A stretch of 50,528 nt of DNA from Clostridia bacterium (GTDB taxonomy: Bacteria; Bacillota; Clostridia; Oscillospirales; CAG-272), in contig JAFTSU010000012.1 of assembly GCA_017467105.1 (NCBI GenBank), positions 1 to 50,528 on the forward strand. Direction: 5' to 3'. The position numbers and the translations under genes are program-made. The notes under the pieces were generated by a model. The model was not told where the DNA came from and made no database searches. It saw nothing but the letters and a program-made list of their open reading frames with translations. Every line of letters starts with the position of its first letter. Position 1 is the first letter of the stretch. This document shows positions 1-50,528 of the stretch, one piece after another.

Positions 1-6
1 AACCTC

Positions 7-153
7 TTATATTAGTTGGAATAGAACCTTCAAAGCCTTTTCAAGAGCTTGAATCATCGTAGGATCAACCTTTGCATCTCTATCTGCATGGTCTGCCTTG
101 CTTCTGTCATCATAAAGCGTGAACAGGTCGGAGAAGAAGGACGGATACACCAA
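7..153 (-). CDS. C-terminal fragment of an unrecognised protein
   Basis: Read on the minus strand this stretch is open and ends with TAA at 9-7. The visible tail is amphipathic and ends in a helix-like run (QALEKALKVLF). I do not recognise the family. Going upstream, the frame soon meets a stop inside the NYN gene that faces away from it, so only about 45 codons survive. Two convincing partial frames, this one and the NYN gene, abut near 141-153 on opposite strands, and each lacks its N-terminal part. That suggests a rearrangement or assembly junction here. The call rests on composition and context only. Confidence 0.3.
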   Translation of the reverse strand: MVYPSFFSDLFTLYDDRSKADHADRDAKVDPTMIQALEKALKVLFQLI

Positions 154-761
154 TGCAGCAATATTCTTACACTACGGGAAAGAATGCCACAGACTCAGCA
201 ATGATAATTGATGCTATGGACATTCTTTATGCTGGAAACGTAGATGGATTTTGCCTTGCATCTTCAGACAGCGATTTTACAAGATTGGCTGCAAGATTAA
301 GAGAAGCTGGTATGATTGTAGTAGGAATGGGAAAACAGCAAACGCCACGTCCCTTCGTTACTGCGTGTAGCCAATTTAAGTACATTGATCTTATTAGTGA
401 AGAAACTACAGCGGTAACTGAACCTCAAGAAACTAAAACGTCCACTAAAACATCTTCTACTAAAAAGCAACCCAAAACCAAGCAAAAAGAAACAGACGAG
501 GTTGATTCTGGTGCCACCAAAGATGTTGAAATCCAGGACTATGTTCGAAAGTGCATAGAGGAAAATTCTGAAGAAGATGGATATATGTTAATGAGTGATT
601 TGGGATTACTATTACCCAAAAAATATCCGGATTTTGACCCGAGAAATTTTGGGAAGAAAAAGTTGTCTGACTTGCTAAAAGTATGGGGATTTGAACTTAA
701 AGCAGTACAAGATCCAAACAATAAAAAGAATCCTTCTGGATTAATTATGTATGTGAAATAA
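153..761 (+). CDS. NYN-domain (LabA/DUF88-like) protein with C-terminal OST-HTH/LOTUS domain, 5'-truncated
   Basis: Residues 1-70 match the second half of a NYN/PIN-like nuclease domain: the core SYTTGKNATDSAMIIDAMD is followed by the conserved SSDSDFTRLAARLRE segment with its acidic residues. A Lys/Thr-rich linker (about 85-120) leads to a C-terminal OST-HTH/LOTUS-type winged helix (about 125-202). The family acts as a metal-dependent RNase or RNA-binding protein. Family members normally have 50-60 more residues before this point, with the first catalytic Asp. Here ATG153 corresponds to an internal Met (usually xTPxQQxSYTTG), no ribosome-binding site precedes it, and the frame upstream does not look like NYN. 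It is therefore a truncated gene and probably inactive. An inverted repeat follows the stop codon. Confidence 0.75.
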   Translation: MQQYSYTTGKNATDSAMIIDAMDILYAGNVDGFCLASSDSDFTRLAARLREAGMIVVGMGKQQTPRPFVTACSQFKYIDLISEETTAVTEPQETKTSTKTSSTKKQPKTKQKETDEVDSGATKDVEIQDYVRKCIEENSEEDGYMLMSDLGLLLPKKYPDFDPRNFGKKKLSDLLKVWGFELKAVQDPNNKKNPSGLIMYVK

Positions 762-764
762 TTG

Positions 765-803
765 TATTTGTGCACTCTTTCTCTACGAATGAGTGCACAA
801 ATA
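765..803 (+). terminator. Inverted repeat after the NYN gene
   Basis: A perfect 13-bp inverted repeat (765-777 with 791-803, 13-nt loop) starts 3 bp after the NYN stop codon. There is no T-run after it, so termination is plausible but not certain. Confidence 0.5.
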
Positions 804-807
804 CTAT

Positions 808-1038
808 ATGCCACTCCGATTTCGGCTGCATAGCAAATCCCTTATACTCCTATGCGGTGCAAACGTGCCGTTTAGTGCTGCGCACTGCGTTCGCAAAATG
901 CGAACTACCGCGGAGCAATCTGCACTCGCTCGCTGACGAACAAGCTCGTCGACTTGCTTCGTTTTATTATCTACCTGCTAGGAACTTTATGAGCGAGTAT
1001 TTTGACACGAGGTACTTGCGTTCTTGGAGTGTGGCAAA
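808..1038. repeat. Structured dispersed repeat, copy A (cloverleaf plus 102-bp invariant block)
   Basis: This copy aligns with 2851-3080 at a constant overall offset of 2043 and shares 102 identical bases (912-1013 with 2955-3056). Positions 854-911 can form a compact cloverleaf. The closing stem is 854-859 with 906-911. Three hairpins sit inside it: 861-865/869-873, 874-878/882-886 and 889-895/899-905, each with a 3-nt loop. In the invariant block, 935-939 pairs with 946-950 and 924-930 pairs with 992-998. The copy lies between the NYN inverted repeat and the promoter of the next gene. The structure was paired by hand. The orientation of any transcript is unknown. Confidence 0.85.
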
Positions 1039-1065
1039 GTGCTCCTCGTCGGTCGCGGGAAACTA

Positions 1066-1094
1066 TTGACTTTCGCACCGTGGCGTAATATAAT
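1066..1094 (+). promoter_or_regulatory. Sigma-A type promoter for the MBL-fold gene
   Basis: TTGACT (1066-1071), 17-bp spacer and a consensus TATAAT (1089-1094), 43 bp before ATG1138. It begins just downstream of repeat copy A. Confidence 0.85.
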
Positions 1095-1137
1095 AGTGAT
1101 GCGACTACAAAAATCCTAAGTTCTGCGGGAGGCAAAA

Positions 1138-1878
1138 ATGAGCATTAAATTTTACACGCTTGGTACAAGCCATGGCGCGACCGAGGTCGGCAGAAGCTGC
1201 TCGGTCAATATGGTAGAGGTGGGTGGCAGCTACTACGTCTTTGACTGCGGAGGAAATATCGAGACCAAGATGAAGGATCTCGGCATGCCGTTTGAGAACC
1301 TGAGGGCAGTGTTCATTTCGCATATGCACGAGGATCACGCTGGCTCTCTTACGGCGGTTGTCAAGAGATTTTCCCATTACATAAAAGAGGAACGCTCGGT
1401 AAAGATATATATGCCGGAGGCAGACGGCATCGAGGCATTACGCGCCTGGGTTGCCGCGCTTCATACTACAAAAAATCTCCACAGGGTAAGCTATGAGCTT
1501 ATAAATGCCGGCGAGATCTATCGCGACGAGAAGATCGCTGTCACCGCCATAGCTACAAGACACGTTCTTGGCGGCACTTTTCCGTCCTATGCCTTTATGA
1601 TTGAGGCAGAAGGGAAGCGCCTTCTTTACACGGGTGATTTGGCGGAAGATTTCTCTGACTATCCGGCAGTGCTTTTTGCAGAGGACTTTGACCTCGTTGT
1701 TTCCGAGCTCGTGCACTTCAATCTTGAGAACAATCTAGACACTATAAAAAAGACAAGAACGAAAAAGCTGGTCTTTACCCATATGAATCTGCGCAAAGCT
1801 GCGGTAATTCGCGGTATTATCGACGAGTTTTCGTTTGAGGTGCAGGTTGCCGAGGACAACGATTGCTTTGACGTCTGA
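1138..1878 (+). CDS. MBL-fold metallo-hydrolase (RNase Z-like superfamily)
   Basis: A 246-aa protein with the metallo-beta-lactamase signature FISHMHEDHAGSL at about residues 58-70, a downstream His in TRHVLGG, the metal-ligand Asp in LLYTGDLAEDF and a late His in LVFTHMNLR. It should be a cytoplasmic hydrolase binding two zinc ions, closest in layout to the RNase Z/YhfI-like branch. The substrate cannot be read from the sequence. The start at 1138 is supported by GGGAGG 5 bases upstream and a strong promoter at 1066. It is a single-gene unit between hairpin-rich intergenic elements. Confidence 0.85.
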   Translation: MSIKFYTLGTSHGATEVGRSCSVNMVEVGGSYYVFDCGGNIETKMKDLGMPFENLRAVFISHMHEDHAGSLTAVVKRFSHYIKEERSVKIYMPEADGIEALRAWVAALHTTKNLHRVSYELINAGEIYRDEKIAVTAIATRHVLGGTFPSYAFMIEAEGKRLLYTGDLAEDFSDYPAVLFAEDFDLVVSELVHFNLENNLDTIKKTRTKKLVFTHMNLRKAAVIRGIIDEFSFEVQVAEDNDCFDV

Positions 1879-1883
1879 TCTTG

Positions 1884-2066
1884 AAAACAGTTTGCCCAAA
1901 AGGCACGGGTAGCGAAGCGGCGCGAGAGCGTTAGAAAACAACTGATTGTTGTTTTCCCTCGAGCGTGACCGAACCACAGTGAGATCAAGCTCGCTCACCA
2001 GTGGCGGAGCGAAAAATCTTCGCCAGAGGCGAATACCTCTCACCCAAGCTAAATCCAGAGGTTTTC
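1884..2066. other. Hairpin-rich intergenic element
   Basis: There is no gene here. Several inverted repeats follow one another: 1934-1942/1948-1956 (9 bp, 5-nt loop); 1974-1977 with 2001-2004 enclosing 1979-1983/1994-1998; and 2019-2024/2028-2033 (6 bp, 3-nt loop). Like repeat copies A and B, this element ends just before a promoter. It shares no clear primary sequence with them. Confidence 0.5.
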
Positions 2067-2079
2067 TACCTGTTTTATA

Positions 2080-2108
2080 TTGACATTTTTCCATGCGTAT
2101 GTTATAAT
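2080..2108 (+). promoter_or_regulatory. Perfect-consensus promoter for the RRXRR-like gene
   Basis: TTGACA (2080-2085), 17-bp spacer and TATAAT (2103-2108), both boxes exact. The predicted leader is about 55 nt. Confidence 0.9.
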
Positions 2109-2170
2109 TGTTTTAAGTCGGGGACGGCACCCATAACAACAAACAGAAGACTTAGTTTACAGCAAAGGGG

Positions 2171-2707
2171 ATGACACCCATAGAAAAAAACGTAATTGTT
2201 GTTGACGAACAAGGAAAAATACTTGAATCGACCTATCCTAAACGGGCAAAAGGTCTTGTAAAAAAAGGCAGGGCACGCTTCATTGCTGAAAACAAAATTT
2301 GCCTTGCGTGCCCTCCTAATATTTTTTTGGAGGAAAATAAAATGGAAAACAATATAAAGCAATACAACAAGGAAGAACAGCAGCGTTTCTTTCAAAAAGC
2401 TAATGTATATATAATAAAAGGCAACGAAAATATAGTTTTCTTTGTTGATCCTTGTGATAGTGTTTGGCAAAAAACAGAGATTACAGTAATGATTGATGGT
2501 AGGTATTACAAAAAGCTTACTCCCACAGATGACACAAACAGGGCCTTTGTGTTAAAAAAGGTAGTGAACGGAATTTATAGCTATATTATTAAGCAGTTTG
2601 ACTCAAATGATAGTATTCTGTTTGAGCACGAAGAAACATTTGGATATTGTTATGAGGCAAATCTAGGTCCTTTACCAGGAGATATTGGTACTGTTAATGC
2701 CTGCTGA
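2171..2707 (+). CDS. Small protein with N-terminal RRXRR/PLMP-like (IscB N-terminus-like) domain
   Basis: A 178-aa protein. Residues 5-47 (VIVVDEQGK, then STYPKRAKGLVKKGRARF) follow the pattern of the RRXRR/PLMP domain that begins IscB-type proteins: hydrophobic-D-x-x-G-K, a Pro then Arg-rich helix, and KKGRAR. No RuvC or HNH nuclease region follows. Instead there are about 120 residues of mixed beta character ending in a Cys. Small stand-alone versions of this module occur in Clostridia with no known role, as far as I recall. An A/G-rich AAAGGGG abuts ATG2171, which is tight spacing for a ribosome-binding site. The gene is more AT-rich than the core genes, has its own perfect promoter and terminator, and lies between the two copies of the structured repeat. 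Confidence 0.6.
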   Translation: MTPIEKNVIVVDEQGKILESTYPKRAKGLVKKGRARFIAENKICLACPPNIFLEENKMENNIKQYNKEEQQRFFQKANVYIIKGNENIVFFVDPCDSVWQKTEITVMIDGRYYKKLTPTDDTNRAFVLKKVVNGIYSYIIKQFDSNDSILFEHEETFGYCYEANLGPLPGDIGTVNAC

Positions 2708-2748
2708 TACACTCAAATATTTTTTATTTGCTAAGGTTAATATACTTG

Positions 2749-2787
2749 ACAGACAGTCAAAACAAATGTTTTGGCTGTCTGTTTTTA
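2749..2787 (+). terminator. Rho-independent terminator of the RRXRR-like gene
   Basis: A 15-bp stem (2749-2763 with 2768-2782, one G-T wobble), 4-nt loop and a following T-run at 2783-2786. Confidence 0.9.
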
Positions 2788-2850
2788 GTTCTATTGTAAA
2801 TTCTGATTTTCAAAAAATCAGTGTTTCGTAAACCAAGCTATCGCTTTCTC

Positions 2851-3080
2851 ATGCCACTCTGATTTCGGCTGCATAGCAAATCCTTTATACTCCTATGCGG
2901 TGCAAGCGTTTCCGCTTGGTGCGATGCACCCACTCGCATTATGCGAACCACCGTGGAGCAATCTGCACTCGCTCGCTGACGAACAAGCTCGTCGACTTGC
3001 TTCGTTTTATTATCTACCTGCTAGGAACTTTATGAGCGAGTATTTTGACACGAGGTGCTTGCGGTCTTGCATTGTTGCGA
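2851..3080. repeat. Structured dispersed repeat, copy B
   Basis: Second copy of the repeat at 808-1038. The cloverleaf is conserved: closing stem 2897-2902 with 2949-2954; hairpins 2904-2908/2913-2917, 2918-2922/2926-2930 and 2934-2938/2942-2946. Compared with copy A, one base is gained in the first loop and one lost between hairpins 2 and 3. One A-T pair becomes G-C in hairpin 1 and another in hairpin 2, and the G-T wobble of the closing stem moves from one end to the other. The loops differ freely. The following 102 bases are identical to copy A. Copy B ends about 40 bp before the promoter of the next gene. Confidence 0.85.
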
Positions 3081-3119
3081 AGAGGTGACGTTTTCTTATA
3101 CGCATTTATAACTCGCATC

Positions 3120-3148
3120 TTGACAAATATTCTTTTCAATGATACAAT
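3120..3148 (+). promoter_or_regulatory. Promoter for the YgjV-like gene
   Basis: TTGACA (3120-3125), 17-bp spacer and TACAAT (3143-3148), 26 bp before the chosen start. Confidence 0.8.
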
Positions 3149-3174
3149 AAGAAAAAATGTTTTCAGGAGAAGAC

Positions 3175-3735
3175 ATGAGAATAATTGCATTTCTGGCGGG
3201 CATTCTCGCTGTTACGTTTTTCCTGCTTGGATATTTGCAAAAAAAACGTAAATTCATTTTGTTTTTCAATCTTGCATCTCGCTTGCTTTATATAATTCAA
3301 TACGTGTTGCTGGGAGCTTTCGCCGGTGCAGTATTGGATGTTGCAGGAGCGATTTCCACATTTTTTGCTCAAAATGTCGATCGACCTCAATTTAAAAAAT
3401 ACAAACCGCTTGTGTTCATCATAAACAACATTGTGCTTATTGGCATTGGAATATTGCTTTATAAGAATGTTTTCAGCATCTTTTTGATCATCGGTGTAAC
3501 GTTACAAACAGATGCTCTTTGGCTGAAAAAAGAGAAGTACATAAGGATCATTTCGCTTATATGCTGTCCGTTCTGCTTTACGTACAATATATCAAGCGGA
3601 GCCATAGGATCCTGTATCGGAGATGTTCTTGCATTTGTGTCACTCGGGTACTCTTATATAATGTATGATATCGTACCTAGTTTTCGAAAAAACATCGACA
3701 GTAGCAAAGGGAAAGTTAATTCTACGGAAATGTGA
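3175..3735 (+). CDS. YgjV-family inner membrane protein
   Basis: A 186-aa, strongly hydrophobic protein with about six membrane segments: RIIAFLAGILAVTFFLLGY at the N-terminus, then pairs at about 25-60, 80-110 and 125-160. The N-terminal pattern and overall layout match the YgjV family (Imp-YgjV), whose function is unknown. ATG3175 is preferred to ATG3157 because AGGAGA lies at 3165-3170, five bases before it. It is a single gene behind its own promoter. Another small membrane protein with a related N-terminus occurs at 11219. Confidence 0.75.
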   Translation: MRIIAFLAGILAVTFFLLGYLQKKRKFILFFNLASRLLYIIQYVLLGAFAGAVLDVAGAISTFFAQNVDRPQFKKYKPLVFIINNIVLIGIGILLYKNVFSIFLIIGVTLQTDALWLKKEKYIRIISLICCPFCFTYNISSGAIGSCIGDVLAFVSLGYSYIMYDIVPSFRKNIDSSKGKVNSTEM

Positions 3736-3860
3736 CTTTTGTCTAAAATGACAACAAGTATTTACGTTTCGTCGTTTTTTTGACGATTGTTGATGAAAAT
3801 TAACTTTAAAAGTATGATGTTTTATATGCCGTAACGTAAGTTATAATCAAAATGTATAAT

Positions 3861-4025
3861 ACAAGGTTGATCCAGACTGAATTATTCCGTTATCCTTTTC
3901 CGGAAGGCCGTTTTTATTGTGCCTTTTTCAAAGCTGCTTAATATACGCTGTTCCCGTCTGGACCCCACCATTTGTGACTTGCTTCTATAAACATGGAGGG
4001 GTATATACAGGTTTCGCGCTTTTTT
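3861..4025 (+). ncRNA. Candidate structured RNA in the gap before fba
   Basis: The 408-bp gap 3736-4143 holds no convincing gene. A TATAAT at 3855-3860 with a weak -35 could start a transcript near 3867. Downstream, 3872-3877 (CCAGAC) pairs with 3956-3961 (GTCTGG) over about 80 nt. Immediately after, 3962-3970 pairs with 3994-4002 (8 of 9 bp). A T-run follows at 4020-4025. No known RNA family is recognised. Confidence 0.3.
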
Positions 4026-4082
4026 ATTACCGCACATATTTCACAAACTTAAAATATATTTCATTAACTTTGAAAATAGGAC

Positions 4083-4111
4083 TTGATTTTTACCGAAAAA
4101 AAGTGTACAAT
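4083..4111 (+). promoter_or_regulatory. Promoter for fba
   Basis: TTGATT (4083-4088), 17-bp spacer and TACAAT (4106-4111), 33 bp before ATG4144. Confidence 0.75.
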
Positions 4112-4143
4112 GTATCTGTTAAAGAAAAATAAGGAGATTAAAG

Positions 4144-5103
4144 ATGGCACTTGTAACAACTAAGGAAATGTTCAAGAAGGCATACGAGGGCGGATACGCG
4201 ATCGGCGCCTTCAACATTAACAATATGGAGATCATTCAGGCGATCACCGAGGCAGCTGCAGAGGAGAAGTCCCCTGTAATTCTTCAGGTTTCCGCCGGAG
4301 CGAGAAAGTATGCAAAGCACGCATACCTTATGGCGCTTGCAAAGGCGGCAGTAGAGGATAGCGGTATCGACCTCGCTCTTCATCTTGACCACGGCGCAGA
4401 TTTCGACGTTTGTAAGTCCTGCATCGACGGCGGCTTCACCTCCGTTATGATAGACGGATCTCACCACTCCTTCGAGGATAATATCGCTCTCACCAAGAAG
4501 GTAGTTGAATACGCCCACGCGCGTGGAGTAGTCGTAGAGGGTGAGCTTGGAGTTCTCGCGGGCGTTGAGGATGACGTAGTAGCAGAGCATTCCTCTTACA
4601 CAAAGCCCGAAGAGGTAGAGGAGTTCGTAACCAGAACAGGCGTTGACTCTCTCGCTATTTCCATCGGTACCTCTCACGGTGCATACAAGTTCACAGCAAA
4701 GCAGTGCACCAGAAACGAGCACGGCGTTCTCGTTCCTCCGCCTCTCAGATTTGACATTCTTGAGGAGGTTGGTAAAAGACTTCCCGGTTTCCCCATCGTT
4801 CTTCACGGTGCATCCAGCGTAGCGCACGAATGCGTTTCTGAGATCAACGCTCTCGGCGGCAAGCTTCCCGATGCTGTAGGCATTCCCGAGGAGCAGCTCA
4901 GACGCGCGGCTAAGATGGCTGTATGTAAGATCAATATAGACTCAGATATCAGACTTGCTATGACCGCAGGTATCCGTCGCGTATTCGCAGAGAAGCCTGA
5001 GGCATTTGACCCCAGAGAGTATCTGAAGGTAGCTCGTGCAGAGGTTAAGAAGATGGTCAGCCATAAGATCGTTAACGTTCTTGGCTCTAAGGGCACTCTT
5101 TGA
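4144..5103 (+). CDS. fba: Class II fructose-1,6-bisphosphate aldolase
   Basis: A 319-aa cytoplasmic enzyme. It cleaves fructose-1,6-bisphosphate to glyceraldehyde-3-phosphate and dihydroxyacetone phosphate in glycolysis, and runs the reverse step in gluconeogenesis. The class II zinc enzyme signature is clear: ALHLDHGADFDVCKSCIDGG holds Asp82 and His83, followed by SVMIDGSH, VEGELG, SIGTSHGAYKF and VLHGASSV, the phosphate- and metal-binding loops. KINIDSDIRLA completes the barrel. Length and spacing are normal. AAGGAG lies nine bases before ATG4144. It is monocistronic, with its own promoter (4083) and terminator (5146). Codon usage is strongly biased, as expected for a highly expressed gene. 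Confidence 0.97.
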   Translation: MALVTTKEMFKKAYEGGYAIGAFNINNMEIIQAITEAAAEEKSPVILQVSAGARKYAKHAYLMALAKAAVEDSGIDLALHLDHGADFDVCKSCIDGGFTSVMIDGSHHSFEDNIALTKKVVEYAHARGVVVEGELGVLAGVEDDVVAEHSSYTKPEEVEEFVTRTGVDSLAISIGTSHGAYKFTAKQCTRNEHGVLVPPPLRFDILEEVGKRLPGFPIVLHGASSVAHECVSEINALGGKLPDAVGIPEEQLRRAAKMAVCKINIDSDIRLAMTAGIRRVFAEKPEAFDPREYLKVARAEVKKMVSHKIVNVLGSKGTL

Positions 5104-5145
5104 TCCTTCTCAAAGATCCGCGCGCAAAGCAGCGCAAATAACATA

Positions 5146-5191
5146 AAAGAAGCGGTTGCTTTCGCCTATGGCAAAGTGGCCGCTTCTTTAT
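5146..5191 (+). terminator. fba terminator
   Basis: The arms 5146-5155 and 5180-5189 are perfectly complementary (10 bp). The stem continues imperfectly inside, and its right arm ends in CTTTAT. Confidence 0.85.
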
Positions 5192-5214
5192 AATTCAGCT
5201 TGTGAGGACAAATT

Positions 5215-5589
5215 ATGACACACGCAAAGCTTGAAGATTTGATTTTAGACTATTACAACGTACAGGCAGACTATCCCTTTGAGTATGACCTTCAAACAGC
5301 AGTTTTTCGTCACACGGGTACGGGAAAATGGTTTGCTGTAGCTATGAAAATTAGTTGGGAAAAACTTGGCAAAAGAGACAAATCAAAAACTGATATTGTC
5401 AATTTTAAATGCTCGCCCGAGATAGTGGAATCGCTGGTAGGGGAAGAGCGGGGCATATATCCCGCGTATCATATGAACAAAGCTCATTGGCTCACGGCAG
5501 CCCTTGAGGAATGCGACGTTGACACGGTCTCCTGGCTTTTGTCTATCAGCTATGATTTAACTAAAGGAAAAATGCAAAACAAAAGATAA
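5215..5589 (+). CDS. MmcQ/YjbR family protein
   Basis: A 124-aa protein with the family's features: an N-terminal helix, DYPFEYD-like and VFRHTGTGKWFAVAM segments with the conserved K-W-F-A core, VNFKCSPEI and the YPAYHMNKAHWLTA motif near residues 80-95, then a C-terminal LLSISYDLT helix. The fold is a CyaY-like double-wing helix. Members are often labelled DNA-binding, but their role is unproven. GAGG upstream gives a modest ribosome-binding site. It lies alone between the aldolase terminator and a promoter at 5752. Confidence 0.9.
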   Translation: MTHAKLEDLILDYYNVQADYPFEYDLQTAVFRHTGTGKWFAVAMKISWEKLGKRDKSKTDIVNFKCSPEIVESLVGEERGIYPAYHMNKAHWLTAALEECDVDTVSWLLSISYDLTKGKMQNKR

Positions 5590-5739
5590 GCGCTGATCCG
5601 GCTCAAGCTCGGTGTATTCACCGATAATTCCGAAGTATACCTTTTTATGAAGCTTTATGGCTTGTATATTTGATACGAGTGACGTTTGCTTGGGATAAGG
5701 ATCTGCACCCGCATGCTTGAAGAATACGAAAATGTTTCG
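5590..5739 (-). pseudogene. Possible relic of a GNAT acetyltransferase C-terminus
   Basis: The 307-bp gap 5590-5896 has no intact gene. On the minus strand a frame open from 5739 to 5557 reads SNIQAIKLHKKVYFGIIGE, which resembles the end of GNAT domains (N-x-x-A-I-x-L-Y-x-K-x-G-F). It has no start codon or upstream catalytic part, and it runs into the MmcQ/YjbR 3' end. This could be chance. Confidence 0.25.
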
Positions 5740-5751
5740 TTAGAGTATATG

Positions 5752-5780
5752 TTGACATTTGATCATCACCGTGCTATAAT
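5752..5780 (+). promoter_or_regulatory. Perfect-consensus promoter for the glycosidase-like gene
   Basis: TTGACA (5752-5757), 17-bp spacer and TATAAT (5775-5780). The leader to ATG5897 is about 110 nt, and no known riboswitch was recognised in it. Confidence 0.9.
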
Positions 5781-5896
5781 AGGGCAAAACTCGTCTACGC
5801 ACTCGTGTGTTATAATGCCTTTTTGTTACGAAATATTTCACACGGGTATGGGTATAACGTCAATATTAAGCGTTTTTTCATAAAGGAGGATAACGT

Positions 5897-7846
5897 ATGC
5901 TGAACCTATCAATTATGCCCCTTGACACAGAGCATCTTGACTTTTTGATCGAGGATATCATCAATCAGCAGAGAAGCGGAGCAACCACTCACGCTATGTT
6001 TATGATGAAATTTAACGCAGAGGGGACGCCGCCCGTCGACAAAGCGACGAAGCAATGCAAAAAGTACGATCTCTATAGATCAGTGCTCGATAAGGTTGGC
6101 GCCAAGCACGGTGTTCTTGTTCAAGCGACTCTCGGCCATATAACGACTCCGTCCTCCCCTTATCCATTTCAGCCTGCCGTCAGTCTTGTAACCGGAGAGG
6201 AGCGAGTGTCCACCTGCTGCCCTCTGGATCCGGACTTCAGAAAATATATCAAGGGTCAGTTTAGAATTCTTGCGGAGCACAGGCCGTCAATGGTAATGGT
6301 CGATGACGACTTAGGTCTTCTTTACAGAAGAGAGAAGGGCTGCGCTTGCAAATATCATATGGCTGAATTCAACAGAAGAGCCGGAACTGATATGACTCGT
6401 GAGGAGCTGTATCTACATACTCAGGGAACGTCCGACGAGGATAAGCGATTAACCGATCTGTACGTAGACGTTCAGCGCGATGGCATCGTGGGCTGCGTTA
6501 AGGCAATGCGCGAGGGACTTGATGAGGTCGACCCCAAAATACAAGGTATCGTATCCGGTATTTACACCAGCACGTTCTGCGAATTTTCCGATTATACAGC
6601 GGAGGCGTTCGCGGGCGAGGGTAATCCCCGTATTATGCGACTCAACGGCGGTCCGTATTCCAATTCTATTTCCAACGGCGGACTCAGATTCTTCACGGAT
6701 AATCTGTACAGAGCAGCAATATTGAAGGAAACCACCAAGCACAAGGTTGACGTTTTCTTAGCAGAGACCGACACCTGTCCGCAAAACAGATATTCAACCT
6801 CCGCATCCCTCCTTCACGCCCACTTTACAGCATCTATATTGGAGGGCGCGACAGGCGCGAAGCATTGGATCACCAGGCTTGCAAGCTACGAGCCGAATTC
6901 CGGCATAGCATATAGAAAAAAACTTTCGAAATACTCGAAATTCTATGAAAGGCTTACCGAATTTGCGAAGGATCTTAAGCCCTTCGGATGTAGAATTCCT
7001 CTCAGCAAGATCCCTAACTATCAGTTCGTGGAGAGTAGTCACGGAGAAAAGGCTGCGCCATGGGGGTGCTGTGTTCTGGAGCGCCTTGGCTTACCTCTTT
7101 ACTACTCGAATGAAAAGGGGGGCGCCGTGTTCCTTGACGAATATGAGATCGACCGCTTTGATGACAGCGAAATAGAGGAGTTCCTGTTGGGCACGGCAGT
7201 TCTTTCCGCCAAGGCGGCAGAGAAGCTTGAAAAGCGCGGATTTGTTGAAATGATCGGCGTAAGGGTTGCCGACTGGCAGGGCAAGGTCATATCCCTTGAG
7301 ATTGTCGATGGCAAAAGTCTTGCTGCCCAGTATGGCAGACAGCAGCTTATACCGATAAAAGACGGCGTCGAGGAGCTGTCCTGGATGGTCCATATAAATG
7401 CGGCAACCGGCGAATATGAAAAGCTGTTCCCGGCTGTTACCTCCTTTAAAAATTCCCTCGGTGGAAGGGTGATCGTTTTTTCGGGTACACCCAATATGCC
7501 GTTCAAGTATTTTACCGCGTTTTCTCTTCTGTGCGAAACGAGGAAGAAGCAGTTTGTTAATATTCTTGGTGAGGATGATTTATTGCCCGTATATTACACG
7601 GAGGACGCCGAGGTGTATCTCAGAGCGGGATACCTTCCGGGCGGAGAAATAATGGCGGCTGTATTCAATCTTTCACTTGACGGGCTGGAGGATATTCCGC
7701 TTTATTCAAAGAAAGCTCTGAGAGGTGTAGAATATTTAAATGAGCGAGGCGAGCGCGAGCCTCTGGGCTTCACAGAAAAAGACGGCGTATACCGTATCAA
7801 GATGAAGCTTCCCACCGCAACTCCCGCAATTCTTTTTTTGAAGTAA
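5897..7846 (+). CDS. Putative glycoside hydrolase (clan-A-like TIM barrel), family unassigned
   Basis: A 649-aa cytoplasmic protein with no signal peptide. Residues 1-380 look like a (beta/alpha)8 barrel: MVMVDDDLGLLY then a Cys-rich CACKYHMAEFNRR, MRLNGGPYSN, and DVFLAETDTCPQNRYSTSA with a candidate catalytic Glu. Residues 400-530 resemble the alpha/beta trimerisation-type domain of GH42-like enzymes, and the last 120 look like a beta-sandwich. This layout resembles beta-galactosidase-like enzymes, but I cannot place it in a numbered GH family and the catalytic pair is unproven. AAAGGAGG seven bases upstream fixes ATG5897. It is transcribed alone from a perfect promoter. Confidence 0.6.
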   Translation: MLNLSIMPLDTEHLDFLIEDIINQQRSGATTHAMFMMKFNAEGTPPVDKATKQCKKYDLYRSVLDKVGAKHGVLVQATLGHITTPSSPYPFQPAVSLVTGEERVSTCCPLDPDFRKYIKGQFRILAEHRPSMVMVDDDLGLLYRREKGCACKYHMAEFNRRAGTDMTREELYLHTQGTSDEDKRLTDLYVDVQRDGIVGCVKAMREGLDEVDPKIQGIVSGIYTSTFCEFSDYTAEAFAGEGNPRIMRLNGGPYSNSISNGGLRFFTDNLYRAAILKETTKHKVDVFLAETDTCPQNRYSTSASLLHAHFTASILEGATGAKHWITRLASYEPNSGIAYRKKLSKYSKFYERLTEFAKDLKPFGCRIPLSKIPNYQFVESSHGEKAAPWGCCVLERLGLPLYYSNEKGGAVFLDEYEIDRFDDSEIEEFLLGTAVLSAKAAEKLEKRGFVEMIGVRVADWQGKVISLEIVDGKSLAAQYGRQQLIPIKDGVEELSWMVHINAATGEYEKLFPAVTSFKNSLGGRVIVFSGTPNMPFKYFTAFSLLCETRKKQFVNILGEDDLLPVYYTEDAEVYLRAGYLPGGEIMAAVFNLSLDGLEDIPLYSKKALRGVEYLNERGEREPLGFTEKDGVYRIKMKLPTATPAILFLK

Positions 7847-7973
7847 GCGAGATATGATATCATAAGATTGAAAAAATATATGATATCCTTGTAAGCTTTG
7901 TTTTTGTGTTACAGCTCCATATTAAGACAACTTACCCTGTTTTTATTATGTACCAATAACTATGTGAGGAAAA

Positions 7974-8720
7974 ATGAAAAGAAAACTAACGATCATCTCC
8001 TTGTCAGCACTTTCCGCGCTGTTAGCTGTTGCGGTAGCCGTGATGTCAATTGTGCTGGTTTTAAAGAACAAGGCGGAGGTTACAGATCCGGTTAAGGAAT
8101 ACTATAACAGTCACTGCGCCTCCTTTGCTATTCAGAATCTGAACGCCGCAAAGGGTCAGATCGTGTTTATAGGAGACTCCATAACGGATCTGTACGTCCT
8201 GGACGATCACTACGGGGATATACCCTTGGCAACCTATAACAGAGGTATAGGAGGCGATACTACCTCGGGTGTGCTTGGCAGACTGAAGATCTCGGCGTAT
8301 GATATCTTACCATCCAAGGTCGTCCTAATGATAGGAACGAATGACGTGATCAGCGGTGCGGAGGAAGCTGATATTCTTGACAGATACGAAAAAATTGTCG
8401 ACGGAATAATGAAGAACATTACGGACGTCGAGCTTTACTGTATGTCAATAATACCTATGAACACCAAGATCGAGGAGTATTCCTCGCTATCGGCGGCGAG
8501 ATCCAACGCTACGATAATGAGGCTTAATCCGGAGCTGAAGAAAATAGCGGAGTCTCACGGCGCAGTCTATCTTGACCTGTTCTCTCATCTTACGGCGGAG
8601 GACGGAACTCTTGATCGCCGTTACAGCGACGACGGACTTCATCTTAACGTGGATGGACTTACGGTGTGGACAAATCTTATCAAGCCATACCTTGATACGA
8701 CGACAAACGATTCGGAATAA
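7974..8720 (+). CDS. Membrane-anchored SGNH/GDSL hydrolase
   Basis: A 248-aa protein. An N-terminal hydrophobic segment (residues 5-30) would export and anchor it. The SGNH blocks are all present: block I FIGDSIT with nucleophile Ser69, block II NRGIGGDT with the oxyanion Gly, block III MIGTNDV with Asn, and block V DDGLHLN with the catalytic Asp and His. It is therefore probably an extracytoplasmic esterase or acetyl-hydrolase acting on a glycan or lipid. GTGAGGA precedes ATG7974. It follows the glycosidase-like gene by 127 bp with no clear terminator between, so co-transcription is possible. A strong hairpin follows it. Confidence 0.9.
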   Translation: MKRKLTIISLSALSALLAVAVAVMSIVLVLKNKAEVTDPVKEYYNSHCASFAIQNLNAAKGQIVFIGDSITDLYVLDDHYGDIPLATYNRGIGGDTTSGVLGRLKISAYDILPSKVVLMIGTNDVISGAEEADILDRYEKIVDGIMKNITDVELYCMSIIPMNTKIEEYSSLSAARSNATIMRLNPELKKIAESHGAVYLDLFSHLTAEDGTLDRRYSDDGLHLNVDGLTVWTNLIKPYLDTTTNDSE

Positions 8721-8773
8721 AAAAGTGCGGCATATGTGTTTTTGTTAAGAAAAACGCATGTGCTGCACTTTTT
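8720..8773. terminator. Bidirectional terminator between the SGNH gene and the pseudogene
   Basis: A 24-bp stem (8720-8743 with 8750-8773, three G-T wobbles) and a 6-nt loop, with A-run on the left and T-run on the right. It can serve both converging units. Its right arm overlaps the minus-strand stop codon. Confidence 0.9.
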
Positions 8774-9253
8774 ATATATGGTCTAAATACTCGTTTATCT
8801 CTTCGTTCGATCTGAAAACGATTGCGTTTTTGTATCTCGCGTCTCGCAGCAGATTGTATATCTTAGGAAGCGATTTTTCAGTAAAAGACCCCGCCCGTGT
8901 TAAAAATTCCTCGCAGTTTTCCTCCGAAATAAATGAAATATCATCTCTATGCTTGCCTACTCGAGCCTTAATGGAAGCATTACATACGTCTCTTGGAATA
9001 TCAGGGAGGATCACATTATAAGAGGCTGCAATTCTCGTCTCCTGGGCCCTTGATGGTTGCCGTCGATTACCCTTTTCCCTTGCCGAAAGCACCGAGAGTC
9101 TCTTATTGAACTCCTCTCTTTCAATATGAGCTCCGTCTGGGAGAAACCGGATTTTATCAAGATGGTAAAGGGGCAGATCGAGCTTTAGCGACAGAACCTT
9201 TGCAAGAGTGATTTTTCCGCGCCTGGATAACCGATTATCAACACTCTATTCAT
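8772..9253 (-). pseudogene. Frameshifted topology-modulation/adenylate-kinase-like P-loop protein
   Basis: The reading starts at ATG9253, overlapping the esterase stop by 8 bp, with a P-loop-like VLIIGYPGAEKS in which a Walker A Gly is Glu. It then jumps frame to LAKVLSLKLDLPLYHLDKIR and EREEFNKRLSVL, again to RVIDGNH (the family's WVIDGNY motif), and back to ARVGKHRDDISFISEEN, SLPKIYNLL and NEEINEYL. Together these spell the usual FlaR-like topology-modulation protein (about 165 aa) in two frames with at least three shifts. The kinase-like function is therefore lost. The longest intact piece starts near 9092. The decay is inferred from by-eye homology; sequencing error is the alternative, though the altered Walker A favours true decay. 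Confidence 0.75.
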
Positions 9254-10175
9254 TACCCCAAAGTCCCTTTTTAAGCGCGTTTACACGTGTCCTTATCGCC
9301 TCCCCGGATACCTTCGCTCCGGTGACAACGTCAAAGCCGTGCATCGTACCTACCGTTTTATTTACGGTTACCCTTGCGCCACCCTCGCGTAAAGCATTTG
9401 CGTAGTTAAGTCCCTCGTCAGAGAGACAGTCGTACTCCGCTACCTCAACGTAAGCGTCCGGAAGTCCGTCAAATCGGACGGCCTCCATCGGCGAGGCATA
9501 CTGTATATTGTCAGCGCTCACATCGGGTACGTACCCCTGCCACATCATTTTCGAGAGCCTTGAGTTCCACATTGGTGTGTCAGTATATAACCTATTAGAC
9601 TCCGTATCCATTCTTCTGTCGGTAACCGGGTATACGAGCATCTGAAATATCGGAGTAGGGAAGCTTCTGTCTCTCGCCATCTGACATACGGCAGCCGCAA
9701 GGGCTCCTCCGGCGCTATCTCCTCCTACGCCTATGCGCTTTCTGTCAATATTCAATAGCTCCGCGTTTTCATACACCCACTTGTAAGCGGCATAGCAATC
9801 CTCGCTTGGTATTGGATGTGGGTGCTTCGGCGCCAGCCTATACTGGACGAAAACTACCCTTGCTGGTGTGTTTAGCGTATATATTTTAGCCAGATCATAG
9901 TGGTGCCAGGACGCACCGAAGAAGAATCCTCCGCCGTGGTAATATATAAGCGTAGGAAGGTCAATGACGTAAGCTTTTGGCTCGTAAATAAGCACCTCGA
10001 TCGTGCCGTCGCCGTATCCGCTGATCCACTCTCTCCTCACGCAAATCTCAGGATCGCGAAAGATCCTTTTGGGAGTTTTCAAAAGCGAGCCTAAAAAGCC
10101 CGCAAGCCTTGGACTTCTTATGGGTGGCGTTATATAGCAGAACGGAGAAAGCTCCTTGTCTATCGGATATTTCAT
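9246..10175 (-). CDS. Alpha/beta hydrolase, HSL-type esterase/lipase
   Basis: A 309-aa cytoplasmic esterase. YYHGGGFFFGA is the HGGG oxyanion motif of the hormone-sensitive-lipase family, GVGGDSAGGALAA carries the nucleophile Ser, AEYDCLSDEG the Asp and GTMHGFD the His. It should hydrolyse short-chain esters. ATG10175 is chosen over the more distant ATG10241 because AAAGGA lies 7 bases before it and the extra 22 residues are not family-like. The gene diverges from the ferredoxin gene. Its stop overlaps the start of the decayed kinase gene, implying a former two-gene operon. Confidence 0.9.
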   Translation of the reverse strand: MKYPIDKELSPFCYITPPIRSPRLAGFLGSLLKTPKRIFRDPEICVRREWISGYGDGTIEVLIYEPKAYVIDLPTLIYYHGGGFFFGASWHHYDLAKIYTLNTPARVVFVQYRLAPKHPHPIPSEDCYAAYKWVYENAELLNIDRKRIGVGGDSAGGALAAAVCQMARDRSFPTPIFQMLVYPVTDRRMDTESNRLYTDTPMWNSRLSKMMWQGYVPDVSADNIQYASPMEAVRFDGLPDAYVEVAEYDCLSDEGLNYANALREGGARVTVNKTVGTMHGFDVVTGAKVSGEAIRTRVNALKKGLWGNE

Positions 10176-10290
10176 TTCTTTTCCTTTCATAAAAGATGAA
10201 CGTAAAAAAACAATTTTGTTGGAAAAACAACATACTTTCAAGCTTGATTTTACTATAATTGAGACGTAAAGTCAATAGAGGAGAAAAAAT

Positions 10291-10977
10291 ATGATAAGAA
10301 AAATTATAAAGATCAACGAAGGAAAATGTAACGGTTGCGGCGCTTGTGCGACAGCCTGTCACGAGGGAGCGATAGAAATGGTAAACGGCAAAGCAAAGCT
10401 CACGCGAGAAAGCTATTGCGACGGTCTTGGCGACTGCCTACCGGCTTGTCCCACCGGAGCTATCACCTTTGAGGAGAGGGAGGCGCCCGCATACGACGAG
10501 GCGGCGGTGCTTGCTTCCCGGGCTAAGTCACCCTCCTTACCCTGCGGCTGTCCCGGAACCGCATCAAGACAGATAAAGCGCGCCAACGTATCGGCTGCAA
10601 CGCAGAGCACTCCAAGTCAGCTGCTGCAATGGCCGGTGCAGATAAAGCTGGTGCCGACGAACGCTCCGTATTTTCACGGCGCTAACCTGCTGGTTGCCGC
10701 CGATTGCACGGCTTACGCGTACGGAAATTTCCATAACGATTTTATCCGCAACCGTATTACTCTTATAGGCTGTCCCAAGCTTGACGAGGGGGATTATTCC
10801 GATAAGCTTACCGCCATTATTTCAAATAGTGATATAAAGAGCGTAACCGTGGTCAGAATGGAGGTTCCTTGCTGCTCCGGAATAGAAAACGCGGTTAAAA
10901 AGGCTCTGCTGGCAAGCGGAAAATTCATACCCTGGCGAGTTGTCACAGTTACCACAGACGGAAAGCTGATCGAGTGA
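10291..10977 (+). CDS. 4Fe-4S dicluster ferredoxin-domain protein
   Basis: A 228-aa protein. The N-terminal 60 residues hold two iron-sulfur motifs: CNGCGACATAC (CxxCxxCxxxC, with its fourth Cys in CH) and a second, looser set CDGLGDCLPACP, as in bacterial two-cluster ferredoxins. The rest has further cysteines (CGCPGT, IGCPKL, EVPCCSGI) that could bind another cofactor. The family (4Fe-4S binding protein, ferredoxin-like) is common in anaerobic Clostridia as an electron carrier of unknown partner. GGAGAA lies seven bases before ATG10291. It is divergent from the esterase. Confidence 0.85.
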   Translation: MIRKIIKINEGKCNGCGACATACHEGAIEMVNGKAKLTRESYCDGLGDCLPACPTGAITFEEREAPAYDEAAVLASRAKSPSLPCGCPGTASRQIKRANVSAATQSTPSQLLQWPVQIKLVPTNAPYFHGANLLVAADCTAYAYGNFHNDFIRNRITLIGCPKLDEGDYSDKLTAIISNSDIKSVTVVRMEVPCCSGIENAVKKALLASGKFIPWRVVTVTTDGKLIE

Positions 10978-11049
10978 CCGACATAACGTATAATGTATAG
11001 AAAAGCCGCCCTGAAGCGACGAAAACGAGCAAATTTTCAAAGAAAACCC

Positions 11050-11078
11050 TTGACTGTTTGTGCAATATATGCTATAAT
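11050..11078 (+). promoter_or_regulatory. Promoter of the riboswitch-controlled operon
   Basis: TTGACT (11050-11055), 17-bp spacer and TATAAT (11073-11078), followed at once by the structured leader. Confidence 0.9.
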
Positions 11079-11090
11079 ACCCTCATAGGA

Positions 11091-11203
11091 AGCTAGAGGT
11101 ATAGGCTCGCATCAGGGCGGGCGTTTCTACTAACCACCGCAATATCCGCAATAGCGGATCAATGGTTGACTACCGACGATAGTGTCGCGTCGTCAGCCTT
11201 TTT
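11091..11203 (+). promoter_or_regulatory. Purine-riboswitch-like leader with overlapping terminator
   Basis: P1: GGTA 11098-11101 with TACC 11171-11174. P2: 11105-11110 with 11117-11122, loop ATCAGG. J2/3 is TTTCTAC (11124-11130). P3: 11132-11136 with 11163-11167, its loop opening CCGCAAT. J3/1 is GACTAC with T before it. These match the purine aptamer core, including loop GG and CC that can kiss. Unusual: a second hairpin (11144-11149/11154-11159) is inserted in loop 3. The terminator (11164-11169 and 11174-11178 with 11188-11192 and 11193-11198, then T-run) reuses P3', J3/1 and P1', so ligand binding should favour read-through. The T before GACTA suggests adenine-type specificity. Identified by eye only. 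Confidence 0.6.
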
Positions 11204-11218
11204 CTTTTCAGGAGGCTT

Positions 11219-11863
11219 ATGGATATTTATCTTGAGATATTTGGATATATCGGCACGGTGCTTGTCGTTATTTCCATGCTTATGACGTCAGTCGTCAGAC
11301 TCCGCGTGATCAATATGTGCGGAGGAATTATCAGCACCGTATATTCGATTTTCTGCAATGCGTGGCCAATTGTCGTTATGAATGTTATTCTTATTATGAT
11401 CAATTTCTGTCAGGTGATCATATATTATAAGAACGTGGGTAATCTGACAGCCGTATCAATTGATAAAAGCAACGGAGATCTTATTGATCATTTATGCAGC
11501 CGTTCCTTTGCATCCGATATTCGTGATCTCTTAGTGGACTCCGATGCGGTTTACGCCGTAATGTCGGATAGCGAGCTTGCCGCTCTTACGACCGGAGAGG
11601 TGCGCGGAAACGTATTTTCGGTTACCGCCCTCGCGGTATCGCCCAAATATAAATCCTCGCCAATATTGGCTACTCTTCTAGGACGTCTGTCTTTAGAGGG
11701 TATAACCTATCTTAACGTCGACTCTCGTGGGAAAATATGGGGTACGTCCGGGTTGAAAACGGTGGAAAATAACGGCAACCTGGTGCTTACTCTGCAAGAA
11801 GCGCGCACTCCGGAATCGGAGAAAAACACGAGGAACGCGTATAAGGCAAAAAGTGATACGTAG
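11219..11863 (+). CDS. Small membrane protein with YgjV/SWEET-like N-terminus and cytoplasmic C-terminal domain
   Basis: A 214-aa protein. Three membrane segments occupy about residues 1-75 (IFGYIGTVLVVISMLMTSV, an ICGG-like turn, then NVILIMINFCQVIIYY), the layout of YgjV or half-SWEET transporters. The remaining 130 residues are soluble and include LAVSPKYKSSPILATLLGRL, which I do not recognise as a named domain. AGGAGG (11210-11215) four bases before ATG11219 is a strong site. It is the first gene after the purine-riboswitch-like leader and lies 48 bp before a nucleoside-kinase-like gene, so a role in nucleobase or nucleoside uptake is a reasonable guess. Confidence 0.65.
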   Translation: MDIYLEIFGYIGTVLVVISMLMTSVVRLRVINMCGGIISTVYSIFCNAWPIVVMNVILIMINFCQVIIYYKNVGNLTAVSIDKSNGDLIDHLCSRSFASDIRDLLVDSDAVYAVMSDSELAALTTGEVRGNVFSVTALAVSPKYKSSPILATLLGRLSLEGITYLNVDSRGKIWGTSGLKTVENNGNLVLTLQEARTPESEKNTRNAYKAKSDT

Positions 11864-11911
11864 AAACCGATATATAATATGATCTTACGTAAATGAAAGA
11901 AAGGAGAAGCT

Positions 11912-13609
11912 ATGAATCTGACCATAGACGGCATTCCCGTAATAGCTGAAACGGGGAAATCGCTGTACGATATACTTGATGGGCTTGGTCGCTTCCACGG
12001 CAAGCTCTCAACAGACCCCATAGCCGCTAAAATTGCGGGTAGGGTCTTTACCTTGAACTACGTTCCCGAGAGGGAGAAGGACGTGAACGAGCGCGGATCG
12101 GTGCGCCGTGCTGTTGCCGCGAGCGGCGGAGTCATCAAGCTGCTCTATTATTCCGATCCTCAGGGCTGTGACGTCTATCGCAGAACTGCTCAATTCGTTC
12201 TGTTTCTTGCTATAAGCAGACGCTGGCCGCGCGCGGTCGCGAAGATGAACTGCACCGTTGGTGACGGACTGTATATTAAGGTCGACGGGGCAGATGACTT
12301 CTCCGCTGATGAGCTTCGTCGTGTCGTTGACGGTATTATAGCCGAGGACTTTTCTCTCAACCGCCGCAGGATGCCTACCGAGGAGGCTATTGCATATTTT
12401 CTTGGCAAGGGAGAGGATGACAAGGCAGAGCTTCTCACCTACAGAGAGAAGAAGACCATAGATCTATACGAGAGCGGTGATTTCGCCGATTATTACTACG
12501 GCGAGACTGCTCCTCGCACAGGCTTCCTTCGCTCCTTTGATATTATAGATGCTCCGGATGGCTTTATATTCATCTTCCCGGACAGAAGAGAGCCGGATCG
12601 GGTGTCCCCCTATCACGAAATGCCCAATTTCTTCCAGGTATATACGGAGGGCAAGCGCTGGGGTGAGCTTATGGAGTGTGAGACGGTTGCGGACCTGAAC
12701 GGACACGTTAAAAACGGTAGCATCAGAGAGCTTATCCGAGTTAACGAGGCGGTGCACGAGCGCAGATTTTCCGGTATTGCGGATATGATATGCGAGAGGG
12801 GAGCCAGGGTGGTGCTTCTGGCAGGTCCCAGCTCGTCAGGCAAGACCACCAGCGCAAACAGATTGGCAACGCAGCTTCGCGGTCACGGGAAAATGCCCAT
12901 ACTTATGAGTCTTGACGATTATTATATCGACAGAGACAAGATAGCGCCCGGGCCGGACGGCAAGCTTGATCTTGAGCATATCAACACCATAGATACCGCT
13001 CTTTTTGGAGAGCATATCAGCGCGCTTCTTGCGGGGGAGTCGGTAGAGCTTCCATCCTTCAACTTCAAAAAAGGAATGAGAGAGTGGAGCGGCAGACGGC
13101 TGAGTCTCGGAGCAAATTCCGTAATCATAGTCGAGGGTATACACGGATTGAATCCAACTCTTGTTCCGGAGAATCTTGATAGGAGCGCAATTTTCAGAAT
13201 GTACGTAAGCCCTCTATTACCTCTTAATCTTGATAACCATAACAGAATAGCCTCTAGCTATTTGCGTCTTCTCAGACGTACGGTCCGTGATTTCAGAAGC
13301 CGCGGCGCCTCTGTAGAGAAAACTCTGGCAATGTGGGATTCAGTCCGCAGGGGAGAGGAGAGATGGATCTTTCCCTTCCAGGAGAACGCTGATGTTATCT
13401 TCAACAGCTCCACTCTTTACGAGCTTGCCGTGCTAAAAAAGTACGTGTATCCGTTGCTTCGTGAGATACAGCCCGGCAGCGAATGCTACGATCAGGTTCG
13501 CGGCATGGTCAAGATACTGAACTACGTATACGAGGCAGAGGTTGACGATGAAATACCCCCCACCAGCATAGTGCGTGAGTTTATCGGCGGCAACAGCTTT
13601 TACAGATGA
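11912..13609 (+). CDS. TGS-domain uridine kinase-like protein (nucleoside kinase)
   Basis: A 565-aa protein of a Firmicutes family that fuses a threonyl-tRNA-synthetase-like N-terminus to a uridine kinase. Residues 1-60 resemble a TGS domain, and about 90-200 resemble the ThrRS second editing domain (VGDGLYIKVD). From about 290 comes the P-loop kinase, with Walker A LAGPSSSGKTT, LDDYYIDRD and VIIVEGIHGLNP, then the lid region HNRIASSYLRLLRRTVRD. It should phosphorylate uridine/cytidine or a related substrate, and the N-terminal part may sense or bind RNA (inference). AAAGGAG precedes ATG11912. It is the second gene under the riboswitch-like leader and ends at a strong terminator. Confidence 0.85.
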   Translation: MNLTIDGIPVIAETGKSLYDILDGLGRFHGKLSTDPIAAKIAGRVFTLNYVPEREKDVNERGSVRRAVAASGGVIKLLYYSDPQGCDVYRRTAQFVLFLAISRRWPRAVAKMNCTVGDGLYIKVDGADDFSADELRRVVDGIIAEDFSLNRRRMPTEEAIAYFLGKGEDDKAELLTYREKKTIDLYESGDFADYYYGETAPRTGFLRSFDIIDAPDGFIFIFPDRREPDRVSPYHEMPNFFQVYTEGKRWGELMECETVADLNGHVKNGSIRELIRVNEAVHERRFSGIADMICERGARVVLLAGPSSSGKTTSANRLATQLRGHGKMPILMSLDDYYIDRDKIAPGPDGKLDLEHINTIDTALFGEHISALLAGESVELPSFNFKKGMREWSGRRLSLGANSVIIVEGIHGLNPTLVPENLDRSAIFRMYVSPLLPLNLDNHNRIASSYLRLLRRTVRDFRSRGASVEKTLAMWDSVRRGEERWIFPFQENADVIFNSSTLYELAVLKKYVYPLLREIQPGSECYDQVRGMVKILNYVYEAEVDDEIPPTSIVREFIGGNSFYR

Positions 13610-13663
13610 GCGCGACTTGATAGACGCAGATCAAAAATTCAGAACACCGTTTAAATAAAAAGA

Positions 13664-13715
13664 ACAGCGCTAAGCATATTCTCCCTTCGGGATAGTACGC
13701 TTAGCGCTGTCATCT
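13664..13715. terminator. Bidirectional terminator between the kinase and rhamnose mutarotase
   Basis: A perfect 12-bp stem (13664-13675 with 13699-13710) encloses a smaller CCCTTCGGG hairpin. A-rich to the left and T-rich to the right, it fits two converging genes. Confidence 0.9.
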
Positions 13716-13719
13716 TTTG

Positions 13720-14037
13720 TTATTCCATACGAAAGACCTCACGCATCAGGGGCTGGGCGTGAGTTACGGGATCCATATCCATAACCATAACGTCCTTCAT
13801 ATATTCGTTCCAACGGTTAACTACCTCGGATTCCGCTTGTACCTTTGCGGCAAATTCTATGCCCTTTTGGCATTCGTAGTAGCCGAAAAGATCGTCTCCA
13901 ACGTTCCATATGCTGTAGTTAACTATTCCCGCAGAACGCAGCACCTCAACCATCTCCGGCCAGATCTCATCGTGCCTTCTGCAATATTCATCCTTCATAC
14001 CGGGCAGTATCCTTGCCCTCCAAGCGTATCTTTCCAT
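13720..14037 (-). CDS. rhaM: L-rhamnose mutarotase
   Basis: A 105-aa protein matching the whole RhaM family: an N-terminal YAWRARILPGMKDEY with RY/HDE-like positions, RHDEIWPEMVEVLRSAGI, NYSIWNVGDDLFGYYE, then RWNEYMKDVM and a C-terminal MREVFRME. It interconverts the alpha and beta anomers of L-rhamnose. The residues aligned with the catalytic His and Tyr are present. AAAGGA precedes ATG14037. No other rhamnose genes are in the window. It is followed by the shared terminator at 13664 and preceded within 23 bp by the two membrane genes, so it is probably the last gene of that unit. Confidence 0.92.
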   Translation of the reverse strand: MERYAWRARILPGMKDEYCRRHDEIWPEMVEVLRSAGIVNYSIWNVGDDLFGYYECQKGIEFAAKVQAESEVVNRWNEYMKDVMVMDMDPVTHAQPLMREVFRME

Positions 14038-14060
14038 ACTGTTTTCCTTTCGGATTATTT

Positions 14061-14846
14061 TTATATTAATCTTGTCACTTTGACGAGTGGATAAGAGTAA
14101 TTGCGATCTTTTTTCTCTGCTCTACGGATAGATCTTTTGCCTTTCTCCCTCACCTCGCGCTCTATAAGCGAGAGAGGTATCAGCATCTGCGACGGAAGAT
14201 AAAATGCCCACGCAATATCAAAATCAAGCTCCGAAATGAATTTAACCACGGCGCTGTCGGATGAGCTTACGTAATCCGAGAGAAGCACGTTAAGGCCGAT
14301 AAACGTATCGCATATTACGAAGAGAAGCATTGCGATGGGAAATATCAGGCTTTTCTTGATCTGCCGAAAGGCAAGCACAAGATTAATTATGATATTGGCG
14401 TAATAAAACATAGATACAAGGCTCAAGTCGTCAGCGCCGTCCCCGAGCACTAAAAGTGCCAGGAATATAGCGACAAAGGATAAGGTGAGTCTTAGAAAAA
14501 CTTGACACGCCCCTGCCTTAAGGCTCTTTTGATGGGTAGTCAGCATCAGTCCGTAGGCAATCTGCACGACGGAAAAGCATATCATTCCCTCAAGCTGCAG
14601 CAGCGGCTCCTCCATAACGAGAAACCAATCCGCGAAAGCAGTAAAGATAAGTCCCAGCTGTACGAGAAAATAGTCCTTGTTGTATCTGAATAGGAAAATG
14701 CAAAAAACGCAAGACAGCACAACCGACGAGAATTTGTATATATTTGCGAGATCGCCGCTGTTGATCTGCAACATATATCCTAAAGCAATTTCCGCCGGCA
14801 CAAACAGCGCGGCGGAAATTGAAATCATAAGCGATCTTTTATTCAT
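14061..14846 (-). CDS. YhhN-like integral membrane protein
   Basis: A 261-aa protein with about eight hydrophobic segments, starting with SLMISISAALFVPAEIALGY, and a basic C-terminus. LGLIFTAFADWFLVM and the FSVVQIAYGLML segment recall the YhhN/lysoplasmalogenase family (G-L-x-F-x-A-x-x-D), but similarity is limited. ATG14846 overlaps the stop of the upstream YwaF-like gene by 8 bp (ATGAATAA), so it is translationally coupled to it. Extending to an earlier ATG would only read through that gene in another frame. Confidence 0.55.
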   Translation of the reverse strand: MNKRSLMISISAALFVPAEIALGYMLQINSGDLANIYKFSSVVLSCVFCIFLFRYNKDYFLVQLGLIFTAFADWFLVMEEPLLQLEGMICFSVVQIAYGLMLTTHQKSLKAGACQVFLRLTLSFVAIFLALLVLGDGADDLSLVSMFYYANIIINLVLAFRQIKKSLIFPIAMLLFVICDTFIGLNVLLSDYVSSSDSAVVKFISELDFDIAWAFYLPSQMLIPLSLIEREVREKGKRSIRRAEKKDRNYSYPLVKVTRLI

Positions 14847-15717
14847 CTGCAAGAGCTCTCGCTTTTCCGGAAAGGGGTCTTTCCTGATTGACCTTAAGTC
14901 TGTGAGGTGCAATACCGGTCGACTTAAGGATGAAGGCTCTCAGTACGTAGTACATCAGCGCTGCAACAAGGCTGAAGCCGATAATGTATATAGCCAGGAA
15001 TACAGGATAGGGAACCAGATCCCAAAATAAGTTCAGCACGGGAAGGGTACAGTCGAAGTGAGGACTGATAAAGAACATATTGAAGGTGTCATCCATACCT
15101 AGATTTTGGAATATCTCGTAAACACCGAGGTTCAATACCATCGCGATAAGCACGAGGGCGGAGAACACGAAAATTCCGCGGAAGAAGTAGGCGTGAGTCA
15201 GCTTTCTTCTCTGGTGAACCAACACGAATACGCCAAGCATCAGCTGCATACCGTGATGTATCATAGTCTGGATATTTATACCTATGGTGCTGATAAATAC
15301 GTCGTTGGGGTATAGCATTACTACAAGTCCTGCAAAGAAAGAAAATGAGCCCGTGAACGAGATGAAGGCGTCTCTTGCTTTACCGTCCTTCAAGAAGGCT
15401 ATAAAGGGAAGGGTATACGCAGGGGAAGAGCAGAATTGGAATGGGAACATATACCAGGCGTAGTCCCAGACCGCAGCTCCGTCTACGTTTTCAAATGAAA
15501 AGGCAAGCACAACGTAAAGCTCACCTATAACGTTAATGATCCAACTCCATAAAATAAAGCGGCGGAAGGTCTTGTCCGTCCAATTTCTTCCGACAGCACA
15601 GAGAAGCACCGTCAGAAAAATTATGATAGACAGCATCATAATGTGAAACCAACCGTAGTTTCCGGGAGTCTCCATTGAGGCGGTAAGCTTATCAGCCAGC
15701 CTTTCAAACCAATTCAT
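14839..15717 (-). CDS. YwaF/TMEM164-family membrane protein
   Basis: A 292-aa protein with seven or so membrane helices. The family signature PFQFCSSPAYTLPFIAFL (usually PFHLCS) and a later IHHGMQL His pair are present, as in YwaF (TIGR02206)/TMEM164. These proteins are unassigned in bacteria; mammalian TMEM164 is an acyltransferase, which makes the conserved Cys and His of interest. The first helix begins at about residue 20. The gene starts the three-gene unit that ends with rhaM, behind a promoter at 15760-15787. Confidence 0.8.
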   Translation of the reverse strand: MNWFERLADKLTASMETPGNYGWFHIMMLSIIIFLTVLLCAVGRNWTDKTFRRFILWSWIINVIGELYVVLAFSFENVDGAAVWDYAWYMFPFQFCSSPAYTLPFIAFLKDGKARDAFISFTGSFSFFAGLVVMLYPNDVFISTIGINIQTMIHHGMQLMLGVFVLVHQRRKLTHAYFFRGIFVFSALVLIAMVLNLGVYEIFQNLGMDDTFNMFFISPHFDCTLPVLNLFWDLVPYPVFLAIYIIGFSLVAALMYYVLRAFILKSTGIAPHRLKVNQERPLSGKARALADE

Positions 15718-15759
15718 AAAATCCTCACAAATAAAAATTTGTCATAAATCGACAATTTT

Positions 15760-15787
15760 ATTATACAGTAATTTAAAATAAACGCAA
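15760..15787 (-). promoter_or_regulatory. Probable promoter for the YwaF-like unit
   Basis: On the minus strand: TTGCGT (15787-15782), 16-bp spacer and TATAAT (15765-15760), 43 bp before ATG15717. Confidence 0.6.
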
Positions 15788-15821
15788 GCGTTTCTTGCTC
15801 GATTTAATAAAATATAATAAA

Positions 15822-15856
15822 TAAAATAAATACGCCTGGGACTGAGCGCAGGCGTA
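15822..15856 (-). terminator. Terminator of the proBAC operon
   Basis: The arms 15831-15837 and 15850-15856 pair perfectly (7 bp). On the minus strand the stem is followed by a T-rich run (15830-15822). It lies about 58 bp after the proC stop. Confidence 0.75.
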
Positions 15857-15914
15857 AAGAAAAACAAATTAAAACTGTGTGAGTCAAAAAATCGACACGG
15901 ATAAGGGCTAAATG

Positions 15915-16703
15915 CTATTTTCCGAGCTTTTTGGTCTTTTCGTAAGCGGCTATAACGGCGCCCTGAACGGTAGAACGGAGCGCACCGTCCTCAAGGGCGC
16001 GTACACCCTCAATGGTGCTTCCTCCGGGGCTGCACACCTCGTCCTTCAGCTGTCCGGGATGCTTTCCCGTGCGCAACATCATTAGAGCCGCCCCTTTGAT
16101 AGTTTCCGCAGCATAGCGCATAGCCTTATCCCGCGGTAAGCCGCAGCTGACTCCGCCATCAGCCAGAGCCTCTGCAAACATATACACGAACGCTGGTCCG
16201 CATCCCGAAAGGGCGCTGGCGGCATCAATAAGTTCCTCGGTTATCTTATCGAGCGATCCGGCCTTATCCATCAGACTGACAAAGCAGTTAAGCTCGGATT
16301 CGGAGCAACCGCTCTCGCACCAGGTGATCATTCCGTACCCCACGCTTACGGGAGTGTTAGGCATTATACGTATAACCTTGCGGTCGTTGCCTATTACAGC
16401 CTTTACGGAATCTATGGCAACACCGGCAGCCATAGTGACGACAACAGCATCGTTTTTCTTAAGATCATCTGAAATATCGGATAAAACCTCTCTTACGGTA
16501 TTTGGCTTTACACCTAAGAATACGAATTTGCACTCTCTCGTGATATCTCTGTTTGAGCTGACGCTCGCGCCAATCTCTTCTGCGAGAAGCCTTGCTTTTT
16601 CCGTCGAATAATCGGAGAGATAAATTTCACAAAGTCCCGTTCGGCTGAGAGCGCGTGCAATGGCTCCGCCCATATTTCCGCAGCCTATAAATCCTACCTT
16701 CAT
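15915..16703 (-). CDS. proC: Pyrroline-5-carboxylate reductase
   Basis: A 262-aa enzyme that reduces 1-pyrroline-5-carboxylate to proline with NAD(P)H, the last step of proline synthesis. It begins with the Rossmann motif VGFIGCGNMGGAIA, has VFLGVKPNTV and RIMPNTPVSVG in the middle, and carries the family signature at about residues 215-240 (ending SPGGSTIEGVRAL). The length is typical. AAGGAG precedes ATG16703. It is the third gene of proB-proA-proC on the minus strand, 91 bp after proA. Confidence 0.97.
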   Translation of the reverse strand: MKVGFIGCGNMGGAIARALSRTGLCEIYLSDYSTEKARLLAEEIGASVSSNRDITRECKFVFLGVKPNTVREVLSDISDDLKKNDAVVVTMAAGVAIDSVKAVIGNDRKVIRIMPNTPVSVGYGMITWCESGCSESELNCFVSLMDKAGSLDKITEELIDAASALSGCGPAFVYMFAEALADGGVSCGLPRDKAMRYAAETIKGAALMMLRTGKHPGQLKDEVCSPGGSTIEGVRALEDGALRSTVQGAVIAAYEKTKKLGK

Positions 16704-16794
16704 TTTTTCTCCTTCTTCACGAAAACGGAGCTTAGTCCACCCCCGTGTTGCGTTTTTTGTTGTTTTTGAGCCTTGATAGGCGTATTTATCGCAT

Positions 16795-18057
16795 TCAGCG
16801 TATCTGACCGTTACCCCTGATGATATACTTGTACGTAGTCAATTCTCTTATTCCAAGGGGCCCCCTCGCGTGTAGCTTCTGGGTAGATATACCCATTTCG
16901 CATCCAAGTCCGAATTCTCCACCGTCGGTAAATCTTGTGGAGGCGTTAACGTATACTGCCGCCGAGTCAACGTGGCACGTGAAGTAATCGGCAGCACCCG
17001 CATTTTCCGTTACGATGGCCTCGCTGTGATTTGTTGAGTGGCGGCTGATATGCTCTACAGCATCCTCTATTCCGTCAACCACCGAAACGGCAAGCACATA
17101 GTCAAGAAACTCCGTATCGAAATCTGCCTCAGTCGCTTCGGTTCCCTCTATAAAATCCTGTGCCCGAGAGTCAAGCCGTAGCTCCACAGGCACCTCACCG
17201 CTTATCTTGCGTTCGTCTGCAAGTGCCCTCTTCAGCATAGGAAGAACGTCTCCCGCGACGTCTTTATGCACCAGGCAAACCTCTGCCGCGTTACATACGG
17301 AGGGCCTTGAGGTCTTGGCGTTTTTTACTATCTGAACCGCCTTGTCTAAATCAGCGTCCTTATCGATATAAATATGGCAAATACCCGTTCCGGTTTCCAA
17401 GCAGGGAACCGTCGCGTTCTCAACGCAGGCGCGAATAAGTCCTGCACCGCCTCTGGGAATAAGCATATCAACAAGTCCGTTTGCGCGCATAAGCTCGTTT
17501 GCGCCTGCTCGCGTCGTATCGTTTATCAGATTGACTGAGTCCACAGGCAGCCCCGCCTTCGTCAAGCCTCTCTTCAGCGCGTCGACGATCGCTTTAGCGG
17601 AGCGGTACGCTTCCTTCCCGCTCTTAAGAATACATACGTTTCCACTCTTCAGAGCGAGCGCCGCGGCGTCTGAGGTTACGTTAGGGCGGCTCTCGTAGAT
17701 TATCCCGATCACGCCGATTGGTACGCTGACTCTCTCTATCTGTAATCCGTTCGGTCTCTCCGTTCTTTCAAGGACGCGTCCGAGCGGAGAGGGGAGCTTA
17801 GCGATCTGCCGTATTCCATCCGCCATAGCCTCTATTCTTGAAGCGCTCAGCGACAGACGGTCTATCATTACCTCGGAGATCTGACCTCTCGCCGCCTCTA
17901 CGTCGCACAAGTTTTGCGCGAGTATCTCATCCGTGCCCTCGATCAGCTCATCCGCCATAGCCAGAAGTGCCGCGTTTATTTTTTCATCGCTGATACCGCC
18001 AAATTCACGTGATACAGCCTTAGCTCTTTCACATATCAGTATAGTTTCACTTTTCAT
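16795..18057 (-). CDS. proA: Glutamate-5-semialdehyde dehydrogenase
   Basis: A 420-aa aldehyde dehydrogenase-fold enzyme. It reduces glutamyl-5-phosphate with NADPH to the semialdehyde that cyclises to pyrroline-5-carboxylate. Seen: [34 protein letters not shown], the catalytic Cys in [14 protein letters not shown], and the C-terminal [20 protein letters not shown] with ARGPLG. ATG18057 is chosen because an AGGCGG lies 8 bases upstream and the length then fits the family; ATG18075 has no ribosome-binding site. The start overlaps the proB stop by 11 bp, so the two are coupled. Confidence 0.97.
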
Positions 18058-18826
18058 TTCTTTTTCCGCCTGCATAGAAGGTCGTTCCTGCTCCTTTGCC
18101 GTCCATTACCTCGTACAGCCTCTCGGGATACGCGCCGTTTATAATAACCATATCGCATCCGCTCTCGGTTGCTATCCTTGCCGCTTTCAGCTTGGTTATC
18201 ATACCGCCCGTGCCTCGCTTCGTTCCCGCGTCTCCGCCAAATGACTCGACCATCTTAAGATCAAACACCTCAGAGATGAGCGTAGCCTTTGGATCGTTTC
18301 TCGGGTCAGCTGTATAAAGGCCGTCAATATCCGAGAGCAATATGAGCATATCCGCTCCAACGCTAACGGCAACTCTGGCTGCAAGGGTATCGTTGTCGCC
18401 AAATTCTATTTCCTCGGTAGCAACGGTATCGTTTTCGTTGATTATCGGAAGCACCCCGTAGTCAAGAAGCCACTTCATAGTGTTCACAAATTTCGGAAGC
18501 CTGTCGTCGCATGAGAGATCGGGCGCCGTCAGGAGTATCTGCGCCACGGTGTGATTGTATTCCGCGAACAGCTTATCGTACGTATACATCAGCTCGCACT
18601 GTCCGACTGCGGCGCATGCCTGCTTGCCGGCGATATCGTGGGGCTTGTCTGACAGATGAAGCTTTCCCACACCCATACCTATAGCGCCGGAAGAAACAAG
18701 TATGACCTCGTGTCCGCTATTCTTAATATCGCTGACAATTTTACACAGCGATTCTATTCTGCGTATATTTACGCATCCGTTGTCATACGTCAGGGTTGAC
18801 GTACCTATTTTTATTACGATCTTCAT
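18047..18826 (-). CDS. proB: Glutamate 5-kinase (short form)
   Basis: A 259-aa amino-acid-kinase-fold enzyme phosphorylating glutamate, the first and normally proline-inhibited step of the pathway. It starts [10 protein letters not shown], has [40 protein letters not shown] and [11 protein letters not shown]. It ends without a C-terminal PUA domain, as in many Firmicutes. ATG18826 (not the in-frame ATG18868) has GGAG upstream and fits the conserved N-terminus. A strong promoter lies at 18890-18918. It heads proBAC. Confidence 0.96.
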
Positions 18827-18889
18827 ATTATCTCCGATCAGGCCGTCTTCTCTTAGTTCCGGAAGCACGGCGTATAATTAATCCCCTTT

Positions 18890-18918
18890 ATTATAGCATA
18901 ACAAAACGGAAGTTTCAA
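18890..18918 (-). promoter_or_regulatory. Promoter of proBAC
   Basis: On the minus strand: TTGAAA (18918-18913), 17-bp spacer and TATAAT (18895-18890). It is about 64 bp before ATG18826; no operator or T-box was recognised in the leader. Confidence 0.88.
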
Positions 18919-19030
18919 CATACAAAAACAAAATCTTTAAAACAAAATGAAGAGAAAGCCGCGGAATGAAATAAGTGACGAAAGAGTAAGCTGAAAATCA
19001 AAACCAAGAGTTTAAAAACAGCCGGAAATA

Positions 19031-19059
19031 TTGACAAAAAATAATCCATCTGCTATAAT
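19031..19059 (+). promoter_or_regulatory. Perfect-consensus promoter for the TIM-barrel isomerase-like gene
   Basis: TTGACA (19031-19036), 17-bp spacer and TATAAT (19054-19059). Confidence 0.92.
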
Positions 19060-19116
19060 ACACTCGTGCAGGGGCAATTGCCCACGTTAATCACTTATAA
19101 AGGATGGAAATATATA

Positions 19117-19986
19117 ATGCTTCACTCTACTACAACCCACGTAATTCAGTCAAAGCTGTCACTTGAGGATACTATACGCGGTCTTGCTAAGGCAGGCTTT
19201 CCCGCAATAGATCTCAATATGTGTGGGGAATACGATTACGTTCTCGCGGATGATTATAAGGAAACGGCAGCAAAGCTTCGCGCCCTTGCCGACGAGCTTG
19301 GAGTTATCTTCAACCAGACTCACGCCCCATTTGCGAAATATGAGAAGTACGTAAACGAGATGGTTCCCAATATGCCGAGATTTGTGGAATTCTCAGGTCT
19401 TATCGGCGCCAAGACTATTGTAATTCATCCGATCCAGCGCTCGACTCACCACTATAGGTATAGTGAGGAGCTTTTCCACGAGAATATGGCTTTCTATTCA
19501 TCCCTCGCTCCCACAGCCAAGAAATTTGGTATTAAGATAGGTATCGAAAATATGTGGCAGTGCCGTCCGGTATCAAATATAATTGACGATTCTGCTTGCG
19601 CGGATCCTGTGGAATTCAACAGATATTACGATACTCTGAATGATCCGGAGGCATTTACCGTCTGCCTTGATATAGGTCACGTTCCTCTCTGCGGCAGAGA
19701 TCCGGTTGACGTTATTCACGCCCTTGGCTCGCGCATCGGTGCGCTTCACGTTCACGACGTTGATTTCGTTGATGATACACACACGCTTCCCGGACTTGGC
19801 AATATCGAATGGGATGGAGTATGCCGCGCTCTTGCGGACGTTGGATACAGCGGTGATTTCACACTTGAATCCACCAGATTTCCGCAGCATTACGAGGCTG
19901 ATTTTATGCCCTCGGTCCTGAAATTTATGAATGACGTTGCTGCGTATTACGCGGCAAAGGTAGAGGCTTACAAGGCAGCCAAGTGA
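19117..19986 (+). CDS. Sugar phosphate isomerase/epimerase (xylose isomerase-like TIM barrel)
   Basis: A 289-aa protein of the AP-endonuclease-2/xylose isomerase-like barrel superfamily (IolE/IolI type). Putative metal-binding residues appear in order along the barrel: NQTHAPF, VIHPIQ, GIENMWQ (Glu), CLDIGHVPLCG (Asp, His), LHVHDVDFVDD and FTLESTRF (final Glu). The sugar substrate is unknown. ATG19117 is chosen because AAAGGA lies upstream; the open frame to the left lacks a site and includes leader sequence. It is monocistronic, between a perfect promoter and a strong terminator. Confidence 0.9.
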   Translation: MLHSTTTHVIQSKLSLEDTIRGLAKAGFPAIDLNMCGEYDYVLADDYKETAAKLRALADELGVIFNQTHAPFAKYEKYVNEMVPNMPRFVEFSGLIGAKTIVIHPIQRSTHHYRYSEELFHENMAFYSSLAPTAKKFGIKIGIENMWQCRPVSNIIDDSACADPVEFNRYYDTLNDPEAFTVCLDIGHVPLCGRDPVDVIHALGSRIGALHVHDVDFVDDTHTLPGLGNIEWDGVCRALADVGYSGDFTLESTRFPQHYEADFMPSVLKFMNDVAAYYAAKVEAYKAAK

Positions 19987-20019
19987 TCTGTCACCGTTAG
20001 GCTTACATTATAAAAGCTC

Positions 20020-20057
20020 AGAAGGAGAGAGCGCTTCGTCGCTCTCTCCTTCTTTTA
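20020..20057 (+). terminator. Terminator of the TIM-barrel gene
   Basis: A perfect 14-bp stem (20020-20033 with 20040-20053), 6-nt loop and TTTT. Confidence 0.95.
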
Positions 20058-20128
20058 AGCCGTTGGCTGTATTAAACTCAGTTCATTAGCTGTAAGATCG
20101 GCGCAGCTGACGGGAGATCCCCGTATGA

Positions 20129-20686
20129 CTATACCGTTTTCTCCGCATCGTTTGTCGACAGACAGATTTCCCGATATTTCTCTTTCAGATATTTTTTTGA
20201 TAAAACGTAGTCTTCTCCGTGTCTTGAGACGTCGCAGAATATCACGTCAAGAAGCTCCATGGTTTTCGGGTTTCCCAAAACCTTGCATCCGTATCTTCTC
20301 CAATGCTCGAGAGGCAGCTCCTTGTTGTAATTCTTGCCGGCGTATGTCTTTGTTGCGGCAAGCTTGTCGCATACGCACTCAACCAGATATTTGTAGGGCA
20401 TAAGGGGCTGTACCGCGCATTCTCCGTCTGTCCAATATTCAATATGATGCTTGTTTCTTCCCTTGTGGTGAAGCCAGGCCAGACTCATACCCGTCGCCCG
20501 CCTTGCCGCGCCTATGGGCGAGCGATTTCCCTGATAGTATTTCACGCTTTCGAAAAATTCCTCCGGCGAGAATTTTGATAGATCATGCACTATTCCGCGC
20601 CAGATAAGACCGCACCTCACGCAGTTTTTGAACACCGCCCATTTGTGCCTTGTGACCAGTGATATATGAGAAAAAAATTTGCTCAT
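20129..20686 (-). CDS. DUF5662 family protein
   Basis: A 185-aa soluble protein. The conserved HD-like sequence IVHDLSKFSPEEF near residue 35 and WLHHKGRNKHHIEYW near residue 72 are hallmarks of DUF5662, found widely in Firmicutes and their phages. They suggest a metal-bound, HD-type phosphohydrolase-like active site, which is an inference. Residues 95-140 contain MPYKYLVECVCDKLAATKTY. The start follows a GGC-rich stretch and has no strong ribosome-binding site. A promoter lies at 20714-20743. The gene is alone on the minus strand. Confidence 0.88.
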   Translation of the reverse strand: MSKFFSHISLVTRHKWAVFKNCVRCGLIWRGIVHDLSKFSPEEFFESVKYYQGNRSPIGAARRATGMSLAWLHHKGRNKHHIEYWTDGECAVQPLMPYKYLVECVCDKLAATKTYAGKNYNKELPLEHWRRYGCKVLGNPKTMELLDVIFCDVSRHGEDYVLSKKYLKEKYREICLSTNDAEKTV

Positions 20687-20713
20687 AGCCGCCCCCTCGC
20701 TTTTTCTCTGAAT

Positions 20714-20743
20714 ATTATACTACCGAAGGGGTGCCTTTGTCAA
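20714..20743 (-). promoter_or_regulatory. Promoter of the DUF5662 gene
   Basis: On the minus strand: TTGACA (20743-20738), 18-bp spacer and TATAAT (20719-20714), 28 bp before the start codon. Confidence 0.85.
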
Positions 20744-20811
20744 CCGCGTGAAAAAATAAAATGTTGTAAAAGCTTTAAAATTAAATGTTATTAAAAAAAC
20801 GTTTTTTTGGG

Positions 20812-20839
20812 TTGACAAATTTCAAAAATATGATAAAAT
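20812..20839 (+). promoter_or_regulatory. Promoter of the small lipoprotein gene
   Basis: TTGACA (20812-20817), 16-bp spacer and TAAAAT (20834-20839), then a short CTCTCC/GGAGAG hairpin in the leader. Confidence 0.8.
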
Positions 20840-20902
20840 GTATATACCGAAAAACACTCTCCTTTGGAGAGAGCGGAAATTTTATTCTAAGGAGAAACTG
20901 AA

Positions 20903-21253
20903 ATGAAAAAGACTTTATCCATGATCCTTCTTGTTTGTGTGCTCGCGCTTTCCGTGCTGACTCTCGCATCCTGCGGACTTTCAGGCGAATACGTTGACGA
21001 GGCTACGAGTTCAACGACGCTTAAGTTTTCAGGCAAGAACGTGACTATAACCACACAGGTCGGAGCTGCTACCCTTACTTATAACGCTCAGTATGAGATC
21101 ACCGAGGAGGATGATCAGAAGTACATCACCTTCAGCTACGAGGAGGGTGAGGAAGTCAACCACCTCTTTAATGGTAAGAAGTCCTTCTCTGAAGGAAAGG
21201 TGGACGGCAAGGCGTTTATCGAGATAGGTATATCAAAGTTTATCAAAAAATAA
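20903..21253 (+). CDS. Small lipoprotein of unknown function
   Basis: A 116-aa protein. A lipoprotein signal peptide (MKKTLSMILLVCVLALSVL, then lipobox LASC with Cys25 or so) would tether it to the outer face of the membrane. The remaining 90 residues alternate polar and hydrophobic positions, as in a small beta-barrel or sandwich, with GEYVDE, LKFSGKNVTI and YEITEEDDQKYITFSY. This layout is frequent in Clostridial DUF-type lipoproteins, but I cannot name it. AAGGAG precedes the start. It has its own promoter and a perfect terminator. Confidence 0.8.
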   Translation: MKKTLSMILLVCVLALSVLTLASCGLSGEYVDEATSSTTLKFSGKNVTITTQVGAATLTYNAQYEITEEDDQKYITFSYEEGEEVNHLFNGKKSFSEGKVDGKAFIEIGISKFIKK

Positions 21254-21275
21254 TCTCGTATCCTGACGGATCATT

Positions 21276-21304
21276 AGGGGAGCCGATATCGGCTCCCCTT
21301 TTTT
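21276..21304 (+). terminator. Terminator of the lipoprotein gene
   Basis: A perfect 11-bp stem (21276-21286 with 21289-21299) followed by a T-run. Confidence 0.95.
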
Positions 21305-21334
21305 GTAAATTTTTGGAATGTAGGTCCTTGACAC

Positions 21335-21363
21335 TTGATTTTTTAAGGCGGCTGTTGTATAAT
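21335..21363 (+). promoter_or_regulatory. Promoter of the first large surface protein
   Basis: TTGATT (21335-21340), 17-bp spacer and TATAAT (21358-21363). The -10 overlaps the earliest possible TTG start, which rules that start out. Confidence 0.8.
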
Positions 21364-21413
21364 TGAATATAAAACGCGCCTTGTGCGCGACCTTTTACGT
21401 AAGGCGGTATGAA

Positions 21414-24400
21414 ATGATAAAGAAAAAGACGGTCTCACGCATTATTGCGCTGCTATTGACGCTGGGTACTCTTGTCTCGGTATTCTCGATTCTCGCAAAC
21501 GGTGCGGAGAGTGATAAGCTTGATTATTCACGTCCGGGCTCTCAGTATACCAAAACAATGAAGGCGCCGGATATAATAGAGCATATTCTGAATACGGAAA
21601 TATCCGAGGAGGAGCGGGCGTATCTGCTTTCCTATTCGGATACGGAGATATATTACGACGACGGTATTCCGACCTCCTCGGTCCTTACCGATTATAAGGA
21701 CGGTAAGTTGTCCGTTTCCGCATACGAGTACACGTATTACACAGAGGACGGATCTGCTGTGGTCTGGGTTCCCAAGGCGGCAGAGCTGGACGGCGCGAGG
21801 CGCGAGCTTACCAAATCCTCAAGGAATTCTTATGACGCATCCTTTGATTCGGTGTCTGACGCGGACGATAGCGCTGTTATAGTTATCACCTATCAGCTCA
21901 GAATAGAGATATCCGCAGGTCTTGCCAACAGCCTCGTTAACAAGGCGTATCATGACGGCACCGCGCTTTCTGATGAGGCGGAGCAGAGAAGAGTAGAGTA
22001 TGAGCAGGCGTACGCGGAATATCTTCTGTTGAAGGCGGCGCACGAGAGCTACGTTCTGGCTCTCGATAAGCACGAGGATGATAAGGCACTGTTTCTCAGC
22101 TATCTGAGCACCAAGCGCAGCTATGACGAGGCTCTTAAAAAGCATAACGATTATCTGGTCGCCAAGGTGGCGTTTGACAGCGCGCTCAAGGCGCACAATA
22201 AATACCTTGAGGATATGAAGGTATTTAACGAGGAGTACGCGCTATTCACAGCCTATTTAAGTGAGCTTCGCGAATACGAGCAGGCAGTAGAGCTTCAGGC
22301 GCCCGACGTTGCGAATAAGGCACTCTGCGACAATCAGCTCAATATCATTGATACGACGAAAACTCCGATGACCGCCCTTAACCGAACGGTCTACAGTGCA
22401 GTAGTAAACAGCACTCTCGTTGATTACGTTATCTCTCAGCGCGATCTCTACTCATCCAGCCTTGTCGGTATGTCCGAGGAGGTCGTTGACTTAGCGGAGA
22501 GCAGCACGGCATTGCTTCGCTCCCTTCTTCCGGATTTCTTTACTTTGCAGACGGATGCGGCAAGATACAATTATTATTCAGCCAATTACGACAAATTCTG
22601 CCAAGGATTTTTAGGCCTTTTCCAATCTTTGTACTATATGGCGCAGAACAAGATGATTATCGCCGGTATAGTGGAGATGAAGGGAATGGAGATGCTTGAT
22701 AAGTTTGAGATACTTGTGGCGCAACTCTACCTTGTGTGCGACGCGCTCGTGGACGGTAACGTAAAGAGCGTGCCGGCAAAGTACGTAAGCAGCGCCGACA
22801 AAAAGTACAAGCAGATCAATGTTACCTACGATAATTTCAAGATCAGAAGATCCTATTCGCAGATTATGGGCTCTACCGTTTATCTTTCAGATACGGACAA
22901 GGCAAAGCCTATAGACGGCGGTTATCCAACTATAGTTGAGCTGGTTCCTCCCACACCTGTTATAGAGCCTACTATGCCCGAGTACGTGAAGAAGCCCACC
23001 GAGCCTACCTTCTACGCTCATCCCGGCGATCCTCCTGCTGTTGTTGAGGATCCGGGCGATCCTCCTGAATTTGTCCCCGAGCCTACCGCTCCCGAGAAGG
23101 TAGAGCTTGAAAGCGTTATATCCAACCTTATTGATGCTCTGGGAACGAAGGTCACGGACAGGGGAGAGTTGTTTGACTCGCCCGTTACGGTGACAGCCGA
23201 AACCACGGTGTCTAAGAAATTTCTCAACGTTTCAACGGCTACAGTTAAGTTTTACGCGACGGGTGCCTCTGACCCGGACTACACTGTAGAGGTCGATACC
23301 GGAACCTTTGCGGATTACATAGGTCCCGTGCCTCACAAGCCGGAGGACGCCTCGGCGGTATACCGGTTCTCAGGCTGGCAAACGGAGAGCGGGGAGCTCG
23401 TTGATCTTTCCTCCGTTGATGGAGATCTGATACTGTATCCGTTCTTTACTCCAATTACAAAATACTACAATATTACGTGGCAGATTGATGATTTCACCTT
23501 GTCGGAGGGATTACCGTACGGCGCGACTCCTCATTATGCGGGAGTTCCGAAAAAACAGTCTGACGGAGTATACAGCTACACCTTTGCAGGCTGGTCGCCC
23601 GAAATACAGACGGTCACCACTGACGCCACCTACGTGGCTGTCTTCGACAGACGTGAGCTGATCGGCAGCGTTCCGGGCGTAGTTATATCTCCTACCGACG
23701 AGGGCGGATACGTTTTCGACGCAACAGGCTCCTTCGTTTCCGACTTTGATCTTACAGACGTTCTTGCGATCAGGGAGGAGGGAACTGACTTAACCGTAAA
23801 AACCAGATTTGGAGAGGCGTACGCTTGCGGTGAGAGTCTTGACGCTATGATTGATATGGGCATCACTTCTTTAAGCATCACCTCCACTTCATACGGAAAT
23901 TTGGTAAGCAGATATACCGTAAGTACGTATGATTATAATGGAAGTTTAGTTCTCTGCCCAGATATATCCATTGAATTCTCTGCTTTTGCCGGTGGATTTG
24001 ATTCATCAAGAGTAAGTCTTCGCGGAACTCTGCAGGACGGAAGCTACATTTATCCCGTCTATTCATCAGTTAACGGCGTTATCAGGTTTGCGGCAACCCC
24101 GTGCGTAGAATACGCCATAGGCAACGAGTACATTGTCAATCCGGTCTCCAACGAATTCGTCAGTCTTTCTACTGTTGCGGGCGGATACTTTGTGGGTGAG
24201 TCGGTTACCGTAGACGTGACTCTGTCTCCGGGTAAGAGCCTTACCAAGCTTTATTACCGCGACTCCCAGGGTAATACTACTGCTATACGTGGCAAGACAT
24301 TTAATATGCCCAAGGGCGATATAACGGTCATAGCCGTTACGGATACGTCCTTCCACACTGTCAGATTTATAAGCGATGGCAAGGTCGTTACCTCCTACCG

Positions 24401-24689
24401 TCTGGCGTACGGAAAGCTTCCTACTCCTCCCGTCGAAGCTCCCAAAAAGCCATCTGACGGCACGTACAAGTATACCTTCAGAGAATGGTCTCCCGAGATC
24501 AGCGAGGTGACCGGTGACGTAACGTATACCGCCGTGTTTGATGCCTCGCCCGTGGAGATAAACGACGTTGATAAGCCCGTGTCGATTTACAACGTGCTTC
24601 TTATCGTCTTCGCATCGGTATTCGGCATACTGGGAGTGGGAGTCATTGTCGTACTTGTGTTGTTTATCAAGCGTATGACGGAAAAATAA
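21414..24689 (+). CDS. Large surface protein with coiled-coil and InlB/Flg_new-like repeats, C-terminal TM
   Basis: A 1,091-aa exported, membrane-anchored protein. An N-terminal signal peptide (IIALLLTLGTLVSVFSILA) is followed by a helical, Tyr/Ala/Lys-rich region (about 180-300) with a recurring Y-x-x-A-L-x-x-H-x-x-Y-L pattern, probably a coiled coil. A Pro-rich stretch (about 505-565) comes next, then three Flg_new/InlB-B-like repeats near 619-681, 682-745 and 975-1045, each with a YTFxxWSPEI-type core. A TM helix (about 1056-1080) and a short basic tail end it. ATG21414 is chosen because the earlier open frame begins inside the promoter. It lies 237 bp before the giant protein at 24927, with a terminator between. 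Confidence 0.8.
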   Translation: MIKKKTVSRIIALLLTLGTLVSVFSILANGAESDKLDYSRPGSQYTKTMKAPDIIEHILNTEISEEERAYLLSYSDTEIYYDDGIPTSSVLTDYKDGKLSVSAYEYTYYTEDGSAVVWVPKAAELDGARRELTKSSRNSYDASFDSVSDADDSAVIVITYQLRIEISAGLANSLVNKAYHDGTALSDEAEQRRVEYEQAYAEYLLLKAAHESYVLALDKHEDDKALFLSYLSTKRSYDEALKKHNDYLVAKVAFDSALKAHNKYLEDMKVFNEEYALFTAYLSELREYEQAVELQAPDVANKALCDNQLNIIDTTKTPMTALNRTVYSAVVNSTLVDYVISQRDLYSSSLVGMSEEVVDLAESSTALLRSLLPDFFTLQTDAARYNYYSANYDKFCQGFLGLFQSLYYMAQNKMIIAGIVEMKGMEMLDKFEILVAQLYLVCDALVDGNVKSVPAKYVSSADKKYKQINVTYDNFKIRRSYSQIMGSTVYLSDTDKAKPIDGGYPTIVELVPPTPVIEPTMPEYVKKPTEPTFYAHPGDPPAVVEDPGDPPEFVPEPTAPEKVELESVISNLIDALGTKVTDRGELFDSPVTVTAETTVSKKFLNVSTATVKFYATGASDPDYTVEVDTGTFADYIGPVPHKPEDASAVYRFSGWQTESGELVDLSSVDGDLILYPFFTPITKYYNITWQIDDFTLSEGLPYGATPHYAGVPKKQSDGVYSYTFAGWSPEIQTVTTDATYVAVFDRRELIGSVPGVVISPTDEGGYVFDATGSFVSDFDLTDVLAIREEGTDLTVKTRFGEAYACGESLDAMIDMGITSLSITSTSYGNLVSRYTVSTYDYNGSLVLCPDISIEFSAFAGGFDSSRVSLRGTLQDGSYIYPVYSSVNGVIRFAATPCVEYAIGNEYIVNPVSNEFVSLSTVAGGYFVGESVTVDVTLSPGKSLTKLYYRDSQGNTTAIRGKTFNMPKGDITVIAVTDTSFHTVRFISDGKVVTSYRLAYGKLPTPPVEAPKKPSDGTYKYTFREWSPEISEVTGDVTYTAVFDASPVEINDVDKPVSIYNVLLIVFASVFGILGVGVIVVLVLFIKRMTEK

Positions 24690-24736
24690 CCCATACCCCG
24701 TGTTAAATTATAACTAAAATACCATAATTTTCCTTT

Positions 24737-24794
24737 ATATCGGCGATTTTTGCAAAAAATGCTAAAAAAATGCAAAAATCGCCGATATTTTTTT
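24737..24794 (+). terminator. Terminator of the first surface protein
   Basis: A perfect 18-bp stem (24737-24754 with 24771-24788), 16-nt A-rich loop and a T-run. Confidence 0.95.
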
Positions 24795-24804
24795 CTAAAA
24801 AAGG

Positions 24805-24833
24805 TTGCAATTGACAAAAGTAAATGGTATAAT
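24805..24833 (+). promoter_or_regulatory. Promoter of the giant membrane protein
   Basis: TTGCAA (24805-24810), 17-bp spacer and TATAAT (24828-24833). A consensus TTGACA at 24812 is only 10 bp from the -10 and is too close to serve. The leader contains a 7-bp hairpin near 24853-24871. Confidence 0.75.
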
Positions 24834-24926
24834 GTTAGTATCATTTATTATATACGCGCGGTATGTGCGTATTATATGATAATTTGTAGTTTTTAATTTA
24901 AGCATTATATGCAAAGGAGTAAGACT

Positions 24927-27900
24927 ATGAGACAAACTCACAAGCGTTTGAGTGCAGTGCTATCACTTCTGATAGCTTGTATCATGGTTCTCTGTTCGGT
25001 GCTTCCCACTGCGGCTTCCGTCGCTGAGGGAGCTGCCGCTTTTGCGACAGTTAAGGAGATCGAGAGCGATAAGCTTCTCTCGTCCCCTGCCGAAGAGGAG
25101 AGCGTAGATACCGGCTGGTTGGAAATAGCATACGGCACCGACGAGAACGGTAGAAAATACGTTAGCGTCGTTCTCAAACCTACAAAGGAGGAGCTTAAGT
25201 CAGCCAGCGCAGCTGAGGTCAAGGCGATCTTGCGAGCAGCGGTTGATGCGGCAAAGGCTCTTCTCATCGAGCAGGTAAAGGATCAGATAATGAGTATGAT
25301 CGGTTCATCCGACAACTCCGGCTCCGCATCCTTGATCGAGATTGGCGAATCGCCTCTCATGGCACCTGCTATCAGTCTCCCCGGCAATGTTGATTTTGGT
25401 AGTATCGACATTTCTGCCGGCAGCGACGTATGGGAGATGCTCCTCGGTATGTACGTACAGAATAAGTACGACGGCACCGACGCTACCCATTACGAGCAGT
25501 TCTTTGATGACATCGTCAACAGCGAGACCAAGCTTGACGATCTTACCGACTACGTTGATGAGGTTGTAAACATCGCCGTAGGCTCCGGTATTATTGCCAA
25601 GGAGGACCTTCCTGATATCGGTAGCATCTCTCAGGAGACTATCGACAAGGTGGTTACCGATCTCGTTGACAAGCACGTTACCGACCCAGTTCTTAAGGAG
25701 CAGGTAACGGAGAAGCTTCCCGACGTTGTTGATAAGATCACAACCGACTATGAGGAAACCAAGGAAAAGGTTGAGCAGAATCCTCCGTCTATATCTTATT
25801 TAGATCTCGTGCTCGCGCTCGAGGCTATTGAGATTGACGGAAACGTTATCTTTAACGGCGACCTTCAGATGAGCGGTATCAAGGCTATCGTAGCCGATCT
25901 TCCTACCATCTACGAGCTCTCTCAGATGGGAGATGACGAGATGTATCTTGATTGGACCGTAGGTATTGATACTAAGTATGCTGACATTGAGTTCGACGTC
26001 AGCGTTTCTCTCGAGACCTGTCAGGATCTCGTCAGACGCGCCGCAACCTTTATCTGCGATCACGTAGACGCATCCTTCGTTAACGGCGAGCTTACCGTTG
26101 ACGTCAGAATGCCCGAGATCGTTACCGATATTCTTCTCAAGGCAGTAGAGTCCGATAGGATCAGCGACGAGCTTAAGAATAAGCTTATGAAGCTGCTCAC
26201 AGCAGACGTAGACGATTTCTACGGCTACTACGAGGCTCTTACCGAGCTCACCTTTGATGATTTTATCACTATTCTCGAGAAGCTTGAGGACTATATCGAT
26301 AAGATCATAGACAGCAAGTACTACGCATTCTTCGAGAAGTATGCGGAGAAGATCACTATCCCCAGTCTTGACAAGATTCCCGACGGCGGATACCTTGATC
26401 CTCTCGACAAGTACGCAGGTCAGAAGGTAGAAATCCCTGACTTCACAGCTCGCGACCTTATCAACAAGGTTAAGGAGTACGAGCACGTATTCAACAAGGT
26501 TAAGTCTTACGCTATGACCGTTGTTGAAAAGGCGTACAATGCAATCCCCGATCGTTTCCATGACAATAACTTCATAGGCAGCTTCTACGAGGGCAACGGT
26601 ATGCTCGGCGCCGAGTTCGGTGTTGACGTTGTAGTTGACGACATCGTATGGAAGCTTGTTGAAAAGTTCCCCGATCACGCAAGTAAGATCCTTGTTATCG
26701 CAGATCTTATCAACATCGACGAGATCAACGTTGACTTTGACCTGAGCCTTTACGTTCCCGGTCTTTCCAAGGTCGATTACGCAGTCGGTGAAGAGATCTA
26801 TAAGACACTCCTTCTTCCCGAGGGCGCAGATCTTTCCAGATTTATAGAGATCTCCACCTACAAGGGCAGAGTGATCAAGGGCTGGGTAGACGAAAATGGT
26901 GATTCCATTTCCACAATGCCGGCTTACGATACCGTAGTTACCGCCGTTCTTGACGATAGCGTTCCGGTTCTTGTTGAGTCTACCGACGGCTTCTACGATA
27001 TTCATAGCGGCATCTACACCTTCGTATACGACGGTGACTCCCGCTTCATCAAGGTCGTAGTAAATCCCGACGGTCCTATCAGCGACTACAGCGTTGCTGT
27101 TGAGTGGTATAAGGACGGTAAGCTTGTTTACACGGGCGATACTCTCAATATCACCAACGTATCCGACAGCGGTGAGTACACCTATAAGGTTATTCTTCCC
27201 GCGTCCGCTTCTTACGAGCCTAAGGAGATCGTCAGCGATCCTATCAAAGTCGTAGTTGACTCTCCAATTGACGAGAGTGACGTTTCTGTTGACGTTATCG
27301 TTAAGGATGGCGAGGGCAACGTTATCTCCGCTGACGCAAACGGCAATTACGTTATCTACTATGCAAACGGTGAGACGTATACTCTTACCGCTGACGCAGC
27401 AGTTGACGCTCCCAATACTCTTGCATATACTCTTTCATATAAATGGTACTACAAGTCTGCCTTGGATGCTGACGCATCCTTTGTATCCGAGGGTGTATCT
27501 ATTACGCTCGACGATTTTAGCGACAGCGGCTATTACTACTGTGTAGCATCCGTGGCATTTGGAGGCACATCCGTTGACGTAACCGGCGCAGCAGTATCCA
27601 TCGGACTCTGGTCCGTTATTGATTCCGCGCTCCTTTGGTCCGACGTTACCTCCGTTGAGTACGACGGTGCAGCACACAGCATCGTGCTTTCCGATTATGC
27701 TAAGCAGCTTATCGCCGCAGGTATCATTGAGGTTAAGGATCATCAGGCGATAGCCGCAGATACATACGTAGCTAAGGTTGAGCTTCTCAACTCTGATGAC
27801 TACGTTATCATCGGCAACGCTACCCAGCGTCCCTGGACTATCACGCACGTTGAGATCAACACATCTGAGCTTTGGAACAGTGTTTCTGTTGGTTACACAG

Positions 27901-30900
27901 GCAGTCCGATCAACGTTCTTGATCAGCTCCTTACCGATTACGCTAAGGCTCTTAAGACCTCCGGTATCATTAACGTTACCGGATACGAGCAGACCGACGC
28001 GGGCGCGCATACCGCTACCGTTGAGGTTATCAATTCTAACTACGTTCTCGTAGGCGAGGCTACTAAGACCTGGATAATCACAGAGAAGACTATCGCGGCG
28101 GAAACTCTTTGGAACGCTATAGCTCCTGTTTATACAGGTGAGGAGATCGACCTGCTTCTCAGCAATGACGCTCGCGGATATATCGCAAACGGCATTATCA
28201 GCATTACTGGTCATAAGGGCACCGATGCAGGTAATTACACCGCTACCGTTACTGTTATTAATCCGAACTACGTTCTCGTAGGTGAGGCTACTAAGGCATG
28301 GACGATTGCAAAGCAGCAATTAAACGCTTCTGATTTCTGGGAGAACATCACCTCCGTAGAGTATAACTCCAAGTCTTACGAGGTTCTTTCCACTCTAGCA
28401 CTTAAGCTGAAGGCGGACGGCATCATCACCGTTACAGGCGTTCACAATGCGAAAAACGCCTCTAACTACAACGTAAGCATCGCACTTGCCGATACTGAAA
28501 ACTATGAGTTCGTTGGTACGAAGCTTACTCACAGCTGGTCTATTACTCCTGTCAAGATAGACGCCGTTGGCTTCATCACCGATAAGACGGTCAAGTCTAC
28601 TTACAGCGTAGATAATCCTACCTTCAAGCCCCAATTCACCAAGGATATGTTCAATATCGCCGACGTTCTTCGCGTTAAGTTCGAGGGCGACGTCCTTGAT
28701 ATTGAAATCAGCTACACCGAGGTTGTTGCAACGGTTCCTACCGACACCTCCTCTAAGGTAACTGTTAAGCTTACTCTTACCGGTGACAGCAAGGCAAACT
28801 ACGTTCTGACCAACACCGAGGTTGACGCGCTTTACCACTTTGAGAAGGGTAAATTCGATCACGGTCTTGTTCAGTGGTTCTACGGTAACGGCACACTCTA
28901 CGAGGTAGAGGAGCTTCCGTTCACCGGAAAGAATTACACCGTATATCTTAACAATCTTCCCACAAACGTTGAGGCAGTTTATACCAGTGATTCCGTCCGT
29001 ACCGCTAAGGCACCCGGCAAGTACACGGTAAAGCTTGATAAGTTCGTTATCAAGGGAACGGGCGAGGACGTTTCTAAGTATTATAATGAAGTAAACGTTA
29101 ATAACAATACAGGATATAACCCCGTATTCGTATGGAAGATCGGCGATCTTGTTATTGAGGACGCTGAGTCAGGCGTAAGAGTAGAGGACGAATCCGGTAT
29201 ACTTCGCGGATACACTCCTAATATCAGCACTCCTACTCTTGATTACGAGATCTTCGAGTGCGATGGCAAGTGGTATAAGATCTACGCAGTATACAGCATC
29301 GTATTCCAGGATCCCGACGGATACGCTCCCGATTACAGCCGTGTAAACGGCGAGCCCTTCAAGGTAACCTTTAAGGTTCCGAACGAAGCAAGAGACGAGT
29401 TCCTTAAGGTATTCTATCTTGACGAAGAGGGCAACGCAACCAAGTGCACCATCGTTGGCGGATACTACGAGGAGGATGAGATCACCTTCCGTACAAGTCA
29501 CTTCTCCTTCTATGCGCTTGCGCTTGAGACCGAAGCTCCGGGCGGTGAAGGACCTGATGGTCCCGATGGCCCCGGTGGTGAAGGCGGCGGTGAGCCCGGC
29601 GGACCCGGTGAGGGTGGCGATGGACCCGATGGTCCTGACGGCCCCGGCGGTGGCAACGATCCTGAAGGTCCCGGCGGTGAGGGCGGCTCCGGTGAGGGCG
29701 GCTCCGATGACGGAGAAGGCGGATCAGGCTCCGGTGGATCCGGATTAGGCATCAAGATTGATCCCGCAATTCTTCTCGCAATTGGCATAGTTCTTCTTGT
29801 TATAGTTCTTATAGTCCTTCTCGTTATGCTGAAGAAGGGCGGCAAGTACAAGGCTGCCAAGAGAGTTAAGGCTGTTAACAACATTGATCTTTACGACGAT
29901 CTCAGAAGTCACGAGTGGAGAGTTGAAGAGACTGTTAAGCTCAAGGCTCAGGAGCCCGACGCAGAGATACTCCGTGATCAGCCCACTAAGTTCACTAACA
30001 GAACTTCTATTAATAAGACCATCATCGTTACAGAGAAGGCAGCACCTGCTCCTAAGTATGGCGTAGCATCTGAGGCAACTCCCGTATCCAGAAGGTCTAA
30101 CGTTAAGGAACAGCCCGTAGCTGTTAAGCCTATCGTTGAGAGAACGATAAATGAAACCGCAGGCGACAAGATCGCAGTCGTAAGCGTACCCGCTAAGGCA
30201 GCGAAGCCCGCACCTGAGGCACCCAAGGCAGTAGCACCCGAGGCACCCAAGACAGTAGTAGCACCTGAGGCACCCAAGACTGTGGTAGCTCCCGTTGTCG
30301 TACCTGTTGTAGGCGGTGCAACCAAGGCAACTCCTGCAGCCGCAGAGGTTTCTGAGTACACATCCGTAATCAAGCCTATAGATATTCCTGAAGCTCCTAT
30401 CGCTCCGGTAATTGTCAAGAAGGCAGAGCCCATTGTTGTGAGCGAGCCCGTTTCTGCAGAACCCGAGATAGTAGAAGAGCCTGTGGTTGAGACCGTAGAA
30501 GAGCCTGTGGTTGAGACCGTAGAGGAGAAGATCGTCGTAGCAGAGCCTGCAGTAGAGCCCGCACCTGTTATCGATGTCGAGCCCGAGCCTCATCCCATAG
30601 CAACTGAGCTTAAGTTTATCAAGATATTCGACGACGAGCCTGTGATCGAGGAGGTTGCAGAGGATATCGTTGAGGCTGCTCCCGTAGAGGAAGAGCCTGT
30701 TATTGAGGTTGTTGAGATAACACCCGTTGAGGAAGCTCCCGTTGAGGAAGCTCCCGTTGAGGAAGCTCCCGTTGAGGAAGCTCCCGTTGAGGAAGCTCCC
30801 GTTGAGGAAGCTCCCGTTGAGGAAGCTCCCGTTGAGGAAGAGCCCGTCGAGGAAGCACCTGTCGAGGAAGAGCCCGTCGAGGAAGCACCCGTTGAGGAAG

Positions 30901-32822
30901 CACCTGTCGAGGAAGAGCCCGTTGAGGAAGCACCCGTTGAGGAAGCTCCCGTTGAGGAAGCTCCCGTTGAGGAAGCTCCCGTTGAGGAAGCACCCGTCGA
31001 GGAGGTTATCGAAGAGGTTGTTGAAGAGCCTACTCTCATCGTAGAGGAGGAGACAGCCGCAGAGGAAGCACCCGTCGAGGAAGAGCCCGTTGAGGAAGCA
31101 CCTGTTGAGGAAGAGCCCGTCGAGGAAGCACCTGCAGAGGAGGCACCTGTAGAGGAAGCACCTGCAGAGGAGGTACCTGTAGAGGAAGCTCCCGCAGAAG
31201 AGACTCCCGTAGAGGAAGCTCCTGCTCAGTTCATCACAGCAGAAGCAATTCCCGTAGAGGTTCCCGGCCTTGCCGAGAACGAGGGCGCAAGACTCATCAA
31301 CGGTGAGATCGTGCTTGTTCACTACAGAAGCTCGTTCATGTCACGTCTGATTCAGGCGGAGGGCAACATTCAGGATTACTACACAGTGATCAAGAACGTT
31401 CTTCTCTCCTATAAGGGCGTTAAGGCTAGAGCAAGCTGGAGCTGCGAGTCCTTCAACAAGGCTAGAATCCAGTGCGCTAAGATTAATATCAAGGGTAGAA
31501 CACTTACACTTTATCTTGCGCTTGATCCTAAGGAATACGCGGATAGCAAGTATCACTTCACCGACGTATCCGGCAAGCCCAAGTTCGATAAGGTTCCTAT
31601 GCTCGTTAAGGTAAGATCTGACAGAGCGCTTAAGTACGCTGTTGAACTTATCGAGGAAATGATGAGAAAGCTCGAAATTCCTCAGGGCGAGATACCCACG
31701 GTTGATTACCATATGCCTTATGAGACCACTGAGGAGCTTGTATCCCGCGATCTTGTAAAGGTTATCCTTCCCGCCGGTATGTCTCTTGATGAGAACGCAA
31801 ACGTTGTTAAGATCAACGTAGGCGAGCTTATTGAAAACGCTAAGGCAGACGCTGCAGTGAATGCAGAGAATTCCGAAGCTGCAGAGGCAACCAACGAGAC
31901 CGCAGTTGAAGAAACTGCTCCTGAAGCGGTTGAAGAGGTTATCGAGGAGGTAGTCGAAGAGGCTGCACCCGAGGTAGTCGAAGATGCTGCTCCTGAGGTA
32001 GCTGAAGAAGCTGCTCCCGAGGTAGTCGAAGAGGCTGCTCCTGAGGTATTCGAAGAGGCTGCTCCCGAGGTAGTTGAAGAGGCTGCTCCTGAGATAGCTG
32101 AAGAAGCTGCTCCTGAGGTAGTCGAAGAGGCTGCTCCTGAGATAGTCGAAGAGGCTGCTCCCGAGGTAGTTGAAGAGGCTGCACCTGAGGTAGTCGAAGA
32201 AACTGCTCCTGAGGTAGTCGAAGAGGCTGCTCCCGAGGTAGTTGAAGAGGTTGCTCCCGAGGTAGTTGAAGAGGCTGCTCCCGAGGTAGTTGAAGAGGTT
32301 GCTCCCGAGGTAGTTGAAGAGGCTGCTCCTGAGGTAGCTGAAGAAGCTGCTCCTGAGGTAGCTGAAGAAGCTGCTCCTGAGGTAGCTGAAGAAGCTGCTC
32401 CCGAGGTAGTCGAAGAGGCTGCACCTGAGGTAGTCGAAGAAACTGCTCCCGAAGCTCCTTCGGAAGAAATAGTTGCCGATGAGGAGGGTCGCGTTCACGT
32501 TGACGCAATCCACGCCGACGTGCTGGTAACCGACGAAGAGGCAGAACAGAGAATAGAGATCGTTAAGTCCACCGATAAGAGGGGCGGCAAGATGTGCGAG
32601 ATTAACCTTGACACAATCTGCGAGAACTTCGAGGACGGTGATACTGTAGATCTTGCGGCACTGAAGAAGATGAAGCTTATTCCCGCAAACGCAGGAAGGC
32701 TTAAGGTTCTTGCTCGTGGTATAATGACCAAGAACAATCTGAATATCAAGGCTGATAAGTTCTCACTCTCCGCTGTAAAGATGATCACCCTTGCAGGCGG
32801 TCACGCTGAACAGCAGAAGTAA
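24927..32822 (+). CDS. Giant membrane protein: Ig-like and tandem repeats outside, acidic repeats and L15-like domain inside
   Basis: A 2,631-aa protein. AAAGGAG 8 bases upstream selects ATG24927. Order: signal peptide (about 1-35); helix-rich region (50-610); an InlB-like GWVDENGDSISTMPA module (about 615-677); two Ig-like modules (680-890); four or five 75-80-residue repeats ending in NYVLVGEATK-type strands (about 895-1300); a beta domain; a Gly/Pro/Glu/Asp linker (1535-1606); one TM helix (about 1613-1635); a Lys-rich segment; (P-V-E-E-A)n repeats (about 1932-2102); a conserved domain (2118-2284, YRSSFMSRLIQ, SYKGVKARASW, LYLALDPKEY); (A-A-P-E-V-V-E-E)n repeats (2344-2510); and a final segment like ribosomal protein uL15 (2557-2631, VDLAALKKMKLIP, LAGGHAEQ). 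Function unknown; a surface receptor or scaffold is one reading. Confidence 0.85.
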   Translation: MRQTHKRLSAVLSLLIACIMVLCSVLPTAASVAEGAAAFATVKEIESDKLLSSPAEEESVDTGWLEIAYGTDENGRKYVSVVLKPTKEELKSASAAEVKAILRAAVDAAKALLIEQVKDQIMSMIGSSDNSGSASLIEIGESPLMAPAISLPGNVDFGSIDISAGSDVWEMLLGMYVQNKYDGTDATHYEQFFDDIVNSETKLDDLTDYVDEVVNIAVGSGIIAKEDLPDIGSISQETIDKVVTDLVDKHVTDPVLKEQVTEKLPDVVDKITTDYEETKEKVEQNPPSISYLDLVLALEAIEIDGNVIFNGDLQMSGIKAIVADLPTIYELSQMGDDEMYLDWTVGIDTKYADIEFDVSVSLETCQDLVRRAATFICDHVDASFVNGELTVDVRMPEIVTDILLKAVESDRISDELKNKLMKLLTADVDDFYGYYEALTELTFDDFITILEKLEDYIDKIIDSKYYAFFEKYAEKITIPSLDKIPDGGYLDPLDKYAGQKVEIPDFTARDLINKVKEYEHVFNKVKSYAMTVVEKAYNAIPDRFHDNNFIGSFYEGNGMLGAEFGVDVVVDDIVWKLVEKFPDHASKILVIADLINIDEINVDFDLSLYVPGLSKVDYAVGEEIYKTLLLPEGADLSRFIEISTYKGRVIKGWVDENGDSISTMPAYDTVVTAVLDDSVPVLVESTDGFYDIHSGIYTFVYDGDSRFIKVVVNPDGPISDYSVAVEWYKDGKLVYTGDTLNITNVSDSGEYTYKVILPASASYEPKEIVSDPIKVVVDSPIDESDVSVDVIVKDGEGNVISADANGNYVIYYANGETYTLTADAAVDAPNTLAYTLSYKWYYKSALDADASFVSEGVSITLDDFSDSGYYYCVASVAFGGTSVDVTGAAVSIGLWSVIDSALLWSDVTSVEYDGAAHSIVLSDYAKQLIAAGIIEVKDHQAIAADTYVAKVELLNSDDYVIIGNATQRPWTITHVEINTSELWNSVSVGYTGSPINVLDQLLTDYAKALKTSGIINVTGYEQTDAGAHTATVEVINSNYVLVGEATKTWIITEKTIAAETLWNAIAPVYTGEEIDLLLSNDARGYIANGIISITGHKGTDAGNYTATVTVINPNYVLVGEATKAWTIAKQQLNASDFWENITSVEYNSKSYEVLSTLALKLKADGIITVTGVHNAKNASNYNVSIALADTENYEFVGTKLTHSWSITPVKIDAVGFITDKTVKSTYSVDNPTFKPQFTKDMFNIADVLRVKFEGDVLDIEISYTEVVATVPTDTSSKVTVKLTLTGDSKANYVLTNTEVDALYHFEKGKFDHGLVQWFYGNGTLYEVEELPFTGKNYTVYLNNLPTNVEAVYTSDSVRTAKAPGKYTVKLDKFVIKGTGEDVSKYYNEVNVNNNTGYNPVFVWKIGDLVIEDAESGVRVEDESGILRGYTPNISTPTLDYEIFECDGKWYKIYAVYSIVFQDPDGYAPDYSRVNGEPFKVTFKVPNEARDEFLKVFYLDEEGNATKCTIVGGYYEEDEITFRTSHFSFYALALETEAPGGEGPDGPDGPGGEGGGEPGGPGEGGDGPDGPDGPGGGNDPEGPGGEGGSGEGGSDDGEGGSGSGGSGLGIKIDPAILLAIGIVLLVIVLIVLLVMLKKGGKYKAAKRVKAVNNIDLYDDLRSHEWRVEETVKLKAQEPDAEILRDQPTKFTNRTSINKTIIVTEKAAPAPKYGVASEATPVSRRSNVKEQPVAVKPIVERTINETAGDKIAVVSVPAKAAKPAPEAPKAVAPEAPKTVVAPEAPKTVVAPVVVPVVGGATKATPAAAEVSEYTSVIKPIDIPEAPIAPVIVKKAEPIVVSEPVSAEPEIVEEPVVETVEEPVVETVEEKIVVAEPAVEPAPVIDVEPEPHPIATELKFIKIFDDEPVIEEVAEDIVEAAPVEEEPVIEVVEITPVEEAPVEEAPVEEAPVEEAPVEEAPVEEAPVEEAPVEEEPVEEAPVEEEPVEEAPVEEAPVEEEPVEEAPVEEAPVEEAPVEEAPVEEAPVEEVIEEVVEEPTLIVEEETAAEEAPVEEEPVEEAPVEEEPVEEAPAEEAPVEEAPAEEVPVEEAPAEETPVEEAPAQFITAEAIPVEVPGLAENEGARLINGEIVLVHYRSSFMSRLIQAEGNIQDYYTVIKNVLLSYKGVKARASWSCESFNKARIQCAKINIKGRTLTLYLALDPKEYADSKYHFTDVSGKPKFDKVPMLVKVRSDRALKYAVELIEEMMRKLEIPQGEIPTVDYHMPYETTEELVSRDLVKVILPAGMSLDENANVVKINVGELIENAKADAAVNAENSEAAEATNETAVEETAPEAVEEVIEEVVEEAAPEVVEDAAPEVAEEAAPEVVEEAAPEVFEEAAPEVVEEAAPEIAEEAAPEVVEEAAPEIVEEAAPEVVEEAAPEVVEETAPEVVEEAAPEVVEEVAPEVVEEAAPEVVEEVAPEVVEEAAPEVAEEAAPEVAEEAAPEVAEEAAPEVVEEAAPEVVEETAPEAPSEEIVADEEGRVHVDAIHADVLVTDEEAEQRIEIVKSTDKRGGKMCEINLDTICENFEDGDTVDLAALKKMKLIPANAGRLKVLARGIMTKNNLNIKADKFSLSAVKMITLAGGHAEQQK
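30724..31230 (+). repeat. 15-bp tandem repeats encoding P-V-E-E-A
   Basis: Tandem copies of a 15-bp unit such as CCCGTTGAGGAAGCT, in two blocks (about 30724-31010 and 31066-31230) split by a degenerate stretch. Codon variants (GTT/GTC, CCC/CCT, GCT/GCA) recur in runs, as unequal exchange would produce. It is part of the giant gene and produces long antisense open frames. Confidence 0.95.
31957..32455 (+). repeat. 24-bp tandem repeats encoding A-A-P-E-V-V-E-E
   Basis: About 20 tandem copies of a 24-bp unit of the type GCTGCTCCTGAGGTAGTCGA with GAG, varying at GTC/GTT/GCT and CCT/CCC. It is part of the giant gene, just before the L15-like domain. Confidence 0.95.
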
Positions 32823-32834
32823 TCACGAAAGATC

Positions 32835-32906
32835 CGCCCGCCACCCGAAAGGGTGACGGACGGAGAAAATAAAGAAACGAGTCGTTGCTTCAACGACTCG
32901 TTTTCT
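32835..32906 (+). terminator. Double-hairpin terminator of the giant gene
   Basis: The first hairpin is 32834-32846 with 32851-32863 (GAAA loop, two mismatches). The second has a perfect 13-bp stem (32875-32887 with 32891-32903), 3-nt loop and T-rich tail. Confidence 0.9.
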
Positions 32907-32947
32907 TATATTATATTAATGTAGGAAATTCACTCCGCCAAGTGCCG

Positions 32948-33514
32948 TCACAGCGTTTCCGTGAACTCAAGCGAATAGACGGCCTCACCGTTCGAGACAG
33001 ACTTCTTTGCGATTATTCCGTGTATCTTTACTACTTGCTCCTCACTTTCAATAATCGAGCATATCTGCTCTTTATCAAACCCGAAGAAAGAGAGCACTCT
33101 TCGAACAGCGCTCATACCGCCGACAGCAACGTCACGGTATAAATTTGCGTACCTTGCGCCTTGATCCTTTGCCCAGTCGAGCATAGGGGCGTCATCGTAT
33201 CCAAACAGCTCTACCTTTATTTTGCGTCTTCTTTTAAGAGTCAGCGAGAGTATCTTACCCTTGCTTATGACCGCTCTGTCCTTAGACGAGAACGGACCGA
33301 AGGATCTGACCTCCTCGTAGCCTATTACTACAGCGCGTAAAAGATATATGAAAATGAATATGATTATAGCGCCGCAAGCTATGATAAGAGGGTATAGCTT
33401 TAATAACCCTTCAGCACCGCTGTTAAAATATATAGCAGCCCACATCAGAAATATTATGGGTATTTCTGTCAGATACATTGCCGCCTTCGTGGATAGAAGA
33501 ATTATACTCTTCAT
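32948..33514 (-). CDS. Membrane protein of unknown function, two N-terminal TM helices
   Basis: A 188-aa protein with hydrophobic helices at about residues 8-30 and 40-65, followed by a cytoplasmic beta-rich part (LFGYDDAPMLDWAKD, LSFFGFDKEQICSII). The soluble part recalls PH-like domains of bacterial membrane proteins but is not securely assignable. AAAGGGA lies before ATG33514. It is the last gene of a minus-strand unit (CPBP protease, GH2 enzyme, this gene), 15 bp after the GH2 stop. Confidence 0.7.
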   Translation of the reverse strand: MKSIILLSTKAAMYLTEIPIIFLMWAAIYFNSGAEGLLKLYPLIIACGAIIIFIFIYLLRAVVIGYEEVRSFGPFSSKDRAVISKGKILSLTLKRRRKIKVELFGYDDAPMLDWAKDQGARYANLYRDVAVGGMSAVRRVLSFFGFDKEQICSIIESEEQVVKIHGIIAKKSVSNGEAVYSLEFTETL

Positions 33515-33529
33515 AGAGATCCCTTTCTT

Positions 33530-35236
33530 TTAGATTAGTCGTCTCAATCGCATAATTACCTCTGCGATTCTTTCTGAGTTAACCTTTGTGTGTCTTCTGT
33601 CATAGGTGATCAGACCGTTAGTCTCGTCCTCAACGTCGGATAGCTGTGTGTACACAAGTCCGCTGATACCGAGTGGAATAAGTGGCGCTATCTCATCTGC
33701 AAAAAGTGAGATCACAGCATCCTCAAGCTCGCCTTCGGATTGGAAGAGCTTGTATCCGTAATATCTGTCCCCGTATACGTGGCAGGGCATTCTGTACGCA
33801 TATCCACCAAATTCACTTATAACAATAGGCTTTTCAGTTCTTCTGCCTAACTTTATTTTCTTGAAGTAAACGTGCCTTGAGTCAACGTCACTCTTTTTTG
33901 CCGTGAACCAGCCGGACGTTGAGTCGATGATTCTTGTTGGATCCCACGCCTTGAATTTTTCGTAGGCGTTGTCGGCGCAGAACTGACCCCAGCCCTCGTT
34001 GAATATCGTATAGTATACGACAGACGGGAAGGAGTAGAGATGCTCAACGGTTGCCCTTGCATGCTCAAGGAATATTCGTCTTGATTCCTTGTTTCTGTGT
34101 CTGTGCTTATCACATAGCCTCTTCAGACCAAGGGTAGGGAGTGCGGTGTCAATCAAGAATGAATACCCGGAATTGTTGACCATATCCTGAAATACGGCAA
34201 TTCCGAGCTTATCACAGAGATAGTAGAATATCTCCGGCTCAACCTTTATATGCTTACGTAGCATATTAAAGCCCATGGCCTTCATATTCAGTATATCGTC
34301 AGCATATCCCTCGCTCGTGGGGGGAAGAAAAATGCCGTCGGGGAAGTACCCTTGATCCAGAGGTCCTACGAACAGATATGGCTCTCCGTTCAGCGTAAGC
34401 CTTGGTATCCCGTCTTTAACCGCGGTACCAACATTACGAAGCGCAAAATAGGAGCGAACCTTATCATTTCCTGACTCCAGAGTATAATGATAAAGGGTTG
34501 GAGAATCGGGTGTCCAGAGCTTAGGCTCGTCTATTTCTATCTCAGTACTGTCACCGCTCCATTCGTACACTTTACCGTCATCCAGTGTCAGTCTGTAGCT
34601 ACCATTGCCGCCAACAACCTTGACCTTTACGCTGTGGAGAGTAGGGGTAGTGAGTATCTTTTCTATACGACCTGTGCACACGGACTCCAGCCAAACACTC
34701 TGCCAGATACCGCTGACAGGCGTGTACCACATACCGCCCCTGTCACGCTTTTGCTTTCCGTAAGGATATTTCTTGTCAAGGTCGTCGCGTACATGCACCT
34801 CAACTACGTTTTCTCCCTGCTTCAAAAGCTCTGTAATATCAGCGTAGAACGGAAGATAGCCGCCCTCGTGGCAGATAGCCTTCGCACCGTTTACGTATAC
34901 ACAGCATAGGGTATCGACTGCGCCAAAATGCAGCAGCACTCTGTCCCTTACAAAACCCTCGGGCAGTGTGAAGGAGCGCCTGTAATAAATGACTGTACCC
35001 GAAGGAATTGATCTTTCTATGCCTGAGAGCAGGCTCTCCGGAGGAAAAGGCACTAGGATCTTCTCGTTGAAGTCGGGGGCGTTACCCTCTGCCTCCGTAG
35101 CGAAATCCCACTTTCCGTTAAGCGAGAGATAGGAGTCACGCACCATGCTGGGACGCGGATAATCCGTCCAGGGAATGCTTCCCTCAAGCCTCTCCATATA
35201 GGGCGTAGTCATAGTATCGTGCTTAGTGTATTTCAT
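33530..35236 (-). CDS. Glycoside hydrolase family 2 protein
   Basis: A 568-aa enzyme of the beta-galactosidase/beta-glucuronidase family. Residues 1-180 form the jelly-roll sugar-binding domain (LNGKWDFATEAEG, YYRRSFTLPE, HFGAVDTLCCVYVNG, GGMWYTPVSGIWQSVWLE). A beta-sandwich follows, and then the TIM barrel with the acid/base Glu in TIFNEGWGQ and the nucleophile Glu in VISEFGGYA. It is shorter than LacZ and lacks its C-terminal domain 5, as do many gut GH2 enzymes. No signal peptide, so it is cytoplasmic. ATG35236 has GAGG 8 bases upstream. The sugar specificity is unknown. Confidence 0.93.
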   Translation of the reverse strand: MKYTKHDTMTTPYMERLEGSIPWTDYPRPSMVRDSYLSLNGKWDFATEAEGNAPDFNEKILVPFPPESLLSGIERSIPSGTVIYYRRSFTLPEGFVRDRVLLHFGAVDTLCCVYVNGAKAICHEGGYLPFYADITELLKQGENVVEVHVRDDLDKKYPYGKQKRDRGGMWYTPVSGIWQSVWLESVCTGRIEKILTTPTLHSVKVKVVGGNGSYRLTLDDGKVYEWSGDSTEIEIDEPKLWTPDSPTLYHYTLESGNDKVRSYFALRNVGTAVKDGIPRLTLNGEPYLFVGPLDQGYFPDGIFLPPTSEGYADDILNMKAMGFNMLRKHIKVEPEIFYYLCDKLGIAVFQDMVNNSGYSFLIDTALPTLGLKRLCDKHRHRNKESRRIFLEHARATVEHLYSFPSVVYYTIFNEGWGQFCADNAYEKFKAWDPTRIIDSTSGWFTAKKSDVDSRHVYFKKIKLGRRTEKPIVISEFGGYAYRMPCHVYGDRYYGYKLFQSEGELEDAVISLFADEIAPLIPLGISGLVYTQLSDVEDETNGLITYDRRHTKVNSERIAEVIMRLRRLI

Positions 35237-35282
35237 TAAGTGGACCTCTATTTTTTGTTTTAAATGTGACACGGGTATAGGC

Positions 35283-36389
35283 TTAAATGACCTCAAGTAT
35301 CATTCTTGCTATATCCTCAGCCAGCGTGGGAAAGGTATTAAGAGCGATCGTCAGAATGCTGAAGAGAAGGAAGAGAATAAATCCGAAATTGAAGAAAAAT
35401 GCTCTGAAGCGCGTATACCGGGGCAGCTTTACCATGCATCCGCTTGGGAACTTATACTTGCGTGATGCGGTCAGCACGATAAACAGAATAAAGCCTACGA
35501 TGGCAAAGCCGTATTGCATAGCAGCTACCAGTAGTGTCTCAAGAGACACCTGCATCTCAAAGAGCGCGTCAGCACCCGTGAGAGCCTCCCCCTCACCAAG
35601 CGCGGCATACATTTCATCAAGCTTCTCAACCTTCGGCATCAGCATAGCTGAGGGCACGCTTCCGATGAAGTTTATCAGCATATGCATAAGGATGGGATAT
35701 ATTACGTTTCGGGTACGGGTGTACAGATATCCGAGAATAATACCCAGACCGGTTGCGTATATCAGCTGGTTTATATTGCCGTGGAAAAGACCGAAGCTTA
35801 TTGCCGAGACCGCAATAGCAAGTCTGTCACCGTATACGCTTAGTCTGTCAAGTAATATCTTTCTGAAGATCAGCTCCTCGAATATTGGGCCGATAATTAC
35901 AACGACCAGAATAAGTAACCAGATCGGAGTTCCCACAACAGCTGCGTTCAGGGTATTATCCGGAATGTCTCCTGTATATAGCGTAACGATTAGGCTTATC
36001 AGCTGAGAAATAAGAGAGCCGATTATCATAACCGCACAGGATATGAAGAATGTAGCGGTAAACTCGCTGAACTTAAGCTTTTTTCTCTCATACAGCGGTC
36101 GCTGCAGTCCTCTCGTGCAGATAAAATATATCGGAAAAGCGATAACGTACATGCATAGGACCTGCAGACCCCAAAGCACGTATGGGTTTGCAATTATTTC
36201 AGCCGTCTTTTCTTTAGAAAAGAGGATAGTAAGTACCTCGACTATGGCATAGGTCGCCAACGAGGCAACAGATGTATAGATAAGCAGAGCGAGGTGAGTA
36301 CGCGAGCCTGCCTTAATAGCATTTTTTCTGTGTCTTTTGGAGGCTCTTCTGGGTGGCACACTGTATTCGCCGTAAACCGTTTTTTCCAT
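35283..36389 (-). CDS. CPBP-family intramembrane glutamic protease
   Basis: A 368-aa protein with about eight TM helices. CPBP (CAAX-like) active-site motifs are clear: the EEL(I)FR motif in GPIFEELIFRKILLDRL, the His in AISFGLFHGNINQ, and the second HM in ILMHMLINFIGS. It should cleave membrane substrates within the bilayer; in bacteria such proteins act in peptide maturation or immunity, but the target is unknown here. A basic 35-residue N-terminal tail (PPRRASKRHRKN) precedes the first helix. AAGGAG precedes ATG36389. It heads the minus-strand unit. Confidence 0.92.
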   Translation of the reverse strand: MEKTVYGEYSVPPRRASKRHRKNAIKAGSRTHLALLIYTSVASLATYAIVEVLTILFSKEKTAEIIANPYVLWGLQVLCMYVIAFPIYFICTRGLQRPLYERKKLKFSEFTATFFISCAVMIIGSLISQLISLIVTLYTGDIPDNTLNAAVVGTPIWLLILVVVIIGPIFEELIFRKILLDRLSVYGDRLAIAVSAISFGLFHGNINQLIYATGLGIILGYLYTRTRNVIYPILMHMLINFIGSVPSAMLMPKVEKLDEMYAALGEGEALTGADALFEMQVSLETLLVAAMQYGFAIVGFILFIVLTASRKYKFPSGCMVKLPRYTRFRAFFFNFGFILFLLFSILTIALNTFPTLAEDIARMILEVI

Positions 36390-36420
36390 TTTGTTCTCCT
36401 TTTTATATGTAGGTCCTTCT

Positions 36421-36449
36421 ATTTTACCATTTTTGTCCGACTAATACAA
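36421..36449 (-). promoter_or_regulatory. Promoter of the CPBP unit
   Basis: On the minus strand: TTGTAT (36449-36444), 17-bp spacer and TAAAAT (36426-36421), 32 bp before ATG36389. Confidence 0.75.
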
Positions 36450-36543
36450 CATATTTTCGTAAATATTTACTATGATTTAAAAATTTATGTATTATGAACA
36501 AAAAAACACTGTTTTTTTCTACCACAAAAAAGGTCTTAAATAC

Positions 36544-36572
36544 TTGAAAAGCGTATCCTTCTGTGGTAAAAT
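36544..36572 (+). promoter_or_regulatory. Promoter of the DUF1846 gene
   Basis: TTGAAA (36544-36549), 17-bp spacer and TAAAAT (36567-36572). It is divergent from the CPBP promoter. Confidence 0.8.
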
Positions 36573-36636
36573 ATCCTTGTTGTTTTGTGAGCGCCCTCTG
36601 CGCTCAAAGTAAAAGGATAGGAAGGAGTGTGATCAA

Positions 36637-38121
36637 ATGTTCAAGGTAGGCTTTGATAACGATAAGTATCTTAAGCTTCAATCCGGCAAGATCAAGGAGA
36701 GAATATCGCTCTTCGGTGAGCGACTGTATATAGAGTTTGGAGGCAAGCTCTTCGATGATTTCCACGCGGCGAGAGTCCTTCCGGGATTTGCTCCGGACAG
36801 TAAGATACGTATGCTCGCTGAGCTGAAGGACGAGGCTGAGATCATTATTGCTATAAACGCATCCGATATAGAGAAGAATAAGGTCAGAGGCGATATCGGC
36901 ATAACGTACGATCTTGATGTTCTTCGTCTTATCGATGCCTTTCGCGGCTGGGGTCTTTACGTAGGCTCTGTCGTTATGACTCGCTATAAGTCCAGCCCGG
37001 CGGCAGATACCTTCAAGCAGAAGCTTCAGAATCTTGGCATTAAGGTGTATAAGCACTACGATATAGACGGCTATCCCCATAACGTTCCTCTTATCGTTTC
37101 AGACGAAGGCTTTGGCAGAAACGAGTATGCGGAAACAACACGCTCCATAGTTATAGTTACAGGACCCGGTCCGGGCTCCGGAAAGATGGCGACATGCCTC
37201 TCCCAGATCTATCACGAGAGCAAAATGGGAAGAAAATCTGGATACGCTAAGTTCGAGACCTTCCCGGTATGGAACGTTCCTCTGAATCATCCCGTAAACC
37301 TGGCATACGAGGCAGCAACAGCCGATCTTAACGATATGAATATGATCGACCCGTTCCACCTTGACGCGTACGGCGTTCCGGTAGTAAATTACAACAGAGA
37401 CGTAGAGGTATTTCCCGTTCTCAGATCTATGCTTGAGGGCATACTCGGCGAGTGCCCCTACAAGTCACCCACGGATATGGGTGTAAATATGGCAGGCTAT
37501 TGTATTTTTGACGACGAGGCTGTCAGATATGCGGCAAAGCACGAGATCATCCGCCGCTACTACAACGCACTTTGCAGCATTCGTAAGGGTGGTGGCAGCG
37601 AGATAGAGCGGGGTAAAATAGAGCTTCTTATGCAGAAGCTTTCCTGCAGCTGCAGAGACCGTCTTTCCGTCAAGCCTGCGCTTGACAAGGCAGAAAGCAC
37701 AGGCGCTCCTGCCGTTAGCATAGAGCTAAATGACGGAAGGATAGTGACCGGAAAAACGTCTTCAGTTCTCGGAGCATCCAGCGCTGCGTTGCTGAACGCG
37801 TTGAAGACTCTTGCCGGAATAGATAATTCAATCGACGTAATCTCTCCGGAAATACTGGAGCCTATCCAGCGGCTAAAGGTCGACCACCTTGGCAACCACA
37901 ACCCCAGGCTTCATACGGACGAGGTGCTTATCGCGCTGTCTATCTCCGCGGTAAACGACCCGAATTCGAAAAGGGCGATGGAGGCAATTCCGGCACTCAG
38001 ATATGCGGAGGTTCACTCCACGGTTATTCTCTCCCAGGTGGACGCATCAACCTTCCGCAAGCTTGGTGTTAACCTCACCTGCGAGCCTATGTATCAGACG
38101 AAGAAGCTCTTCCATTCGTGA
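36637..38121 (+). CDS. DUF1846 domain-containing protein
   Basis: A 494-aa protein that matches DUF1846 over its whole length: FKVGFDNDKYLKLQS at the start, the P-loop-like IVIVTGPGPGSGKMATCLSQ around residue 175, ALNHP-type PLNHPVNLAYEAATADL, and NYNRDVEVFPVL. The family is conserved in Firmicutes and Actinobacteria; its function is unknown, though an ATP-dependent role fits the loop. GGAAGG precedes ATG36637. It stands alone between a promoter (36544) and a bidirectional terminator (38136). Confidence 0.95.
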   Translation: MFKVGFDNDKYLKLQSGKIKERISLFGERLYIEFGGKLFDDFHAARVLPGFAPDSKIRMLAELKDEAEIIIAINASDIEKNKVRGDIGITYDLDVLRLIDAFRGWGLYVGSVVMTRYKSSPAADTFKQKLQNLGIKVYKHYDIDGYPHNVPLIVSDEGFGRNEYAETTRSIVIVTGPGPGSGKMATCLSQIYHESKMGRKSGYAKFETFPVWNVPLNHPVNLAYEAATADLNDMNMIDPFHLDAYGVPVVNYNRDVEVFPVLRSMLEGILGECPYKSPTDMGVNMAGYCIFDDEAVRYAAKHEIIRRYYNALCSIRKGGGSEIERGKIELLMQKLSCSCRDRLSVKPALDKAESTGAPAVSIELNDGRIVTGKTSSVLGASSAALLNALKTLAGIDNSIDVISPEILEPIQRLKVDHLGNHNPRLHTDEVLIALSISAVNDPNSKRAMEAIPALRYAEVHSTVILSQVDASTFRKLGVNLTCEPMYQTKKLFHS

Positions 38122-38135
38122 TTTTTAAAACAAAA

Positions 38136-38186
38136 AAGCACCGAAAAGTTGACACGGGTACCCCCGTTTGTTCTTTTTCGGTGCTT
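38136..38186. terminator. Bidirectional terminator between the DUF1846 and glycosyltransferase genes
   Basis: A perfect 12-bp stem (38136-38147 with 38175-38186) with an inner CGGG/CCCG pairing. A-run on the left and T-rich on the right, between converging genes. Confidence 0.9.
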
Positions 38187-38192
38187 AAATTA

Positions 38193-39377
38193 TTATACTT
38201 GAGCCCAAACGCCAAGACCCATAAGCTTAACAAGATCGTCGGCAATCTGCTCAGCGCCGTTTATCCTCTTATCGAAGAACTTAAGATTTTCCCGTAGCGT
38301 ATCCATCTGCTCTCCGTCTCTTGACAGCTCATCGACTTTAGAGCGAATATCCTTTGTATTTTTTATGTAATATCCGCATTTCTTTGTGTCAATAAATAGC
38401 CTCTTGGTAGCCTTCTCAATAGGTGAGCCGTAATAGTCGGCAATAATTGGCGTCCCCATCATTACACTGTCTAAAATCGCGTTTGGACCTGACTTTGTAA
38501 TAAAGAGATCGCACGCGCCGTAGAGCTGGGGCGCGTCTTTAACGAAGCCAAAGGGTATAAGCGTGATATTCGGCTTTACCTTATCCTTCAGCTCGCAAAG
38601 CTCCTTGTAAAGCTCCTCATTCTTGCCGGCGATCGGACATACGGTGAGCGGAATATCCGATTTCAGTAGCTCGTACGTTACCTTCTTGGTTTTTGCCTTA
38701 GCATATACTCCGTCAGCGATAACCACGGCAAATTTGTCCTGAGGAATGCCAAATTTCTCACGGTAATATTCCTTTGACTCATTCGATTCGGATACTGCCT
38801 TACGCGTAGGGTAGAACACCTCGCAAATATTTTCCTTCGGGAACTTATAATGCAGAGCATCAGCTGTTGCCAAGGGATTGTTGGTATACAGACGGTCAAC
38901 CCGGTTATCCCACCAGCCGTGAACGTTATTATCAGGGCAATACAGCACGATCTTGCAGGAGGGTTTGTACTTGTTTCGGTACTCAATTCCCGCATACAGA
39001 GTGAAATAATGAGTGAATACTATAAGGTCCGGGTCGAGCGCGCGAAACTCCTCAATAACCGCAGCCGTTTCCTTGCGATATACGCCGCTGTGTACGATTC
39101 GGAGAGAATTCTTTACGCCGCCGATATGCATAGCGGTCATCTGCAGCTTGCTGTATCCGGGTATCGCGGAATGCATCTTTACCTGGTTAACTAAGAACCG
39201 CTCATATTTCGGAAGACAAGGAAATTTGCTGTCACGCAGGGTGTATTTGTCTACGATTTCAAAGAGATCTCCGTATTTTTCTCTAAGCGCGTCGGAGATG
39301 GCCTGCGCTGTAACGATGTGACCCATACCGGCTTCAATAAAATCAATAACCGCCAGGGGCTTGTTTCTGATAGACAC
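38193..39377 (-). CDS. UgtP/MGDG-synthase-like glycosyltransferase
   Basis: A 394-aa protein of the GT28 type. The N-terminal FIEAGMGHIVTAQAISDAL is the nucleotide-sugar/acceptor loop (G-x-G-H), then DPDLIVFTHYFTLYAG, a mid-protein YPTRKAV, and the donor-binding KSGPNAILDSVMMGTPIIA near residue 300. Such enzymes add glucose or galactose to diacylglycerol at the membrane face, making glycolipid anchors; that activity is inferred. A GTG start (39377) with AAGGAG 7 bases upstream is used. It runs toward the DUF1846 gene and shares its terminator. Confidence 0.85.
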   Translation of the reverse strand: MSIRNKPLAVIDFIEAGMGHIVTAQAISDALREKYGDLFEIVDKYTLRDSKFPCLPKYERFLVNQVKMHSAIPGYSKLQMTAMHIGGVKNSLRIVHSGVYRKETAAVIEEFRALDPDLIVFTHYFTLYAGIEYRNKYKPSCKIVLYCPDNNVHGWWDNRVDRLYTNNPLATADALHYKFPKENICEVFYPTRKAVSESNESKEYYREKFGIPQDKFAVVIADGVYAKAKTKKVTYELLKSDIPLTVCPIAGKNEELYKELCELKDKVKPNITLIPFGFVKDAPQLYGACDLFITKSGPNAILDSVMMGTPIIADYYGSPIEKATKRLFIDTKKCGYYIKNTKDIRSKVDELSRDGEQMDTLRENLKFFDKRINGAEQIADDLVKLMGLGVWAQV

Positions 39378-39567
39378 GGTTTACTCCTTCCATAAAGTAA
39401 CTTTTTTCTCATTTTAACATAGCAAAAATAAAAAGTAAATATATTTACTAAATTTTTAATAATTTTTAGGCTTATTTAAGTCTGCATATCGCTATACAAT
39501 ACGCGAAGGATGCTTATCCTCTTTTTAATAAGAGTAAATAAAATAGAAGCAACATACGGCTGCGTTC

Positions 39568-39596
39568 TTGACAAAGCGTTACAGCGGTGGTATAAT
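39568..39596 (+). promoter_or_regulatory. Perfect-consensus promoter for the RpiB-like gene
   Basis: TTGACA (39568-39573), 17-bp spacer and TATAAT (39591-39596). The 375-bp gap 39378-39752 otherwise holds a roughly 150-nt leader with one short hairpin (ACTATT/AATAGT near 39605-39625), and no gene. Confidence 0.92.
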
Positions 39597-39752
39597 ATTT
39601 ACGTACTATTGGTGATGAAATAGTGCTATAGACAAAAGATTTGGACCACAATGCGATATACGACGGTTGCTTTATTTGTAGCATTTTTGGTGCATTTATT
39701 CTTTTAAATCTTGTCTAAATGTAAACAATACTTTTCAAAAAGGAGTAAATAT

Positions 39753-40328
39753 ATGAAAACTGTAAAGGATAAATATCTGGTAGTAGGCGCTGATTTTGCA
39801 GGTTATCCGCTCAAGGAGGCTGTTGTGGCGCATCTCAAGGAGAAGGGCTGGAAGATCACAGACCTTGGCGTTACTGCCGACAGCGATCCTGACGACACCG
39901 AGAATATGTTCCACAGAGTAGGACTTCGCGTAGGAGCACAAATCTCAGAGGGAAATTTTGAGCGCGCTCTTCTTTTCTGTGGCACGGGTATGGGTATACA
40001 CATAGCCGCAAGCAAGTGCCCCCACGTTCATGCGGGCGTTGTTGAGAGCGTTCCGGCGGCTCTTCGCTCTATAACAGGTAACGGAGTTAACGCTCTTGCT
40101 ATGGGCGCGTTCTATGTTGCTCCCGCAATGGGATGCGATATAGCAGACGCCTATCTTAACGCGGATCTCGGTACCGGCTACGAGTGGTGGTACAATTTCT
40201 ACGAGTTTCATAAGCTTGCAATTGACGAATTGGAGGCGTTTGATTACGAAGAGTATAAGAAGAACGGCTTCAAAATGGAGCATCTCGGTGACTATCCCCT
40301 CAAGCTTGAGAAAAAGCCCGAAGCATAA
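39753..40328 (+). CDS. RpiB/LacA/LacB-family sugar-phosphate isomerase
   Basis: A 191-aa isomerase-fold protein. It begins KYLVVGADFAGYPLKEAV, has LLFCGTGMGIHIAASK with the catalytic-type Cys and phosphate loop, and HAGVVES, then GNGVNALAMGA. RpiB interconverts ribose- and ribulose-5-phosphate, and LacAB act on galactose-6-phosphate. The C-terminal 50 residues, rich in aromatic and charged residues (GYEWWYNFYEFHKLAID), are longer than in classical RpiB, so substrate assignment is open. AAAAGGAG lies before ATG39753; an upstream in-frame ATG at 39711 has no such site. Confidence 0.9.
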   Translation: MKTVKDKYLVVGADFAGYPLKEAVVAHLKEKGWKITDLGVTADSDPDDTENMFHRVGLRVGAQISEGNFERALLFCGTGMGIHIAASKCPHVHAGVVESVPAALRSITGNGVNALAMGAFYVAPAMGCDIADAYLNADLGTGYEWWYNFYEFHKLAIDELEAFDYEEYKKNGFKMEHLGDYPLKLEKKPEA

Positions 40329-40344
40329 TCCGTCGATGTATAAG

Positions 40345-40376
40345 ACACCTGCGTATCTGTTGCGCAGGTGCTTTTA
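40345..40376 (+). terminator. Terminator of the RpiB-like gene
   Basis: An 8-bp stem (40345-40352 with 40362-40369), 9-nt loop and a T-rich tail. Confidence 0.88.
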
Positions 40377-40408
40377 TTTAAAATAAAAATTTCCTTTGTC
40401 GAAAAAGA

Positions 40409-40437
40409 TTGACAAACGCCACGTTTTATTTTATAAT
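40409..40437 (+). promoter_or_regulatory. Perfect-consensus promoter of the HprK-like/PqqD cassette
   Basis: TTGACA (40409-40414), 17-bp spacer and TATAAT (40432-40437), 41 bp before the first gene. No other strong promoter was seen before 46713, so it may drive the whole run. Confidence 0.9.
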
Positions 40438-40478
40438 ATATTATGTAAGTTTATGCGCGTATTATTTTTGGGGGCGTT

Positions 40479-41222
40479 ATGGTCGACTTTCGTATAAAAA
40501 TAGCCGATACGGTTATAGAGGTCCACGCGGTGTATGAAAGCACGGCGTGTTTTTGCCGTGATTTTATCACGGATTCCTCGCCCGATTTTTCGGTACTTCT
40601 TGACGAGGACGATATATCCTCTGAGAGCGCCCGCTCGGACCGTGAGCGTGAGTACGAGGGCCTTCCCGAGCTTCATTTTTCGAGAGGCTACCTTGAGACG
40701 CTCGCCCTTTATCGCAAGATCTCATCCGCGCTTCTGGACCGAGGCGTTGTGCTGTTTCACGGCTCGTCTCTTATGATGGACGGTCGGGCGTACGTCTTCA
40801 CCGCGAAGAGCGGAACGGGCAAATCCACCCATTCTGCCGTTTGGCGCAGAGTGTTTGGGGACCGTGTTGCAATGATCAACGACGACAAGCCCCTTATTCG
40901 CATCACAGACGGCGGTGCTATTGCTTACGGTACGCCTTGGAACGGAAAGCACTGCATCGGCTCCAATATATCCGCACCCATAGCCGCCATCTGCTCGATA
41001 CATAGGTCGCCGACAAACGTTATAAAGTCCGTAAGTCCCCAGGACGCGCTCCCTATTGTTTTGGGACAGATATACAGACCCACAGAGCCGCAGAAGCTCA
41101 GGACCACTCTCATCTTAGCAGATAAGCTGACGCGTGCCGTGCCGTTTTACAGCTTAGGATGTAATATGGAGGATGAGGCGGCGCTTGTAGCATACGGGGC
41201 AATGAAAGGAGATACACCGTGA
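40479..41222 (+). CDS. HPr-kinase-like protein of the PqqD-associated type
   Basis: A 247-aa protein. After about 80 less conserved residues comes the HprK/PEPCK-like P-loop kinase core: FTAKSGTGKSTHSAVW (Walker A, about 109-117), the acidic AMINDDKPLI (about 130-140) and GTPWNGKHCIG (about 151-160). Such stand-alone kinases occur in lasso-peptide and other RiPP loci, where they are thought to modify a peptide or partner, for instance by phosphorylation. It lacks the HprK N-terminal domain and CcpA-linked features, so it is not the true HPr kinase. Its stop overlaps the next gene (GTGA). Confidence 0.85.
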   Translation: MVDFRIKIADTVIEVHAVYESTACFCRDFITDSSPDFSVLLDEDDISSESARSDREREYEGLPELHFSRGYLETLALYRKISSALLDRGVVLFHGSSLMMDGRAYVFTAKSGTGKSTHSAVWRRVFGDRVAMINDDKPLIRITDGGAIAYGTPWNGKHCIGSNISAPIAAICSIHRSPTNVIKSVSPQDALPIVLGQIYRPTEPQKLRTTLILADKLTRAVPFYSLGCNMEDEAALVAYGAMKGDTP

Positions 41223-41476
41223 AACTCAAGGAAAGCTTTATAAAGTACAATACCGGCTCCGAGCAGATAATGGTCTCCGGTGACGGTGATTTCAACGGAA
41301 TGGTCCGCAGCAACAGGACTGCCGCGTTCATTATTGATCTTCTATCACGGGATATTACCCGTGACGGTATAATATCAGCTATGCTGGAGAAGTACGACGC
41401 GCCCCGTGATATGATAGAGCGTGACGTAGATAAGATACTCCTCGCCCTTCGCGGCATCGGTGCGATAGATGAGTAA
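41219..41476 (+). CDS. PqqD-family peptide-binding chaperone (RRE-type)
   Basis: An 85-aa protein with the full PqqD/RRE fold: an N-terminal beta wing, the FNGMVRSNRTAAFIIDLL hinge, a winged helix and a C-terminal LLALRGIGAI. In RiPP pathways this domain grips the leader of the precursor peptide and hands it to the modifying enzyme. It starts with GTG41219 (AAAGGAG upstream) inside the HprK-like stop, so the two are translationally coupled, which supports a joint role. Confidence 0.93.
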   Translation: MKLKESFIKYNTGSEQIMVSGDGDFNGMVRSNRTAAFIIDLLSRDITRDGIISAMLEKYDAPRDMIERDVDKILLALRGIGAIDE

Positions 41477-41912
41477 TTATTCCACCTTTGAGGAGCAGCT
41501 TGAAATACACGGAGAAATACTCTATAGAAGCGTTGGCGACAGTATGAACCCTTTCATAGTAGAGGGTAGGGATATGCTGGTTATTCGTCGTCCGGAGGGA
41601 AAGCTCTCCAAGTACGACGTCCCTTTATACAAGCGTGAGAGCGGTCAGTACGTCCTTCACAGAATACACAGAGTCACAAGCGACGGCTATGTCATTTGCG
41701 GAGATAACCGTATTTCGCTCGAACGCGGAGTTACAGACGGTATGATCATAGGTGTTCTTCACAGCGTTATCAGAGAGGGCAGGGAGATATCTCTCGGCAC
41801 TCTTCGCTATAGGCTCTATTGCTTCTGGATTTGTGATCTGTTCTTTATCCGTTGGCTACGCTTTAAATTCAGAGCCGCCCTTCGCCTGATAGGCAAGACT
41901 TTTCGGAGGTAA
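41469..41912 (+). CDS. S24/S26-type peptidase, SipW/ER signal-peptidase-like
   Basis: A 147-aa protein. The catalytic Ser lies in VGDSMNPFI (Ser25), and the general base is probably His64 in VLHRIHRV rather than the Lys of classical bacterial signal peptidase I. VICGDNRIS carries an Asp79. This Ser-His-Asp layout is that of the ER/SipW type. It lacks the usual N-terminal membrane helix and has only a weakly hydrophobic C-terminal stretch (LYCFWICDLFFIRWL). ATG41469 overlaps the pqqD-like stop by 8 bp. In this position it could trim a leader peptide. Confidence 0.85.
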   Translation: MSNYSTFEEQLEIHGEILYRSVGDSMNPFIVEGRDMLVIRRPEGKLSKYDVPLYKRESGQYVLHRIHRVTSDGYVICGDNRISLERGVTDGMIIGVLHSVIREGREISLGTLRYRLYCFWICDLFFIRWLRFKFRAALRLIGKTFRR

Positions 41913-41919
41913 GCAGCAG

Positions 41920-43101
41920 ATGTCCACAGGTTCTGCATTCACTGACGCTCGCCGTGGGATGATATACGCCATTGCCTGTGAGCTGGCGGACACGTCTCCC
42001 GAGCTTTTGACCGACTCCTCACCGGAGGAGATATTCAAGTCCGCCGCAGAGTTCGGCGTCAGCGCTATGGTTGCTGCCTCGCTTTCCAGGGTGGGTCTTG
42101 CTACCGATTCTATGCGAGCAGCTCTTAATATGTCGATAAGGCGCGCTATTTTAATGGATCACGAGAGAAGGAGGGTCTCGGACGTTCTTACGTCTTTGGG
42201 AATCCGCCACGCCTTTTTAAAGGGAACGGTGCTTAAGGATCTTTATCCATCGGTCGGACTTCGCGAGATGACCGATTGCGACGTTCTTTTCGATCATACC
42301 TTCCGCTCGTCCCTCAGAGATGCTATGGTATCTCTCGGATATACGGTTGGGGAATACGGCTCCGGCTGTCACGACATATATATTAAGGAGCCTGTATATA
42401 ATTTTGAGATGCACGTATCTCTATTCAGTCCGCTTGAGAGTCAGATCCTCTACGATTATTTCGAGGGTGCGCTTGACCGTGCGGCTGCGACGGAGGGTTC
42501 GGCTCTTTGCGTCTTTTCCCCCGAGGATCAGTATGTATACGTAAAAGCGCACGAGTACAAGCATTACTCTTTAGGCGGAACGGGTATCAGATCCCTTCTT
42601 GACACCTACGTTTACGCGGAGGCGCTTGGCGACAGCCTTGATAACGAATACGTAGAGAGGGAGCTTTCAAAGCTTGGGATATCCGATTTTTGCCGGCGCA
42701 CTCTCGCGCTCTCACGAAAGCTCTTTTCTCTGAGCTCGGCGCGTAGCTTTTATACGGGTGAGCTTCAGCTGACACCGGATGAGGAGAGTATGCTCTCTTA
42801 CTATTTTGGCTCCGGTCTTTACGGTAATATAGAGAACAAGGTGGCTAACGCCTTGTCGGATAAGGGCGGTAGATTTCCGAAGATCAGATACCTTCTTCGC
42901 AGAATTTTTCCGCCTATGGAGTGGTATAAGGTCAACGCCCCGTTTTACTATAAATACAGAATATTAATTCCCGTCTTTGTGGTTAAGCGCGCTGTAGTCA
43001 GACTGTTTAAGTCTCCGCGCAAGCATATAGGCGAGCTTAACGCTTTAATCAAAACCGAAGGAAATACAAGAAATGAATCAGACCTACAGAAAAAAGGATA
43101 G
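41920..43101 (+). CDS. Nucleotidyltransferase family protein (NTP_transf_5 type)
   Basis: A 393-aa protein. The nucleotidyltransferase core appears at about residues 85-160, with HAFLKGTVLKDLYPSVGLRE followed by MTDCDVLFD (the two metal-binding Asp, DxD-like) and a later MHVSLF. A helical domain with HEYKHYSLGGTGIRSLLD follows. Family members accompany HprK-like kinases and PqqD in lasso-peptide and other RiPP loci, where they may transfer a nucleotide to a peptide or protein. GGAGGT precedes ATG41920, eight bases after the peptidase stop. The C-terminus is basic. Confidence 0.88.
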   Translation: MSTGSAFTDARRGMIYAIACELADTSPELLTDSSPEEIFKSAAEFGVSAMVAASLSRVGLATDSMRAALNMSIRRAILMDHERRRVSDVLTSLGIRHAFLKGTVLKDLYPSVGLREMTDCDVLFDHTFRSSLRDAMVSLGYTVGEYGSGCHDIYIKEPVYNFEMHVSLFSPLESQILYDYFEGALDRAAATEGSALCVFSPEDQYVYVKAHEYKHYSLGGTGIRSLLDTYVYAEALGDSLDNEYVERELSKLGISDFCRRTLALSRKLFSLSSARSFYTGELQLTPDEESMLSYYFGSGLYGNIENKVANALSDKGGRFPKIRYLLRRIFPPMEWYKVNAPFYYKYRILIPVFVVKRAVVRLFKSPRKHIGELNALIKTEGNTRNESDLQKKG

Positions 43102-43891
43102 GCATGCCCCTCGCGGCAGCAGAATGCCGGACGAGCATAGATCCGCTCCCGTAGAGGTTGACGAAACGGTAGTCAGCGGCAGAAATGCTGTCAGAGAGCT
43201 GCTGACGGGCGGCAGAGATATAGAAAAAATATACATTCAGTCCGGTGACCGTGAGGGATCTATCAATCTTCTCATAGGTATGGCGACAGAGCGCAGGATA
43301 AGGATCGAGGAGGCAGACCGCAGAAAACTTGACGACATATCCGGCGGAGCGCGCCACCAGGGCATAGTAGCCATAGCCGCAGAGCGTAATTATTACTCCG
43401 TGGACGATATTTTAGCTTACGCGGAGGAGAAGGGCGAGAAGCCGCTGATAGTTATGCTTGACGGTGTTGAGGATCCTCATAACCTTGGCGCGATCATCAG
43501 ATCTGCCGAGTGCTGCGGAGCCCACGGCGTCATTATTCCTAAACGCCGCGCCGTTGGACTTACCACCACCGTGGCCAAGGCGTCCGCGGGAGCTATAGAG
43601 CATATGCGCGTCGCTAAGGTAACGAACCTTTCTATGACCATAGAGCAGCTCAAGGAAAGGGGCCTTTGGTTCTACCTTGCCGATATGGGCGGCGAGAGCT
43701 ATGCTTCAGTAGATATGAGAGGACCTGCGGTCATAGTCCTTGGCAGTGAGGGCTTTGGAGCGTCACGTCTTGTTAAGGAAAAATGTGACTTCACCGTTTC
43801 TATTCCTCTATATGGAAACGTTAATTCTATGAACGTGTCCTGCGCGGCGTCGGTTATTCTTGCCGAGGCGGCCAGACAGAGAAATTCGTAA
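43073..43891 (+). CDS. rlmB: 23S rRNA (guanosine-2251-2'-O)-methyltransferase RlmB-like
   Basis: A 272-aa SpoU/TrmH-family enzyme that methylates a ribose in 23S rRNA using S-adenosylmethionine. After an Arg-rich tail, VSGRNAVRELL begins the substrate-binding domain. The SPOUT knot follows, with VMLDGVEDPHNLGAIIRSAE, PKRRAVGLT, VLGSEGFGASRLV and IPLYGNVNSMNVSCAASVIL. The start at ATG43073 lies inside the nucleotidyltransferase gene, overlapping it by 29 bp with AAGGAA upstream. A later start is possible since the first 25 residues are non-conserved. Confidence 0.93.
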   Translation: MNQTYRKKDRHAPRGSRMPDEHRSAPVEVDETVVSGRNAVRELLTGGRDIEKIYIQSGDREGSINLLIGMATERRIRIEEADRRKLDDISGGARHQGIVAIAAERNYYSVDDILAYAEEKGEKPLIVMLDGVEDPHNLGAIIRSAECCGAHGVIIPKRRAVGLTTTVAKASAGAIEHMRVAKVTNLSMTIEQLKERGLWFYLADMGGESYASVDMRGPAVIVLGSEGFGASRLVKEKCDFTVSIPLYGNVNSMNVSCAASVILAEAARQRNS

Positions 43892-43905
43892 AGGAGGCTG
43901 ATAAC

Positions 43906-46593
43906 TTGGAAAACGGAAAGAAAATCGAGAAGATCATCGAATCGATGAATCAAATTCCCGACTCCACTCTCGTCAGTAAAAACGACAGCTCTCACGAGTA
44001 TGAATTTATTAACGAGAATGTCGGCGGCGGATTGATATTTGAATATGGCACTCCTATTGAGACCGATGATAATTCAGCCGCGTCAGAGAAGGCGGAAGAG
44101 TCTGTCTCAGCCGTTATTACCTCTGAGAGCGATCAAAGCAAAAAGTCGGATAGGGAAGAGGAGAAGGCAAAGCCTAAGAGAGTACCTCCCGTCAGACGCA
44201 GGGAGGAGCCCGCATCGGACGAGTTCCATATTCCCGACGTTTTCTCAGTGGATGAGAGATACGATACTCCCGCAACTCCCGACACACCCTCGCGTATCTG
44301 GACGACCTACGTTCCCAGATTTACAGAGGCGAGTGAGAAATACCGTATGAACGGTGATCCCCGTCCTCGTCCCGAGGAGCCCTCGGAAAATGAAAAGACC
44401 GTAGTTAAGGTTGTAGAGAGGGACGAGAGCTCCGCGCCGACAGAGACGTCGGTTGACGTTGACCCAACCGCAGAGCTTGACGAGCAGGCAGAGGGCGTTG
44501 TGGTAAATATGTATCGTCCCACCGAGGATGAGGATTCGAGCAAGCTCAGCGTCTTCAAGTTCAGCGATAAGGAGAATTCAGAAGAAGCCGAGACTGTTCG
44601 TGAGAGAACCGTAGAGGATGAGCTCAGAGACATAGACAATCTTATCTCCCCTCCGGAGAGGAATGCTCCCGCAGAGATCGTAGAGGAGGAGAGTGAGACC
44701 TATGAGGAGGTGGTAGAGTCCGAGCCGCCTAAAATCTACACCATACCCGATCCGGACAGTGACGATATGCCTGTCGTCGACTACAATGAAGGCACCCGTG
44801 TTAAGAAAAACACCGTACCTTCTCCTGAGGGCGTCGGTACTATCCCGTCAGACGTTCCGAAGAAGCTCTCCGGCGAGTTTACTCATCAGATACAGCGCGA
44901 TGGCTTCAAGGACAGATTCCTTGATATTGTAATGTCACAGAAGATCCGCCTGGTTGCATCGGCAATCTTCCTTCTCGTGCTTATTACCTACGAGACGTTG
45001 GTTGCCTTCTCGGCGTTGCCAAGCACTCCCGTAATAGCATCCACGTTTGCGGGCGCTTACGCGACGTACGACCTTTTGTTCGTGGTTTGTCTTTTTGCGT
45101 TTGCCCTTCCTGAGACTGTCAGAGCGTTCAGATCGCTCTTCTCGGGTAAGGTCGTATCGGATCTTTCGCTTACCGCGTCTCTCCTTGTTGTTACGGCGTA
45201 TTCCGTGATCGTTATATTATGTGAATTTACCGATTACGCCCTTTTCGGCGGACTGTTCGGCGTTCACGCGGTTCTTTCGATCCTTTCGTCCTACTGTCGC
45301 ACGGACGCTGATTTTACCGCGTTTAAGCTTATCTCACAGAACAAAGAAAAGCGCATATTAGATAAGAAAATGACGCGTATGCTTCCCGAGGAGAATATTG
45401 CTCTCGACGGACTTGTAGACGAGTACAGATCCAGAACGGCAAGACTCTTCAGAGCAGGCTTCATTACAGATTTCTTCAAGCGCTCGTCACGCACGTCAGA
45501 AAAGAGCGAGCATACGCTGCTCATTCTTGGCGTCAGCTTCGGCGTCGCTTTAGTTGTGGGCGGTGTGTCCTTCTTCCTGGTTGACGGCTTGATATCCGCT
45601 ATATCGTCTATCACTCTTGTATTCCTGCTGGGTATTCCGGCATTTACCGTTCTTACTCACAAGCTTTCCTATTTTGACGCTCAAAGGTGCGCTCAAGGGG
45701 AAAATACAACGGTTATAGGTGAGCAGTCATACCTTGATTTCTCCGACATTGACGTTATAGCCTTTGAGGATACCGAGATATTTGGTCCGGATGACGTAAA
45801 CCTCAAGAGATTTATGCTCTACGGTGACAGAGATAATATGGAGCGCGCGATGCGTCAGATGTGCTCGCTGTTCTCGGTTATCGGAGGACCTCTTCACTTT
45901 ATATTTACCAATTCTCTTGACAAGAGAGTGCGCTACAGCCCCGCAACCGACGTTACCGTCGAGGAGGACGGACTTTCCGGAAATATCTCGGGTGTCCGCA
46001 TCTCCGCCGGAACGGAGGACTATATGCGTCGCCACGGCGTTGCTATTCCCGAGGGAGCATTACGCGCCGAGAGCGGTATTGATACTACCAAGATAATGTA
46101 CGCCTCCGAGGATGGCGAGGTCTACGCCAAGTTCTACGTAAGATACTCGTTCTCGGAGGAGTTTACCATGGTGCTTCCTATGCTCAAGGAGCAGAAGGTA
46201 GTGCCCCTCATCTACACTCGCGACCCTAACGTTTCCAACGAGCTTCTCAGAACTCTCTCTGCGGGAAGCGACTGTATGAGAGTTATGAAGCGCCTTCGTC
46301 CTGGAACCGATGAGGATGTGCTTTACAGTCACGTGAGCGCCGGTGTGGTTACCTACGGTGATAAGATTAACGCTATCGACGTAGTTCTTCTCACCAAGCA
46401 GTATAGGAAATTTATTGATAAGATCAACCGTATCGAGCTTTACTCGATGGGAGCCGGTGTGGCTATTGCAGCGGTGCTTTCTCTTGCGAAACTCGGTGCG
46501 CTCGCCGCGCTTGCCGGTATTGTCTGGCAGCTTGGATGGTCGGTGGCTCTCAGAGTAGCCTCCTATCTTTCCTTTAAGCAGGGCAAAGGTTAA
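43906..46593 (+). CDS. Degenerate P-type-ATPase-like membrane protein with acidic disordered N-terminus
   Basis: An 895-aa protein starting at TTG43906, supported by AAGGAGG 8 bases upstream. Residues 1-330 are acidic and low-complexity. The rest resembles a heavy-metal P-type ATPase: TM helices from about 345, VSDLSLTASLLVV, a pair of helices ending FLLGIPAFTVLTHKLS (CPC position without Cys), then VIAFEDTEIF near residue 620 where the phosphorylation motif DKTGT should be. VTYGDKINAIDVVLL stands where GDGxNDxPAL is expected, and two last helices follow. The catalytic Asp is Glu and the KTGT is lost, so it cannot run the ATPase cycle. A regulatory role is an inference. Confidence 0.7.
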   Translation: MENGKKIEKIIESMNQIPDSTLVSKNDSSHEYEFINENVGGGLIFEYGTPIETDDNSAASEKAEESVSAVITSESDQSKKSDREEEKAKPKRVPPVRRREEPASDEFHIPDVFSVDERYDTPATPDTPSRIWTTYVPRFTEASEKYRMNGDPRPRPEEPSENEKTVVKVVERDESSAPTETSVDVDPTAELDEQAEGVVVNMYRPTEDEDSSKLSVFKFSDKENSEEAETVRERTVEDELRDIDNLISPPERNAPAEIVEEESETYEEVVESEPPKIYTIPDPDSDDMPVVDYNEGTRVKKNTVPSPEGVGTIPSDVPKKLSGEFTHQIQRDGFKDRFLDIVMSQKIRLVASAIFLLVLITYETLVAFSALPSTPVIASTFAGAYATYDLLFVVCLFAFALPETVRAFRSLFSGKVVSDLSLTASLLVVTAYSVIVILCEFTDYALFGGLFGVHAVLSILSSYCRTDADFTAFKLISQNKEKRILDKKMTRMLPEENIALDGLVDEYRSRTARLFRAGFITDFFKRSSRTSEKSEHTLLILGVSFGVALVVGGVSFFLVDGLISAISSITLVFLLGIPAFTVLTHKLSYFDAQRCAQGENTTVIGEQSYLDFSDIDVIAFEDTEIFGPDDVNLKRFMLYGDRDNMERAMRQMCSLFSVIGGPLHFIFTNSLDKRVRYSPATDVTVEEDGLSGNISGVRISAGTEDYMRRHGVAIPEGALRAESGIDTTKIMYASEDGEVYAKFYVRYSFSEEFTMVLPMLKEQKVVPLIYTRDPNVSNELLRTLSAGSDCMRVMKRLRPGTDEDVLYSHVSAGVVTYGDKINAIDVVLLTKQYRKFIDKINRIELYSMGAGVAIAAVLSLAKLGALAALAGIVWQLGWSVALRVASYLSFKQGKG

Positions 46594-46605
46594 TAACAAA
46601 GCTTA

Positions 46606-46693
46606 CGTGCCCCCGGCTTATTGCGTGGGGGCACGCAATTGATTTATGCCGCCGCCTTTCGCGGCGGTCAGTTAAAGGTGTCGAAGAGACACC
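46606..46693 (+). other. Three-hairpin intergenic leader
   Basis: Three perfect hairpins in a row: 46606-46614 with 46627-46635 (9 bp), 46649-46655 with 46661-46667 (7 bp), and 46677-46682 with 46688-46693 (6 bp). None has a T-run after it, so these are not ordinary terminators. They end just before the TIGR03960 ribosome-binding site (AAGGAAGG). Confidence 0.7.
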
Positions 46694-46712
46694 CGATAAG
46701 GAAGGACTGAAA

Positions 46713-48560
46713 ATGCAAAATAAAAATATATCCTCCGTGCTTAAGTCGGTGCAGAAGCCCGGCAGATACATAGGCGGCGAATATAACAGTGTTATAAAAA
46801 GCAAGGAGGCAGTGAAGTGCCGCTTCGCCTTCTGCTTCCCGGATACCTACGAGATAGGTATGTCGAATCTCGGTGTGCGTATACTTTATGACGTGATTAA
46901 CCGCGATCCTGACGTCTGGTGCGAGCGAGTATATGCTCCTTGGACGGATATGAAGGAAAAAATGGAGCAGTATGACATTCCTCTTGCTGCCGTTGAGAGT
47001 GGAGATCCGCTTACCGACTTCGATATGGTAGCCTTTTCTCTACAGTACGAGCTTTGCTATACGACGGCGCTCGCGATGCTTAAGATGGCTGGGATTCCCA
47101 TCTATTCCCGTGACAGAACAGAGGATACCCCTATAGTCATAGGCGGAGGTCCTTGCGTATACAACGCCGAGCCGGTAGCTGATTTCTTCGATCTTATCAA
47201 CGTAGGTGAGGGCGAGGAGGTGCTGCTGGAGATATGCCATCTTTATAACGAAATGCGGGATAATGGCACCTACAAAAGAGCCGCCTTTCTCCGCGAGGCA
47301 TCTCATATCGAGGGCGTGTATATTCCCTCGCTCTACGAGGTGAGCTATAATGATGACGGCACTATCCGTGAGTACAAGCCGCTTTATGAGGACGTGCCAA
47401 AGAAGGTAAGAAAGCGTATAGTGTCTGATCTAGATAAGGCTCCATATCCCGAAAAGCTTGTTATGCCGTATATAGAAACAGTCCATGACCGTATAGTGCT
47501 TGAGGTCTACAGGGGCTGTATCAGGGGCTGTAGATTTTGCCAGGCAGGAATGGTATACAGACCTATCAGAGAGAAATCTCCCGAGACTCTTTGTAAGCAG
47601 GCTAAGTGCCTTTTTGACAACTCGGGCTATGACGAAATTTCCCTTATTTCGCTGTCTATCAGCGATTATTCCGAGCTGCCAAGACTAACTGACGATCTGC
47701 TTTCCTGGACAGATCCCGCCAGAGTCAGCCTGTCGCTGCCGTCGCTTCGTATCGACAGCTTCTCCGAGGAGCTGATGCAGAAGGTATCATCCGTCAGAAC
47801 GGGTGGAATCACCTTCGCCCCCGAGGCAGGAACTCAGCGCCTTCGCGACGTTATCAACAAGAACGTGTCCGAGGAGGACCTTATGCGCTCGGTAGGTATC
47901 GCGTTCAGAGGCGGAAAGAGTAACGTAAAGCTGTATTTTATGAATGGACTTCCCACCGAGACTATGGAGGATATAGAGGGCATCTCCCAGCTTGCCTCTA
48001 AGGTGATAAGTGAGTACTTTAAGCTTCCTAAGCCTCAGCGTCCCAGAGGAATCGGTGTCACCATCAGCGTTGCCTGCTTTGTTCCCAAGCCCTTCACTCC
48101 TTTCCAATGGGAGAAGCAGGATAGCCTTGAGTCGTTAGAGGAGAAGCAGAAGCATTTGAAGGAGGTCATAACCGACCGCCGTATTAAGTATAACTATCAC
48201 GATTCCAGAGTATCGCGTATAGAGGCAGTGCTTGCCAGGGGAGATCGCCGTCTTGCCCCCGCTATCGCTCTTGCGGTAGAGGAGGGCGCAATGCTCGACG
48301 CCTGGGATGAGTTCTTCGATTATGACAGATGGGTCAGCGTGATGGAGAGATGCGGAGTCGACCCCGACTTCTATACCACCCGCGGCTTTGGACTTGACGA
48401 GGTTCTGCCCTGGGATATCATTGATATAGGTGTGACCAAGGCGTTTCTGCTGCGCGAGCGCGAGCGCGCTTACGAGGGAAAAACCACTCCCTCATGTGCG
48501 GAGAAATGCTCAGGCTGCGGAGCAAATAAGCTGGGAGGTAAAAACAGATGGTGCAAGTGA
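46713..48560 (+). CDS. TIGR03960-family radical SAM protein (B12-binding-like N-terminus)
   Basis: A 615-aa protein matching TIGR03960: an N-terminal B12-binding-like domain (SNLGVRILYDVIN, FSLQYELCYTTAL, GGGPCVYNAEPVADFFD), then the radical SAM core with YRGCIRGCRFCQAG holding Cys269, Cys273 and Cys276 for the 4Fe-4S cluster, ISLSISDYSEL and a late CxxCGAN-like tail (CAEKCSGCGANK) that may bind another cluster. The reaction is unknown. It is always paired with the TIGR03936 gene, as here, where the reading frames overlap by 13 bp. Confidence 0.95.
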   Translation: MQNKNISSVLKSVQKPGRYIGGEYNSVIKSKEAVKCRFAFCFPDTYEIGMSNLGVRILYDVINRDPDVWCERVYAPWTDMKEKMEQYDIPLAAVESGDPLTDFDMVAFSLQYELCYTTALAMLKMAGIPIYSRDRTEDTPIVIGGGPCVYNAEPVADFFDLINVGEGEEVLLEICHLYNEMRDNGTYKRAAFLREASHIEGVYIPSLYEVSYNDDGTIREYKPLYEDVPKKVRKRIVSDLDKAPYPEKLVMPYIETVHDRIVLEVYRGCIRGCRFCQAGMVYRPIREKSPETLCKQAKCLFDNSGYDEISLISLSISDYSELPRLTDDLLSWTDPARVSLSLPSLRIDSFSEELMQKVSSVRTGGITFAPEAGTQRLRDVINKNVSEEDLMRSVGIAFRGGKSNVKLYFMNGLPTETMEDIEGISQLASKVISEYFKLPKPQRPRGIGVTISVACFVPKPFTPFQWEKQDSLESLEEKQKHLKEVITDRRIKYNYHDSRVSRIEAVLARGDRRLAPAIALAVEEGAMLDAWDEFFDYDRWVSVMERCGVDPDFYTTRGFGLDEVLPWDIIDIGVTKAFLLRERERAYEGKTTPSCAEKCSGCGANKLGGKNRWCK

Positions 48561-49243
48561 ACAGCGACAGACTTACCGTCCGTCTGAAATTCAGAAAAAC
48601 CGGAAGCCTCCAGTACGTATCGCATCTGGATCTTGTGCGTACTATGCATAAGATCATAATCAGAGCCAAGCTTCCGCTATATTATTCCGAGGGCTTTAAT
48701 CCAAAGCCCAAGATGGTTTTCGCCGCACCACTTTCCATTGGTACGGAGAGCTTAGCCGAGTTTATGGATCTTCGCCTCTCGGAGTACGTAGATCCCACGC
48801 TCGTTATGGAGAGACTCAACTCCAATATGACAAGTGAGATGCAGATAACGGAGGCGTATTATCCAACTGCAAAATTTACAGATCTCAAGTGGATGACCTA
48901 CTCTATAAGCATCAAAACGGCAGGGGCGTGTCTTGAATACGCGCACAAATGCAGAGATATTCTACTTTCTGACAGCGTCGAGGTCACGAAAAATACCAAG
49001 AGCGGAGAGAAGAGCGTTGACATCAGATCTCTTATCAAGTCCGTCGCGTCTGATTTTGATGGCGAGTATATGACTCTACGCGCAGTTCTTTCGGCGGATC
49101 AGTCGGCATTTCTTAATCCCGAGCTTATCATTAAGGTGCTTCGCGAGAAGGCGGGCATACTAGCAGACCCCGATCTTACTCGGGAATACTATTCTATTAT
49201 GAGGATATCCGCTCACAACGGAGATATGACTGAGTTCAGATAA
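48548..49243 (+). CDS. TIGR03936 radical-SAM-associated protein (DUF2344)
   Basis: A 231-aa protein whose first 90 residues carry the DUF2344 pattern: RLKFRKTGSLQYVSHLDLVR, KLPLYYSEGFNPKPKMVFAA and PLSIGTESLAEFMDL. It is the companion of the TIGR03960 radical SAM protein; in many Firmicutes the next gene is an RNase E/G, which is absent here. The unit ends at a terminator whose stem lies inside the opposite-strand DUF4363 gene (49281-49325). A GGGAGG in the TIGR03960 tail serves as ribosome-binding site. Confidence 0.93.
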   Translation: MVQVNSDRLTVRLKFRKTGSLQYVSHLDLVRTMHKIIIRAKLPLYYSEGFNPKPKMVFAAPLSIGTESLAEFMDLRLSEYVDPTLVMERLNSNMTSEMQITEAYYPTAKFTDLKWMTYSISIKTAGACLEYAHKCRDILLSDSVEVTKNTKSGEKSVDIRSLIKSVASDFDGEYMTLRAVLSADQSAFLNPELIIKVLREKAGILADPDLTREYYSIMRISAHNGDMTEFR

Positions 49244-49251
49244 GCAGAGAG

Positions 49252-49623
49252 TTATATTATTGAATCTATATTTACTCCCGAAAGCCGTCTGAGGTGCCCG
49301 AGTGCATCTATCAGGCGGCTTTTTATTGCCTTTCCATCATCCCTCATTCCGACCGACAGACAGGCTACCAGCTCGCTCATCAGCGATTCAATCTCTGTCA
49401 GATCGTTATGGTTTACAGTCGTGCTGATGTACGTCTCCTTTTCCTTGAAATTATCAAACATTTCCCTGGCTCTTGCGGCATTATCCGCGTCGTCTTCTCC
49501 TATTACGAAACTCTCGACATCGCTGGTTATTTTCGAAATCGTCTTGTCCAGATAGAGCGCGTTCGCTATAACCCCCACAAGAAGTCCGATCAGTATGATA
49601 ACCGCGGCAATTTTCGACTTCAT
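49252..49623 (-). CDS. DUF4363 family protein
   Basis: A 123-aa protein with one N-terminal TM (AAVIILIGLLVGVIANAL) and a helical extracytoplasmic domain (about 30-120). The DUF4363 family is typically encoded beside DUF421, as here: its ATG overlaps the DUF421 stop by 4 bp (ATGA). Only 8 bp separate its stop codon from the converging TIGR03936 gene. Confidence 0.9.
   Translation of the reverse strand: MKSKIAAVIILIGLLVGVIANALYLDKTISKITSDVESFVIGEDDADNAARAREMFDNFKEKETYISTTVNHNDLTEIESLMSELVACLSVGMRDDGKAIKSRLIDALGHLRRLSGVNIDSII
49281..49326 (+). terminator. Terminator of the plus-strand operon, inside the opposite-strand DUF4363 gene
   Basis: A 12-bp stem (49281-49292 with 49311-49322, one T-G wobble), 18-nt loop and TTTTA, starting 38 bp after the TIGR03936 stop and inside the DUF4363 coding region. 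Confidence 0.85.
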
Positions 49624-50258
49624 AGCTTGTCCTCCCGTTCCTTTTTTACCGTTCGAACCTCACCGCTATCATCTACAGTCATAAGAAATACGTCCTCCAG
49701 TCGCTTACCATCCTTCTTCAAGGCGAAATTAAGCCATTTATCGTTGAGCCCCAAGCGTTTCACCGTCTGTTCGATTACCGTCCCGTCGATCACCACAGCG
49801 TGTGCCATATTGCTTTTGTTCTTTTCCAGCACCGAAAGTCCTCCGTTTTGTTCAAGTATCGCGTACTCTATTTCAGAGAGATCTCCGATTCCTTGCGCTC
49901 TTGCCGATGCCATCAGCTCGTTTACAGAGATCCTGGTGTCACGGAGCGCCTTTTGAGAAAGTCTTCCTTTATATATTATAAATACGTTTCCGCCGTCAAG
50001 CACGTGCTTCAGCTTTTCGGATTTATTTTTCAGGGTGGAAGCTATTATCTCGATAGATAATATAAATAGTATAGGAACCACAGCGTTTAACAGCGGAATG
50101 TCCGGATCGTCGATCGGGATCGCGGCAAGCTCTGACATAAGAAGGGTGGAGACCAGATCTCCAACGTCCAATTCACCGAGCTGCCTTTTACCCATAATAC
50201 GCAGTGTAAAAGTAAGCAGAAAATAGATTATTAAGGTTCTTATAAGAATAGATACCAT
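49620..50258 (-). CDS. DUF421 (YetF-type) membrane protein
   Basis: A 212-aa protein. An N-terminal block of about three TM helices (ILIRTLIIYFLLTFTLRI, then LLNAVVPILFILSIEIIAST) with MGKRQLGELDVGDLVSTLLM between them is the DUF421/YetF signature, followed by a cytoplasmic alpha/beta domain with YKGRLSQKALRDTRISVNEL. YetF-like proteins are linked with spore-coat or stress functions in Bacillus, but no biochemical role is settled. GGGAGGT precedes ATG50258. It heads the unit with DUF4363. Confidence 0.93.
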   Translation of the reverse strand: MVSILIRTLIIYFLLTFTLRIMGKRQLGELDVGDLVSTLLMSELAAIPIDDPDIPLLNAVVPILFILSIEIIASTLKNKSEKLKHVLDGGNVFIIYKGRLSQKALRDTRISVNELMASARAQGIGDLSEIEYAILEQNGGLSVLEKNKSNMAHAVVIDGTVIEQTVKRLGLNDKWLNFALKKDGKRLEDVFLMTVDDSGEVRTVKKEREDKL

Positions 50259-50336
50259 AAATACCTCCCTTTATTACTAGTTATTTATCAATTTTGCACA
50301 ATAATTCAAAAAAAGAAAAATTTTTGAAAAAAAGGC

Positions 50337-50365
50337 TTGACTTTTTAAATCCTCTGTGTTAGAAT
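50337..50365 (+). promoter_or_regulatory. Strong promoter, probably of an rRNA operon
   Basis: TTGACT (50337-50342), 17-bp spacer and TAGAAT (50360-50365), preceded by a long A/T-rich stretch that resembles an UP element (50281-50335). Confidence 0.8.
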
Positions 50366-50371
50366 ATATAA

Positions 50372-50528
50372 GCTCGCATCTCGAGCGGGCACTTGATCAT
50401 TGAAAATTGAACAACACGAAATAAAAGCACAAATTGTGCAAATCTCGTTAATGAAAGAAACACATTGAGAAACTCGAACGAGTAAATAAAGCTAAGATTA
50501 ATTAGCTCTAAAGAAGGTATTAAGTCCG
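50372..50528 (+). other. Leader of a probable rRNA operon, cut by the window edge
   Basis: A TGATCATTGAAAATTGAACA stretch (50393-50412), the kind of sequence seen just before 16S or 23S genes in Firmicutes, then short hairpins (GCTCG/CGAGC at 50371-50385, GCACAA/TTGTGC at 50429-50440). A gene for 16S rRNA should start just beyond 50528. No rRNA sequence is inside the window. Confidence 0.6.

What the first reader, a model, noticed from the sequence alone, without database searches (positions are those of the whole stretch)
808..3080. Cloverleaf-forming repeat in two copies, with compensatory base changes
Copies A (808-1038) and B (2851-3080) share a 102-bp identical block and a preceding 58-nt region that folds in both into a closing stem with three tiny hairpins. 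Between the copies an A-T pair becomes G-C in hairpin 1 (863-871 to 2906-2915) and in hairpin 2 (874-886 to 2918-2930). The closing stem trades a G-T wobble at one end for one at the other, while loops change freely. One base is inserted and one deleted, which would break any reading frame but leaves the fold intact. This points to selection on structure (RNA, or DNA hairpins). Each copy sits just upstream of a promoter. I do not recognise a named family.
Basis: partly seen in the sequence, partly recalled or inferred. Interest (0 to 1): 0.82.

Follow-up and report, generated by a model that had tools for sequence, protein, structure and literature searches.

The report
Cloverleaf-folding mobile DNA repeat
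Two copies of a short DNA sequence that folds like a cloverleaf belong to a family of small mobile elements, which we could match to no known family, whose folded shape is strongly preserved in gut Clostridia although its letters keep changing.

Summary
Each copy is a fragment of the 3' end of a helix-turn-helix gene (minus strand) interrupted by a 125-bp insertion: 846-970 (A) and 2889-3013 (B). A relative has the gene uninterrupted (L025). The insertion has two parts, a cloverleaf (846-915) and an imperfect long hairpin (916-970). A covariance model finds it in 41 of 69 congeneric genomes, up to 17 copies each. Every hit in family-, order- and class-wide samples lies in one family. Over 112 distinct copies, 38 of 41 base pairs show changes on both sides, and 94.7% of cells pair (shuffles 71.9%). 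Near-identical copies at unrelated sites of one genome, and filled versus empty sites, show that it moves. It inserts as ACTCC...TTAT after a T, usually AT, without clear target duplication, often inside partial gene-end or tRNA-like copies. No Rfam, plasmid, phage or viral-contig match was found. Integron integrase and IS110 do not fit, and Y1 transposase does not explain it. Wobble statistics lean to folding as DNA, with mixed helices. Best reading: a new family of non-autonomous mobile repeats, bcr1-like in behaviour, moved through folded DNA by an unknown enzyme.

The parts
846..970 (+). Copy A of the mobile element (ACTCC...TTAT, 125 bp)
   Evidence: CM match 842-970, 125.2 bits; boundaries from filled vs empty site L025 and from the family
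846..915 (+). Cloverleaf domain of A: closing helices and three hairpins
   Evidence: Helices 1-5 of the 41-pair structure
916..970 (+). 3' domain of A: imperfect long hairpin ending in TTAT
   Evidence: Helices 6-9; identical in B
2889..3013 (+). Copy B of the mobile element (125 bp)
   Evidence: CM match 2885-3013, 122.7 bits; boundaries as for A
2889..2958 (+). Cloverleaf domain of B
   Evidence: 14 substitutions and 2 indel columns against A
2959..3013 (+). 3' domain of B
   Evidence: 0 of 55 differences from A
808..845 (-). Left flank of A: part of the 3' end of a helix-turn-helix gene, cut short before the stop
   Evidence: Homologous to the uninterrupted gene in L025
971..1038 (-). Right flank of A: gene part just upstream (in gene sense) of the insertion
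   Evidence: Homologous to L025 (...KYLVSKCSLIKFLASD...)
2818..2888 (-). Left flank of B: 3' end of the same gene, down to its stop codon
   Evidence: Translates KGFAMQPKSEWHEKAIAWFTKH*; L025 has KGFAMQPKSEWHEKAIKWFLKEVYK
3014..3080 (-). Right flank of B: gene part just upstream (in gene sense) of the insertion
   Evidence: ATMQDRKHLVSKYSLIKFLAG against L025

Best explanation
A and B are two copies of a small (112-143 bp) non-autonomous mobile DNA element. Shown: its copies share a two-domain fold (cloverleaf plus long imperfect hairpin) kept by compensatory changes; it sits as ACTCC...TTAT after a T, usually AT, with no clear target duplication; it has moved within genomes, and the same sites are occupied in different genera. 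Inferred: one DNA strand folds, and an enzyme supplied in trans recognises the folded shape more than the sequence, cuts at the two ends next to (T)TAT and inserts the element. The enzyme is not identified. In the window the element entered a helix-turn-helix gene; two fragments of the 3' end of that gene now flank a roughly 1.8-kb segment with two genes.
For: Covariation: 28 of 41 pairs in 25 copies, 38 of 41 in 112 distinct copies, far above shuffled and slid controls. Mobility: three same-genome pairs at least 96% identical with unrelated flanks (G058 97.7%, G034 97.8%, G056 96.3%). Filled and empty sites: L025 against the window; spoIVB F-I site, intact ...ATTTATTGAG... against filled ...ATTTAT[element]TGAG...; GGGtGRT gene end, uninterrupted in L303-L306, L310 and L314 and filled exactly in L194 and L235. 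Ends: T before ACTCC in 145 of 148, A before that in 109 of 148, TTAT at the right end in 138 of 148. Tandem copies share TTAT. Fold as DNA: G.T 112 and A.C 135 of 5943 stem cells, while RNAs of the same genus favour G.U: TPP 17 vs 5 (29 of the 30 loci fetched; two always-G.U pairs not counted), tRNA acceptor stems 9 vs 2 (37 of 40 tRNAs).
Against: No mobilising enzyme was found: integron integrase 0 of 69 genomes over the cut-off, IS110 1 of 69 over the cut-off, in a genome without the element, Y1 in 14 of 69 with element in 11 of those 14 and in 30 of the other 55 (Fisher p = 0.13). No ORF-bearing version was recognised in 0.91 Mb of fetched loci. Wobble counts differ by helix: in the closing stem and hairpin 1 G.T leads 79 to 26, as an RNA would; elsewhere A.C leads (recounted). 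Some sites carry one extra base at the right junction (window, spoIVB V-M site, four GGGtGRT copies), so insertion is not always exact. A6 was fitted to the model and copies are related, so the shuffle control overstates significance. One site cluster lies between a promoter and a ribosome-binding site, as a leader RNA would.
Confidence: 0.68

Rival explanations
1. A functional RNA (leader or small RNA) that happens to be repeated; the fold is selected as RNA.
For: Whole-length covariation. In L218, L264, L268 and L197 the element lies between a TATAAC box and, in at least three, an AGGAG-type ribosome-binding site. Closing stem and hairpin 1 show G.T 79 vs A.C 26.
Against: No overall wobble excess (112 vs 135) unlike TPP and tRNA of the same genus. 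Contexts are very varied: gene fragments, tRNA-like fragments, stop codon of S9, tandem arrays. No Rfam match.
Confidence: 0.15
2. Mutation rather than selection keeps the stems: hairpin-templated correction (template switching in quasi-palindromes) makes both arms match again in any repeated palindrome, and the repeat is an ordinary decaying element.
For: Equal G.T and A.C counts; A and B differ in the cloverleaf far more than next to it (14 of 69 vs 0 of 55).
Against: It does not by itself keep the same architecture of nine helices and the conserved words such as GAGCAATCTGC through all subfamilies, nor does it move copies.
Confidence: 0.12
3. A self-splicing or bypassed intervening sequence (intron-like), since it sits inside genes and a tRNA-like anticodon sequence.
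For: Element inside spoIVB, GGGtGRT, helix-turn-helix and tRNA-like sequences; exact removal restores the frame at the spoIVB F-I site by reading.
Against: The interrupted copies are partial extras: 30 of 30 spoIVB genes examined are uninterrupted at both sites and the fragments lie apart or downstream. Joining the flanks of 77 copies gave an open frame of 190 aa or more in 8, several of them one-sided. The element ends the frame in L057.
Confidence: 0.03

Closest known systems
Bacillus cereus group repeats bcr1-bcr3 (MITE-like)
   Same: Interspersed structured repeats of 100-400 bp in Bacillota; [quoted passage not shown] described as MITE-like and often in UTRs (PMC3446304, passages). No encoded enzyme in ours either.
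   Different: Here the end motif is TTAT, the fold is a cloverleaf plus hairpin, and the range is one family of gut Clostridia. No sequence comparison with bcr1 was possible: the primary paper is not held.
REP / BIME palindromes and RAYT transposases
   Same: Mobile palindromic DNA, some families without dedicated transposase, often downstream of genes (PMC3733652, abstract).
   Different: REPs are 20-40 bp; ours are 112-143 bp. One RAYT-like gene (label recalled) lies near one copy only (L169).
Integron attC sites
   Same: Sequence-variable DNA recognised by its single-strand fold (PMC2727003, abstract).
   Different: No integron integrase over the cut-off in 69 genomes; the element carries no gene.
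IS200/IS605-derived miniature elements (features recalled)
   Same: Hairpin ends, no target duplication, insertion 3' of a short T/A-rich word.
   Different: Y1 transposase is missing in four of the five genomes with most copies, and the fifth has only a weak RAYT-like match.

Membership tests
Rfam families | Score at or above gathering threshold | tested here: not met
   0 matches in the window; none overlapping the element up to E 10 in six loci
IS200/IS605-derived miniature element | Y1 transposase in the genomes where it moves | tested here: not met
   14 of 69 genomes have Y1; element in 11 of 14 with and 30 of 55 without, p = 0.13. Genomes are incomplete, so past loss is not excluded
IS200/IS605-derived miniature element | Insertion 3' of a fixed short word, no target duplication (recalled) | tested here: inconclusive
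   T in 145 of 148 and TTAT in 47 of 148 left flanks; exact sites and sites with one extra base
Integron attC | Integron integrase in the genome | tested here: not met
   0 of 69 over the cut-off of TIGR02249; 61 of 69 below it, as in all 14 controls, i.e. general tyrosine recombinases
IS110 with bridge RNA | IS110 recombinase present; element pairs with its target | tested here: not met
   1 of 69 genomes over the cut-off; complementarity of element and flanks equals permuted flanks
REP palindromes | 20-40 bp palindrome | tested here: not met
   Length 112-143 bp, median 129, in 148 copies
bcr1 type repeat | TTTAT motif at the ends | tested here: not met
   The end word is TTAT
bcr1 type repeat | Sequence or fold homology to bcr1 | not tested
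   Consensus not available in the papers held
Self-splicing intron | Interrupts genes that must work | tested here: not met
   30 of 30 spoIVB genes uninterrupted; the element sits in partial copies
MITE in the wide sense | Short, without ORF, multi-copy, mobile | tested here: met
MITE in the wide sense | Terminal inverted repeats and target duplication | tested here: inconclusive
   Ends ACTCC and GATTAT pair poorly; no clear duplication

The most novel reading that the evidence does not exclude
A new DNA recombination system: a 130-nt element whose cloverleaf is an exchangeable module, recognised as folded single-stranded DNA by an unidentified enzyme, and linked to the attachment-like gene-end copies that separate operon cassettes in these genomes.
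Probability: 0.25. Interest if true: 0.85.

Novelty: new variant of a known kind. Interest (0 to 1): 0.6.

Why it matters
Covariation over nearly the whole length of a mobile repeat makes shape-based recognition of mobile DNA testable outside integrons, in a lineage common in ruminant gut samples. It also warns that covariation, the usual sign of a functional RNA, can come from mobile DNA.

Tried and rejected
Known RNA family: rejected. tRNA: ARAGORN found none in the window. Guided targeting: element-to-flank complementarity equals permuted flanks. Identical words between element and flank were in excess; without tandem copies a slight excess stayed at k = 5 and 6 (390 vs 357, 124 vs 102; 31 and 18 of 300 permutations at least as high), not at k = 4 or 7. 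Split or ORF-bearing versions: none recognised in 273 sequences (1 of 27 right ends lacked the middle box, 8 of 64 middle boxes lacked TACTC upstream; by reading six of these eight are full elements with changed letters, L076 is cut by a contig end, and L049 at 1173 is a stray match). Phage and plasmid carriage: no match; viral contigs tested only with one exact 22-base pattern. Wider range: 6 of 394 in an order-wide and 1 of 391 (the window's own) in a class-wide sample, none in another family; these used strict filters. Cloverleaf exchange as a rule: only 3 of 13 alignable pairs show it, and one shows the reverse. Papers: nothing on this family in the listings; most subscription papers are not held. 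IS200/IS605 traits are recalled.

Full report
What is there. Copies A and B start 2043 bp apart, share an identical 102-bp block, and differ mainly in the 70-nt cloverleaf (14 substitutions, 2 indel columns), while the adjoining 55-nt domain is identical (p = 0.0002). No further copy was found in the window's genome, which is 56.6% complete.

Boundaries. A relative (L025, G012) has the two flanks joined in one uninterrupted gene, 192 codons from its first Met, with an HTH_17 domain. In the window the 3' end of such a gene (minus strand) is interrupted in both copies at TTAT by ACTCC...TTAT, 846-970 and 2889-3013. B keeps the gene end down to its stop; A lacks the last codons. So A and B are gene-end fragments with a shared insertion. 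No intact copy of the gene was found in the assembled part.

The family. From 25 copies I built models R1 and R2. R1 matches 41 of 69 congeneric genomes at E <= 0.01, up to 17 copies (up to 49 candidates scored per genome). R2 matches 28 of 395 genomes and 8 of 71 genera in a family-wide sample, 6 of 394 in an order-wide sample, all six of this family, and only the window's own genome of 391 in a class-wide sample that included other families. An exact pattern finds 29 stretches in named MAGs, all titled Clostridia or Oscillospiraceae; 25 of the 29 titles name a ruminant gut sample. No match in viral contigs (exact pattern), plasmids or phages.

Structure. The cloverleaf has closing helices and three hairpins; the 3' domain has an AATC/GATT stem, two short helices and an apical hairpin. 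On A2 (25 copies): 28 of 41 pairs with two-sided changes, 88.2% of cells paired, score 0.414 vs 0.158 in shuffles; the measure of further pair types was not above shuffles there (430 of 500). On A6 (114 matches, 112 distinct, part of them outside the training set): 38 of 41, 94.7%, 0.598 vs 0.184, slid controls at most 0.098. A6 was fitted to the model, and copies are related, so the shuffle control overstates significance.

Mobility. Among 148 unique copies from 48 genomes, three same-genome pairs are at least 96% identical with unrelated flanks; other same-genome pairs share flanks and may be duplications. Tandem copies overlap by TTAT. Exact insertions: the spoIVB F-I site and the GGGtGRT gene end (L194, L235, Pfam PF14057). 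L195, L200, L203 and L259 have one extra base, as have the window site and the spoIVB V-M site. In L004 the element abuts a full ribosomal protein S9 gene whose stop codon lies at the junction. Flanks form 58 clusters for 147 copies; the two largest (20 and 16) are tRNA-like by my reading of the members shown.

DNA or RNA. In stems, G.T 112 and A.C 135 of 5943 cells. RNAs of the same genus show more G.U than A.C: TPP 17 vs 5, two always-G.U pairs not counted, 29 of 30 loci fetched; tRNA acceptor stems 9 vs 2, 37 of 40 tRNAs. By pair, G.T leads at 13, A.C at 21, ties at 7; in the closing stem and hairpin 1 G.T leads 79 to 26 (recounted). Cells are not independent, since copies are related. I read this as leaning to DNA, or to resident copies not being selected as RNA.

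Cloverleaf exchange. At the same spoIVB-fragment site L021 and L006 differ by 51% in the cloverleaf and 9% in the 3' domain; L187 (another genus) and L006 differ by 1 of 73 in the cloverleaf, although their flanks differ by 15-22%. Three of 13 alignable pairs show strong excess in the cloverleaf and one the reverse. Window A/B, not among the 13, shows the same contrast. Recombination between copies is the simplest cause.

Mobiliser. Integron integrase and IS110 do not fit. Y1 is absent from four of the five genomes with most copies; element presence is somewhat, not significantly, higher with Y1 (11 of 14 vs 30 of 55, p = 0.13). Guide pairing was not found. The enzyme is open.

Context. Partial 3'-end copies of spoIVB lie in the same fetched stretch as intact spoIVB in 7 of 14 stretches, and partial GGGtGRT ends lie in the same contig as the intact gene in G041, G447 and G386. 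Between them are operons: in G041 the ten cargo proteins scanned are regulators and mostly sugar enzymes, with no recombinase. The element occupies some of these gene ends and not others, so I treat the arrays as a separate phenomenon that offers landing sites.

Verdict. Observation right, boundaries wrong, interpretation half right: structured, non-autonomous mobile DNA of a family that I could match to none described.

Noticed in passing
L173-L179 (spoIVB), L321 and L322 (GGGtGRT gene): Arrays downstream of an intact housekeeping gene: operon-sized segments (1-6 kb; in L321 sugar-use operons with DeoR or AraC regulators) separated by partial copies of the 3' end of that gene, without a recombinase among the cargo proteins scanned. 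They look like attachment scars of cassette-like insertions.
   Followed up: partly
L187 and L209, and spoIVB fragments in L006, L176, L178: Many partial spoIVB ends are preceded by a shared non-spoIVB stretch (TGTTGTCC..TACCC..CAC, peptide CCP.TT) directly before the SGSP codons, as expected of the arm of an integrating element.
   Followed up: no
L195, L200, L203, L259; window 971-972; spoIVB V-M sites: One extra base (T or C) next to the first base right of the element, against the native site, in several unrelated sites. Unexplained.
   Followed up: no
L191, L193, L105, L117, L202: At tRNA-like T-arm sites the element is followed by a further variable hairpin (CTGCGCC..GGCGCAG type) and an inverted repeat of the T-arm.
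   Followed up: no
L218, L264, L268, L197: Element between a shared TATAAC-type promoter and different genes, in three with an AGGAG-type ribosome-binding site: possible leader RNA in this subgroup.
   Followed up: no
window 761-807: 21-nt inverted repeat, 90% complementary, directly after the NYN/OST-HTH gene (153-761): likely terminator.
   Followed up: no
window 2171-2707: 178-aa ORF between A and B with a weak, below cut-off RRXRR match at its N terminus.
   Followed up: no
L169 1471-2001: RAYT-like transposase ORF (label recalled; weak Y1_Tnp match) about 0.3 kb downstream of an element copy.
   Followed up: partly
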